Assembly: GCA_021736135.1 (NCBI GenBank)
Contig: JAIPGO010000021.1
Span: 1-45,697, forward strand
Source: Candidatus Cloacimonadota bacterium
GTDB lineage: Bacteria; Cloacimonadota; Cloacimonadia; Cloacimonadales; TCS61
Length of the DNA: 45,697 nt
Direction: 5' to 3'
The translations under genes and the position numbers were made by a program. The number at the start of each line of letters is the position of its first letter. Within the stretch, counting starts at the first letter, position 1. The notes beneath the pieces are model-generated. The model was not told the DNA's origin, did not search any database, and saw only the letters and a list, made by a program, of their open reading frames with translations. Of this stretch, positions 1 to 45,697 are shown one piece after another.

Positions 1-71
1 GGTAAATTTGCAAAATGTATCAGTATTTACAGCTCATATAAAACTTCTTTTTTCTAATCCTCTTATCTTTT

Positions 72-117
72 ATCCGTGCTATCCGTAAAATCCGCGGTTC
101 AAATTCTTCTTTTTTTG
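72..117 (+). repeat. Three-unit 9-nt tandem array with TCAAA/TTCTTC tail
   Basis: The units are ATCCGTGCT, ATCCGTAAA and ATCCGCGGT, followed by TCAAATTCTTC and a T run. The same architecture, three similar units and then a (T)CAAAA-TCTTC tail, recurs at 42017-42060 and, with mostly 8-nt units, at 44411-44452. In each case the array lies 3' of a minus-strand gene. Confidence 0.7.
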
Positions 118-241
118 GTTCTGGCTTGTCCAGGTTAGGATTTTGCAAAGAGTCGTAAGGTTCTGAGTGCAGAGAAGTTAGAAAATGATCACTGAATATT
201 TTTGATATTTATGAACATTTTGTAACTTTCTCTGTGCCAGA

Positions 242-303
242 AACATACGGCTTTTTGTGAAATCCTATTGCACAAAGTGGGTTAAACCCATTTTGTACAG
301 TAG
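242..303. repeat. Dispersed repeat with imperfect inverted repeat
   Basis: Positions 242-285 match 2991-3034 with about five differences in about 42 bases (core TTTGTGAAATCCT, then TTGCACAA). Here the core continues into a partial mirror image: 265-283 pairs with 285-303 (CTATTGCACAAAGTGGGTT against AACCCATTTTGTACAGTAG, about 15 of 19 pairs). A half copy on the other strand lies at 41888-41907. Confidence 0.6.
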
Positions 304-684
304 AAATTTGCGAATAGCGGAAAGCTTTTGGCACAGAGAGAGATAAACAGGGAATTTCCCGGACTGGAATTCGAATACCTGAAGAGATTCAGAAGTGGTA
401 TGCAAAACAGGCACAACTAGATACAAGGCTTTGAGGGCAAAATTGATGAAGAAGTATTTTACCCGCTAAGGTGAATCATCTTTCGCCTGATAGATTTTCG
501 CCCAATCACGTCGTGGCTGGCGAAGTCCCCAAAAGTATGAAAGTTAGAAAATTCAAAGTCTGCGCCCTGTATATAGAATATACTCTGTTTTGGCAGATTA
601 ATATCTTCTTCCTGCCTCTGTATAGCGTTAGCGATAATGCCTGCATTTGTAATTCAAAATATATACTTCTAAATCCTCCCTTAC

Positions 685-726
685 CCATTTTCCATTTCAA
701 TTATTTATTATCCATTATTTATTATT
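685..726. repeat. Heptamer array running into the M3 peptidase stop codon
   Basis: Six 7-nt units can be read in register: CCATTTT, CCATTTC, AATTATT, TATTATC, CATTATT, TATTATT. The last unit overlaps the TAA stop (722-724, minus strand) of the peptidase gene. The letters resemble the AT-rich heptamer arrays at 24047, 27335, 27491 and 41043. Confidence 0.6.
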
Positions 727-2758
727 TAAGTCCCACTCTTCGCAAAAGCGCATCCGGATCAGGCTGACGTCCCCTGAACTTAACAAACAGCTCCATAGGA
801 TCTTCCGTATTTCCTTTCGCCAGAATATTTTCCCGGAACGATTGCGCAGAAGTCCTGTCGAACAATCCATTTTCCTTAAATATTTCAAAAGCGTCAGCAT
901 CAAGCACTTCCGCCCATTTATATGAATAGTAGCCGGAGGCATACCCCCCTGCAAAAATATGTGAAAATGAACAGGATACATTGCGGCCTTCCGCTGGCTC
1001 TAAAAGCGATGTTCTGGCAATTGCCTCCAATTCATATTTATATACATCCTCTATTCCACGCGGATCAACGGCATGCCAGGCCATATCAAGGAAACCAAGC
1101 ATCAATTGACGCAACGACCCAGATCCCGCACGAAATGTCTGAGCTTTCTTTATCTTCTCGATCAATTCATCAGGAATCAATTCACCCGTCTGATAATGCC
1201 AGGCAAATAAACTCAAAGTTTCCTTTTCTGTTACCCAGTTTTCCATTATCTGAGATGGTAATTCCACAAAATCCCAATAAACGTTCGGACTCGATAAGGA
1301 AACAAGTTTAACCTTTGAGAGAAGCCCATGCAGTGCATGTCCAAATTCATGGAAAACCGTGGTTACTTCATCCAGATTCAGGAGCGATGGTGTTTCTTCA
1401 GTTGATGGAGTAAGATTGGCGACAATAGCAACATGCGGTTTAAATTCTTTACCATAAGCAAATCCCTGATCCTGGTAATTTGTCATCCAGGCACCCCCGC
1501 GCTTGGTTTCCCGCGGAAATAGATCTACGTAAAGTAATCCGATGTATTCGCCAGTTTCTTCCGTAACTTCATAAACTTTTACATCTTTATGATAAAGGGG
1601 AATATCTGTTTTTTCATTGAACTTGATGCCATAAAGCTTTTCTGCTACCTTATAAGCACCTTCAATCACGTTTTCCATCCTGAAATAAGGTCTCAGATCC
1701 TCTGTGTCAAAGGCGTATTTCTGCTGTTTCAGCTTCTCGGAATAATAGGCAGTATCCCATTGCTTTATATCTTCAATCCCATCTGTTTCTCTGGCAAATT
1801 TACGCAATTCCTCCAGCTCTTCTTTTGCTGGTGCGATGCTGGCAGCATATAATCTTTCCAGAAAATCAAATACATTTTGCGGTGTATGCGCCATGCGTTC
1901 TTCAAGAACAAAATCTGCATGCGTATTGTAACCCAGCATTTGTGCTCTCTGGTAGCGCATTACGGCTATCTTCTTCAATAGTTCCTGATTATCGAATTTA
2001 TCCTGAAAAGCACGACTGTTGTAAGCCAGTGAGATTTCTTCCCGAAACTCACGATTGCGGCAATAACTTAACACAGGTATTACGCTGGGATATTGCAGAT
2101 TAAAAAGCCAGCCACTTTCATAACCTTTCTGTTTTGCCCGATATGAAGCAGCTTTTAAAGCATTTACCGGTATTCCAGCTATGATGTTCTCATCGGTGAT
2201 ATGTTTCTCCCAGGCGTTAGTGGAACCCAGAACGTTCTGCATAAACTGCGGTGAAAGCTGGGACATTTCCATGTCAAGCTTCTGCAGTTTTTCTTTTTTT
2301 TCATCGGAAAGAAGCGCTCCATTGCGGATAAATCCTTTATACTGCTTGTCCACCAGCCGTCTCTGCTCTCCGTCAAGCTGCATTTCTTCCAGGTGGTCAT
2401 AGACATATTTTACCCGCTCAAATAGTGCCGGATCGGAGATCATTTTACTGCTGAACTGTGACATCATCGGAGCTATCTGCTGCGCTAACTGCTTAAATTC
2501 ATCATCAGATTCAGAACTCATAAGATTATAATATATGCTGGGAGCGTTGTCAAGAACCTGAGAAAGCTCACTCATTGCCCGGAATGTGTTTTCAAAATCT
2601 GGCGTTGCCGGATTATTCCTGATAGCTTCCAGTCTTTCCTGGGCCTGCTGCAGACCAAACTCTACTGCCGGTATAAAATGCTCTAAGCTAATCTCATCAA
2701 AGGGAATTGCCTCATATTGCCCTACCCGTTTCAGTGTTATTAATGGATTGTTACCCAT
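722..2758 (-). CDS. M3 family zinc oligopeptidase (oligopeptidase A / Dcp type)
   Basis: Cytoplasmic zinc metallopeptidase that degrades short peptides. The 678-residue protein carries the thimet-oligopeptidase zinc motif HEFGHALHG (His470, Glu471, His474) and the downstream block DFVELPSQIMENW that supplies the third zinc ligand in this family. Length matches oligopeptidase A/Dcp (about 680-700 residues). There is no signal peptide. The frame stays open upstream to 3022, but I chose the ATG at 2758 because AGAGAGG lies eight bases before it and the residues from MGNNPL onward look like the normal family N-terminus; the 88 upstream residues do not. Monocistronic, divergent from pyrD. I cannot tell from the sequence whether it prefers oligopeptides or dipeptide release. 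Confidence 0.93.
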   Translation of the reverse strand: MGNNPLITLKRVGQYEAIPFDEISLEHFIPAVEFGLQQAQERLEAIRNNPATPDFENTFRAMSELSQVLDNAPSIYYNLMSSESDDEFKQLAQQIAPMMSQFSSKMISDPALFERVKYVYDHLEEMQLDGEQRRLVDKQYKGFIRNGALLSDEKKEKLQKLDMEMSQLSPQFMQNVLGSTNAWEKHITDENIIAGIPVNALKAASYRAKQKGYESGWLFNLQYPSVIPVLSYCRNREFREEISLAYNSRAFQDKFDNQELLKKIAVMRYQRAQMLGYNTHADFVLEERMAHTPQNVFDFLERLYAASIAPAKEELEELRKFARETDGIEDIKQWDTAYYSEKLKQQKYAFDTEDLRPYFRMENVIEGAYKVAEKLYGIKFNEKTDIPLYHKDVKVYEVTEETGEYIGLLYVDLFPRETKRGGAWMTNYQDQGFAYGKEFKPHVAIVANLTPSTEETPSLLNLDEVTTVFHEFGHALHGLLSKVKLVSLSSPNVYWDFVELPSQIMENWVTEKETLSLFAWHYQTGELIPDELIEKIKKAQTFRAGSGSLRQLMLGFLDMAWHAVDPRGIEDVYKYELEAIARTSLLEPAEGRNVSCSFSHIFAGGYASGYYSYKWAEVLDADAFEIFKENGLFDRTSAQSFRENILAKGNTEDPMELFVKFRGRQPDPDALLRRVGLK

Positions 2759-3373
2759 AAAATACCTCTCTATGTCTTTATATTTTTCTCGGGTAACGAA
2801 ATTTCCCTCACTCCTTCCGTCAACTTTTATCCCAGAAAAAATATGTTTCCTTTTCATTTCTACCCGAAATGTTTTGCTGTCCTGTCCCCTGATAAAGCCA
2901 GCATTCTTGCAGATAGTTGTCCTTGTCTGGACGTGATGTCTGAAAATCCTCCCTGGAACTGCGAAAGAGGGAGCATAGGAGGATGCCGGAAACATGCGGC
3001 TATTTGTGAAATCCTGTTGCACAATGTGGATTTAATGACGAATGGAGTGATGAAGGGTGCTTGTAATCTTCTTTTTTTTTTTAGGATTCGATTATCTGAG
3101 TTAGGGATATCATAAATCGGGATAGAGAATTTTGATAACAGTTGGCATGTGGAGGTTATTCGACTATCCGCAGGATGGCTTTAGATATGTAGAGTACATA
3201 AGACAGGTTTATCTTGTGGGATTTATTTAAGTTGCAGGATGCGATCAGGCGAACAGGGAACCGTGATTAATCATAAGTACACTAAAATATTATAAATAAA
3301 TTGACTTTGGTATGGGTTACTTTTTTTTTGTACAGCAATTCAGAGACAGGAATTAAAAATCACGGGATGTTTA
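2759..3373. other. Divergent intergenic region between M3 peptidase and pyrD
   Basis: This region must hold the promoters of the peptidase gene (leftward) and of the nucleotide superoperon (rightward). I see an AT-rich stretch (3280-3300) and TTGACT at 3301, but no spacing I would defend as a promoter, and no clear riboswitch or attenuator hairpin before pyrD. A dispersed repeat copy lies at 2991-3034. GGGATG about seven bases before the pyrD ATG is the likely ribosome binding site. Confidence 0.5.
2991..3034. repeat. Second copy of the 242-285 dispersed repeat
   Basis: About 44 bases match 242-285 with roughly five substitutions (AACATGCGGCT, then TTTGTGAAATCCTGTTGCAC). This copy lacks the mirrored right half that makes the first copy an inverted repeat. 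Confidence 0.6.
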
Positions 3374-4303
3374 ATGAAGAATGACAGGAGCAGAATATCA
3401 GTTGAATTTCTGGGTAAACGGGCTGCTACACCGTTAGTATTACCAGCGGGTATAATGGGCATGACCTGGAGCGGGATGAAATATACTTGGGAAAATGGTT
3501 GCGGCATTATTACGAGCAAAAGTTTGACAATGGAACCACGCAAAGGGCATGCAGGTCCTGTGATTGCCGAATTTGAAGGTGGAATGCTGAACTGCATGGG
3601 ATTATGCAATCCCGGAATTGAAGAAGGACTGGCAGAAGTTAACGAATTCAGAAAATTTTATGAAGTTCCCGTGATAGTGAGTATTTTTGCAACAACTATA
3701 GATGACTTCCTGACATTAACCCAGAAAGTGAATGAAAGTAGGGGAGATTTTGTGGAATTGAACCTGAGCTGCCCAAATGTGTCAGATGAGTATGGATTAC
3801 CCCTGGCAGCATCTAAAATCAAAGTCGCTGAGATTGTTTCGGCAGTGAAGATGGTCAGCAAAATACCGGTAATTGCAAAATTATCACCAAACGTATCAGG
3901 CTTAACGGAAATCTGCACGGCAGCAGAAGCAGCGGGAGCGGATGCTTTATGCCTGATAAATACATTAGGACCAGGAATGCTGATTGATATTGATCTGCAG
4001 CGTAGTGTGTTAAGTAACCGTACGGGGGGAATGTCTGGTCCCTGCGTTAAGCCCGTTGCCTTACGGGCTGTATTTGAGGCATATTCGCGGGTAAAGATAC
4101 CCATCATCGGAACTGGCGGCGTAAGTAACGGCAGAGACGCTGTAGAGATGCTGATGGCAGGCGCCAGCCTGGTGGGTGTGGGCAGTGCATTATATGAAGG
4201 AGGGATTGGGATTTTTGAGCAGATTAACCAGGATATTCTTACATACATGGATCAATATGGATATGGAACAATTACCGATATACCGCGGCTGGAGAAGATG
4301 TAA
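3374..4303 (+). CDS. pyrD: Dihydroorotate dehydrogenase, catalytic subunit (class 1B)
   Basis: Oxidises dihydroorotate to orotate (fourth pyrimidine step) with FMN. The 309-residue TIM-barrel protein has the NLSCPNV segment with the class 1 catalytic-base cysteine (Cys133), the substrate-binding N(L/T) pattern in LINTLGPGM, and the phosphate-binding IPIIGTGGVSNGRDA segment. Cysteine rather than serine as base, together with the immediately following pyrK gene, places it in class 1B, which passes electrons to PyrK and NAD+. It is the first gene of the superoperon and its stop overlaps the pyrK start (ATGxTAATG junction at 4303). Confidence 0.96.
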   Translation: MKNDRSRISVEFLGKRAATPLVLPAGIMGMTWSGMKYTWENGCGIITSKSLTMEPRKGHAGPVIAEFEGGMLNCMGLCNPGIEEGLAEVNEFRKFYEVPVIVSIFATTIDDFLTLTQKVNESRGDFVELNLSCPNVSDEYGLPLAASKIKVAEIVSAVKMVSKIPVIAKLSPNVSGLTEICTAAEAAGADALCLINTLGPGMLIDIDLQRSVLSNRTGGMSGPCVKPVALRAVFEAYSRVKIPIIGTGGVSNGRDAVEMLMAGASLVGVGSALYEGGIGIFEQINQDILTYMDQYGYGTITDIPRLEKM

Positions 4304-5094
4304 TGCTGAAACGAATAACCTTACCTGTTGCTGAAATCGTTAATGAAAATGAGACTATCAGGACATTTTACTTTGAGAAGAAACTGGGAGCGCTACCGGG
4401 TCAGTTCATAATGTTGAGTGATCTGGTAACAGGAGAAAAGCCCTTTTCAATCTCCGAATGTGAATCCGGTTATTTTGGAGTAACAATCAAGAAACTCGGC
4501 ACATTCACGCAGGCATTATTTGAGAAAAAGCCGGGAGACCTCCTATCGTATCGAGGCGCTTACGGTTCATCATTCAGTATTAGTGGAAGAAATGTATTAT
4601 TAGTTGGTGGCGGATATGCCACACCTCCATTATATTATTTAAGCAAAGAACTTCTAAAAGCAGGCGCTGAACTGACAGTTGTTAATGGAGCTCGCAGTAA
4701 AAAAGAACTGGTATTTTGCGAACGGTTTTCCAATTTATCGTTATCCTACCAGAGGATCACAGATGCAGGCTGCCTGGGTAGAGCCGGCAGCAGTGTGGAT
4801 ATAGCGCAGGTATTACTTGAGGAAAACCATTATGATATGGTTTACGTATCAGGACCGGAACTGATGATGAGGGCAATGCGCAATTTACTGCAAAACTACC
4901 CGGAGCTTAATTATGAATTTCTATTTGAAAGATATATGAAATGTGCCATAGGAATCTGTGGTAATTGCACAATTGACCCCTTGGGCATTAGATTATGTGT
5001 GGAAGGACCCGTTCTGGCACGAGATAAGATTGTGCAGTTAACAGAATTTGGGGAATATCACCGGAATGCAGCAGGGATTAAAGAGTATTTTTAG
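4303..5094 (+). CDS. pyrK: Dihydroorotate dehydrogenase electron-transfer subunit
   Basis: Partner of PyrD: carries electrons from FMN through a [2Fe-2S] cluster and FAD to NAD+. The 263-residue protein has a ferredoxin-reductase layout: an FAD-binding barrel with KPFSIS (about 46-51), a nucleotide-binding VGGGYATPP loop (101-109), and four cluster ligands Cys214, Cys219, Cys222 and Cys232 in the pattern C-x4-C-x2-C-x9-C. The start overlaps the pyrD stop by one base, so the two subunits are probably made in step. The stop TAG shares a base with a possible GTG start of the next gene. Confidence 0.95.
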   Translation: MLKRITLPVAEIVNENETIRTFYFEKKLGALPGQFIMLSDLVTGEKPFSISECESGYFGVTIKKLGTFTQALFEKKPGDLLSYRGAYGSSFSISGRNVLLVGGGYATPPLYYLSKELLKAGAELTVVNGARSKKELVFCERFSNLSLSYQRITDAGCLGRAGSSVDIAQVLLEENHYDMVYVSGPELMMRAMRNLLQNYPELNYEFLFERYMKCAIGICGNCTIDPLGIRLCVEGPVLARDKIVQLTEFGEYHRNAAGIKEYF

Positions 5095-5135
5095 TGAAAA
5101 GTGAACAGAGAATTGTTTATGGTAACGGGAGTAAT

Positions 5136-6422
5136 ATGAAACAGGCAGATATTTTATTGGTGAATGTTGAGATCGAAGATGTGGTTAGTAACGTAGTGAT
5201 CCGGGATAATGTGATTGAATCGATTGGAGAAAAAAGTGCTGATGCAAAAGAAGTGATTGACTGCCGTAAACTCTGGGTGTTTCCCGGAGTCATAGATCCG
5301 CATGTGCATATGCGTGATCTGGCTCAATCTTACAAGGAAGACTGGGAAAGCGGTAGTGCTGCCGCAATCAGGGGAGGAGTTACTACCGTATTTGATATGC
5401 CGAATAATGTACCTCCCATTATCAATACTGAAAATCTGGAACTGAAACGAAAAGCAGCTCGTAAAGGAAAATTGAATTATCTCCTTTATCTGGGTGCAAC
5501 AAACAGCAACCGCGATGAACTAAGGCGCATCCTTGACGGTGAACCGGATGATATTGCCGGAATTAAAGTGTTTTTAGCAGCTTCCAGCACTAATGAAATT
5601 ATGGATAACGTAAAAGAACTGCGCCGGATCTTTGAACTGGGAAAAGAATATAACAGGATCATAACTGTTCACACTGAATTGCAGAAATTCATAGCCCCAA
5701 GGTATAAATACCCTTTAAAAATAGAGAATCATAACACAATCAGAGACCGCAAAGCAGCAATTACAGGGCTGGAAATCTGCCTGACCCTGGCACGCAATAT
5801 CGGTAATAAGTTATATATTGCCCACGTGAGTACGGTAGAGGAACTGGAAATGATCCGCAAAGAAAAGGCAATTGGACAGAATATATATTGTGAAATATCG
5901 CCGCATCACCTGCTTCTGGATGAAACGATCTGCCCGCAGATGGGTAATTTTGCTAAAGTTAACCCCCCGCTGCGGACGAAAGATGATAATGCTGCCCTCT
6001 GGGAAGCAATTTCAGACTATACGGTCGATACAATAGGCAGCGACCACGCTCCGCATCATTTAAAAGAAAAAAAATGCGCATATTCTTCAGCACTTTCAGG
6101 ATTTCCCGGTTTAGAGACTACTGTCCCGCTGCTGGCAACCTGCGTAAATAAAGGAAAATTATCGAAAGGACGGATGGTTGATCTGCTAAGCCGGAAGGCT
6201 GCCTATATATTTGGACTAAATAAAATGAACGGATTAAAAGAAGGCAATGCCGCAAATCTAACCATAATAGACCCGGCTGGAACCGACACAATCTCTGGAA
6301 TGAAAAACCTCAGTAAAGCTAAATATACACCCTTTGAGGGCAGAAAAACCAAAGGGCAGGTGGTTTATACTATCGTTAAAGGTGAATTATTTAAATGTGA
6401 AGAAAGGAGAAAGAAAGTATGA
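5136..6422 (+). CDS. pyrC: Dihydroorotase
   Basis: Cyclises carbamoyl aspartate to dihydroorotate (third pyrimidine step). The amidohydrolase signature IDPHVHMRD gives the metal ligands His56 and His58 and the substrate arginine Arg60; later come AHVSTVEE, the SPHHLLLDE histidines and the catalytic aspartate of GSDHAPHHLKEKK. Length (428 residues) is normal for a type I dihydroorotase. Two starts are possible: GTG at 5094, directly coupled to pyrK, or ATG at 5136. I prefer 5136 because GGGAG lies five bases before it and MKQADILLVN matches the usual start of the family; the 14 extra residues would not. Confidence 0.94.
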   Translation: MKQADILLVNVEIEDVVSNVVIRDNVIESIGEKSADAKEVIDCRKLWVFPGVIDPHVHMRDLAQSYKEDWESGSAAAIRGGVTTVFDMPNNVPPIINTENLELKRKAARKGKLNYLLYLGATNSNRDELRRILDGEPDDIAGIKVFLAASSTNEIMDNVKELRRIFELGKEYNRIITVHTELQKFIAPRYKYPLKIENHNTIRDRKAAITGLEICLTLARNIGNKLYIAHVSTVEELEMIRKEKAIGQNIYCEISPHHLLLDETICPQMGNFAKVNPPLRTKDDNAALWEAISDYTVDTIGSDHAPHHLKEKKCAYSSALSGFPGLETTVPLLATCVNKGKLSKGRMVDLLSRKAAYIFGLNKMNGLKEGNAANLTIIDPAGTDTISGMKNLSKAKYTPFEGRKTKGQVVYTIVKGELFKCEERRKKV

Positions 6423-7801
6423 CGCGGAAAGAATTTATCATAGAATTACAAGCCATCGGGGCAGTAAAATTCGGGACATTTACCTTAAAGAGCGGGAAGA
6501 TATCACCGTTTTACTTTGATCTGCGCGACATGATATCCTATCCGAGGCTTCTGGATGGCATCGTGGATCTGCTGGTGGAGCGGATACAAGGGCTGGAATT
6601 CGATGTGATCACTGGCATACCTTATACGGCGCTTCCGATAGCAGCGCTGGTAGCAGACCGGCTGCAGAAACCTTTGATCTATATGCGCAAAGAAGAGAAA
6701 GCTTACGGGACGGGCAATAATGTAATCGGTAAATTTCAACCAGGTGCGACCTGCCTGGTGATTGATGATCTGATCACCACGGGAGAAAGCAAGATCGAAA
6801 CAGCAGAACACCTGGAAGCAGAAGGCGTGAAAGTAAAAGATTTCGTGGTGGTGATAGACCGCAGTTTTAACGGTAAAGAATTATTAAAAAAAGCAGGATA
6901 CGAGCTGCACAGCCTGATCTCACTGGAGGAAATACTGACAATATTAGCCGGAGACAGCCTTATAACAGCAGAGATGGTAAATAAAGTAAACGACTTCACA
7001 AACGGGCTGGGCAATGAGAAGGAAGAATTAATAAAAGAACTGGAAAACAGCCAGACCCTGAGGCTACTGAGCACGATGGAACGCAAACAGAGCAATCTGA
7101 TAGTCTCGCTGGATGTAACCTCACAGAAGGAATTTTTTGAAATACTGGGTAAAGTGGCTGGTGAGATTGCAATGCTGAAAACACACGTGGACATACTGGA
7201 AGATTATGATGACTCCTTTGTGAAAAAATTACGGGATTACAGCATAAAATATGATTTTCATATTTTTGAAGACCGCAAGTTTGCCGACATTGGCAATACA
7301 GTGAGGATGCAATATCGCAACGGCATTTACAAGATATGTGACTGGGCGGAATTTGTGACGGTACATCTGGTGGCAGGAGAAGGCACGATAACGGGATTAT
7401 TCGGGGGATTGGAAGACCGTAGCGGTTTTCTGCTGGCTCGGATGTCCTCGCAGGGTAATTTGATCAATGAGACCTATACCCGAAAAGTTCTGGAAGCTGG
7501 CAGAAAAAACAGGAACTGCGTATCAGGATTCATCGGGCATGGAAAAGACGCAGCAGACATCAGCAGATTCAAGGCAAAATTTCCGGTGGGAATGCTGCTT
7601 TTAATGCCGGGAGTGAAACTGGAAGCAGGAACGGATCTGCTTGGGCAGCAATATATCACGGTGGAAGAAGCGATAAGCGGAGGAGCAGACTGCATCATAA
7701 TTGGCCGCGGCATAATTGGGGCAGCAGACCCTGGCGCTAGTGCCCGTGAATATCGCAGACGCGGCTGGGCTGCTTACTGTAGAAGAAAAGGAATTATATA
7801 A
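6419..7801 (+). CDS. pyrEF: UMP synthase: orotate phosphoribosyltransferase-OMP decarboxylase fusion
   Basis: One 460-residue protein carries the last two steps of UMP synthesis. Residues 1 to about 210 are orotate phosphoribosyltransferase, with the PRPP-binding loop CLVIDDLITTGES (112-124). Residues from about 225 are OMP decarboxylase, with LDVT (231-234), LKTHVDIL (Lys254) and the catalytic FEDRKFADIGNT segment (Asp285, Lys287, Asp290). The domain order is that of animal and plant UMP synthase, and the decarboxylase half (LKTHVDIL, FEDRKFADIGNT, LEAGTDLLGQQY, IIIGRGIIGAAD) resembles the eukaryotic group more than typical bacterial PyrF. The start overlaps the pyrC stop (ATGA), with AGGAGA upstream. 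Confidence 0.96.
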   Translation: MTRKEFIIELQAIGAVKFGTFTLKSGKISPFYFDLRDMISYPRLLDGIVDLLVERIQGLEFDVITGIPYTALPIAALVADRLQKPLIYMRKEEKAYGTGNNVIGKFQPGATCLVIDDLITTGESKIETAEHLEAEGVKVKDFVVVIDRSFNGKELLKKAGYELHSLISLEEILTILAGDSLITAEMVNKVNDFTNGLGNEKEELIKELENSQTLRLLSTMERKQSNLIVSLDVTSQKEFFEILGKVAGEIAMLKTHVDILEDYDDSFVKKLRDYSIKYDFHIFEDRKFADIGNTVRMQYRNGIYKICDWAEFVTVHLVAGEGTITGLFGGLEDRSGFLLARMSSQGNLINETYTRKVLEAGRKNRNCVSGFIGHGKDAADISRFKAKFPVGMLLLMPGVKLEAGTDLLGQQYITVEEAISGGADCIIIGRGIIGAADPGASAREYRRRGWAAYCRRKGII

Positions 7802-7813
7802 ACAGGAGAATAA

Positions 7814-8716
7814 ATGAAAAATCTGATATCAATGCGTGATCTGGACAAAGCGGATATTATAAAGCTGCTGTCAACGGCTGAGAAAATAGAATCCGGTGAA
7901 CTCAAGATCAATATTGAAGGCAAACTGGCAGCTTTACTATTTTTTGAGCCATCTACCAGAACGCTTTTTTCCTTCGATACGGCAATGAAAAAAATGGGCG
8001 GAAAATCACTGATAATGACGGGAACGGGTACTACTTCCGTGAGTAAAGGTGAATCATTTTCGGATACATTGATGACCATCAGCCAATATGCAGACATAAT
8101 AATCCAGCGTTCCCCGATCGAAGGGGCAGCGCGTTATGCCTCGGAGGTAGTGGATATTCCGGTAGTAAATGCCGGAGACGGAGCGAATCAGCATCCCACG
8201 CAAGCACTTTTGGACCTTTACTCCATAATGAAAACACAGGGAACCCTGGAAAGCCTGAAAATTGGAATGGTAGGAGATCTGAAATTCGGTAGAACCGTAC
8301 ATTCGCTTTGCCAGGCACTGGCGGATTTTCAACCGGAGATTCATTTGATATCTCCTACGCATTTGCGGATGCCGCAACACATACTGGATGATATGGATGA
8401 AAAAGAAATTAACTGGAAAGAAGGCGAACGCCTGGAAAATATTATAAAAGAATTAGATATATTATATGTGACGCGAATTCAGAAGGAACGCTTTGCCGAT
8501 CTTGACGATTATAAAAAGGTCAAAGGATCATATATATTAAGCCGTTCTATGCTGAATGATGTGAAAAAAAACCTGAAAATATTACATCCGCTGCCGCGGG
8601 TTGATGAAATTGACACAGACGTTGACGCCACGGAATATGCCTATTATTTTCCGCAGGCTCGTAACGGAGTTTTTACCAGGCAGGCAATAATAGCAACCCT
8701 GCTGGGAGAGGTATAA
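7814..8716 (+). CDS. pyrB: Aspartate carbamoyltransferase, catalytic subunit
   Basis: Joins carbamoyl phosphate and aspartate (committed pyrimidine step). The 300-residue protein has the carbamoyl phosphate loop FEPSTRTLFSF (STRT at 47-50), the SVSKGES loop with the lysine that reaches in from the neighbouring subunit (Lys78), HPTQALLDL, and the aspartate-binding HPLPRVDEI near the C-terminus. STRTL replaces the more usual STRTR at one position. A 12-base gap follows pyrEF with AGGAGA as ribosome binding site; the regulatory subunit follows four bases later, so a catalytic-regulatory complex of the E. coli kind is expected. Confidence 0.96.
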   Translation: MKNLISMRDLDKADIIKLLSTAEKIESGELKINIEGKLAALLFFEPSTRTLFSFDTAMKKMGGKSLIMTGTGTTSVSKGESFSDTLMTISQYADIIIQRSPIEGAARYASEVVDIPVVNAGDGANQHPTQALLDLYSIMKTQGTLESLKIGMVGDLKFGRTVHSLCQALADFQPEIHLISPTHLRMPQHILDDMDEKEINWKEGERLENIIKELDILYVTRIQKERFADLDDYKKVKGSYILSRSMLNDVKKNLKILHPLPRVDEIDTDVDATEYAYYFPQARNGVFTRQAIIATLLGEV

Positions 8717-8720
8717 GAAC

Positions 8721-9173
8721 ATGAAAGAGATGAAAGTTCAAAGAATTGAGAATGGTACGGTGATAGATCATATCTCTGCCGGAAAAGCTCTATACATAGC
8801 ACAGCTTTTACATCTGGCAGAATCTTCGCTATTTGTGATCGGCTCCAATCTGCAGAGCAGTAAACTGGGAAAAAAGGATATTATTAAAATTGAAAATTAT
8901 CAGCTCAGTGAAGCTGAAAAACAGAGTATAGCCTTGATCTCGCCTTCTGCATCATTTACTGAGATAAAAAATTATAATGTGGTTAATAAGGCCCAGGCTG
9001 TAATCCCGGAACTTATCATGGAACTGATCGTATGTCCAAACCATAACTGCATAACAAATAAAGAAATAATGAGCAGCTGCTTCAAAATGAATCCCAGAAA
9101 TATGACACTGCAATGCGCATATTGTGAGAAGAAATATACAATTGATGAAGTTACTTTTAAGAAATTACTTTAA
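8721..9173 (+). CDS. pyrI: Aspartate carbamoyltransferase, regulatory subunit
   Basis: Allosteric subunit that binds nucleotides and holds PyrB trimers together. The 150-residue protein has the N-terminal nucleotide domain (ENGTVIDHI, the equivalent of the E. coli start) and a C-terminal zinc domain with CPNHNC and CAYC, the four-cysteine set C-x4-C...C-x2-C. An additional SSC cysteine sits between the pairs. The alternative start at 8730 (MKVQRIENG) would remove three residues and matches the family equally well. Its presence predicts feedback control of the pathway at the protein level. Confidence 0.95.
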   Translation: MKEMKVQRIENGTVIDHISAGKALYIAQLLHLAESSLFVIGSNLQSSKLGKKDIIKIENYQLSEAEKQSIALISPSASFTEIKNYNVVNKAQAVIPELIMELIVCPNHNCITNKEIMSSCFKMNPRNMTLQCAYCEKKYTIDEVTFKKLL

Positions 9174-9185
9174 AGCGGGGATAAA

Positions 9186-10676
9186 ATGGCTAAACGCATA
9201 ATTTATGAACCATCCCGAACCCTGATGGAATTCCGTCTTTTACCTGGCTTGACCACTGAACGCAGTTCAACGGAAAATATATCTTTACGGACACCTCTGG
9301 TTTATAGCTCAGAAGATAGATTTAATCTCAATATCCCGATAGTGGCTGCAGCAATGCAAAGCGTATCGGGAGCTGAGATGGGAATCGAACTTGCCAAAGC
9401 GGGAGGAGTAGCTTTTATCTATTGCTCGCAGAGTGTGGAAGCACAGTCAGCAATGATCAGCAGGATCAAGAACTATAAAGCTGGATTTGTGAATCCTAGA
9501 ACTGTTAGTCCCGAAATGAAGATCGGTAAAATGTATTCCATTCGTGAGGAAACAGGCTATTCCACATTTCCGGTAGTTAATGAGAATAATGAATTTCTGG
9601 GATTGATCTCCAAATATGATTATGATCTGGGGATGCATCGGGAAGCCACGGTGGGAGAGAGGATGATCTTACGCGAAGCCTGCGAAGTAGGCTATAATAT
9701 AACGGATCTTAATGAGGCAAACAGGAAACTTCTGGAAAGCCATAAATCAGTGCTGCCGATTCTGGACAGTAACGGGAGATTGCAGTCTTTAGTATTCCGC
9801 AAGGACATCAATGATCACTTAAATAATCCTTATGAAGTGCATGATGAATTCAAACGTCTGCTGGCAATTGCGGCAGTGAATACGCATGACTTTCGGGTAC
9901 GCATTCCAGCGCTGGTGGCAGCCGAAGTTGACGTGATATCCATCGATTCATCAGATGGATATTCGGAATACCTGCAGCAAACCGTGGAATGGTCACTATC
10001 GCATTATCCTGACTTGCCTGTCATTGGTGGCAACATTATTACGGCTCCGGCATTCCGTTATCTGGTCGAGATGGGTTGTGCTGCCATAAAAGTAGGCATG
10101 GGCGGTGGCTCCATCTGCATAACCCAGGAACAGAAGGGAACCGGCAGAGGGCTGGCATCTTCAATAATTGAAGTCGCGGAAGAACGTGACAGGTATTTTC
10201 TGGAAACCGGAAAATATATACCCGTGATAGCAGATGGCGGAGTGACCAGCACCAAGGATATAACCATCGCCTTAGCGTTGGGAGCCGATTACGTGATGAT
10301 GGGCAGATATTTTGCCAGAATGGAGGAATCCCCCACGGAAAAGATCGTTATTAATAACCGGGTAATGAAACCCTACTGGGGAGAAGGCAGCGCCAGAGCA
10401 AGGGACTGGCTGGAAAAAAGATATTACCAGGCTAAGTTTGTAGAAGGCGTGGAAGGCTTTGTGGAATATGCCGGCAGACTGCGTGATAACCTGGAAGAAA
10501 CGCTGGCGAAGATAAGGTCATCGATGAGCACTTCCGGGTCTGCTAACATCAAGGAATTTCATGAGAATGCCGAACTGGAGCTGATATCGGCACTATCGAT
10601 CAGAGAAGGTAAAGTGCATGATATATTTATACCTGGTGACACCAATAATGTGGATGCCAGCCATAACTATGAGTAG
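9186..10676 (+). CDS. guaB: IMP dehydrogenase
   Basis: Oxidises IMP to XMP, the branch point to GMP. The 496-residue protein has the barrel, a pair of CBS domains inserted at about 100-220 (GYSTFPVVNENNEFLGLI, SVLPILDSNGRLQSLV), the catalytic cysteine loop GGGSICITQ, the IMP-binding IADGGV segment and the mobile flap with an Arg-Tyr pair (KRYYQ). The stretch GSICITQEQKGTGRG, later MMGRYFARMEESP and PYWGEGSARAR, resembles from memory the Tritrichomonas foetus IMPDH rather than the usual bacterial form. GGGGA precedes the ATG. It is followed after six bases by purM, and guaA closes the superoperon, so both GMP-specific steps are included. Confidence 0.95.
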   Translation: MAKRIIYEPSRTLMEFRLLPGLTTERSSTENISLRTPLVYSSEDRFNLNIPIVAAAMQSVSGAEMGIELAKAGGVAFIYCSQSVEAQSAMISRIKNYKAGFVNPRTVSPEMKIGKMYSIREETGYSTFPVVNENNEFLGLISKYDYDLGMHREATVGERMILREACEVGYNITDLNEANRKLLESHKSVLPILDSNGRLQSLVFRKDINDHLNNPYEVHDEFKRLLAIAAVNTHDFRVRIPALVAAEVDVISIDSSDGYSEYLQQTVEWSLSHYPDLPVIGGNIITAPAFRYLVEMGCAAIKVGMGGGSICITQEQKGTGRGLASSIIEVAEERDRYFLETGKYIPVIADGGVTSTKDITIALALGADYVMMGRYFARMEESPTEKIVINNRVMKPYWGEGSARARDWLEKRYYQAKFVEGVEGFVEYAGRLRDNLEETLAKIRSSMSTSGSANIKEFHENAELELISALSIREGKVHDIFIPGDTNNVDASHNYE

Positions 10677-10682
10677 GATAAA

Positions 10683-11771
10683 ATGAACAAACATAAAGAA
10701 AGTGGAGTAAATATTGATCTGGGTAACCAGTGTTCACGCATTGCTTATAACTGGGCAAAGAGTACTTTCATCAACAGGAAAAATAAAGCCGGTGATCTCG
10801 AAAAAGGAATTGACGGTGCTTTTTCCAATGTGTTGAATTATAATGGTGTGCGGCTGGGAATAACTTCTGACGGGATAGGCACCAAGATCGAACTGGCTGA
10901 GCGTACCGGGATCTATGATACCCTGGGATTTGACCTGGTGGCAATGGTGGTAGATGACCTGGCAGCAAATGGATTTGAAGCAGCGAGCCTTTCCAATATC
11001 CTTGATGTGGATTATCTGGATGCAGACATCGTTGATGACCTGATGCGTGGCCTGGCTCAGGCAGCCAAGATTGCGGGTATCGCAGTTCCCGGCGGAGAAA
11101 TAGCCGAACTGGGGAACCGTATTGGCGGCTGGGGGGAAAGAATGCACTTCAACTGGTGTTCCACGGCAGTAGGAATATTGCCGCCGGAACTGGAACAACC
11201 TGTTGCCGGACAGAACATTAAACCCGGGGACAGTATAATCAGCCTGGCAAGCCGCGGTTTCCGCAGTAACGGTTTTTCGCTGATCCGGCGGGTGATGCAG
11301 GAAAAGCAGGGAGAGCTCTGGCATCAGGTACCTTACGACGATAAGCATAACTGGGGAGAAATGTTATTGACACCCTGCCATATATATAATCCCTTAATTA
11401 ACTGGCTGATCCGGAGTGAAATGCAGCTCAAAGGCATTGCCCATATAACCGGAGGTGGACTGGCTGATAACCTGAGCAGAGTATTGAAGGTTCAGAGATG
11501 GGGAGCAAAACTGGATAATATTTTCCACCCCCTCGAATTTATGCTGAAAGTTATGGAAATGGGAAAGATCAGTGAAGAGCAGGCATATCTCATCTGGAAT
11601 ATGGGAAATGGTATGCTGCTAGTGGTAGATCCTGCTGATGAGATAGAGACTTTAGAGCTGATCGAGAAATTTGGTATGAAAGCAAGGCTGGCTGGAAGGA
11701 TCATCAGTGAAAGAAAAGTAATCCTGCAAACCAGAGGTTTACAGCCACAGAAGCTTGTTTATGAATTTTAA
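10683..11771 (+). CDS. purM: Phosphoribosylformylglycinamidine cyclo-ligase (AIR synthetase)
   Basis: Closes the imidazole ring (FGAM to AIR, ATP-dependent). The 362-residue protein shows the PurM pattern in order: GAFSN, the ATP/Mg loop TSDGIGTKIELA, the DLVAMVVDDLAANG helix and AVPGGEIAELG, then SRGFRSNGFSLIRR and the late ITGGGLADNLSR and WNMGNGMLLVV. It belongs to the PurM/PurL superfamily and shares fold but not length with the following PurL. AGGA lies seven bases before the ATG; the gap to purL is 14 bases. Confidence 0.95.
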   Translation: MNKHKESGVNIDLGNQCSRIAYNWAKSTFINRKNKAGDLEKGIDGAFSNVLNYNGVRLGITSDGIGTKIELAERTGIYDTLGFDLVAMVVDDLAANGFEAASLSNILDVDYLDADIVDDLMRGLAQAAKIAGIAVPGGEIAELGNRIGGWGERMHFNWCSTAVGILPPELEQPVAGQNIKPGDSIISLASRGFRSNGFSLIRRVMQEKQGELWHQVPYDDKHNWGEMLLTPCHIYNPLINWLIRSEMQLKGIAHITGGGLADNLSRVLKVQRWGAKLDNIFHPLEFMLKVMEMGKISEEQAYLIWNMGNGMLLVVDPADEIETLELIEKFGMKARLAGRIISERKVILQTRGLQPQKLVYEF

Positions 11772-11785
11772 AACAGGGAAGTTTT

Positions 11786-14776
11786 ATGATTAATCGGATT
11801 CAGATACTTTATAAAGACGGTATTCCGGATACTAGAGGCAGGAAGATAGCCAGAGAAGCACAGAACTTTCTGGGTATAGAAACGGGCAAAATCAAAAGTA
11901 CAAAAATATATATAATCAATTATGACCTTACTCTGGATCAAGTTAATCAGCTGGCAGAGAATGGTTTATGTGACAAAGTGCTACATAATATCATGCTAAA
12001 CGAATTATTACAGCCGGCAGGTTTTTATAGTTTTATTCTAGCGGCTAAATTACCCGGAGTAACAGACGATGAAGGAATCTCGGCACAAAATACGCTAAGT
12101 GATTTGCTGGGTCTTACGCTTGATATCAGAACGCAGCATATCTTTTCCCAGGAACTTTTGTATCTGGAAAAAAACCTGAGCAGCTCAGAATTGCAAAAGA
12201 TTGCCGAAACACTGCTGGGTAATAAACTGATCAATCATTTTGAATATGGACTGTTACCCGTGGAAGCTCTCTATTTGCCGGAAGTAAAGATACTTCAGGC
12301 TAAATTTAGAGAAACAATTGACCTGGACGTTGATGATGAAGCTTTGCTGGAGATATCCCGCAGCAGACTTCTATCGCTGAATCTGGCAGAAATGCAGGCA
12401 ATCAGGGATTATTTCCAGCAGCCGGAAGTGCGCATAAACAGGCGCCACCGTGGTATAAACCGAAAAGTAACTGACTGTGAACTGGAAGTGCTGGCGCAGA
12501 CATGGAGCGAACACTGCAAGCACAAGGAGTTTGGAGCATTAATTCATTATGAGAATGAACAAACCGGTGAAGTGCTGGAAATAGATTCACTGTTTCAAAC
12601 TTATATCAAAGGCAGTACGGAAATTATCAGCAGACGCCTGGAAGCTGCCGGTAATAACTGGCTGAAACTGGTTTTTACCGATAATGCCGGCGTTGTGCAA
12701 GTAAACAAGGAACAGGTTTTAGTCTGGAAAGTGGAAACGCATAATTCACCTTCTGCAATTGACCCTTATGGTGGAGCTATAACGGGGATATTAGGTAACA
12801 ACCGCGATCCTCTGGCAACGGGAATAGGCGGTGCGCAACTGCTTTTTAACACTAATGTGCTATGCTTCGGACCACCTGATTATAAGAAAGAGCTATTACC
12901 AGGGCAACTGCATCCTCGCAGAATATTCAGTGGTGTGCGGGAAGGCATCGAAGATGGCGGTAATAAATCAGGCATCCCCACTGTGAACGGGTCAATAATT
13001 TTTGATGAACGTTACAGCGGGAAACCTCTTGTATATTGTGGCACAGGTGGCCTAATGCCGCTTAAATATGGAAACCGTCCTTCCTGGGAAAAGAAAATTG
13101 ATGCGGGAGACCTGATCTTTATGGCTGGAGGACGCGTTGGCAAGGACGGCATTCATGGTGCCACCTTCTCCTCGGCAGAAATTGACGAAAATTCACCTCA
13201 GTCAGCAGTGCAGATCGGCAGTCCCATCACTCAGAAACTGTTATCGGATTTTATGCAGGAAGCAGTAGGAAAAAACCTGATCAAATGTTCCACGGATAAC
13301 GGAGCCGGGGGATTGTCATCATCAATTGGCGAACTGGCACAGATTTCCGGCGGAGCAATTATTAACCTGGAGAAAGTACCTCTGAAATATGCCAATCTGG
13401 AACCCTGGGAAATTTATATCTCCGAAAGCCAGGAACGAATGACCTTCGTTATTGAAGGCAGCAAAGTAAAAGAACTAAGAAAACTGGCAGAACGCAGAGA
13501 CGTGGAGCTTACGGAAGTAGGCGTCTTTACTTCTGATGGCTATATTGACGTGCGCTATGATGATAAATGTGTTGCCTGGCTGAATATCGAATTTCTGCAC
13601 AACGGCTACCCCCGCAAAAAGATGGAAGCAGCCTGGCAAAAGCAATATTTGCGGGAACCGGAGCTTATTAATGATGAAGATTATAATGTAACATTAAAAC
13701 GGTTACTGGCAAGCTGGAATATCTGCTCACGGGAAAGCGTTATCCGGCAGTATGATCATGAAGTGAAAGGCAAAACAATAATTAAACCCCTGATGGGACG
13801 CCAGGGTAAAACACCCCAGGATGCTGCCGTGATGCGGCTTGATCATGAAAGCTGGCAGGGAATTGCCATTTCCAATGGCATCTGCCCAAAATATGGTGAT
13901 ATTGATGCTTACCAGATGTCTGCCGGAGCTTTTGACGAAGGTATTCGTCAAATAATCTCAGCAGGAGGAAGGCTGCCTGATCCTGATGATAAAACTGCCC
14001 CGTTCTGGTCTGTAAATGATAATTTCTGTGTTCCGGATTCCTCTTATGATGAAATAAGTAATCCCGATGGCAAATTGAAACTGGCAAAACTGGTGCAAAT
14101 GAATCAAGCGCTGTATGATATGTCTACCTGGTATAATATTCCGATGACCTCAGGTAAAGACAGCATGAAAAATGACTTCAAGGCTGGAGACATTAAAATT
14201 TCTGTTCCACCAACGATTCTTTATTCGATGGTGGCAGGTATAGATGATATCAGAAACACCATCACCAGCGATTTCAAGCAGGCAGGTAACCTGATCTATT
14301 TAGTGGGAAAAACGCGTAATGAACTGGGCGGTTCGGAATATTACCGGCTGTACGGAGAGATCGGGGCTAATGTTCCGCGGGTTTTCCGTGAAACAGGCTT
14401 GAGGATTTATAAGAAGATGATGGCTGCCAATGTTGCAAAACTGATTGTTTCCAGTCATGATATATCTGATGGCGGACTGGCTGTATGTGTAGCGGAATGC
14501 CTCTTCGGCACAGGATTCGGAGCAGATATCCGGCTCAGTGAGGATAAGCTTTCCAAAGCAGCCCTGCTTTTCTCTGAAACTCACAGCCGCTTTGTTGTTT
14601 CTATTAAAACAGAAAGCAGAGAAGAATTCCGAAAAGTGTTTGGTAGTGATGCCAGCCTGCTGGGTGAAGTGACGACAGAAGAATATTTGAAAATATCAGT
14701 TAATAACGAGCAGTTGATCACTACTGCCGTAGAAGAACTCCTGACTTCATGGAGTTCTTCATTACAGGAAATATAA
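11786..14776 (+). CDS. purL: Phosphoribosylformylglycinamidine synthase, synthetase chain with fused PurS-like N-terminus
   Basis: Makes FGAM from FGAR with ammonia supplied by PurQ. The 996-residue chain is longer than the stand-alone PurL (about 740) and shorter than the single-chain enzyme (about 1290). Residues 1 to about 170 look like a duplicated PurS-type module (RIQILYKDGIPDTRGRKI). The PurL core then begins with TDCELEVLAQTWSEHCKHK, followed by KVETHNSPSAIDPYGGA, GGRVGKDGIHGATFSS, SESQERM and, in the second half, MTSGKDSMKND and SSHDISDGGLAVCVAE. With the adjacent PurQ the total is about 1272 residues, so this is the long enzyme split just before its glutaminase domain. Confidence 0.94.
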   Translation: MINRIQILYKDGIPDTRGRKIAREAQNFLGIETGKIKSTKIYIINYDLTLDQVNQLAENGLCDKVLHNIMLNELLQPAGFYSFILAAKLPGVTDDEGISAQNTLSDLLGLTLDIRTQHIFSQELLYLEKNLSSSELQKIAETLLGNKLINHFEYGLLPVEALYLPEVKILQAKFRETIDLDVDDEALLEISRSRLLSLNLAEMQAIRDYFQQPEVRINRRHRGINRKVTDCELEVLAQTWSEHCKHKEFGALIHYENEQTGEVLEIDSLFQTYIKGSTEIISRRLEAAGNNWLKLVFTDNAGVVQVNKEQVLVWKVETHNSPSAIDPYGGAITGILGNNRDPLATGIGGAQLLFNTNVLCFGPPDYKKELLPGQLHPRRIFSGVREGIEDGGNKSGIPTVNGSIIFDERYSGKPLVYCGTGGLMPLKYGNRPSWEKKIDAGDLIFMAGGRVGKDGIHGATFSSAEIDENSPQSAVQIGSPITQKLLSDFMQEAVGKNLIKCSTDNGAGGLSSSIGELAQISGGAIINLEKVPLKYANLEPWEIYISESQERMTFVIEGSKVKELRKLAERRDVELTEVGVFTSDGYIDVRYDDKCVAWLNIEFLHNGYPRKKMEAAWQKQYLREPELINDEDYNVTLKRLLASWNICSRESVIRQYDHEVKGKTIIKPLMGRQGKTPQDAAVMRLDHESWQGIAISNGICPKYGDIDAYQMSAGAFDEGIRQIISAGGRLPDPDDKTAPFWSVNDNFCVPDSSYDEISNPDGKLKLAKLVQMNQALYDMSTWYNIPMTSGKDSMKNDFKAGDIKISVPPTILYSMVAGIDDIRNTITSDFKQAGNLIYLVGKTRNELGGSEYYRLYGEIGANVPRVFRETGLRIYKKMMAANVAKLIVSSHDISDGGLAVCVAECLFGTGFGADIRLSEDKLSKAALLFSETHSRFVVSIKTESREEFRKVFGSDASLLGEVTTEEYLKISVNNEQLITTAVEELLTSWSSSLQEI

Positions 14777-15607
14777 ATGAAAGATGTAAAAGCATTAGTT
14801 GTAACCGGATTTGGAATTAACTGTGAGGTCGAGATGCAGGCTGCCTTCAGAATAGCTGGCGCTAAAGCGGATATTGTGCACCTGAATGATATTTTTGTGG
14901 GAGCAGTCAAACTGGCAGATTTTGATATTCTCAGTTTTCCGGGCGGTTTTTCTTTTGGCGATGATCTGGGTTCTGGCAAAGTTCTCGCAAATAAAATGAA
15001 ATACAAAAAGATGCCCGACGGCAGGTTGTTTTATGACGAATTAAAGAGTTTTATTAATGCCGGTAAATTCATAATAGGCATTTGTAACGGCTTTCAATTT
15101 CTGGTTAAAATGGGACTTTTACCAAATACTGCCGGCAGTTTTGAACAGGAAGTAACACTCACCAGTAATGATTCTTATCAGTATGAAGACCGCTGGGTAT
15201 ACTGCAAAGTCAATCCGCAGTCAAGTTCACCTTTCCTCACCGGAATTGATGTTATTGCTCTGCCCGTAAGGCATGGGGAGGGTAAGCTGATTATTAATGA
15301 TAAAATAACCGGCAAAATGATAATCGAACTGGGATTGAACTGCCTTTCTTATTGTGATGAGGAAGGTAACATTACTCCCCAATACCCGCTTAATCCCAAT
15401 GGCTCTGACTTGAACTGTGCCGGATTAACTGACAGCACTGGTCGCGTTTTTGGAATGATGCCGCATCCGGAAGCTTTTTTAGCATTTTATAATCATCCCG
15501 ACTGGACAAGAAAAAAACTGGAAGATCCAAACCATATAGAAACAGGAGAAGGTTTGAAGATATTTGCTAATATAGTAAATTTCGTTAAAAAACGAGAGTT
15601 AAAATAA
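14777..15607 (+). CDS. purQ: Phosphoribosylformylglycinamidine synthase, glutaminase subunit
   Basis: Class I glutamine amidotransferase that supplies ammonia to PurL. The 276-residue protein starts directly after the PurL stop with no gap. It has the nucleophile motif IIGICNGFQFL (Cys103) and the His-Glu pair in GMMPHPEAF. It is longer than the Bacillus-type PurQ (about 227) and keeps features of the glutaminase domain of single-chain FGAM synthase (SFPGGFSFGDDLGSGKVLA), which fits a split from a long PurL. Confidence 0.94.
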   Translation: MKDVKALVVTGFGINCEVEMQAAFRIAGAKADIVHLNDIFVGAVKLADFDILSFPGGFSFGDDLGSGKVLANKMKYKKMPDGRLFYDELKSFINAGKFIIGICNGFQFLVKMGLLPNTAGSFEQEVTLTSNDSYQYEDRWVYCKVNPQSSSPFLTGIDVIALPVRHGEGKLIINDKITGKMIIELGLNCLSYCDEEGNITPQYPLNPNGSDLNCAGLTDSTGRVFGMMPHPEAFLAFYNHPDWTRKKLEDPNHIETGEGLKIFANIVNFVKKRELK

Positions 15608-15608
15608 T

Positions 15609-17381
15609 ATGACAATTGCCGAAAAAATACAATCACTTGACTGGCTGCGGAAAAACGTACTCGGTCGTAATAAGCTTTATGACACACCTTTTGGTGAAAG
15701 ACCTCTGGTATATCTGGATTATACAGCCAGTGGACGATGTGTGCATTATATCGAAGACCATTTAAACTGCATCCGGCAATATTATGCCAACTCGCATACC
15801 GAGGATGATTTTACCGGAAAAACAATGACTACGTTGCTGCATGATGCTGAAAAGCGCATTAAAACCTGCGTAAATGCCGGGCCGCAGGGTAAAATCATTT
15901 TTGCTGATTCCGGGACAACCGGCGGCATTGTAAGATTGCAGCAGATCCTGGGAGTTTATCTTTCCCCGGCAACGAAAGAAAGATATGATTACTTTCTGGA
16001 AAGCTGCCTCTTCCGCAAAGGAGTAAAAAAATCAGATTGTTATGAAGCATTGCTGGATTACATCAGGAATCATAAACCAATTGTCTTCGTGAGTCCTTAT
16101 GAACATCATTCCAACGAGATAATGTGGCGCTGCACCCTCTGTGACGTTGTGGAAATACCTTTGAATTCTGACTGGCAGCTTGATCTGGAAGCACTGGAAA
16201 AGATTGTTTCTGATCCACAATATGCGCTGCGCCCTAAGATCGGTTCATTTTCTGCAGGCTCAAACGTAACCGGGCAATTGACGGATACTTATGCCGTAGC
16301 CCGAATTCTGCATCGGCATAACTGCCTTGCCTGTTTTGATTTTGCCGCCTGTGCCCCTTACATTGATATTGATATGAATAAGGATGAGGAAAGTTTTTAT
16401 GATGCCATTTTCTTCAGTCCGCATAAATTTCTGGGTGGTCCCGGCTCCAGCGGAGTATTGATCTTTAATCAACGCATATACCGCAGTGATCTGCCGCCCA
16501 GTATTGCTGCCGGTGGAACTGTGGATTATGTATCTCTGGAGAAAGAGGAATATATCTCAGATATTGAAACCAGAGAGAAACCCGGTACACCTGGAATAAT
16601 GCAGGCAATACGTACAGCACTGGTTTTCGAGCTGAAAAAGAAAGTAGGTACAAACCTGATAGCAGAAATTGAAGATCATTTTATGAAGCGCTTCTATGAT
16701 CATTTTCTGCCCAATAAGCAGGTGATTTTTTATGGAGAAAGAGAAGTCGGGAAAAAAGTGAGTATCATTCCTTTCAACATCAAATATGGAGATAATAGTA
16801 AAATACTGCATCCCAAACTGGTGACCAAACTGCTTAGTGATCTATTCGGCATTCAAACCAGGGCTGGCTGCTCCTGTGCCGGACCTTACGGTCACCGGAT
16901 CATGAATATTAATTTGGAAGTTTCAGAAAAATACCGGAAAGTGGTGGCAGAAGATAAATTCTCCGGCATCAAACCCGGCTGGATCAGGTTAAACCTGCAT
17001 TATATCACTTCTGAGGAAGAATTTCAATATACTGTTGCTGCTATAGATTTTGTCTGCAAAAATGGTTATAAATTCCTCAGCCAGTATGAATTTAACCTTT
17101 ATACCGGAGAATGGACACACACACGTAAAGGTGATTTTGAAGTTCCCGTTACCCTCGATATCGATGAGCTGTTAGCCTCCAGACCAATTCCCAGAGATCT
17201 GCCGGGAATTGCTGAGATCGATTATGCTGACTACCTGAAACAGGCTGAGGACATTGCAGAAGAGCTCAAATTACTGCCGGAAGTCTTACTCCCCGAACAT
17301 GTTCGCGAACTGGTCTTTTTCCCGGTCTGTTTAATAAAAAAATGTGAAGATAGCATACCGAAAGGAAGTTTTTGTGAATGA
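15609..17381 (+). CDS. Class-V PLP-dependent aminotransferase / cysteine-desulfurase-like enzyme
   Basis: A 590-residue fold-type I PLP enzyme of the SufS/NifS superfamily. Seen: YLDYTASGR near the N-terminus, the PLP-stacking histidine pair in SPYEHHSNE (166-167), the pyridine-binding Asp in CFDFAACAP (Asp244), the Schiff-base lysine in FSPHKFLGGPGSSG (Lys273), and TRAGCSCAGPYG (Cys421, Cys423), where cysteine desulfurases keep their catalytic cysteine. The C-terminal 150 residues extend beyond a normal desulfurase. It sits between purQ and purH with gaps of one base and a short overlap, so it is co-expressed with purine genes although no purine step needs it. It may be a desulfurase, a lyase or an unrelated passenger. 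Confidence 0.85.
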   Translation: MTIAEKIQSLDWLRKNVLGRNKLYDTPFGERPLVYLDYTASGRCVHYIEDHLNCIRQYYANSHTEDDFTGKTMTTLLHDAEKRIKTCVNAGPQGKIIFADSGTTGGIVRLQQILGVYLSPATKERYDYFLESCLFRKGVKKSDCYEALLDYIRNHKPIVFVSPYEHHSNEIMWRCTLCDVVEIPLNSDWQLDLEALEKIVSDPQYALRPKIGSFSAGSNVTGQLTDTYAVARILHRHNCLACFDFAACAPYIDIDMNKDEESFYDAIFFSPHKFLGGPGSSGVLIFNQRIYRSDLPPSIAAGGTVDYVSLEKEEYISDIETREKPGTPGIMQAIRTALVFELKKKVGTNLIAEIEDHFMKRFYDHFLPNKQVIFYGEREVGKKVSIIPFNIKYGDNSKILHPKLVTKLLSDLFGIQTRAGCSCAGPYGHRIMNINLEVSEKYRKVVAEDKFSGIKPGWIRLNLHYITSEEEFQYTVAAIDFVCKNGYKFLSQYEFNLYTGEWTHTRKGDFEVPVTLDIDELLASRPIPRDLPGIAEIDYADYLKQAEDIAEELKLLPEVLLPEHVRELVFFPVCLIKKCEDSIPKGSFCE

Positions 17382-18972
17382 AGTAAAAATCAAAAGAGTA
17401 TTAATAAGTGTTTCTGACAAAACAGGTATTATAGATCTAGCCCGTAAGCTCCTGGAATATAAATGTGAAATCATCTCAACGGGTGGAACTCGCCGAATTC
17501 TGGAAGAAGCAGGTATTAGAACAACAGAAATCAGTGCTGTTACTGGAAATCCGGAAGCCTTTGGCGGCAGGATGAAAACCATTTCTTTTGCCATTGAATC
17601 CGCCCTGCTTTTCGACCGGGAAAAAGATAAAAAGGAAGCACAAGCACTGGGTATATTGCCCATTGATCTGGTAGTGTGCAATCTGTATCCTTTTCAGAAA
17701 AAACGGACTGCAGGAGCGGAACTGCCGGAACTAATAGAAAACATTGATATTGGCGGACCAACCATGCTGCGTGCTGCTGCCAAAAATTACAAATGGGTGG
17801 CAACTCTTACGGACATAGCTGATTACCCCGGCTTCCTGACTGAACTGGAGCAACGGCAGGGAAAAACCAGTGAAGAGTTCCGCTTTGAATTAATGCGTAA
17901 GACATTCAATCATACTGCAAATTATGATAGCGCCATTGCCCTGGCGATGGATGAAAAATCGAGCATTAAAAGCCAGAGGTTATATTTTACGAATGGTACT
18001 AAGCTGAGATACGGTGAGAATTCCCACCAGGAGGCCTATATCTATGAAGATCCGAGCTGTTCCGGTTCCCTGGCAGCTTTGGAATGCCTGCATGGTAAGG
18101 ATATTTCTTATAATAATATTCTGGATATTGAAGCTGCGGTTTCTGCCGTTTCTGGTTTTCCACAGCAGGCTGTAGCAGTTGTGAAGCACCTGAACACCTG
18201 CGGTTTTGCCTGTGGCGAAAAGCAGCACCAGGTTTTTGAACAAGCCTGGAGTGGCGATCCCGTCTCCGCCTTCGGCTCCATTATTGCCTTTAATCAAAAG
18301 CTGACTTTACAGACTGTGGAATTTCTCCAGTTAAATGCTTTAGATAAATCAGTGAGGAAGTTTATCGAAGTGATAATAGCCCCTGATTTTGATGAAAAAG
18401 CGCTGTCATATCTGAAGTTTCATAAGAATCTGAGGATTGTTCGCTATGATCCTGCCCGGATGCAGAAAGAGATTGAACATCGGCTCGTTTATGGTTCCCT
18501 GCTGCAGCAGACTTCCGATAACCGTTTGCTGGATAAACTGGAGCAGGTTACAATTTCAGAGCAGAATGATGTCGATTCCGAACTTGTGGAATTCGGATTG
18601 TGTGCCGTGCGTAATATCAGATCAAATGCCATAGTAATTGTGCAAAGGACAAAAGATAATATCTGCCGACTGCTGGGTATGGGTACGGGTCAGCCAAACA
18701 GATTGATCTCCACAAAGCTGGCAATAGATAAAGCCCGGGAAAACCTTTTGCGGGAAGTAACAGATATTGAAATTGCCGAAATATTTGCCACCTGCATCCT
18801 GGTATCAGATGCTTATTTTCCTTTTGCCGATAATATTGAGATCGCCGCAGAAAAAGGGATCCGCATAATTGTTCAACCTGGTGGCTCTCTGCGCGATAAA
18901 GCAGTCATCAAGCGAGCTGAAGAACTCGGCGTGCAGATGATACTCACTGGTCTGCGTCACTTTAAACATTAA
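17374..18972 (+). CDS. purH: Bifunctional AICAR formyltransferase / IMP cyclohydrolase
   Basis: Carries out the last two steps to IMP. N-terminal cyclohydrolase domain: ALISVSDKTGI-type start (VLISVSDKTGI), STGGTRRILEEAG, VTGNPEAFGGRMKT and IDIGGPTMLRAAAKN. C-terminal transformylase domain: LRYGENSHQEAY, the KHLNTCGFACG segment with the active-site lysine-histidine pair, SDAYFPFADNIEIAAE and VQPGGSLRDK. I chose GTG at 17374 because AAAGGAAG lies five bases before it; this overlaps the previous gene by eight bases and gives 532 residues. A GTG at 17344 is also in frame but has no ribosome binding site. Confidence 0.95.
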   Translation: MNEVKIKRVLISVSDKTGIIDLARKLLEYKCEIISTGGTRRILEEAGIRTTEISAVTGNPEAFGGRMKTISFAIESALLFDREKDKKEAQALGILPIDLVVCNLYPFQKKRTAGAELPELIENIDIGGPTMLRAAAKNYKWVATLTDIADYPGFLTELEQRQGKTSEEFRFELMRKTFNHTANYDSAIALAMDEKSSIKSQRLYFTNGTKLRYGENSHQEAYIYEDPSCSGSLAALECLHGKDISYNNILDIEAAVSAVSGFPQQAVAVVKHLNTCGFACGEKQHQVFEQAWSGDPVSAFGSIIAFNQKLTLQTVEFLQLNALDKSVRKFIEVIIAPDFDEKALSYLKFHKNLRIVRYDPARMQKEIEHRLVYGSLLQQTSDNRLLDKLEQVTISEQNDVDSELVEFGLCAVRNIRSNAIVIVQRTKDNICRLLGMGTGQPNRLISTKLAIDKARENLLREVTDIEIAEIFATCILVSDAYFPFADNIEIAAEKGIRIIVQPGGSLRDKAVIKRAEELGVQMILTGLRHFKH

Positions 18973-18997
18973 AAATTATTATAAAGAGGTTTATGCC

Positions 18998-20383
18998 ATG
19001 AATGTTATTAACAAGATTACATCTCCCCAGTTAAAGAAGATCCATGCCGGAAAAGTGCGCGACAGTTTCAGGATTGACGCTCAAACCCGCATGCTGGTGG
19101 TTTCAGACCGGATTTCCAGTTTCGACAGTGTATTGAATTCGGAAATTCCTTATAAAGGTGCTGTGCTCAATGGCATCGCTGCCTGGTGGTTTGAACACAC
19201 GCAGGATATTATCCCTAATCATTACCTGAAATCAATTGATCCTAATATTGCGCTGGTGCGGGAAGCGGTTCCTATAAAAATTGAGATGATCGTTCGCGGT
19301 TACCTTACCGGTTCCATGTGGCGCAAATATCAGAATGGCGGTCGCGAGATTTCCGGACTGTCTATTGAAAATGGCCTGACGAAGAACCAGAAATTCTCCT
19401 CTCCCTTACTCACACCTACTACCAAAGAAAAGCATGACCGTGAGATTTCACCGGCAGATATAGTTAATGAAGGCTGGATTTCCCAGGAAATATATGAACA
19501 GATGGCAGCAATATCCCTTGAACTCTTTGCCCGTGGTACAGAGCTGCTTTATCAAAAAGGTATAGTCCTCGTTGACACTAAATATGAGTTTGGCTTGATC
19601 GATGGTAAACTGGTTCTCATTGATGAAATTCACACGCCGGACAGTTCACGTTTCTGGTCACTCGACTCCTACAATGAAAATCCCGCTGATGTTGACCAGA
19701 TGGATAAGGAATATGTCCGTCAATGGCTCTTGAATAACAAAATTGATGATATAGTGCCGGAAATACTGCCGGAAGAGGTGATTGCCGAAACTTCCCGCCG
19801 CTATCTTGCCATTTATAAGATCATTACCGGCACGGAAATGCTCATTGATGATGCCACCGATATCCGTCAGCGCATAACAGCTAATCTTGTGAAAGCTGGT
19901 ATTATTAAAGACGGCTTTGTTTCCATTATCATGGGTTCTCCCTCAGATAAAGAACATTGCGGTAAAATTAAACAGGTTCTGGATAAATATAATATCTTCA
20001 CTGAAATGCGAGTTGTTTCTGCTCATAAGAATGGAGAACGCATTCCTGAAATTCTGGCCGACCGCAATAATGCCATTGAACCGGGAGTGATCATTGCCGT
20101 AGCCGGCAGATCTAATGGTTTGGGGGGTGCTTTAGCAGCTAATAGTTCACTGCCTGTGATAAGTTGTCCCCCTTTCAAAGATAAGACCGATATGCTGGTA
20201 AACATCAATTCCACACTTATAATGCCCTCCCGAACTCCGGGACTTACGGTGATTGATTCCGGTAACGCTGCCCTGGCAGCACTCAGAGCATTAAACCTGC
20301 CCAGACTGAGGGACATTTTTAACCTGGAAATTGCTGATATAAAACTTGAACTCATAAAAGCTGACAAGGATATGAATCTATGA
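18998..20383 (+). CDS. purCE: SAICAR synthetase-AIR carboxylase fusion (PAICS-like, class II PurE)
   Basis: A 461-residue fusion. Residues 1 to about 270 are PurC (KIHAGKVRDSF, SDRISSFDSV, RGYLTGSMW, LVDTKYEFG, IDEIHTPDSSRFW). Residues from about 306 are PurE. The PurE half has MGSPSDKEHC, VSAHKNGER (341 on) and AVAGRSNGLGG (367 on), then PVISCPPFKD. This is the class II pattern of animal PAICS (SAHKGP, AVAGRSNGLG, PVISCPP); the class I GAGGAAHLPGM is absent. Class II enzymes carboxylate AIR directly with CO2, which fits the absence of purK from the cluster. AGAGG precedes the ATG. The stop overlaps purD (ATGA). Confidence 0.94.
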   Translation: MNVINKITSPQLKKIHAGKVRDSFRIDAQTRMLVVSDRISSFDSVLNSEIPYKGAVLNGIAAWWFEHTQDIIPNHYLKSIDPNIALVREAVPIKIEMIVRGYLTGSMWRKYQNGGREISGLSIENGLTKNQKFSSPLLTPTTKEKHDREISPADIVNEGWISQEIYEQMAAISLELFARGTELLYQKGIVLVDTKYEFGLIDGKLVLIDEIHTPDSSRFWSLDSYNENPADVDQMDKEYVRQWLLNNKIDDIVPEILPEEVIAETSRRYLAIYKIITGTEMLIDDATDIRQRITANLVKAGIIKDGFVSIIMGSPSDKEHCGKIKQVLDKYNIFTEMRVVSAHKNGERIPEILADRNNAIEPGVIIAVAGRSNGLGGALAANSSLPVISCPPFKDKTDMLVNINSTLIMPSRTPGLTVIDSGNAALAALRALNLPRLRDIFNLEIADIKLELIKADKDMNL

Positions 20384-21618
20384 AGATTGCAGTAATCGGT
20401 TCAGGTGGCAGAGAACATGCCATCATCAGTAAACTTTCTGCCAGCCCTGCTGTGGAAAAAATATTTGCCATTCCGGGAAATGGCGGTACTGAAAACAATA
20501 TTCCGCTTAGTGTTAACGATTTTGACGGGATTAAAAGTTTTTGTGAAAACGAAGGTGTCGGGCTTATCTTTGTGGGTCCGGAAGACCCCCTGCAAGCCGG
20601 GATCGTTGATTACTTCTCCGGTAGCAATATAAAAGTTTTTGGTCCGGATAAACGTGCTGCCCAACTGGAAAGCTCAAAAATTTATGCTAAACAGTTTATG
20701 CAGAAATATGGCGTTGCCACTGCCGCTTTTCAGGCCTTTACCGATCTGGAATCTGCCCTGGAATTCTGCCACCAGTGGGAGGGGAACTGCGTTATCAAAT
20801 ACGACGGACTGGCTGCCGGTAAAGGTGTTTTTGTCTGTTCAGACATGGATGAAGCCACTTTTGCTCTTGGTATGATCAATACCAGGTATGGCGCTAATGC
20901 CCCTCTGCTTATCGAAGAAAAACTCACGGGTCAGGAGCTATCCCTGCTGGCTTTTACTGATGGTGTAAATTATAAACTGCTGCTGCCTTCTCAGGATCAT
21001 AAACAGCTTCTCGAGGGCGATGAAGGTCCTAATACCGGGGGTATGGGCGCTTTTTGTCCCGTGGATTTCTGTGATGCCGCCCTATTGGCTAAGATCGAAG
21101 AAACAATCATCAAACCTGCCTTTAAAGGTATTGCTGCCGAGAACTTTAATTACCACGGAGTCCTCTATTTCGGGTTGATGATCAATAATAATATCCCCCA
21201 GGTTCTGGAATTTAATGTCCGCCTCGGTGATCCCGAAACAGAAGTCGTGCTCCCTGCCTTAAAATCGGATTTATTTCAGCTCGTTAACGCCTGCTTCGAT
21301 GGCAGCCTTGCCGATCTGGAACTGGAATTCCATCCCGGCTATTTTGTTGACGTCGTCCTTGTTTCTGGCGGCTATCCCGGTGTTTATGTAAAATACTTGC
21401 CCATTACAGGACTGGAAAATATAAACTGTCAGGTCTTTCACGCCGGCACAAAACTTAAAAACTCGCAACTGGTAACCAGCGGAGGCAGAGTACTCAATAT
21501 TGTGCATACCGGTAAAACTTTACCGGAAGCTATTGCCAATTGTTATGCAGAAGTGAAAAAGATTACTTTTAAGGACGTCTTTTACCGTAAAGACATCGGT
21601 AACCGTAAAAATATATGA
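20380..21618 (+). CDS. purD: Phosphoribosylamine-glycine ligase (GAR synthetase)
   Basis: ATP-grasp ligase that joins glycine to phosphoribosylamine. The 412-residue protein begins MKIAVIGSGGREHAI, the standard PurD start, and has VGPEDPLQAGIVD, the ATP-grasp strand NCVIKYDGLAAGKGVFV, LLPSQDHKQLLEGDEGPNTGGMGAF, and the metal-binding LEFNVRLGDPETEVVLP. Overlaps both neighbours by four bases (ATGA), so translation is coupled through purC-purE, purD and purN-guaA. Confidence 0.96.
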   Translation: MKIAVIGSGGREHAIISKLSASPAVEKIFAIPGNGGTENNIPLSVNDFDGIKSFCENEGVGLIFVGPEDPLQAGIVDYFSGSNIKVFGPDKRAAQLESSKIYAKQFMQKYGVATAAFQAFTDLESALEFCHQWEGNCVIKYDGLAAGKGVFVCSDMDEATFALGMINTRYGANAPLLIEEKLTGQELSLLAFTDGVNYKLLLPSQDHKQLLEGDEGPNTGGMGAFCPVDFCDAALLAKIEETIIKPAFKGIAAENFNYHGVLYFGLMINNNIPQVLEFNVRLGDPETEVVLPALKSDLFQLVNACFDGSLADLELEFHPGYFVDVVLVSGGYPGVYVKYLPITGLENINCQVFHAGTKLKNSQLVTSGGRVLNIVHTGKTLPEAIANCYAEVKKITFKDVFYRKDIGNRKNI

Positions 21619-24035
21619 AAGATATTATTATTATGATTTCCGGTCGCGGCTCTAATATGGCTGCCATCCTGGCTGAAATTGATGCCGGTGTTCTCAAGGG
21701 ACTATGCCGGGTGAAAGCAGTCTTTTCTAATGATGAGACGGCACCGGGTTTAAAGATTGCTGCTTCCTGCCGCATTAGAACAAGTGTTATTCGATCTCAG
21801 GGCAGAAAACGCAAAGAATATAACAAGATGCTGCTGGACTGGCTGCTGGAGGAAAATCCTGACTATATCATTCTGGCAGGTTATATGCTAATCCTGCCAC
21901 CTGAAATTATAAATGCATTTCCCCAGCGTATCATCAATATTCATCCTGCCGATACTACTCAACATCAGGGCTTACACGGCTACGAATGGGCATGGGATAA
22001 TCATCTGACGGAAACAAAGATCACTGTACACTATGTGGATGAAGGGCTCGATACCGGAAGCATCATCAGCCAGCAGGTCGTTAATCTCCAAGGCACAAAA
22101 TCGCTGGATGACATAGAAAAAAGAGGCTTACAGACTGAGCATAAAATGTACAGCACCGTCCTCGCCCAACTCTTGTCCCACGACTCTCAACTCACGACTC
22201 ACGACTCTCAACTCACGACTCACGAAATCGCCATTATTGATTTCGGGGGGCAATATACTCACCTCATCGCCAGGCGTATCAGGAAGCTGGGTGTTTTCAG
22301 CGAAATCTACCAGCCCGAAGATTTCCGCATTTCACCGCAAACAATTGGCATTATCTTCTCCGGTGGTCCGCAATCAGTTATTGCTGACTCTGCCTATAAA
22401 ATAGATATTGACTTGAATGCTATAAAAATTCCCGTTCTGGGAATCTGTTATGGTCATCAGCTTATAGCCAGTCTCACCGGTGGCACTATTGAAAGCGGGA
22501 ATAATCCCGAATACGGTTATGCTGAAATTGATTGCCAACTTGAAAATACGTTGTTTAGCGGAACAGTCATTCACCAGAAAGTCTGGATGAGTCATGGTGA
22601 CCAGGTTACCGGAATACCGGCTGGATTTAAAATCACCGCTTTCACTGATACCGTCCCCATAGCTGCTTATGAATCTTTTGACGGCAGAATCATGGGTGTT
22701 CAGTTCCATCCGGAAGTTGTCCATACTCAATATGGTAACCAGCTCCTGGATAATTTCCTGAATCGCTGCACTACCAGTCGTGACTGGCTGGTGGAAAATT
22801 ATAAAGACCAGTTAATTGCCTCTGTTCGTCAGCAGGCAGGTGATAAAGATGTTCTTATACTTCTTTCCGGGGGAGTTGATTCCCTGGTTGCTATGGAACT
22901 TTGCCTGGCTGCCCTTGGCTCTCACAGAGTGCATGCTATTCACATTGATACCGGTTTTATGCGCCAGAATGAATCGTTAAATATTATTGAACATCTGGAA
23001 AGTCTGGGCTATAAACAGATGCGGCTCATCAATGCGGAAGAACTTTACCTGAAAGAACTTGCAGGTGTTGTTGACCCGGAAACCAAACGCCTGATCATTG
23101 GCAGATTATTCGTGGAAATCGCCAGTGAAGCAATTGCCGAATTTGAAAACAAAGATATTCTCCTCGTGCAGGGGACTATCTATCCTGATACGATCGAAAG
23201 CGGTGCTTCTCAAAAATCTGCCAAGATCAAGACCCATCATAACCGCGTGGACGAAATTGAGAAACTCATTGCTGCCGGTAAAATCCTCGAACCCATCAAA
23301 GACCTCTATAAAGACGAAGTACGTGAACTCGGTATTGAACTGGATATTCCCCCCCAACTGGTAAACCGTCATCCCTTCCCGGGACCGGGACTTGCTATCC
23401 GCATACTTGGCTCAGAAACCAGCATTCCCGAACCGGGATTTGACAGCGAAGAAGAGTTGCTTAATAATATTATTAAGGAATATGGACTTAAAGGAATCAT
23501 TTTACCTATAAAAAGCGTCGGCGTAATGGGCGATTTCCGCACTTATCAGCACCCTGCCCTGATCTGGTTTAAAAGCGGTTATCTTACATCTCCCGTCTCC
23601 CGTCTCCCGTCTCCCGATTCCCCCTGGAATTCACTTCAAAAAGCTTCCATCAAAATCGTTAATACTTTAAAAACCGTGAATCGGGTTGTGTTTTCCCTCA
23701 ATGAACCAGAAAAATATATTCTGAAAGAACATTATCTCACTAAAGAAGCCTGTAATAATCTGCGCCGGGTAGATTTCCTGCTCATGAACGATACTGCTCA
23801 TATTAAGGAAATCTGGCAGATGCCTGTTGTTCAATTACCACTCTTTGACCTGGATGGTGATCAGGTTTACCTCATGCGACCGGTTACTTCTCTGGATGCC
23901 ATGACAGCCAATTTTTACGAAATGGATTTTGATCTTCTAAATAACCTGATAGCCAAAACAAAACAGCTCTCGGGAATAGCCAACGTTCTCTATGATATTA
24001 CTTCAAAACCACCCGCCACTATAGAATGGGAATGA
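21615..24035 (+). CDS. purN-guaA: GAR formyltransferase-GMP synthase fusion (PurN-GuaA)
   Basis: One 806-residue frame carries two enzymes from distant steps. Residues 1-186 are PurN: SGRGSNM, IINIHPAD (Asn108, His110) and the catalytic Asp in VDEGLDTGS. Residues from 204 are complete GuaA: IIDFGGQYTHLIARR, glutaminase Cys278 (GICYGHQ), His365-Pro-Glu367, the ATP PP-loop SGGVDS (418-423), and the C-terminus KPPATIEWE. The joining residues 187-203 are the translation of a heptamer DNA array (22165-22227). A second array inserts about 15 residues (655-670) in the C-terminal dimerisation domain. No stop or ribosome binding site lies between the halves. Such a fusion is not one I know; two proteins could still be made by internal start or cleavage. 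Last gene of the superoperon. Confidence 0.93.
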   Translation: MKDIIIMISGRGSNMAAILAEIDAGVLKGLCRVKAVFSNDETAPGLKIAASCRIRTSVIRSQGRKRKEYNKMLLDWLLEENPDYIILAGYMLILPPEIINAFPQRIINIHPADTTQHQGLHGYEWAWDNHLTETKITVHYVDEGLDTGSIISQQVVNLQGTKSLDDIEKRGLQTEHKMYSTVLAQLLSHDSQLTTHDSQLTTHEIAIIDFGGQYTHLIARRIRKLGVFSEIYQPEDFRISPQTIGIIFSGGPQSVIADSAYKIDIDLNAIKIPVLGICYGHQLIASLTGGTIESGNNPEYGYAEIDCQLENTLFSGTVIHQKVWMSHGDQVTGIPAGFKITAFTDTVPIAAYESFDGRIMGVQFHPEVVHTQYGNQLLDNFLNRCTTSRDWLVENYKDQLIASVRQQAGDKDVLILLSGGVDSLVAMELCLAALGSHRVHAIHIDTGFMRQNESLNIIEHLESLGYKQMRLINAEELYLKELAGVVDPETKRLIIGRLFVEIASEAIAEFENKDILLVQGTIYPDTIESGASQKSAKIKTHHNRVDEIEKLIAAGKILEPIKDLYKDEVRELGIELDIPPQLVNRHPFPGPGLAIRILGSETSIPEPGFDSEEELLNNIIKEYGLKGIILPIKSVGVMGDFRTYQHPALIWFKSGYLTSPVSRLPSPDSPWNSLQKASIKIVNTLKTVNRVVFSLNEPEKYILKEHYLTKEACNNLRRVDFLLMNDTAHIKEIWQMPVVQLPLFDLDGDQVYLMRPVTSLDAMTANFYEMDFDLLNNLIAKTKQLSGIANVLYDITSKPPATIEWE
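22165..22227 (+). repeat. In-frame heptamer array forming the PurN-GuaA linker
   Basis: Nine 7-nt units in register: CCCAACT, CTTGTCC, CACGACT, CTCAACT, CACGACT, CACGACT, CTCAACT, CACGACT, CACGAAA. Three units make a 21-base, 7-residue repeat, seen as HDSQLTT twice in the protein. It lies exactly between the end of PurN and the first strand of GuaA. Confidence 0.85.
23590..23617 (+). repeat. In-frame heptamer array inside GuaA
   Basis: Four 7-nt units CTCCCGT, CTCCCGT, CTCCCGT, CTCCCGA. Because 7 is not a multiple of 3 each unit is read in a different frame, giving SPVSRLPSPDSP instead of a repeated peptide. The surrounding GuaA sequence (HPALIWFKSG before, WNSLQKASIKIV after) continues normally. 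Confidence 0.85.
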
Positions 24036-24046
24036 GGCTTTTAAAT

Positions 24047-24074
24047 AATTGAAAATGTAAAATGTAAAATGTAA
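24047..24074 (+). repeat. AT-rich heptamer array just 3' of guaA
   Basis: Four units AATTGAA, AATGTAA, AATGTAA, AATGTAA, starting 12 bases after the stop codon. Related arrays, some on the other strand, occur at 27491, 41043 and inside the secreted-protein gene at 44962. Confidence 0.75.
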
Positions 24075-24083
24075 AGAAAATAT

Positions 24084-24109
24084 CCAGAGCTTCAGCTCTG
24101 GTTTTTTTT
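24084..24109 (+). terminator. Rho-independent terminator of the nucleotide superoperon
   Basis: A perfect seven-base stem CCAGAGC/GCTCTGG with loop TTCA, followed by eight T. On the other strand the stem is followed by ATATTTTCTTT, so it may also end the tRNA transcript arriving from the right. Confidence 0.9.
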
Positions 24110-24142
24110 ATCACTGCGTCTGCTGCGTCCACATAAAAAAAA

Positions 24143-24218
<76 letters not shown>

Positions 24219-24339
24219 ACTGCTGGCAAAAATCCCTACCAGCCTTTACCTGTCAAACACTTTCCTGAAATCATAAGAATATTATCAGGATAGCTGATTT
24301 TAATTGACCAGCGCAGGGGAATCAATAAATTGCCTGATT

Positions 24340-25314
24340 ATGAAGAAAATAGCAATAACCGGTGCCAATGGCTTTATTGGAAGCAGATTAAGCAGCTTTC
24401 TACTCTCACAGGGATATGATGTGCGCTGTCTGGTGAGAAAGAACAGCGACCTCTCTCTGCTGGCTAAAGATCTGGAAACCGTTTTCGTTGATTACAATGA
24501 TTCCGAAAGCCTGCAAACAGCTCTTAAGGATAGTGAAATCGTCATTCATCTGGCTGCTCTTACCCGTGCTAAAACCTGGGAAGAATTCCGCAAAATCAAT
24601 ATTGATCTGGTGGAAACACTCGTCAACATCGTTAATGTCAGTTCTTCCATCGAACAATTCATCTTTATGAGTTCACAGGCAGCTGCCGGTCCTGCTGCAT
24701 CAGCCTTACCAAAAAGAGAAGATGAGGAATGCAATCCGGTAACAATGTATGGTAACAGCAAACTGGAAGCCGAGGAACTCATCCAGGATCAATGCCTGAA
24801 AGCCTGGACTATTCTGCGTCCTGTTTCCGTATTTGGTCCCGGTGAAAAAGATTTGCTGGAATATTACAAAATCGTAAACAAAGGCATCGCACCCTTGATC
24901 GGGATGAGGCATAAATATATCAGCTTAATTTATGTGGATGACCTGTGCCGTTTAACTTCTCTGGCTGTCGGCAATGAAGCGGCATATAATGAAATATTCT
25001 TCGCTGCCGGCTCTGAAAATATCAGTATGGCAGGTTTTGCCTATTTGATTTCTCAAGCTCTAAATAAAGTAGTAACAAAAATCCGCATATTTGTTCCTGT
25101 TTTATGGCTGGCTGCCGTGATACTGGAGCTTTTCGGCTGGTCGAGTAAGCGTCCTCCGGTTCTTAACCGCGAAAAACTGCGCGAAATGAGTCAGCGCTAC
25201 TGGCTGGCGAGTAATCACAAAGCTGAAGAAATTCTCGGATTCACTCAGGAAGCTACTCTCGTTAAGCAGATGCAAACCACCATTAACTGGTACAAAGAAC
25301 ACAATGTTTTATAG
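24340..25314 (+). CDS. NAD-dependent epimerase/dehydratase (extended SDR family)
   Basis: A 324-residue nucleotide-sugar-type SDR. The N-terminal Rossmann motif is ITGANGFIGSRL, followed by the VDYNDSESL acid-loop region, IHLAALTRA, FMSSQAAAGP and the catalytic Tyr-Lys pair in MYGNSKLEAE; RPVSVFGPGEKD is the usual substrate-side segment. The substrate cannot be read from the sequence. The ATG at 24340 puts the Rossmann strand right at the N-terminus; a TTG at 24304 would add 12 residues. The best ribosome binding site, AGGGGA near 24314, is too far from the ATG for a normal spacing, so the start is not settled. The stop overlaps the region of the following outer-membrane protein start. Confidence 0.88.
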   Translation: MKKIAITGANGFIGSRLSSFLLSQGYDVRCLVRKNSDLSLLAKDLETVFVDYNDSESLQTALKDSEIVIHLAALTRAKTWEEFRKINIDLVETLVNIVNVSSSIEQFIFMSSQAAAGPAASALPKREDEECNPVTMYGNSKLEAEELIQDQCLKAWTILRPVSVFGPGEKDLLEYYKIVNKGIAPLIGMRHKYISLIYVDDLCRLTSLAVGNEAAYNEIFFAAGSENISMAGFAYLISQALNKVVTKIRIFVPVLWLAAVILELFGWSSKRPPVLNREKLREMSQRYWLASNHKAEEILGFTQEATLVKQMQTTINWYKEHNVL

Positions 25315-25315
25315 T

Positions 25316-26881
25316 ATGAAAAGACTCACTTTTACTATTATTGTATTCCTGGTTTACTTGACTCTCTTCGGACAGGATGCCGATTCCTTACAGGTATTGT
25401 CTCCGGAAGATTCGCTGCTTATACAACAATTGGAAGACGAAACCGGTATTTATGAACAGGACACCTTAAAAATCGACCTTGTTAAACTGCGCCGGCAGAT
25501 CACTGAAGAATTGGACTCGCGTCTGCAACCTCAACGAAAAGAATGGTTCCGCTGGTGGTATCTTTCCGAAAACCGTCACTATACTTCACTCAAGCAGCCG
25601 GTTTTACATATTCGCAAAGAGGGGTTTACCATGTATCCCCACTTCGTGGAAAGCCTGCATATCCTGCAGAGTGAACGTAGTTTTTATAAAATTAACAGTT
25701 ATGGTCATCATCTTAACCTTGATTCTTATGATTATGATCTGCCGATTACTCTATCTTCTTCTGAAGCCGGGCTGGGCGACTGGCATCATTCACGAGGCAG
25801 CCTGGTTATCGAAAAAGGCAATACACCACTGTCTGACAGTCTCGCCTTTTCTGCCGGAGTCAGCGGTATAAACGGATACTGGTTCGGTAATGATGACAGT
25901 TCCGCTAATCTCAATTTTAATCTGCGCTACAGAACGCCCTGGGGAAATATCCGCTTTATTCATTCCGACTGGAGCGAAGAATTCGATGGAGCTCTCAGTT
26001 TCCTGCCTGAGGCAGATATCGTCACGCGTAGCGGTATTGAAGAAATCATCAAGTTTGAACATTCCGCTTTTGAAGCCGGATTACGCCTGGAAAATACTAA
26101 AACCGCCGGTATTGAACGCAAGCAGCAGGCTTTTCTGCTCCGCCGTGAACACTCCGGCAGGCTTCTGCATTATGACCTGAGTGCCGAATATATTACTGAA
26201 AAAACACCCGCAGATAGTTCCTGGCTGGTGTTTTCTGCTCAGGCTGACGGTAATCTTCTTTCTCTAAAATATAACCTTGATCTAAATTATTCCGGGAAAA
26301 ATATTTATTTTATCGATACCGAGCTTTTCCTGCCCTTTTATAAAAGTATAGGAATTACCGGTAATGCCTGGTTCTGGAAAAATGACAGTACGAGTATAAA
26401 TCCCGTTACCGGGCAATTAAAACGTTATGGCGCTGGACTCGCCTGGCGCGACAGCCTGAATACTCTGGAAATAACAGGTGGTAATCAGGAAGATGACAGC
26501 TATGACGACTGGTACCTGGAAACTTATGCAAACTGTACTTTTTCCTGGAAACAGTTTGATCTTATTCTTAAGAACTGGACGTTTTATTTCATAAATCCCA
26601 ATCTGCAATCCCAGACGGAAGCAGAGCTCCGCTATCGTCTGCCATATAATAACGCTCTCAGACTGCAGTACCGCAACCGTTATTATTCCGAATATCTCAA
26701 CCGTTACGATGAATACATCCCTTCCGGCATCTGGCATGACCTGCTCATCGGAGTACAGATAACCCGCCGCTTTGAGATCAGATTCGAAGCCGTGAATATC
26801 ACAAATAATCTCATCTTCATGGGGCAGCAGCAGGCAGGCTACACCATGCTCTATAACCTCTATTGGTATTTCATAAATTAA
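25316..26881 (+). CDS. Outer-membrane beta-barrel protein (TonB-receptor-like barrel, no plug seen)
   Basis: A 521-residue exported protein. It begins with a signal peptide (MKRLTFTIIVFLVYLTLFGQ, cleavage likely near Gly-Gln). An acidic linker of about 50 residues follows, then many alternating amphipathic strands rich in Tyr, Trp and Asp/Asn turns, and a C-terminal aromatic end (MLYNLYWYFIN) typical of outer-membrane proteins. The segment FEAVNITNNLIFMGQQQAGYTMLYNLYWYF resembles the last strands of TonB-dependent receptors, but no TonB box or plug domain is visible. ATG 25316 is preferred because it starts the signal peptide; ATG 25304 would add four residues. Ligand unknown. Probably co-transcribed with the epimerase. 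Confidence 0.8.
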   Translation: MKRLTFTIIVFLVYLTLFGQDADSLQVLSPEDSLLIQQLEDETGIYEQDTLKIDLVKLRRQITEELDSRLQPQRKEWFRWWYLSENRHYTSLKQPVLHIRKEGFTMYPHFVESLHILQSERSFYKINSYGHHLNLDSYDYDLPITLSSSEAGLGDWHHSRGSLVIEKGNTPLSDSLAFSAGVSGINGYWFGNDDSSANLNFNLRYRTPWGNIRFIHSDWSEEFDGALSFLPEADIVTRSGIEEIIKFEHSAFEAGLRLENTKTAGIERKQQAFLLRREHSGRLLHYDLSAEYITEKTPADSSWLVFSAQADGNLLSLKYNLDLNYSGKNIYFIDTELFLPFYKSIGITGNAWFWKNDSTSINPVTGQLKRYGAGLAWRDSLNTLEITGGNQEDDSYDDWYLETYANCTFSWKQFDLILKNWTFYFINPNLQSQTEAELRYRLPYNNALRLQYRNRYYSEYLNRYDEYIPSGIWHDLLIGVQITRRFEIRFEAVNITNNLIFMGQQQAGYTMLYNLYWYFIN

Positions 26882-26907
26882 CTAATCCTGATACTCCCTG
26901 TTGAAGT

Positions 26908-26987
26908 CCAGTAGTCAAGTTTTCAAGAAGTCTTTCAGGCGTTCCGTCATTCAGTCCTCCCGTCAATTCTTCCGACTCACTCCTGAA
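26908..26987 (+). repeat. Octamer array (10 units)
   Basis: Ten consecutive 8-nt units, every one starting with C and most ending in T: CCAGTAGT, CAAGTTTT, CAAGAAGT, CTTTCAGG, CGTTCCGT, CATTCAGT, CCTCCCGT, CAATTCTT, CCGACTCA, CTCCTGAA. The units differ in sequence; the phase is what is kept. Confidence 0.65.
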
Positions 26988-27002
26988 CGCAGAAAAGATT
27001 TT

Positions 27003-27030
27003 CATCATTAATCATTAATTATTATTCAGT
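27003..27030 (+). repeat. AT-rich heptamer array
   Basis: CATCATT, AATCATT, AATTATT, ATTCAGT. The same first words recur at 27335 and 27637. Confidence 0.65.
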
Positions 27031-27033
27031 TAC

Positions 27034-27113
27034 CTTCCCTTCGTCCCCTCGCTCCCTCGTGCTTTCGTGCTTTCGTGCTTTCGCTCCCTCCATCCCTCAA
27101 TCACTCCATCTCT
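27034..27113 (+). repeat. Octamer array (10 units) with a threefold perfect core
   Basis: CTTCCCTT, CGTCCCCT, CGCTCCCT, CGTGCTTT three times, CGCTCCCT, CCATCCCT, CAATCACT, CCATCTCT. Exact 8-nt phase over 80 bases; C-first, T-last units. Confidence 0.75.
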
Positions 27114-27312
27114 CATTTCAAAAATTCCTCCCTGGTATTACAGATTGAAAAAAGTAATGAAAGGTAAGGAAAAGGTAATGTCATAACTTCATACATTAAT
27201 AATAATTACAACAAAATATTACCTTTTTCGCGTTTTTTGAATATATATACCCCTATTTTTAATTTTTTTTAAAAAAAGTCTCCCCGTCTCACTCTGAGCC
27301 TTGCGAAGCAAT

Positions 27313-27332
27313 CACTCTGAACGCAGTGAAGA
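27313..27332 (+). repeat. Dispersed imperfect palindrome (TGAACG element)
   Basis: CACTCTGAACGCAGTGAAGA; the ends TCACT and AGTGA are complementary around TGAACGC. An identical copy is at 27615-27634, a one-strand variant CACGCTGAACGTAGTGAAGA at 44558, and its complement at 41595. A degenerate copy lies near 26978. Confidence 0.75.
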
Positions 27333-27334
27333 TT

Positions 27335-27369
27335 CATCATTAATCGTTAATTATTAATCATTAATCATT
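27335..27369 (+). repeat. AT-rich heptamer array
   Basis: CATCATT, AATCGTT, AATTATT, AATCATT, AATCATT directly after a TGAACG element. Confidence 0.7.
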
Positions 27370-27430
27370 AATCAATTCTCCCCCCCTATTTTTAACTTTT
27401 CGGTTATAATCCCGATACGGATTGACTTAT

Positions 27431-27473
27431 GGAGTAAATTAACAGTGTTAATTTGTAGAAAACGAAGTTTTCT
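27431..27473 (+). repeat. REP-like hairpin with GGAG foot, plus neighbouring hairpin
   Basis: GGAG (27431-27434) and T precede a perfect eight-base stem AAATTAAC/GTTAATTT with loop AGT (27436-27454). Next to it GTAG (27455-27458) overlaps a second hairpin AGAAAAC/GTTTTCT with loop GAA (27457-27473), whose stem recurs at 44583-44601. Confidence 0.6.
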
Positions 27474-27490
27474 TTAGCATTCAATGTTTT

Positions 27491-27525
27491 CAATTTTACA
27501 TTTTACATTTTCAATTTTACATTCA
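27491..27525 (-). repeat. AT-rich heptamer array
   Basis: CAATTTT, ACATTTT, ACATTTT, CAATTTT, ACATTCA as read on the plus strand; complement of the type at 24047 and 41043. A small hairpin CAGGC-GAA-GCCTG follows at 27524-27536. Confidence 0.7.
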
Positions 27526-27538
27526 GGCGAAGCCTGCT

Positions 27539-27578
27539 CTAACCGTCTAACCTTCCAACCTTCTAACCCTCTATTTTT
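27539..27578 (+). repeat. Octamer array (5 units)
   Basis: CTAACCGT, CTAACCTT, CCAACCTT, CTAACCCT, CTATTTTT. Confidence 0.75.
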
Positions 27579-27614
27579 AAAACTCCCGTCTCACTCTGAG
27601 CCTGGCGAAGCAAT

Positions 27615-27634
27615 CACTCTGAACGCAGTGAAGA
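27615..27634 (+). repeat. Dispersed imperfect palindrome (TGAACG element), second copy
   Basis: Identical over 20 bases to 27313-27332; the similarity extends on both sides (CCCGTCTCACTCTGAGCC before, heptamers after), so the whole block was duplicated. Confidence 0.75.
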
Positions 27635-27636
27635 TT

Positions 27637-27671
27637 CATCATTAATCGTTAATTATTAATTATTAATCAGT
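27637..27671 (+). repeat. AT-rich heptamer array
   Basis: CATCATT, AATCGTT, AATTATT, AATTATT, AATCAGT; same words and position after the TGAACG element as at 27335, but different unit order. Confidence 0.7.
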
Positions 27672-27682
27672 TACTTCCCTTT

Positions 27683-27755
27683 CGCTCCCTCGCGCTTTCG
27701 TGCCTTCGTGTGCATTCGCCCCTCTATCCCTCAATCACTCTATCAGTCAAATCTT
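27683..27755 (+). repeat. Octamer array, partly irregular
   Basis: CGCTCCCT, CGCGCTTT, CGTGCCTT, a 10-mer and a 7-mer, then CTATCCCT, CAATCACT, CTATCAGT, CAAATCTT. It repeats several words of the 27034 array. Confidence 0.6.
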
Positions 27756-27855
27756 CCAATAAACTCTACCGATGATTGAATTCTTTACTAATCCGACATA
27801 AGTTTAGATGGCAGCTACATCAGAAGCCGCAATTGGGACTCTTAAACAAGATGGC

Positions 27856-27884
27856 ATCCCAATTGTCTGCGAATTGGGATCTAC
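27856..27884 (-). repeat. REP-like hairpin with GTAG foot
   Basis: On the minus strand GTAG (27881-27884) is followed by a perfect nine-base stem ATCCCAATT/AATTGGGAT with a seven-base loop. Same foot and orientation as at 41688 and 44321, different stem. Confidence 0.6.
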
Positions 27885-28020
27885 AAGATTTTCCATTTAT
27901 ATATCCTTAGATACTAAAATCACCCCAACCAGAATAACTGGAACTGATCGTCCCATAATTTTCTCCTCAATATCTTATTTTCTTATCTTATATATTACAT
28001 CTTCTCCATTATCTTTGTGT

Positions 28021-28076
28021 CTATCCGTCAATCAGTCCATCAGTCTTTCCTTCTTCCGGTCACCCCGTCAATTAAG
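28021..28076 (+). repeat. Octamer array overlapping the STAND gene stop codon
   Basis: CTATCCGT, CAATCAGT, CCATCAGT, CTTTCCTT, CTTCCGGT, CACCCCGT, CAATTAAG. The last two units cover the TGA stop (28068-28070, minus strand). Confidence 0.7.
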
Positions 28077-30872
28077 CTCTCCATTCTTGATCTTAATAAA
28101 CATCTCCCACAAAGGCTTATCAATCATATCCTTCAATTCCTCAGAATATATTCCTTTTGCATATGCCAGCAGGAAATCATAATATTTTCTCACTTCAGAA
28201 TTAGCTTCTTCCCTAAGTTCCTCAATTTGTTGTTGAATTTCCTCTATATGGTCATCCTGAGTCTCATGAGACTTTATAGCCATTATCGTAAATTTAGTTA
28301 GGGTCTCAATAATTGTTCTTTGTTGCATCTCATTACGAACATCGTTTACCAGTTCTTTAAAATCAGGGGACAATTTCTCATAATAGCCCATCGCATCCCC
28401 TTTCTGAATAAGAACATAAAGGAATTCAATGTATTTCTTCATGTCCACATCAGTAGATAGCAGGGATTTATTGATCTTACTCAAAACATCACAGATATCA
28501 GAGCCATTCCCTTTTAACACAATGTAAGTCAAAGATTTGATTATGTATATAATGGACTTATTGATTGAAATAGTATTGGGATGTTCAGCTCCCCAGACAA
28601 TTTTTGCAATCAATAAAGCCTTTTGAATATATTCCCAAGCTGGATCATGCTCTTGCATAGCCAAAGATATTTGACCCAGATTATTGTAAGCAGTTGCTAC
28701 ATTCGGATTCATCTCCCCAAATTGCTTAATAGCTGATTCCAGTACCTGTTCCATAATGCCCCTCGCTTTTGTATATTCCCTCATGTCTCCATACACCGAG
28801 GCAAGGTTAGATTTATGAGCTACTACTCTCGGATGATTTTCTCCAAATATCTCAATATCTGATTTCAGTGCTTGTTCCAATAAATCTTTCGCTTTTGTGC
28901 ATTCTCTTAATCTACTACACACATTAGCAAGATTAGATTTTGTTGCAGCAATATTCGGATGATTTTCTCCAAATATCTCACCTGCTTCGCATAATATCTG
29001 TTCATAGAGTTCCCTTGCTTCATTGTATCTTCCCATATTCTCATAGTTTAATCCCATAGCAGATATCATTTGTAATTCCAATCTCCTGTTTCCAATTTTT
29101 TCAGCATTTGTTAAAGCTTCTTTATTGATTTCAAGTGCCAAAGAATAATTTCCATGATAACTCAACAATGAAGCAACATTTTTCATCAAATATATCAACC
29201 GATCATTATCAATGGAAAGATACACAATTATGTTAAGACAATAGGGAATAATGAATAATTTATCAATATGATTTTCTTTATCTTGTTCAAATAGACTTAT
29301 ACTCAATAATAAAGAGATGTATTCCTTATAAAAATCATAATCAGGTGGATATTCATTCAATACAAGCTGACTAATTATCCCATGAAGTTTATACTCATTT
29401 CGAGTTCTTTCCAACCATCCTCGTTTAGTCAATAAATTAAGATTCAGATGAAACTCTTCTTTATTCTTATCTTCAACCTGCCAAAAGAAATCCAAAACCC
29501 TATAATCTTCAAATATAGAAGGCATTATTGCAAGTTTCCTTAAAATGATAATCAGTCCCTCGGGCAACTCATTCACAGGAAAAGTTCTTATCAGATATTC
29601 CAGAATGTTTTCAATATTGCTTTCTGAGTGGTCAACATCGACATCAGTTGGGATTGAAATCGTGATTCCCTCTGCATCAGCTTTTTCAGCTAATTCACTC
29701 AAGGTCAGTTCATTCATCATTGCCATTTTTGCAAAAAGTTCCACTACCAGAGTGTGATATTTCACTGGTTCAAATATTTTCTCTAGTAAAGCATCATTTT
29801 TTTCTGTGGTATAATATTCATAAAATAATTGCCTAGCATCTTCCGGCTCTAAGAAATCAAGATGAAATGGTTTAATTCCAGTAAAATTCTGCCGGGAAGT
29901 AACAAGAAGTTTCCAGTTAGGTTTTCCTGGTAACTGTTTTCGCATAGAAGCAAAATCTTCTTTCGCATCATCCAAAATCATCAGGTTATTTCCATCCATA
30001 TTCTTAAGCCTATTCATGATCAATGCAAAAGCATCTTCTGGTTTCAAGGTTTTGATGTCCTCCACTAAACCAAGATTTGAATGAAGAACATTACTACCAG
30101 CAAATGCTTCAACAACTCCTTGAGAAATTTCCAGCCAGACAATATGATCATATACATCAGCGAATTCTACTAAATACTTCCGAGCCAAAGTAGTTTTCCC
30201 AATACCACCTAATCCATTCATTAATAACAATGATCGATCAGCATCCAGTTCATTCCTGACCTTTTCCAGGTCTTTTTCCCGCCCCACTACCAATATCTCT
30301 TGAGTCGGTGCGTTGGTTAAGTATTTAGTCGATTTATTCTCATATACTTCCTTTTTTAATAATGTATCCAATTTTTGACTGTTTTCTATTGATTGAGCCA
30401 ATATCTCATCTTGTTTTTCATAGATTTCTTGCATTATTGATGAAATCTTAAAAATCTCCTTTGGGGCACTCTTTTTGCAGAATATCTTTTCAAGTATCTC
30501 ATCTTCTTTGACTGTTCTATCGAATATGAGAAAGAATTTTTCAATCTCTTCTTGTGTAGGGATTAATATATTGTGATTTTCTGATAGCCTTACTTTGATT
30601 GATTGATAATCTAATATCTCATTCTTATCAAATAATCTATACTTTAATAATATATCCATAAACACTTGAGATTCATAAAAAGGAAACTTGCCATCCATTC
30701 TTTCAATGGGATGCTCCTTAGCATATTCATCAATCGAATTATTGATTAACTTTTGGAGTTGGTCTTTAAACTCCTTCTCGCTTTTGAATAACTTCCCGTA
30801 TCCTTGATCCAATAATTTATTAAACCCATAAGAAGCGATCGAATTTGCCAGCCACAATGCAATTTCAGTCAT
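28068..30872 (-). CDS. STAND NTPase with NB-ARC domain and TPR repeats (paralogue 1)
   Basis: A 934-residue signal-transducing NTPase. Residues 1 to about 175 are a helical N-terminal region I do not recognise. The NB-ARC module follows, with the conserved lead NKSTKYLTN, Walker A GLGGIGKTT (220-228), Walker B LMILDD (297-302) and sensor LLVTSR (322-327). After a winged-helix-like stretch come about four 42-residue TPR units (pattern GENHPNIAATKSNLA, YTKARGIMEQVLESA). STAND proteins act as switches that assemble on sensing a trigger and activate an effector. It is last in a five-gene operon, 48 bases after its paralogue, with AGGAG seven bases before the ATG. A role in phage defence is inference from architecture and neighbours. 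Confidence 0.85.
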   Translation of the reverse strand: MTEIALWLANSIASYGFNKLLDQGYGKLFKSEKEFKDQLQKLINNSIDEYAKEHPIERMDGKFPFYESQVFMDILLKYRLFDKNEILDYQSIKVRLSENHNILIPTQEEIEKFFLIFDRTVKEDEILEKIFCKKSAPKEIFKISSIMQEIYEKQDEILAQSIENSQKLDTLLKKEVYENKSTKYLTNAPTQEILVVGREKDLEKVRNELDADRSLLLMNGLGGIGKTTLARKYLVEFADVYDHIVWLEISQGVVEAFAGSNVLHSNLGLVEDIKTLKPEDAFALIMNRLKNMDGNNLMILDDAKEDFASMRKQLPGKPNWKLLVTSRQNFTGIKPFHLDFLEPEDARQLFYEYYTTEKNDALLEKIFEPVKYHTLVVELFAKMAMMNELTLSELAEKADAEGITISIPTDVDVDHSESNIENILEYLIRTFPVNELPEGLIIILRKLAIMPSIFEDYRVLDFFWQVEDKNKEEFHLNLNLLTKRGWLERTRNEYKLHGIISQLVLNEYPPDYDFYKEYISLLLSISLFEQDKENHIDKLFIIPYCLNIIVYLSIDNDRLIYLMKNVASLLSYHGNYSLALEINKEALTNAEKIGNRRLELQMISAMGLNYENMGRYNEARELYEQILCEAGEIFGENHPNIAATKSNLANVCSRLRECTKAKDLLEQALKSDIEIFGENHPRVVAHKSNLASVYGDMREYTKARGIMEQVLESAIKQFGEMNPNVATAYNNLGQISLAMQEHDPAWEYIQKALLIAKIVWGAEHPNTISINKSIIYIIKSLTYIVLKGNGSDICDVLSKINKSLLSTDVDMKKYIEFLYVLIQKGDAMGYYEKLSPDFKELVNDVRNEMQQRTIIETLTKFTIMAIKSHETQDDHIEEIQQQIEELREEANSEVRKYYDFLLAYAKGIYSEELKDMIDKPLWEMFIKIKNGELN

Positions 30873-30920
30873 AGTATTCTCCTTTTATATACTCGCTTTT
30901 ACCAAAAATTACCTTAATAT

Positions 30921-33848
30921 TCATATTTCTTTCTTTTCTGACATTTCTTTTATCTTCTCTATTATCTTTTCTTCTTCTGTCAATTTATGATTATGAGACT
31001 TTATTACTTTTGATACTATTTCCTGCCTTTGTTTAAGTAATTTACGTTGTTTAATATCCCCTTGTACTTCACTATATATTTTTTTGTATTCTGGATTCAA
31101 TCCTTTGAACAATTTATCTGCAGCTTCTTTTTTAGAAATAGCTTCTAAGAAATTGAAATAGTCTCCTATATCCTGATAATGATTGACCTTAATTTGCTTG
31201 ATCCTGTTCATATCACTAAAGTCAAAGTTTATTTTTTCTGTAACTACTCGCTCAGTAATTTCTTTTAGGGTATGGATTACTGTATCGGAAATAATTTTAG
31301 TCTTTGGATGCTCCTCTCCCCAAACATCTTGCGCAATTTCTAATGATTTCAGAAAGTAAAATATTGCAAGTAAATAATTTTGAATAAGCAACTGCAAATG
31401 ACCAATATTATTATAGCTTTTCGCTGTTGATGGATGCTTTTCTCCAAAGTTGTCTAAATCAGATTTTAGTGCTGATTCCATCAATTCTCTTGCTTTCTCA
31501 TAATCTCCAATTATTCTATAAATATTAGCTAGATTAGATTTGCGAATAGCCACTTTGTGGCTTCTTTTACCAAAGTTTTTTAGATCTGATTCCAATGCTG
31601 CTTCATGTAGCTTTTTCGCTTGTTTGTAATATCCAAGATACTCGTATACAATAGCTAGGTTCGATTTCCTTGTAGCCACTTCCGGATGCATTTCACCGAA
31701 GGTTTCCAAGTCTGACTTCAAAGAAGCTTCAAGAAGATATTGAGCTTTGTCATAGTCTCCTAGGTCAATATAGGCATTTGCAAGGTTTGACTGACAATTT
31801 GCAACTGTCGGATGATAGTTACCATAGCGTTCCAGGTATGATTTCAACGCTGAATGTAATAAATCTCTTGCAATCTCATATTTGCCAAGATTCATATAAA
31901 CATTGGCAAGGTTTGATTGACAACGAGCTACATTAACATCCTTTAGACCATAATTAGCAATATCTGATTCCAATGCTTCTTCTTGTAAATCTTTAGCTCT
32001 CTCATTATATCCAAGATCAGAATACACATTAGCAAGGTTCGACTTTCTTATTGCAACAGAAGGATGAATATTTCCAGATTTCATCAGTGCAGAATGTAAA
32101 ACAGCTTCACATAATTCTTTCGCTATTTCATAATTTCCAAGAATTCTATATGACTCGGCCAAATTACTTCTGATTATATCCTGTGATTCGTCATCATCTA
32201 ATTTTTCTGCAATTGTTAATGCCTTTCGGTAGAAAGAAATCGATGTAGAAAACTTACCTAAAATTTGATAAAAATTTGCAATATTGAAGTAAAGTTCAGA
32301 GAAAATCTCATTATCTTCTTCAATATTGTTTATTATTTCCAGACTTATAGGCAATAATATATTTATCTCTCGTAGATCATATCTAATATCTTCGCAATCG
32401 CATAAGTTTATAATATTCACAATATAATTTCCGTAGAATTTATATGAAGGTGGATTATTTAAAAATATCATTTTACGGATCATTTCATGAAGCTTATACA
32501 TCTTATCTCTTTTCGTAATCCAACCTAGTTTCACCAGTTTATTAAGGTTAAGATTGTACTCCCCTTTCTCCTCATCTTCAATCAGTAAAAATGAATCTAA
32601 GTCGCTAATATCATAATAAACTGAAGGCATTATTGCCAACTTCCTCAAAATGAGAATCAGCTTTTCAGGAAGCTCATTCACAGGAAACGTTCTAATCAAA
32701 TATTTTTGAATATTTTCAATATTTTCTGTTGAATGGTCAACATCAACATTAGTATGTATTGAGATTGTTATTCCCTCTGCATCAGCTTTTTCAGCTAATT
32801 CAATTAAGGTACATTCATTCATTTCTGCCATCTTTGCAAATAGTTCCACCACCAGAGTGTGGTATTTCACTGGTTCAAATATCTTTTCCAATAAATCATC
32901 ATCTTTTTCTATGGTATAATATTCATAAAATAATTGCTTGGCGTCTTCTGGGTCTAAAAAATCAAGATAATATGGTTTAATTCCTATAAAATTCTGCCGT
33001 GAAGTAACAAGAAGTCTCCAGTTGGGCTTTCCTGGTAGTTGTTTTCGTATAGAAACGAAATCTTCTTTTGCATCATCCAATATCATCAGATTAATGCCAT
33101 CCATATTTTTCAGCTTATTCATTATCAAGGCAAAAGCATCTTCTGTTTTCAGAGTCTCAATTTCCTTAATTAAACCAAGATTAGAATGAAGAACATTGCT
33201 ACCTGCAAATGCTTCAACCACTCCTTGAGAAATATCCAGCCATACAATATGATCATATACATCATCGAATTCGACTAAATACTTCCGAGCCAAAGTAGTT
33301 TTCCCGATTCCACCTAACCCATTCATCAATAACAATGATCTATCAGCATCCAGCTTTTTAGAGATTTGTTTTAGATCAAAATCCCGACCAATAACAACTG
33401 TATCTTGCATTGGTGGGTTGGTTAAGTATTTGGTTGATTTATTTTCTTCTGTTACTTTTTCCAACATTTTCTCATATACTTTCTTAGTGTACTGTAAATT
33501 GCTTAGTTCCCAGTCTTTTTCCACGCTTTTGTTAAACTCTTTAATGAGAAAATCTAATTCATCTATTGTAGCTGGTGGAGTTTCATCATAATTATTAGGA
33601 TTAAAATCTGTGGACTCAATATCTTTTCTATTTAAGTAAACTATATTAAGCAATAGCTTAAGGTTTTCTTCTCGAGTAAGAAAACTATCCAATGGCTTTT
33701 TATATTTATCCCTAAATTCTTCAAAGAATACTTTTTCCGTATCCAGGAAAACCTGAAATACTTTATCTCTTAATTCTTTGTCTTTACCAAACAATTTCGA
33801 GATTACTCTATAAATTCCACTAACAGCGAATCCTTCCCAAAGTGCCAT
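30921..33848 (-). CDS. STAND NTPase with NB-ARC domain and TPR repeats (paralogue 2)
   Basis: A 975-residue paralogue of the next gene. From residue 136 onward (NKSTKYLTNPP) the two are strikingly alike: Walker A GLGGIGKTT (177-185), LMILDD, LLVTSRQNF and the ADAEGITISI block. Residues 1-135 are unrelated to the other copy (MALWEGFAVSGIYRVISKLFG...), and the sensor end has about seven TPR units of 42 residues (HPSVAIRKSNLA, HPTVANCQSNLA, HPEVATRKSNLA and others) against about four. This is the layout expected if N-terminal effector and C-terminal sensor have diverged around a common switch. GAGGAG precedes the ATG; 52 bases follow the nuclease-NACHT gene. Confidence 0.85.
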   Translation of the reverse strand: MALWEGFAVSGIYRVISKLFGKDKELRDKVFQVFLDTEKVFFEEFRDKYKKPLDSFLTREENLKLLLNIVYLNRKDIESTDFNPNNYDETPPATIDELDFLIKEFNKSVEKDWELSNLQYTKKVYEKMLEKVTEENKSTKYLTNPPMQDTVVIGRDFDLKQISKKLDADRSLLLMNGLGGIGKTTLARKYLVEFDDVYDHIVWLDISQGVVEAFAGSNVLHSNLGLIKEIETLKTEDAFALIMNKLKNMDGINLMILDDAKEDFVSIRKQLPGKPNWRLLVTSRQNFIGIKPYYLDFLDPEDAKQLFYEYYTIEKDDDLLEKIFEPVKYHTLVVELFAKMAEMNECTLIELAEKADAEGITISIHTNVDVDHSTENIENIQKYLIRTFPVNELPEKLILILRKLAIMPSVYYDISDLDSFLLIEDEEKGEYNLNLNKLVKLGWITKRDKMYKLHEMIRKMIFLNNPPSYKFYGNYIVNIINLCDCEDIRYDLREINILLPISLEIINNIEEDNEIFSELYFNIANFYQILGKFSTSISFYRKALTIAEKLDDDESQDIIRSNLAESYRILGNYEIAKELCEAVLHSALMKSGNIHPSVAIRKSNLANVYSDLGYNERAKDLQEEALESDIANYGLKDVNVARCQSNLANVYMNLGKYEIARDLLHSALKSYLERYGNYHPTVANCQSNLANAYIDLGDYDKAQYLLEASLKSDLETFGEMHPEVATRKSNLAIVYEYLGYYKQAKKLHEAALESDLKNFGKRSHKVAIRKSNLANIYRIIGDYEKARELMESALKSDLDNFGEKHPSTAKSYNNIGHLQLLIQNYLLAIFYFLKSLEIAQDVWGEEHPKTKIISDTVIHTLKEITERVVTEKINFDFSDMNRIKQIKVNHYQDIGDYFNFLEAISKKEAADKLFKGLNPEYKKIYSEVQGDIKQRKLLKQRQEIVSKVIKSHNHKLTEEEKIIEKIKEMSEKKEI

Positions 33849-33900
33849 GCTTTCTCCTCAACTTAACATATCTCCAACATTCTGTCAAACTCAAGATGAT

Positions 33901-36900
33901 TTATCCTTTTACAAGTAGGAGAGTTAATTCTCGCTCATTTATTTTATGAATCCAATAATTTCCCGATATACAACTGCAATTACCTTTTACAAAATTCTTC
34001 TTTTCTAAATTATAAATTATTCCATTTACAATTCTTGGATTCACATCTAATTCTAAAGCCAGTTGTTGGCTAAATATATAAAACTTAATATCTAAGGAAT
34101 TGATTTTATTGATTACTTTGTTTTTGATTGAATTGAAATCTGGATAATAATTCTCCAGATAGGCATAAAAACTATTTGGATTTAATCTAAATTTTCTTAC
34201 TTCATTCAACATGTTTATATGGGCTAATGAGAAATAGTTCAAATCGTTTAATCTCAATAAAGTATCATTTATATCCGCACGCCCATCACCCCATAAACAA
34301 TTATCATTTGAATCTTGCTCAACATGTAGTAAATTCTTGCAAATCTCTTTGAAAACACCTAATTCATCATTAGTAAGTTCATTCACATTGAATGAAAATG
34401 AATCTATTTTTTTCTTTTCCATAAACTCATAGTAATTGTCTAAATCATCTTTCAATTGTTTAAGAATTGATCTATTAAGAACATCAAAATTATCAGGTAT
34501 AGAATCCCCAAATGTATGCCTTGAAAACGTTAAAATACCATCGACGCTACCATGAGCGATGTAATCTAAGAGATCTTCTTTATCACAATAATTTTTGTAA
34601 GAATACTTCCATTCATCCTGACTTGACGGAATAATATCCAGCAAGCACACAACCTTTATTGACTCACTTTTTGTTATAATTTTTACTGCATGATAATTTT
34701 GTTGATCAATAATTAAAAGAACTTTGCAGGGAATTTGTTTATAAAATGGGAAATATTCCTTAATTTTAGGAAAGTTTCTCTCAATAAATATTTTATACTC
34801 ATGTAAATAAGAAGTATAAAGCTTTGTTACTATTTTCTGTAACTCATCTTTTGAATAATTACGAAATGAGAATACATTAGAATTTGATGTAACAACCCAA
34901 TCTGGAATAAATGGTTCTACAATTTCATCGATACCTAAAACAGATAGCATGTTTATATATCTCAGTATTGTCTGGTCAACATCATTAAGTTGTTGTGTGA
35001 TTGATTCAGTAGGAAAGGTCGATGACATTTCTTGAAAATCGAAATCTAGTTTTAATTTGTCAAATAATTGTTTATAACTTTCATCTCGTAAGATTCGATC
35101 TACAAATCTATAATTGTAATTTGATTTTGGAAAAATAATATCTTCATGCTTCCGACAAAATTCTTGTATCTGAAATCTATCATAAATAGCCCCTTTAATC
35201 TTATTGAGTTTTATTGGTAAGCAGTTTGAACATGGTCTAAATTTATTCTTCATAATTCCTAGAATATATTCGTATTCTTTAATTGTTAGCAACAGTAACC
35301 GCTCAATAATCATTAACTTGTTATTTGAAATATCAAAACTTTTTTCATATCTTCTGTGTTCATTTTCTTCTATTAGATCTTCTAATTCCCTTTTTAAATC
35401 TTCTTCATGAAACTCAGATTTCAAATCATAACAATAATGCATAGTTGTGATGTTATACTTATTCACTGCTGATGTAAATAAATCAACTGAAGAGGAAGGC
35501 TCTAATATTACTGGTGGAACCTTTTCATCAACGGTAGTATATGAGTATGAAGTGCATCGATCAGTTTTTAGATCGACAGTTGCTACAACACCAAAACTAC
35601 CAGCAGTATAAGGTTGAAGCGCATTTCTGAAGGGAAAGAAATTATTGTCTATAACTCGTTTTCTGGACTCATAGAAATCATTTAGTTTGCGATAAGCTTT
35701 TGGGCAAATTTTCTTTTGCATTTCACTATCAGCAATTGAGAGAAATGTGTTTAAAACCTCTAATCGCACATTTACTAATTCCTGTTTATATTTGTTGAAG
35801 TATTTTTCATCTTTCGATTCAAAATCTTCAACTTTGAAAGCTATAATATAGTCTCTTAATTTACTGAAATAAAACTCAACATAAGATTCTAATGGATTGA
35901 TTTGAGTTTTGGCAAGGATGTTACTTTTAAAAAGAATTTCGGGAATATTAGTAATAGATTGGTGAATTTTATCGTAAGAGATTCTATCTTTGTTTTTCTT
36001 GAAAATTAATCTTGATATCTCAATCATTGCATAAATATCTGATTCAGTTATATTATAAATCTCTTTCAAATTTCTTAGATATTCAACTATCAATTCTTTT
36101 GATGATAAGTCGAAGGAATATTCCGGTTTACCAACAATAATACGAAATGCTACTCTTAATAAGAATGTGTTTTTCCTAAATTCATTAACTACATCCTCAG
36201 GAATTCTTTTAGTATAAGAGTATTGAATTTTATATTCTTTAATAATCCTGCTCATTTGTTTCTTTGTAATTTCCTTCAATAAAAAAGCATTATTTTTGTT
36301 TCCATCAGCATCCTCTATTTCGTACAAAGATTCAAATAATCTTGATGGACTTCCATGATGATTTCTAAAAGTGTCCCAATAGTATGACTTACATGAAACA
36401 ATTAAGCGATAGTTGGATTTTGCATACTTAAAATATTCCTCAAATATACTCACTTTATTATTATTTGAGCCTTCATCAAGACCATCCACAAAAATATAAA
36501 ACAAATTATCTCCAATTAATTTATTTATCTTCTTAAAACCTTGTTGTGGAGATGAAATCTCACTAAAATTCATGCTCCGATTAATATTGTTAGTAATTGT
36601 TTCGAAAATACCATATCTAATATCTGCGAACCTTAGAAAATAGACAAAATATCCTTTATTAATTAGTTCATTTGCTTTAAAGCATGTCCAACAGGTCTTT
36701 CCCATTCCTGAGGGAGCAATCAATGAAAAAGCATTGAAAGCGGATTGCTGAAAACTCTTAAACTGTGTCTCCAATTCATCTGGTGGTTCGTAAACGAGAG
36801 GAAAATATGTTTTATTACTCTTTAAGTCATGAGCTATCAATTGAGAAGTATTCAATTTGTATTCATTAGCAAACAAATCTTTTAGATTATCTTCATTTAA

Positions 36901-37377
36901 ACCTATGAACATTCTAAGAGCTTCATAATATTCATCAATATCCAAAACAACATCATGTTTAAGCAAATCTTTTGTAGAATTAGGTGATACTCTTTCTTTG
37001 GTTATTGTATCATATAAAAATAAATTCTGTCCGTTAGTAGTGATGGCAAATGGAGTTATTGGATCTGTTAATCTTGCATATGAAATTGCCTGATCTCGAT
37101 CAGATTCAGTTAATTCGAGCCCATCCCTTTTAACTTCAACTATAAAATAGTTTTTACCCTTTTCAGGATCTCTCACTAATATGTCTAATCGAGAATTTAT
37201 ACTTTCAACCTGTTTATTAGAATCAACTCTATAAATTCCTCTACCCGCTCTAACATTGAATGATTTTTCAAAAACAAGATTTCTTTCTTCAATATTGAAG
37301 TTTTGTTTTAACCAAGGTAGAACTATGTTGATTTTAACTTCTTCTTCGGTTAGATTATGTTGTCCAATTTTTTTCAT
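33901..37377 (-). CDS. PD-(D/E)XK nuclease-NACHT NTPase fusion protein
   Basis: An 1158-residue protein. Residues 1 to about 135 resemble the HsdR N-terminal nuclease: acidic helix TEEEVKINIVLPWL, Asp65 (SRLDILVRD), Glu81-Val-Lys83 (YFIVEVKRD) and the Q96-x3-Y100 helix motif, a complete PD-(D/E)XK set. A P-loop NTPase follows with Walker A APSGMGKTC (221-229) and Walker B IFVDGLDEG (D298, D301-E302), the NACHT form. The middle is a long AT-rich helical region; the last 75 residues look like a winged helix (SQQLALELDVNPRIVNGIIYNLEKK). No helicase or methylase genes accompany it, so it is not a restriction subunit. Ribosome binding site is weak. It resembles bacterial NACHT/Avs defence proteins in plan; function inferred. 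Confidence 0.85.
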   Translation of the reverse strand: MKKIGQHNLTEEEVKINIVLPWLKQNFNIEERNLVFEKSFNVRAGRGIYRVDSNKQVESINSRLDILVRDPEKGKNYFIVEVKRDGLELTESDRDQAISYARLTDPITPFAITTNGQNLFLYDTITKERVSPNSTKDLLKHDVVLDIDEYYEALRMFIGLNEDNLKDLFANEYKLNTSQLIAHDLKSNKTYFPLVYEPPDELETQFKSFQQSAFNAFSLIAPSGMGKTCWTCFKANELINKGYFVYFLRFADIRYGIFETITNNINRSMNFSEISSPQQGFKKINKLIGDNLFYIFVDGLDEGSNNNKVSIFEEYFKYAKSNYRLIVSCKSYYWDTFRNHHGSPSRLFESLYEIEDADGNKNNAFLLKEITKKQMSRIIKEYKIQYSYTKRIPEDVVNEFRKNTFLLRVAFRIIVGKPEYSFDLSSKELIVEYLRNLKEIYNITESDIYAMIEISRLIFKKNKDRISYDKIHQSITNIPEILFKSNILAKTQINPLESYVEFYFSKLRDYIIAFKVEDFESKDEKYFNKYKQELVNVRLEVLNTFLSIADSEMQKKICPKAYRKLNDFYESRKRVIDNNFFPFRNALQPYTAGSFGVVATVDLKTDRCTSYSYTTVDEKVPPVILEPSSSVDLFTSAVNKYNITTMHYCYDLKSEFHEEDLKRELEDLIEENEHRRYEKSFDISNNKLMIIERLLLLTIKEYEYILGIMKNKFRPCSNCLPIKLNKIKGAIYDRFQIQEFCRKHEDIIFPKSNYNYRFVDRILRDESYKQLFDKLKLDFDFQEMSSTFPTESITQQLNDVDQTILRYINMLSVLGIDEIVEPFIPDWVVTSNSNVFSFRNYSKDELQKIVTKLYTSYLHEYKIFIERNFPKIKEYFPFYKQIPCKVLLIIDQQNYHAVKIITKSESIKVVCLLDIIPSSQDEWKYSYKNYCDKEDLLDYIAHGSVDGILTFSRHTFGDSIPDNFDVLNRSILKQLKDDLDNYYEFMEKKKIDSFSFNVNELTNDELGVFKEICKNLLHVEQDSNDNCLWGDGRADINDTLLRLNDLNYFSLAHINMLNEVRKFRLNPNSFYAYLENYYPDFNSIKNKVINKINSLDIKFYIFSQQLALELDVNPRIVNGIIYNLEKKNFVKGNCSCISGNYWIHKINERELTLLLVKG

Positions 37378-37454
37378 ACAATTTTACATTTACTTTTTCT
37401 TTTTCTTTGTTAATCAAATGACTTACACTCATAATAATATTAAAGCTTCAATAT

Positions 37455-38795
37455 TCAAATTATTGTTGCCGACAATATAACTCTTTCTATTCCAATACAT
37501 GATAGATTAATATAACCAAACATTCGATTAAAGTACTCTTCTTGATCTTTGTTAATAAATCGCAGCTTATTTGCTAATGCATTGGTATTGTTATAATTAT
37601 AAGCTATGTTCAAAGTATTTACATTTAGTGTTATTTCTGTCGACGCACATTGACATTCATATCTAAAATTGCTACTATAACGATGAGGTGTGTTAACTAA
37701 ATTTGGCCTTTCGAATTCTTCAATCAGATCTGATAAGGTTATAATACAAGATAAGGGATCCTGGTCAAATTCAAGTCTTAATTGATTATACTCAGGTTGA
37801 TATTCCTTATTACCTAAATATACTGATTTCATATCATGCATCAAAATGCCAAGAGCAGCCCATTCCACACATAATTGACTTAACGATAAATTTTCCAGTG
37901 CAGGATATTCTCTAATAATATCATTTAGATACAAATATCCCAGAGCACCTGAGAAACCGTGCGTTTTAGCAATAGATGTAGATATCATATTGTTTTGTTC
38001 CTCTTGCCAATTGCAAGGCACATCATTTGACAATGCTCTGTAACCATTGAAAGGATAAAATATCAACCGATTTTTATACATCTCATAAACTGATTTTGAA
38101 TTACTTATAGTATTAGTCGGCGAGAAATCTGCTGAACTAAGACAATGCTTAAGTCTGTTAATATATTGCCACGGATATCCAATATCATGAAAAAGAGCAG
38201 CAACGTATGCTGTCTCAAAAAAAAGCATTTTCCAAAGTTCTCTATTCAATACATTATCATTATCAAACAAGTCTCGTTCAGAAGGAAAATCATTATTCAT
38301 ATTGTTAACATAGTTTCTAAAATACTCCATCTTAGGAGATTTTAAGATTTGATCAACACAGTGTTCCAATAGACTTGTACCATTGATATCAAATGATTCT
38401 CCATAATTTCCTCCTCCAAGAAGTTTATAAACAATATAAGCAGTCAATGGTTGATGTACGGCATGATCTCTGCTGAAATCTTTATGGAAATCAACGATTG
38501 ATAGCCAGTCATCAATTAACACCTCAGGTAGAATGAATCTATAAGAGGGGAAAATCCTTTCAGAATAACTTTGAGTATTAGTTTGTGCTGGATAAACTTT
38601 ATCATTATATTCAACTCCAGTTCTTTTCCTCAACTCACTAAATGCAGTTTCTATACTTATCCCTGTTTTTTTATGTTTTTCTTCGAGTACATTATATTTC
38701 CTGCGATCCCATCTTAAATATCTAAAGAAGTTTTGAGGAAGATCAGCAGAATTTGTAGAAAACCTAAGAAAGTCATTGTAATTAAAATCCATCAT
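37455..38795 (-). CDS. HD-domain protein, probable metal-dependent phosphohydrolase
   Basis: A 446-residue protein with a full HD-superfamily ligand set in order: His111/His114 (RDHAVHQ), His203-Asp204 (ALFHDIGYPW), His279 (KTHGFSGA), His320 (GILMHDMK) and Asp356 (ITLSDLIEEF). This H-HD-H-H-D pattern is that of two-metal HD enzymes acting on nucleotides or cyclic nucleotides; which substrate cannot be read. The N-terminal 90 and C-terminal 80 residues are not recognised. Its ATGA start overlaps the stop of the ParA-like gene, so the two proteins are made together and probably work together; 77 bases separate it from the nuclease-NACHT gene. Confidence 0.8.
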   Translation of the reverse strand: MMDFNYNDFLRFSTNSADLPQNFFRYLRWDRRKYNVLEEKHKKTGISIETAFSELRKRTGVEYNDKVYPAQTNTQSYSERIFPSYRFILPEVLIDDWLSIVDFHKDFSRDHAVHQPLTAYIVYKLLGGGNYGESFDINGTSLLEHCVDQILKSPKMEYFRNYVNNMNNDFPSERDLFDNDNVLNRELWKMLFFETAYVAALFHDIGYPWQYINRLKHCLSSADFSPTNTISNSKSVYEMYKNRLIFYPFNGYRALSNDVPCNWQEEQNNMISTSIAKTHGFSGALGYLYLNDIIREYPALENLSLSQLCVEWAALGILMHDMKSVYLGNKEYQPEYNQLRLEFDQDPLSCIITLSDLIEEFERPNLVNTPHRYSSNFRYECQCASTEITLNVNTLNIAYNYNNTNALANKLRFINKDQEEYFNRMFGYINLSCIGIERVILSATII

Positions 38796-40861
38796 TCATT
38801 CCCCATTTTCCATTCCACCAAAATATTTTTAAGAACTTCTTGAAAATCTTTCATATATCTTGCACTTTTCAAACTCTTCAATAATTCATTGTCTGCTCTG
38901 GAATGTGGAATAGTCTTATCTATTATTACACTATCAAGAATAGGTTTTATGTTAGGGTATAAGGTGTCCGAACTAAGTTCATTATCAAATGTAACTGTTC
39001 TCATTACATTGATAAAAAACTTGATGTCTTTATCTATATCGATATACCTAAGTTGTGCTCTACAAACCGCTTTATAGAATTCCACTGCATTTTCTTCTCG
39101 AATTCTCATCGGAAAGTCCAATTTGTAAAATAACTTCTCATATTCCATATAGTCTTTTTCTTCATTAGAAATCTCTGATATAAGAAAATCTCTAAATGAT
39201 AAATCCCTCTTTCTCTTTTTTCCTCTGTAAATTTCGTTTGCCCTTCTTACTTGAAATGAAACAAATTCTCTAAAAAACATAATGCCTTCATGTTTAACAA
39301 ATTTAAATGGCAATGCTGTTGCGATCAAACCAATAATTATTACATTGTTGCGTAAGCTCTGTTGTGTATTCTCAAAATCGTCTTCTTCGAATCTGAGTCC
39401 TTCTAACTCTCTAAATTCTCTATAAATAAAATGTATCATCTCAAAATTGACGTATCTATCATCATTTGGGTTTCGAAGATCATAATCATAGATTTCATAT
39501 TCATCAAGAAAATCATTGAATAAATGACGTATTCGATTTAATGGAGCTTGCGGAAACCATTCGTTATCAATTAATTTAGAGGTATTCCATGGCATATTTC
39601 TGCTTATATTATCAATTAAGCTTTCTAATTTGTCCTGAAACATTTTAACTTTTTTGCTAAACAATATGATATCATTTTCAGGATCAATACCCATCGGAGT
39701 TTTCATCTTTCCTTTATCTAATTCTTGCAGATAATTGTCCTCAATTTTGCGAATACTATTTTCCAGATTAGTAAATTGACCTTTGAGAGTTCTTAAGCTA
39801 TATTTGTTTGAATATTCACGATCTACTATCATTGAGGATTGATAAAATTGAAAATTGATATTGTCATCGTAGTAAACAATGTTATTATTCTTGCTTTTGA
39901 TGTTATGTAAATCCAATAGTTCATTAAATTCGTCATTTTCTTTTCCAATAGATTCATTAAAATTAAATGAGACAAGATTATCACGGATTTCCAATATTAC
40001 TTTGTTAATTAATAATGCCTGATAAAACTTTATCCTATCAATATCAGCATTATTTATTATTGAAGGCTGATATAAAATTTTAAACTCATTTCTTACTGAA
40101 TCAGATATTAGTCTTTGGTAAAATTGTTTTTCTTCTTTGTTATCAGGATCAAATTTCGGTACAATGTTTTTCTTTGCCTCTATGTATTTCTTTGCTCCCG
40201 ATAGTTTATTTTTAAACATTGAATGTAAATCTTTAATTGCTTTACTGCATGAAAGGAAATCTTGTTCATCTAAAGAAGAAATTGTTAAGAATTTTCCATT
40301 TGCTGTACCTATGTCAGTCAACCATTCATGAATTTCAGGATTTATTCCGACATAACCAGGAGAGTTATCAAAAATAATAACCGTTTTATCTTTTCCACAC
40401 TCCGTGGAAAATGAATCACACAATTTCTTTAAAAATTCCACAAACCAATATGCATGCAACTCATCAAACAGGATACTGGGATTGCATATCAACCTGTTTT
40501 TCCCATTCATATCATAGATTTCAGAACCAAAAATATTTATTTTATCTTTAATGATCACAAAATCTTCTTCCTTATCATTGCTGCTTGCTATCTGCCATTT
40601 AGGTAATAATTTCCCAATCATAAAACATTCTTTATACAACCTTAAGAGATTATCACCATTCTCACTAATCTTTACAATATTCTTCTTATCTCTCCAGTAA
40701 GTTGACTCCAAAGCATATTTAATGTTAGTTCCTGTAATATCCACATCAATTAACAATACAGCATATCCCATTTCAAGAAGAAGACTAGATAAATTCAATG
40801 CAGCAGTAGTTTTTCCAACCCCACCTTTTCGTGACTCAACACTAATAATCTTGTAATTCAT
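38792..40861 (-). CDS. ParA/MinD-like ATPase with large C-terminal extension
   Basis: A 689-residue protein. The N-terminus MNYKIISVESRKGGVGKTT is a classical deviant Walker A with the signature lysine (Lys12, Lys17), followed by VLLIDVDITGTNIKYALE and VIIFDNSPGY (Walker A' and B regions). Beyond about residue 270 there is a long helical region with no match I know, far exceeding a plasmid ParA (about 250-400). No ParB gene or parS-like repeat is nearby, and the gene leads an operon with an HD enzyme and STAND proteins, so segregation is unlikely. I chose ATG 40861 because AGGATGG lies five bases before it and ParA proteins begin at this point; in-frame ATGs at 40870 and 40906 are possible. 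Confidence 0.82.
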   Translation of the reverse strand: MNYKIISVESRKGGVGKTTAALNLSSLLLEMGYAVLLIDVDITGTNIKYALESTYWRDKKNIVKISENGDNLLRLYKECFMIGKLLPKWQIASSNDKEEDFVIIKDKINIFGSEIYDMNGKNRLICNPSILFDELHAYWFVEFLKKLCDSFSTECGKDKTVIIFDNSPGYVGINPEIHEWLTDIGTANGKFLTISSLDEQDFLSCSKAIKDLHSMFKNKLSGAKKYIEAKKNIVPKFDPDNKEEKQFYQRLISDSVRNEFKILYQPSIINNADIDRIKFYQALLINKVILEIRDNLVSFNFNESIGKENDEFNELLDLHNIKSKNNNIVYYDDNINFQFYQSSMIVDREYSNKYSLRTLKGQFTNLENSIRKIEDNYLQELDKGKMKTPMGIDPENDIILFSKKVKMFQDKLESLIDNISRNMPWNTSKLIDNEWFPQAPLNRIRHLFNDFLDEYEIYDYDLRNPNDDRYVNFEMIHFIYREFRELEGLRFEEDDFENTQQSLRNNVIIIGLIATALPFKFVKHEGIMFFREFVSFQVRRANEIYRGKKRKRDLSFRDFLISEISNEEKDYMEYEKLFYKLDFPMRIREENAVEFYKAVCRAQLRYIDIDKDIKFFINVMRTVTFDNELSSDTLYPNIKPILDSVIIDKTIPHSRADNELLKSLKSARYMKDFQEVLKNILVEWKMGNE

Positions 40862-41042
40862 GTTTTCCATCCTGATTAATCTCAATTCAATGTTTACTTT
40901 TGGCATTTTATTTCATCAATTTCACTCTTTCGTAAATTCACTTTCCTTTTAAAATCTAATCTCAACAAATATTATAGCTTCGTACACGTCAAGTAATATT
41001 CCTTATTCCTATATCAAATAATCAAAGGAGACGACTAATTGT

Positions 41043-41077
41043 AATTGAAAATTTAAGATGTAAAATTGAAAATTATG
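41043..41077 (+). repeat. AT-rich heptamer array
   Basis: AATTGAA, AATTTAA, GATGTAA, AATTGAA, AATTATG; the same words as at 24047. Confidence 0.7.
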
Positions 41078-41449
41078 GTCGAGATCAAGAAATCAGGAAA
41101 ATGGGATATCCGTCTTCATTTTAATACGATCCGGCAAGCGTGAGAAAGAGACAGTTCACTTTCAAACCACACATTTAAACAATCTAACTATTAAGCGGCT
41201 CAGAATATAATCAGAGTTTTATTTTTCTGACATATTTCTGCTCTTTCAAGCTTCTTGAGAAATACTTTTAAAATACCTTTAATCCCGGAATATCTACAAA
41301 TTTAAGCATACTTGTAAATTATCGTCAAATATTGTGCCTTATTTCGTAATTCAAATTCATTTTTCTATACATCATGTGGAGTTAGAGCAACCCGGAAAAT
41401 CATAAGCTTATTCAATATATCCTCTTTCAATTTTTATTGAGCCCTTACT

Positions 41450-41503
41450 GAGTGCCCCTATCACGTGATAACATTTTTATGTTATCACGTGATAGGGGCA
41501 CTC
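41450..41503. repeat. Large perfect inverted repeat (25-bp arms, TTTT loop)
   Basis: The left arm 41450-41474 (GAGTGCCCCTATCACGTG, then ATAACAT) is the exact complement of 41479-41503, with only TTTT between. Imperfect pairing continues outward for about 20 bases on each side (CAATTTTTATTGAG against its near mirror). Each arm contains the 12-base palindrome TATCACGTGATA (41459-41470, 41483-41494). It is not followed by a T run on either strand, so it does not look like an ordinary terminator. Confidence 0.9.
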
Positions 41504-41594
41504 AATAGGAGGTCAGTAATAATTGAAAGAAGGTGGAAGGAATTGAGGGAAGCGAAATTGTGAAGATGAGAAAGGGCGAAGGGGTGAAAATGGG

Positions 41595-41614
41595 TCTTCA
41601 CTACGTTCAGCGTG
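41595..41614 (-). repeat. Dispersed imperfect palindrome (TGAACG element)
   Basis: TCTTCACTACGTTCAGCGTG, the exact complement of 44558-44577 and a close variant of 27313 and 27615. Confidence 0.7.
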
Positions 41615-41687
41615 AATTGTGATGAGTGAATGGAAAGTTAGAAATCAAATTTAATCATGGCAGGGATGCTTTGGAAACGATGAGAAT

Positions 41688-41711
41688 ATCAAACTGGAAA
41701 GTTTGATCTAC
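41688..41711 (-). repeat. REP-like hairpin with GTAG foot
   Basis: On the minus strand GTAG (41708-41711) precedes the perfect stem ATCAAACT/AGTTTGAT with loop TTCC. The preceding bases on the plus strand (GCAGGGATGC, GGAAACG) resemble those before the 44321 copy. Confidence 0.7.
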
Positions 41712-42016
41712 ATTGATAGATAGCCTTGAGTCGTGAATAGTGTGTCGTTTAACTAAGAAATTATCTGCTTAATCCGTAGCCTACCAGTGACCAAATAGCG
41801 ACCTACCTGCATCTTTATGTCTCGTGAAGAACGGGCTCAGATTGCGTGAAGGTTGAAATAACGGTTTCATTTTATCAAGGATGTCATAAACCCACTTTGT
41901 GCAGTAAGCGCTTACCACTGATATTCTGTCATTTTAGGCAGAATATTTTTTCCACCTTATTGGAAATCATTGGGAGTTATATGTTTACACTATAAAAGAA
42001 TGTTTTCATTTCTTCC

Positions 42017-42060
42017 TTCCGTGTTTTCAGTGCCTTCAGTGGTTCAAAAATCTTCCTTTT
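42017..42060 (+). repeat. Three-unit 9-nt array abutting the rloB stop
   Basis: TTCCGTGTT, TTCAGTGCC, TTCAGTGGT, then TCAAAAATCTTCC; same design as at 72-117. The tail ends one base before the rloB stop codon. Confidence 0.7.
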
Positions 42061-42061
42061 C

Positions 42062-42766
42062 TTATTTCTTTAAATGCAGATTTAATTCCTCAACCAGTTC
42101 ATCCACATTTGTACAAGGATTATGATTCTGAGGATCATTACAATTATGAAATACCCTTAATCTTTTTGCGTTTTCAATTGCAAATCTTTGACCTTCAGCT
42201 CCATTTTTATTAACTGACAGTTCCTGCAGAAAATCATACATTCCGGTGTCATTCTTCTTATACTTTTTTCCCATTTTTTTCGTTAGCATTGCTTTAAATC
42301 GGGATCTACTAATACCGCTTGTGTGATAATCATAATGCAACAAATACCATAACTCAAAAGCTTCATTTGAATATGCGATTTTTATCTGAATCTTCCTGCC
42401 AACCTTCTTCTCATATCTTTTATTCAACTTCTCCTGTTCGGTAGAAATTGTCACAAATGCCTGGTTATAATTCTCTTGTGGGAAATCATCGTGATCAAAT
42501 ACACACCAAAGATGCTCATAATATTTGCCATCATTTGCATAATCTTTCCAAATCTCTACCGCATCACGAACTAGAAAGTCCGTATTATTGCCCAGACCGA
42601 TTATTTCCACAACAACGCCGGAAACCTGAAAGCCCTTAAAATAATTTGGTTCTGTCTTTTTACCTTCGCAAACTATCAATATGCTGTTACTATATACCCT
42701 TTCTGATTCTGACTTTCTTGTTAATTCGCTTGCCTTCCTCTTACGAAATAGATCATCACTCCCCAT
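42062..42766 (-). CDS. rloB: RloB / AbiLii-like TOPRIM protein
   Basis: A 234-residue protein of the RloB family. The TOPRIM acidic motif is ILIVCEGKKTEPNYF (Glu34), and the second is WCVFDHDDF (Asp91, Asp93, Asp94), the metal-binding sites of a nuclease/primase fold; NEAFELWYLLHY is the family's other hallmark. RloB partners an ABC-type ATPase (RloA) in AbiL abortive infection and resembles the AriB half of PARIS. GAGGTG precedes the start, two bases after the rloA stop, so the pair is translationally linked. Role in defence is from family knowledge. Confidence 0.88.
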   Translation of the reverse strand: MGSDDLFRKRKASELTRKSESERVYSNSILIVCEGKKTEPNYFKGFQVSGVVVEIIGLGNNTDFLVRDAVEIWKDYANDGKYYEHLWCVFDHDDFPQENYNQAFVTISTEQEKLNKRYEKKVGRKIQIKIAYSNEAFELWYLLHYDYHTSGISRSRFKAMLTKKMGKKYKKNDTGMYDFLQELSVNKNGAEGQRFAIENAKRLRVFHNCNDPQNHNPCTNVDELVEELNLHLKK

Positions 42767-42768
42767 AA

Positions 42769-44076
42769 CTACACCTCGTTAAACAACGCTTCAAAATTTC
42801 CTAAATAAGGTACTGCCCCATATTTACCCATTAAATAATCTTTACTATAAGAGGCATCATTTCTGACTTTCGCATAATCCAAAAGAGAATATAATTCCGA
42901 TGCACCATACTTATCCTTTTCCACAAGATAAATCTGATCTCTCCTAAAATATCTCTTATCCATAATCAGAGTATTGTGAGTAGCAAAAATCAATTGAGCA
43001 TTATTCTTATTAGTGCTTGCCGAATTAAACAAAGAAATAATCAGTAAGAATAAATGCGGGTGTAGTTTAGTATCAATCTCATCGATTATTAAAGTTTCTC
43101 CATCATCAAGAGCTTTCCAGATTACTCCAATAATCGAAAAAAACTTTTTTGTTCCCTCAGATTCTTCTTTCTCAAGATCAAATCCAACCTGGCCAACTAC
43201 TTTATGATCGTTATCATATTTATTTCTTAATAACGTAACTTTCTGATGAAGAATATCATTTACTATTTTATCAAATTTGTCCATATTCTCTTCTTCATTA
43301 AGGGATTTAAAATTTTTGTGCTGATCCTCAATAACGATATCTTCAAATTTTATATCAGCTAATTGGATGAATTTTACAATCTTCTCTTTATATATATCCA
43401 AATTCAGGAGGGAAGCAGTAAAGAAAGTAGGGGTTTCGCCTGTAATAATAGTGATATCTGTTAAATGTAAAAAGAAGCTCATAACCATTTTTGTAATTGG
43501 AGCGTTCTCTCCCTTAATATTTACAATTTGAGAGAGAAATAATGTTGATTTATTGATATTACCTACAGCATTATGGACTTTTTTACCTTCTATAAATTTT
43601 TCTCCAATCTTAATTTCATCCTCAATTCGGGTAAATAATGTCGATTCCTGAGCGGTAAACCTGGCAAAAAGCCATTCAGCCCAAACCTTAGTTCTATCTA
43701 ATTGAAACCCATATCTGAATATAATATTTCCACTCTTCGTTAAACCAGCAGTATCTTTTACAAGAAAAGTCATTTCAAATGTTGATGGTTTATCTAATGT
43801 TTCTTCGCACAATTTAAAATTACTTACTTCAATATCCTTCCCAAATGTACTTTCTTTAGCTGATTTAGAGATAAATTCTGTCATAAATCCCATAGCTTTT
43901 AATAAGTTGCTCTTACCACTTGCATTTGCTCCAAAAACAGCCGCACTTCTCAATATTGAATATTTATCAATAGTAAATACAGCTTCTGGCAAATCCTTAA
44001 TAGCGGAAGCCATCATACTCAATTTAGCTCTTTCTTTGAAGGACAGATAATTCTCAACCTGAAATTCTAATAACAT
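42769..44076 (-). CDS. rloA: RloA / AbiLi-like AAA ATPase
   Basis: A 435-residue ATPase of the SMC/ABC-like AAA_15/21 group. Walker A is FGANASGKSNLLKA (49-57), the signature-bearing middle is helical, Walker B is TLIIDEIDTKLHPHL, and the H-loop is LIFATHNTLIMD. The N-terminus MLLEFQVENYLSFKE is typical of this group. Partners the downstream TOPRIM protein. GAGGTG lies seven bases before the ATG. No type I restriction genes, with which rlo genes were first noted, are in the window. Adjacent defence genes support a defence role. Confidence 0.88.
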   Translation of the reverse strand: MLLEFQVENYLSFKERAKLSMMASAIKDLPEAVFTIDKYSILRSAAVFGANASGKSNLLKAMGFMTEFISKSAKESTFGKDIEVSNFKLCEETLDKPSTFEMTFLVKDTAGLTKSGNIIFRYGFQLDRTKVWAEWLFARFTAQESTLFTRIEDEIKIGEKFIEGKKVHNAVGNINKSTLFLSQIVNIKGENAPITKMVMSFFLHLTDITIITGETPTFFTASLLNLDIYKEKIVKFIQLADIKFEDIVIEDQHKNFKSLNEEENMDKFDKIVNDILHQKVTLLRNKYDNDHKVVGQVGFDLEKEESEGTKKFFSIIGVIWKALDDGETLIIDEIDTKLHPHLFLLIISLFNSASTNKNNAQLIFATHNTLIMDKRYFRRDQIYLVEKDKYGASELYSLLDYAKVRNDASYSKDYLMGKYGAVPYLGNFEALFNEV

Positions 44077-44236
44077 GATACACCTCGTTTTTTATTCAAT
44101 GCCAATATCGTCATCATTTAAGATTATTGTCAATGTTTTTGTGAATATTTCTCATATTTGTTGGTTTTAATCTTACTTCATACCATTATTCATCTCTTTA
44201 GCAGGTAGTTTTTCATTATGTCGCTTAATATTGTAG

Positions 44237-44266
44237 CTTAATCTTTCCAGATTAAGTCTTTTTTTT
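44237..44266 (+). terminator. Terminator-like hairpin without an obvious gene
   Basis: Perfect eight-base stem CTTAATCT/AGATTAAG with loop TTCC, followed by TC and eight T on the plus strand. No plus-strand gene ends here, so it may end an unannotated small RNA or be chance. Confidence 0.5.
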
Positions 44267-44320
44267 GATTGATAACAGAAGAAATAATCAGGGCAAGATG
44301 CCCTGGGAACGGTAAGAAAT

Positions 44321-44344
44321 ATCAAACTGGGAAGTTTGATCTAC
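44321..44344 (-). repeat. REP-like hairpin with GTAG foot
   Basis: On the minus strand GTAG (44341-44344) precedes the perfect stem ATCAAACT/AGTTTGAT with loop TCCC. A smaller hairpin GGGCA-AGA-TGCCC sits about 20 bases away at 44291-44303, giving a two-hairpin arrangement. Confidence 0.75.
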
Positions 44345-44410
44345 ATACTTTTATCTTTAATTATCAGCAAATTCCGCAGTTGTCATTTTAGATATGACTA
44401 TTCAATATCT

Positions 44411-44523
44411 CTCTGTGAACTCTGTGCCTCTGTGGTGAAAAATCTTCTCTTCGCATTTTCGCTCCCTCGCATAGTCGCTAAGTCCCTCTCTCGTTGTTCT
44501 CTGTGGTGAAAAATCTTCTTTTA
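44411..44523 (+). repeat. Long octamer array
   Basis: After one 9-mer (CTCTGTGAA) the phase is 8: CTCTGTGC, CTCTGTGG, TGAAAAAT, CTTCTCTT, CGCATTTT, CGCTCCCT, CGCATAGT, CGCTAAGT, CCCTCTCT, one 7-mer, then CTCTGTGG, TGAAAAAT, CTTCTTTT. The three-word block CTCTGTGG-TGAAAAAT-CTTCT occurs twice, about 70 bases apart. Confidence 0.7.
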
Positions 44524-44557
44524 GTATTTTCCGAATCACGAGTTTCGGATTTCGGAT

Positions 44558-44577
44558 CACGCTGAACGTAGTGAAGA
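44558..44577 (+). repeat. Dispersed imperfect palindrome (TGAACG element)
   Basis: CACGCTGAACGTAGTGAAGA, complement of 41595-41614; differs at two positions from the copies at 27313 and 27615. Confidence 0.7.
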
Positions 44578-44582
44578 ATATA

Positions 44583-44626
44583 CAGAAAACTGCGTTTTCT
44601 GGCATTAGCGGGAGCTAATGCACTCC
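44583..44626 (-). repeat. REP-like hairpin pair with GGAG foot
   Basis: On the minus strand GGAG (44623-44626) and T precede the perfect stem GCATTAGC/GCTAATGC with loop TCCC (44602-44621). Directly beyond is a second perfect hairpin CAGAAAAC/GTTTTCTG with a three-base loop (44583-44601). Both lie just 3' of the secreted-protein gene. Confidence 0.75.
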
Positions 44627-44629
44627 ATA

Positions 44630-45697
44630 TCATTTAACTATCAACATTTTATTTGCTCCAAGAACCTGACCATCAAGGGATAATACGTAAAAGTAAACTC
44701 CGGTTGAGACCGTTTTCCTATCCTCATTCCGGCAATCCCAGACGGTGGAATAGGCTTCTCCATTCTGTGTTTCAGTTGTTGCCAAACCTGCTATACGTGC
44801 TAAACCGCTGAGACTTTGGGTAAGTTCTATGGTTTTAACTTTCTGACCTTTGGCATTATAAATATTAATAACTGGGTCAATAATCGGGACTTCCGGTAAA
44901 GTGAATTCCAGAAACACTACTCCTCTATCATTTTTAAGATAAACGGGATTGGGATAATTTTCAATTTTCAATTTTCCATTTTCAATTACACATTCCCCGT
45001 TTCCCACAATCTGATATTCATAACACCCCATATCAATAATATCATTCCAGACACGTTGATTACCAGCCAGATCCATGGGTGGAATATGCAGTCCCAGCGT
45101 ATCAGGTGTTCCGGCATCAATACAGGGTGAATCCTCGCTAAGCTGGTAAAATAAAGGCATATCCTCTGTTAATAACGGATCTGTTTCGCCGACAAATATC
45201 GGTTCCGAGTCCCAGAGATTGCCACTGAAAGTAACATATTCCGGCAGATCAACAAAAAACCAGTCCTCATCTACCAGGTTATTACTCATTACAACGTCAT
45301 AAGGCACTTCATATATCTCATTATTCAGAAATAATTGTGTGTACATATCGGGGTTATATATGATATTATTACTCAGTTCCGCCATCCCGAAAACGCTCAT
45401 CATCGTTCCCGAACCCTGGTTATTGGCAATTGTGCAGTTAGCAATATGCATCGGCTGAAACCGGTGCTGCAGATAAATCTCGGCAAAGGCCCAACTGGTT
45501 TGGGAAATGTTATTATTTATCACTAAAGTATTCGTAAGATCAAGATTATTCTCACTGATACTTTCAGTTATATTCTGATAGAAGATCAATGTCGCATCAT
45601 AAGCAGAACAGTTTGAGATTATTGTATTTCTGACTATAACATCCGAATAACCTAAAAATAAACCAGTCTTACTTCCGACATCTCCTATAAAACCCAG
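44630..45697 (-). CDS. Secreted beta-helix protein with T9SS-type sorting domain (N-terminus outside window)
   Basis: The frame is open to the right edge, so the start is missing; at least 356 residues are present. The first part has the Asn-rich rungs of a right-handed parallel beta helix (NTIISNCSA, NTLVINNNISQTS, IANCTIANNQGSG, ELSNNIIYNPD), ending with CIDAGTPDTLGLHIPPMDLAGNQRV and GCYEYQ, a common end of such helices in FCB secreted proteins. The last 90 residues are a FlgD-like C-terminal domain: YPNPVYLKN, VINIYNAKGQKVKTIEL, STGVYFYVLSLDG and KMLIVK, typical of type IX secretion cargo. Between them is a linker (VIENGKLKIEN) encoded by a heptamer array. Substrate unknown; surface adhesin or polysaccharide-active protein are possibilities. 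Confidence 0.85.
   Translation of the reverse strand: MGFIGDVGSKTGLFLGYSDVIVRNTIISNCSAYDATLIFYQNITESISENNLDLTNTLVINNNISQTSWAFAEIYLQHRFQPMHIANCTIANNQGSGTMMSVFGMAELSNNIIYNPDMYTQLFLNNEIYEVPYDVVMSNNLVDEDWFFVDLPEYVTFSGNLWDSEPIFVGETDPLLTEDMPLFYQLSEDSPCIDAGTPDTLGLHIPPMDLAGNQRVWNDIIDMGCYEYQIVGNGECVIENGKLKIENYPNPVYLKNDRGVVFLEFTLPEVPIIDPVINIYNAKGQKVKTIELTQSLSGLARIAGLATTETQNGEAYSTVWDCRNEDRKTVSTGVYFYVLSLDGQVLGANKMLIVK
44962..44989 (-). repeat. In-frame heptamer array in the T9SS protein linker
   Basis: Read on the plus strand: CAATTTT, CAATTTT, CCATTTT, CAATTAC. These are the same words as the intergenic arrays at 685 and 27491. Translated from the minus strand they give the linker IENGKLKIEN directly before the YPNP sorting domain. 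Confidence 0.8.

Follow-up and report, generated by a model that had tools for sequence, protein, structure and literature searches.

The window analysed here is a stretch of 45,697 nucleotides from a Candidatus Cloacimonadota bacterium (contig C143 of a 4.14 Mb assembly in 148 contigs, 97.95% complete), and it contains an uninterrupted frame of 806 codons (21615-24035, + strand) in which PurN, a linker encoded by an array of 7-nt repeats, and GuaA follow one another (Table 1). The first half of the frame matches Pfam Formyl_trans_N (1.3e-38) and scores over the cut-off of the PurN equivalog TIGR00639, with model coverage of residues 4-183 and the PurN residues N108, H110 and D146 invariant in the family alignment. 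The second half matches NF000848 (4.6e-160) over residues 205-806 and comprises the GATase, ATP-pyrophosphatase and C-terminal dimerisation (GMP_synt_C) domains; it has no ATG of its own at the point where the proteins of relatives begin M(Q/K/N)(K/N)(E)IAIIDF. Both models are matched end to end, one on each side of the array, which bears out the view of the initial annotation that two complete enzymes share one open frame.

Table 1. Coordinates of the fused gene and its repeat arrays in the window
Feature	Position	Strand	Description	Basis
purN half	21615..22175	+	phosphoribosylglycinamide formyltransferase, residues 1-187, ATG start	
Heptamer array CACGACT/CTCAACT	22177..22225	+	encodes linker HDSQLTTHDSQLTTH	TRF
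guaA half	22224..24035	+	glutamine-hydrolysing GMP synthase, residues 204-806 and stop codon	
Second array insertion, in guaA	23580..23612	+	33 nt / 11 aa, YLTSPVSRLPS	alignment of 27 GuaA
Third array, AAAATGT x3.4	24052..24075	+	17 nt past guaA stop; usual G>C orientation	TRF

The frame carries the sole guaA and the sole purN of the genome. A second Formyl_trans_N match belongs to a 319-aa protein of Fmt size on contig C4, and a profile search of the genome returned no PurT over cut-off, so that a working pathway would have to rely on the fused frame. From the sequence, it seems probable that a single PurN-GuaA chain is made and that both of its halves are active. In an AlphaFold model of this chain both halves fold (mean pLDDT 82, from an input of 30 sequences in which PurN was backed by just three alignment rows), and residues 191-201 of the linker fall below a pLDDT of 50, i.e. 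they are modelled as disordered. A disordered linker, together with an in-frame TTG at 22173-22175, would also suit the production of two chains from one frame, either by cleavage of the linker or from an internal GuaA start at that codon. However, no Shine-Dalgarno-like sequence lies ahead of the TTG, the array contains no ATG, GTG or TTG, and, as purN has no stop, the fused chain would still be made even with an internal start; separate chains are thus highly improbable.

The array at the joint

The array DNA, CCCACGACTCTCAACTCACGACTCACGACTCTCAACTCACGACTCACGA (49 nt), is translated as the linker peptide SHDSQLTTHDSQLTTHE, exactly as it was first read, and QLLSHDSQLTTHDSQLTTHEIAIIDFGGQYTHLIAR is the stretch of the fused protein that contains the linker-spanning peptide. 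Between the residue after LLS and the residue before EIAIIDF, array sequence occupies 45 nt. In TRF the array is reported at period 21 (2.3 copies, 96% matches, score 84) and at period 7 with a score of 66. When the window was resampled 200 times with a Markov-1 model (9.1 Mb in total), the highest scores were 73 at any period and 62 at periods 7, 14 or 21, so that the joint array exceeds chance expectation and has the 7-nt tandem units of LSSR/STRR-type heptamer repeats. The initial annotation had described the enzymes as joined exactly by nine such units: the array does sit exactly at the joint, but it consists of six clean heptamers (CACGACT and CTCAACT units) with partial ends. The two extra units, at 22165-22178, fit unequally when compared by eye (CCCAACT in 6/7 positions, CTTGTCC in only 3/7), and this DNA encodes an ordinary PurN C-terminus, AQLLS, where the sister genus has VLAELFSK. 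The suggestion that the array had lost its stops also needs revision, as in this orientation the + strand is free of stop and start codons in all three frames. The coding strand is the C-rich one (G minus C = -17), and in the reverse complement two frames contain stops and two contain possible starts.

Gain or loss of a single 7-nt unit would shift the frame, and the sequence derives from an assembly of many contigs, hence the open frame could stem from an error in assembly or consensus, or could represent a single phase of an array that varies, its true or majority length being one heptamer off and leaving the genes out of frame. Several observations speak against this. Firstly, a 49-nt array is short enough for common reads to span. 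Secondly, the best internal register is 21 nt (96% matches, against 80% at 7 nt), and slippage or collapse in that register preserves the frame. Thirdly, a frame break would deprive the sole guaA of a good start codon. Finally, the gene contains another, independent array that is likewise in frame. This array (TCTCCCG x4 at 23589-23616; TRF score 56, 100% matches) accounts for an 11-aa insertion, its ends ambiguous by a few residues, that none of the other 26 GuaA proteins compared possesses; in the AlphaFold model it forms a loop that connects a strand to a helix, and pLDDT drops under 50 at residues 662-664. An error at the joint array is accordingly unlikely.

The junction in relatives and the origin of the fusion

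The junction was compared in 19 relatives with purN close to guaA, and in every one of them the two genes are separate neighbours, each with its own stop or start, which marks the PurN-GuaA fusion as derived and answers the check on relatives proposed at the outset. The genes overlap by a few bases in L013, L015 and L024 and, at the other extreme, lie about 840 nt apart in L020. A search of 125 genomes across the phylum gave no second stop-free match to residues 1-806, so that an ancient and common fusion can be set aside; the match is interrupted by a single TAA in G104 and by three stops in G005. In the sister genus (G004, G019 and G026; GuaA 65% identical) purN ends in LFSK* or similar and guaA begins MQKEIAI or MQNEIAI. 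The comparison is most direct with G004 (..LFSK* / MQKEIAI), where 40 nt, stop and start included, separate the flanking S and E codons, against 45 nt of array between the same residues in the window. As judged from this alignment of the two junctions, the joint array has evidently taken over the place of the purN stop and the guaA start.

The reading that best accommodates these data, to which a probability of roughly two in three is assigned, is that a heptamer array in stop-free orientation took the place of the spacer between purN and guaA and thereby fused the genes. In the ancestral state purN and guaA would have been adjacent, with a short spacer between them. As 7-nt tandem arrays expanded throughout the genome in this lineage, an array would have replaced the whole spacer, including the purN stop codon and the guaA start codon, with its C-rich strand, which lacks stops, on the coding side and at a length that set both genes in one frame. 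The predicted product is a single bifunctional chain of about 90 kDa, in which a flexible stretch of some 15 residues links PurN to GuaA. How an array would replace a stop and a start, and not merely add sequence, is left unexplained by this proposal.

The order of events might also have been the reverse, a small deletion joining the genes first and a heptamer array later invading or replacing the linker. Arrays in the same genome invade loops of existing proteins, both in guaA and in secreted proteins, so the array could postdate the fusion, and the sites that arrays occupy in existing proteins are tolerant ones (the guaA loop, the boundary before Por_Secre_tail domains, a lipoprotein tether). 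In L034, from the Tobar genome, purN and guaA already share a frame, parted by one TAA and 3 nt. Against a fusion that came first stand the complete lack of non-array linker residues between the two enzymes and the failure of the 125-genome search to find a fused relative free of the array. A prior deletion consequently has an outside, if appreciable, chance, and it is more plausible that the array caused the fusion than that it invaded an existing linker.

Repeats are present in the purN-guaA spacers of several relatives. In six (L009, L014, L016, L017, L021 and L025), C-terminal tails of PurN derive from other repeat families (TTAACCACAGAGCACACGG and ACCGCAAAGACGCAAAG types); as the final PurN residues are encoded by repeats in these relatives, the 3' end of the gene appears to be a recurrent landing site for repeat DNA. 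The spacers of L018 and L020 contain small ORFs, one with a GIY-YIG nuclease domain in G009 and one of the PDDEXK_3 family in G008, which suggests that the gap between purN and guaA also gathers small nuclease-fold genes.

Heptamer arrays across the genome and their orientation

The joint array belongs to a large population. In 1.42 Mb of stretches sampled from the genome there are 180 arrays that are at least 75% heptameric, in dozens of unit families. At a TRF score of at least 40, arrays of period 7, 14 or 21 number 117 in 668 kb, against one in shuffled sequence. Exact arrays over the length threshold in the first 385 kb have periods of 7 (13 arrays), 8 (three) and 14 (three), with none at any other period from 4 to 15. 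The expansion is lineage-specific, there being almost none of it in the sister genus: at equal settings, 668 kb here yielded 81 period-7 arrays, and 110 kb from the sister genus yielded no array of period 7, two of period 14 and one of period 21. Arrays shun genes, as LSSR/STRR-type repeats do in lying mainly outside them, with only 23 of the 180 inside ORFs of at least 250 aa where 138 would be expected (p about 1e-73; ORFs were called mechanically, and the classes of array position are approximate).

Where arrays border on genes, they are strongly oriented. Among those within 50 nt after a gene end, G exceeds C on the coding strand of that gene in 44/47, a total that includes arrays filling a gap between genes; G-rich coding strands make up 36/39 of the one-sided skewed cases within 50 nt after or overlapping a gene end, a count whose overlap class is biased, as a stop-free array across a gene end would be scored as inside the ORF, and whose arrays starting after the stop codon escape that bias. 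The ratio of G-rich to C-rich falls to 7:7 at 51-150 nt and to 32:39 far from genes. The remaining eight of the 47 fill the whole gap between codirectional genes; all eight are G-rich on the coding strand, and the genes are kept apart. G-rich arrays after genes often provide stop codons, and in the gaps at L195 9907, L192 17152, L177 17816 and L122 7170 the array gives the upstream stop or a possible downstream GTG or TTG start. That arrays after genes are oriented so as to serve as three-frame stop cassettes is just one way to read this pattern: stop-free units (AGACGGG, GAGACGG and ATGGACG) share the G-rich orientation, which indicates that strand composition, and not stops alone, tracks the rule.

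The purN-guaA array runs opposite to every gap-filling array that left its genes unfused, and one of these, at L195 9907-9937, is of the same family, reversed. The nearest miss is at L139 10025-10057, where a stop-free array forms the C-terminus of an exonuclease-endonuclease-phosphatase protein, with a TAA directly after the array and the next ATG 4 nt further on. More tentatively, and with somewhat less than an even chance of being right, heptamer arrays may act as an orientation-dependent switch of gene architecture, the G-rich strand separating genes and the reversed strand reading through as an open linker to fuse genes or connect domains, such that one repeat expansion could have rewritten gene boundaries and protein linkers throughout the genome.

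Arrays that are read as protein within long ORFs lie before or inside C-terminal sorting domains of secretion (YPNPFNP, Por_Secre_tail), between a lipobox and a Peripla_BP_2 domain (the lipoprotein tether of L194), or at protein ends. Among the annotated ORFs that bear arrays, no cytosolic enzyme other than purN-guaA has an internal array, and the 1.42-Mb sample yielded no second complete gene fusion made by an array. A 3154-aa protein at L169 was considered as a second fusion and discarded, its array being embedded among successive carboxypeptidase-regulatory-like domains. About a dozen of the sampled arrays lie before or inside sorting-type domains; in the window itself, a heptamer array at 44956-44987 (- strand) encodes VIENGKLKIEN right before a sorting-type domain, YPNPVYLKN. 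At L197 8720-9047, about 46 copies of TCCCGAG (328 nt) give a 324-aa ORF an N-terminus of SRVPSPE repeats, but are possibly upstream non-coding DNA.

Precedents and significance

Heptamer arrays, their location at gene ends and in-frame repeats inside genes are all known already. In the account of the Beggiatoaceae TAACTGA direct repeats (MacGregor 2015, PMC4679880), heptamer arrays occur genome-wide and are mostly intergenic, with the stop-free orientation inside ORFs, mostly at protein ends, and stop-carrying heptamers overlapping gene ends. As described there, one heptamer dominates in Beggiatoaceae and repeats lie at the protein periphery, whereas here dozens of unit families share only their period and two complete enzymes are joined. 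The arrays are not members of the TAACTGA family, their units being ACGACTC, AAAATGT, ACGGGAG and others, with CACGACT/CTCAACT at the joint. The G-rich heptamer repeats of Xanthomonas and Nostoc (PMC4692102) are over-represented outside genes and found within 50 nt downstream of genes on the coding strand, some of them over the stop codon. Their orientation rule is the same as in this genome; however, not every unit here is a G-run, and the rule is broken by the array between purN and guaA. Rickettsia palindromic elements (PMC10969869) place repeat DNA in frame inside genes of metabolic enzymes, but they are mobile, about 150 bp long and not tandem heptamers, and each is inserted into one gene in place of bridging two. 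What appears to be new is the joining of two complete enzymes by a heptamer array, with controls of opposite orientation in the same genome: the open-access literature yielded no description of these, and no precedent for a gene fusion made by heptamers or for a fusion of PurN with GuaA.

Fusions among purine enzymes occur elsewhere, in the eukaryotic GART, with its PurN domain, and in PurC-PurE. All three place purine enzymes on one chain, but the steps of PurN and GuaA are not consecutive. To our knowledge, GAR formylation and GMP synthesis have no common intermediate, so that the joining of the two activities, to which the initial annotation had drawn attention, does not imply a functional link; for the same reason a near-neutral fusion is most likely, as opposed to one selected for channelling, and the fusion probably matters little for function.

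Gene fusions are usually observed after their junctions have decayed. The purN-guaA junction is still recognisable as repeat DNA and would thus be a rare visible case of a fusion made by repeats; with eight operon gaps of opposite orientation as controls, it renders testable the idea that repeats create fusions. It also illustrates how heptamers, with a unit length that is not a multiple of three, can turn into protein if one strand is stop-free.

The surroundings of the fused gene in the window have features of their own. Two genes upstream, at 18998-20383 (+ strand), the domains of PurC (SAICAR synthetase) and PurE (AIR carboxylase) lie in one ORF of 461 aa, and TRF lists no heptamer array where they join. 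A tRNA-Lys (anticodon ctt; 24143-24218) follows shortly after guaA on the - strand, opposite to it. An ORF of 525 aa at 25304-26881 (+ strand) matches nothing in Pfam or NCBIfam at E 0.001, and a gap of about 1 kb at 27004-28045 is crowded with at least ten TRF arrays of period 7, 8 and 10.
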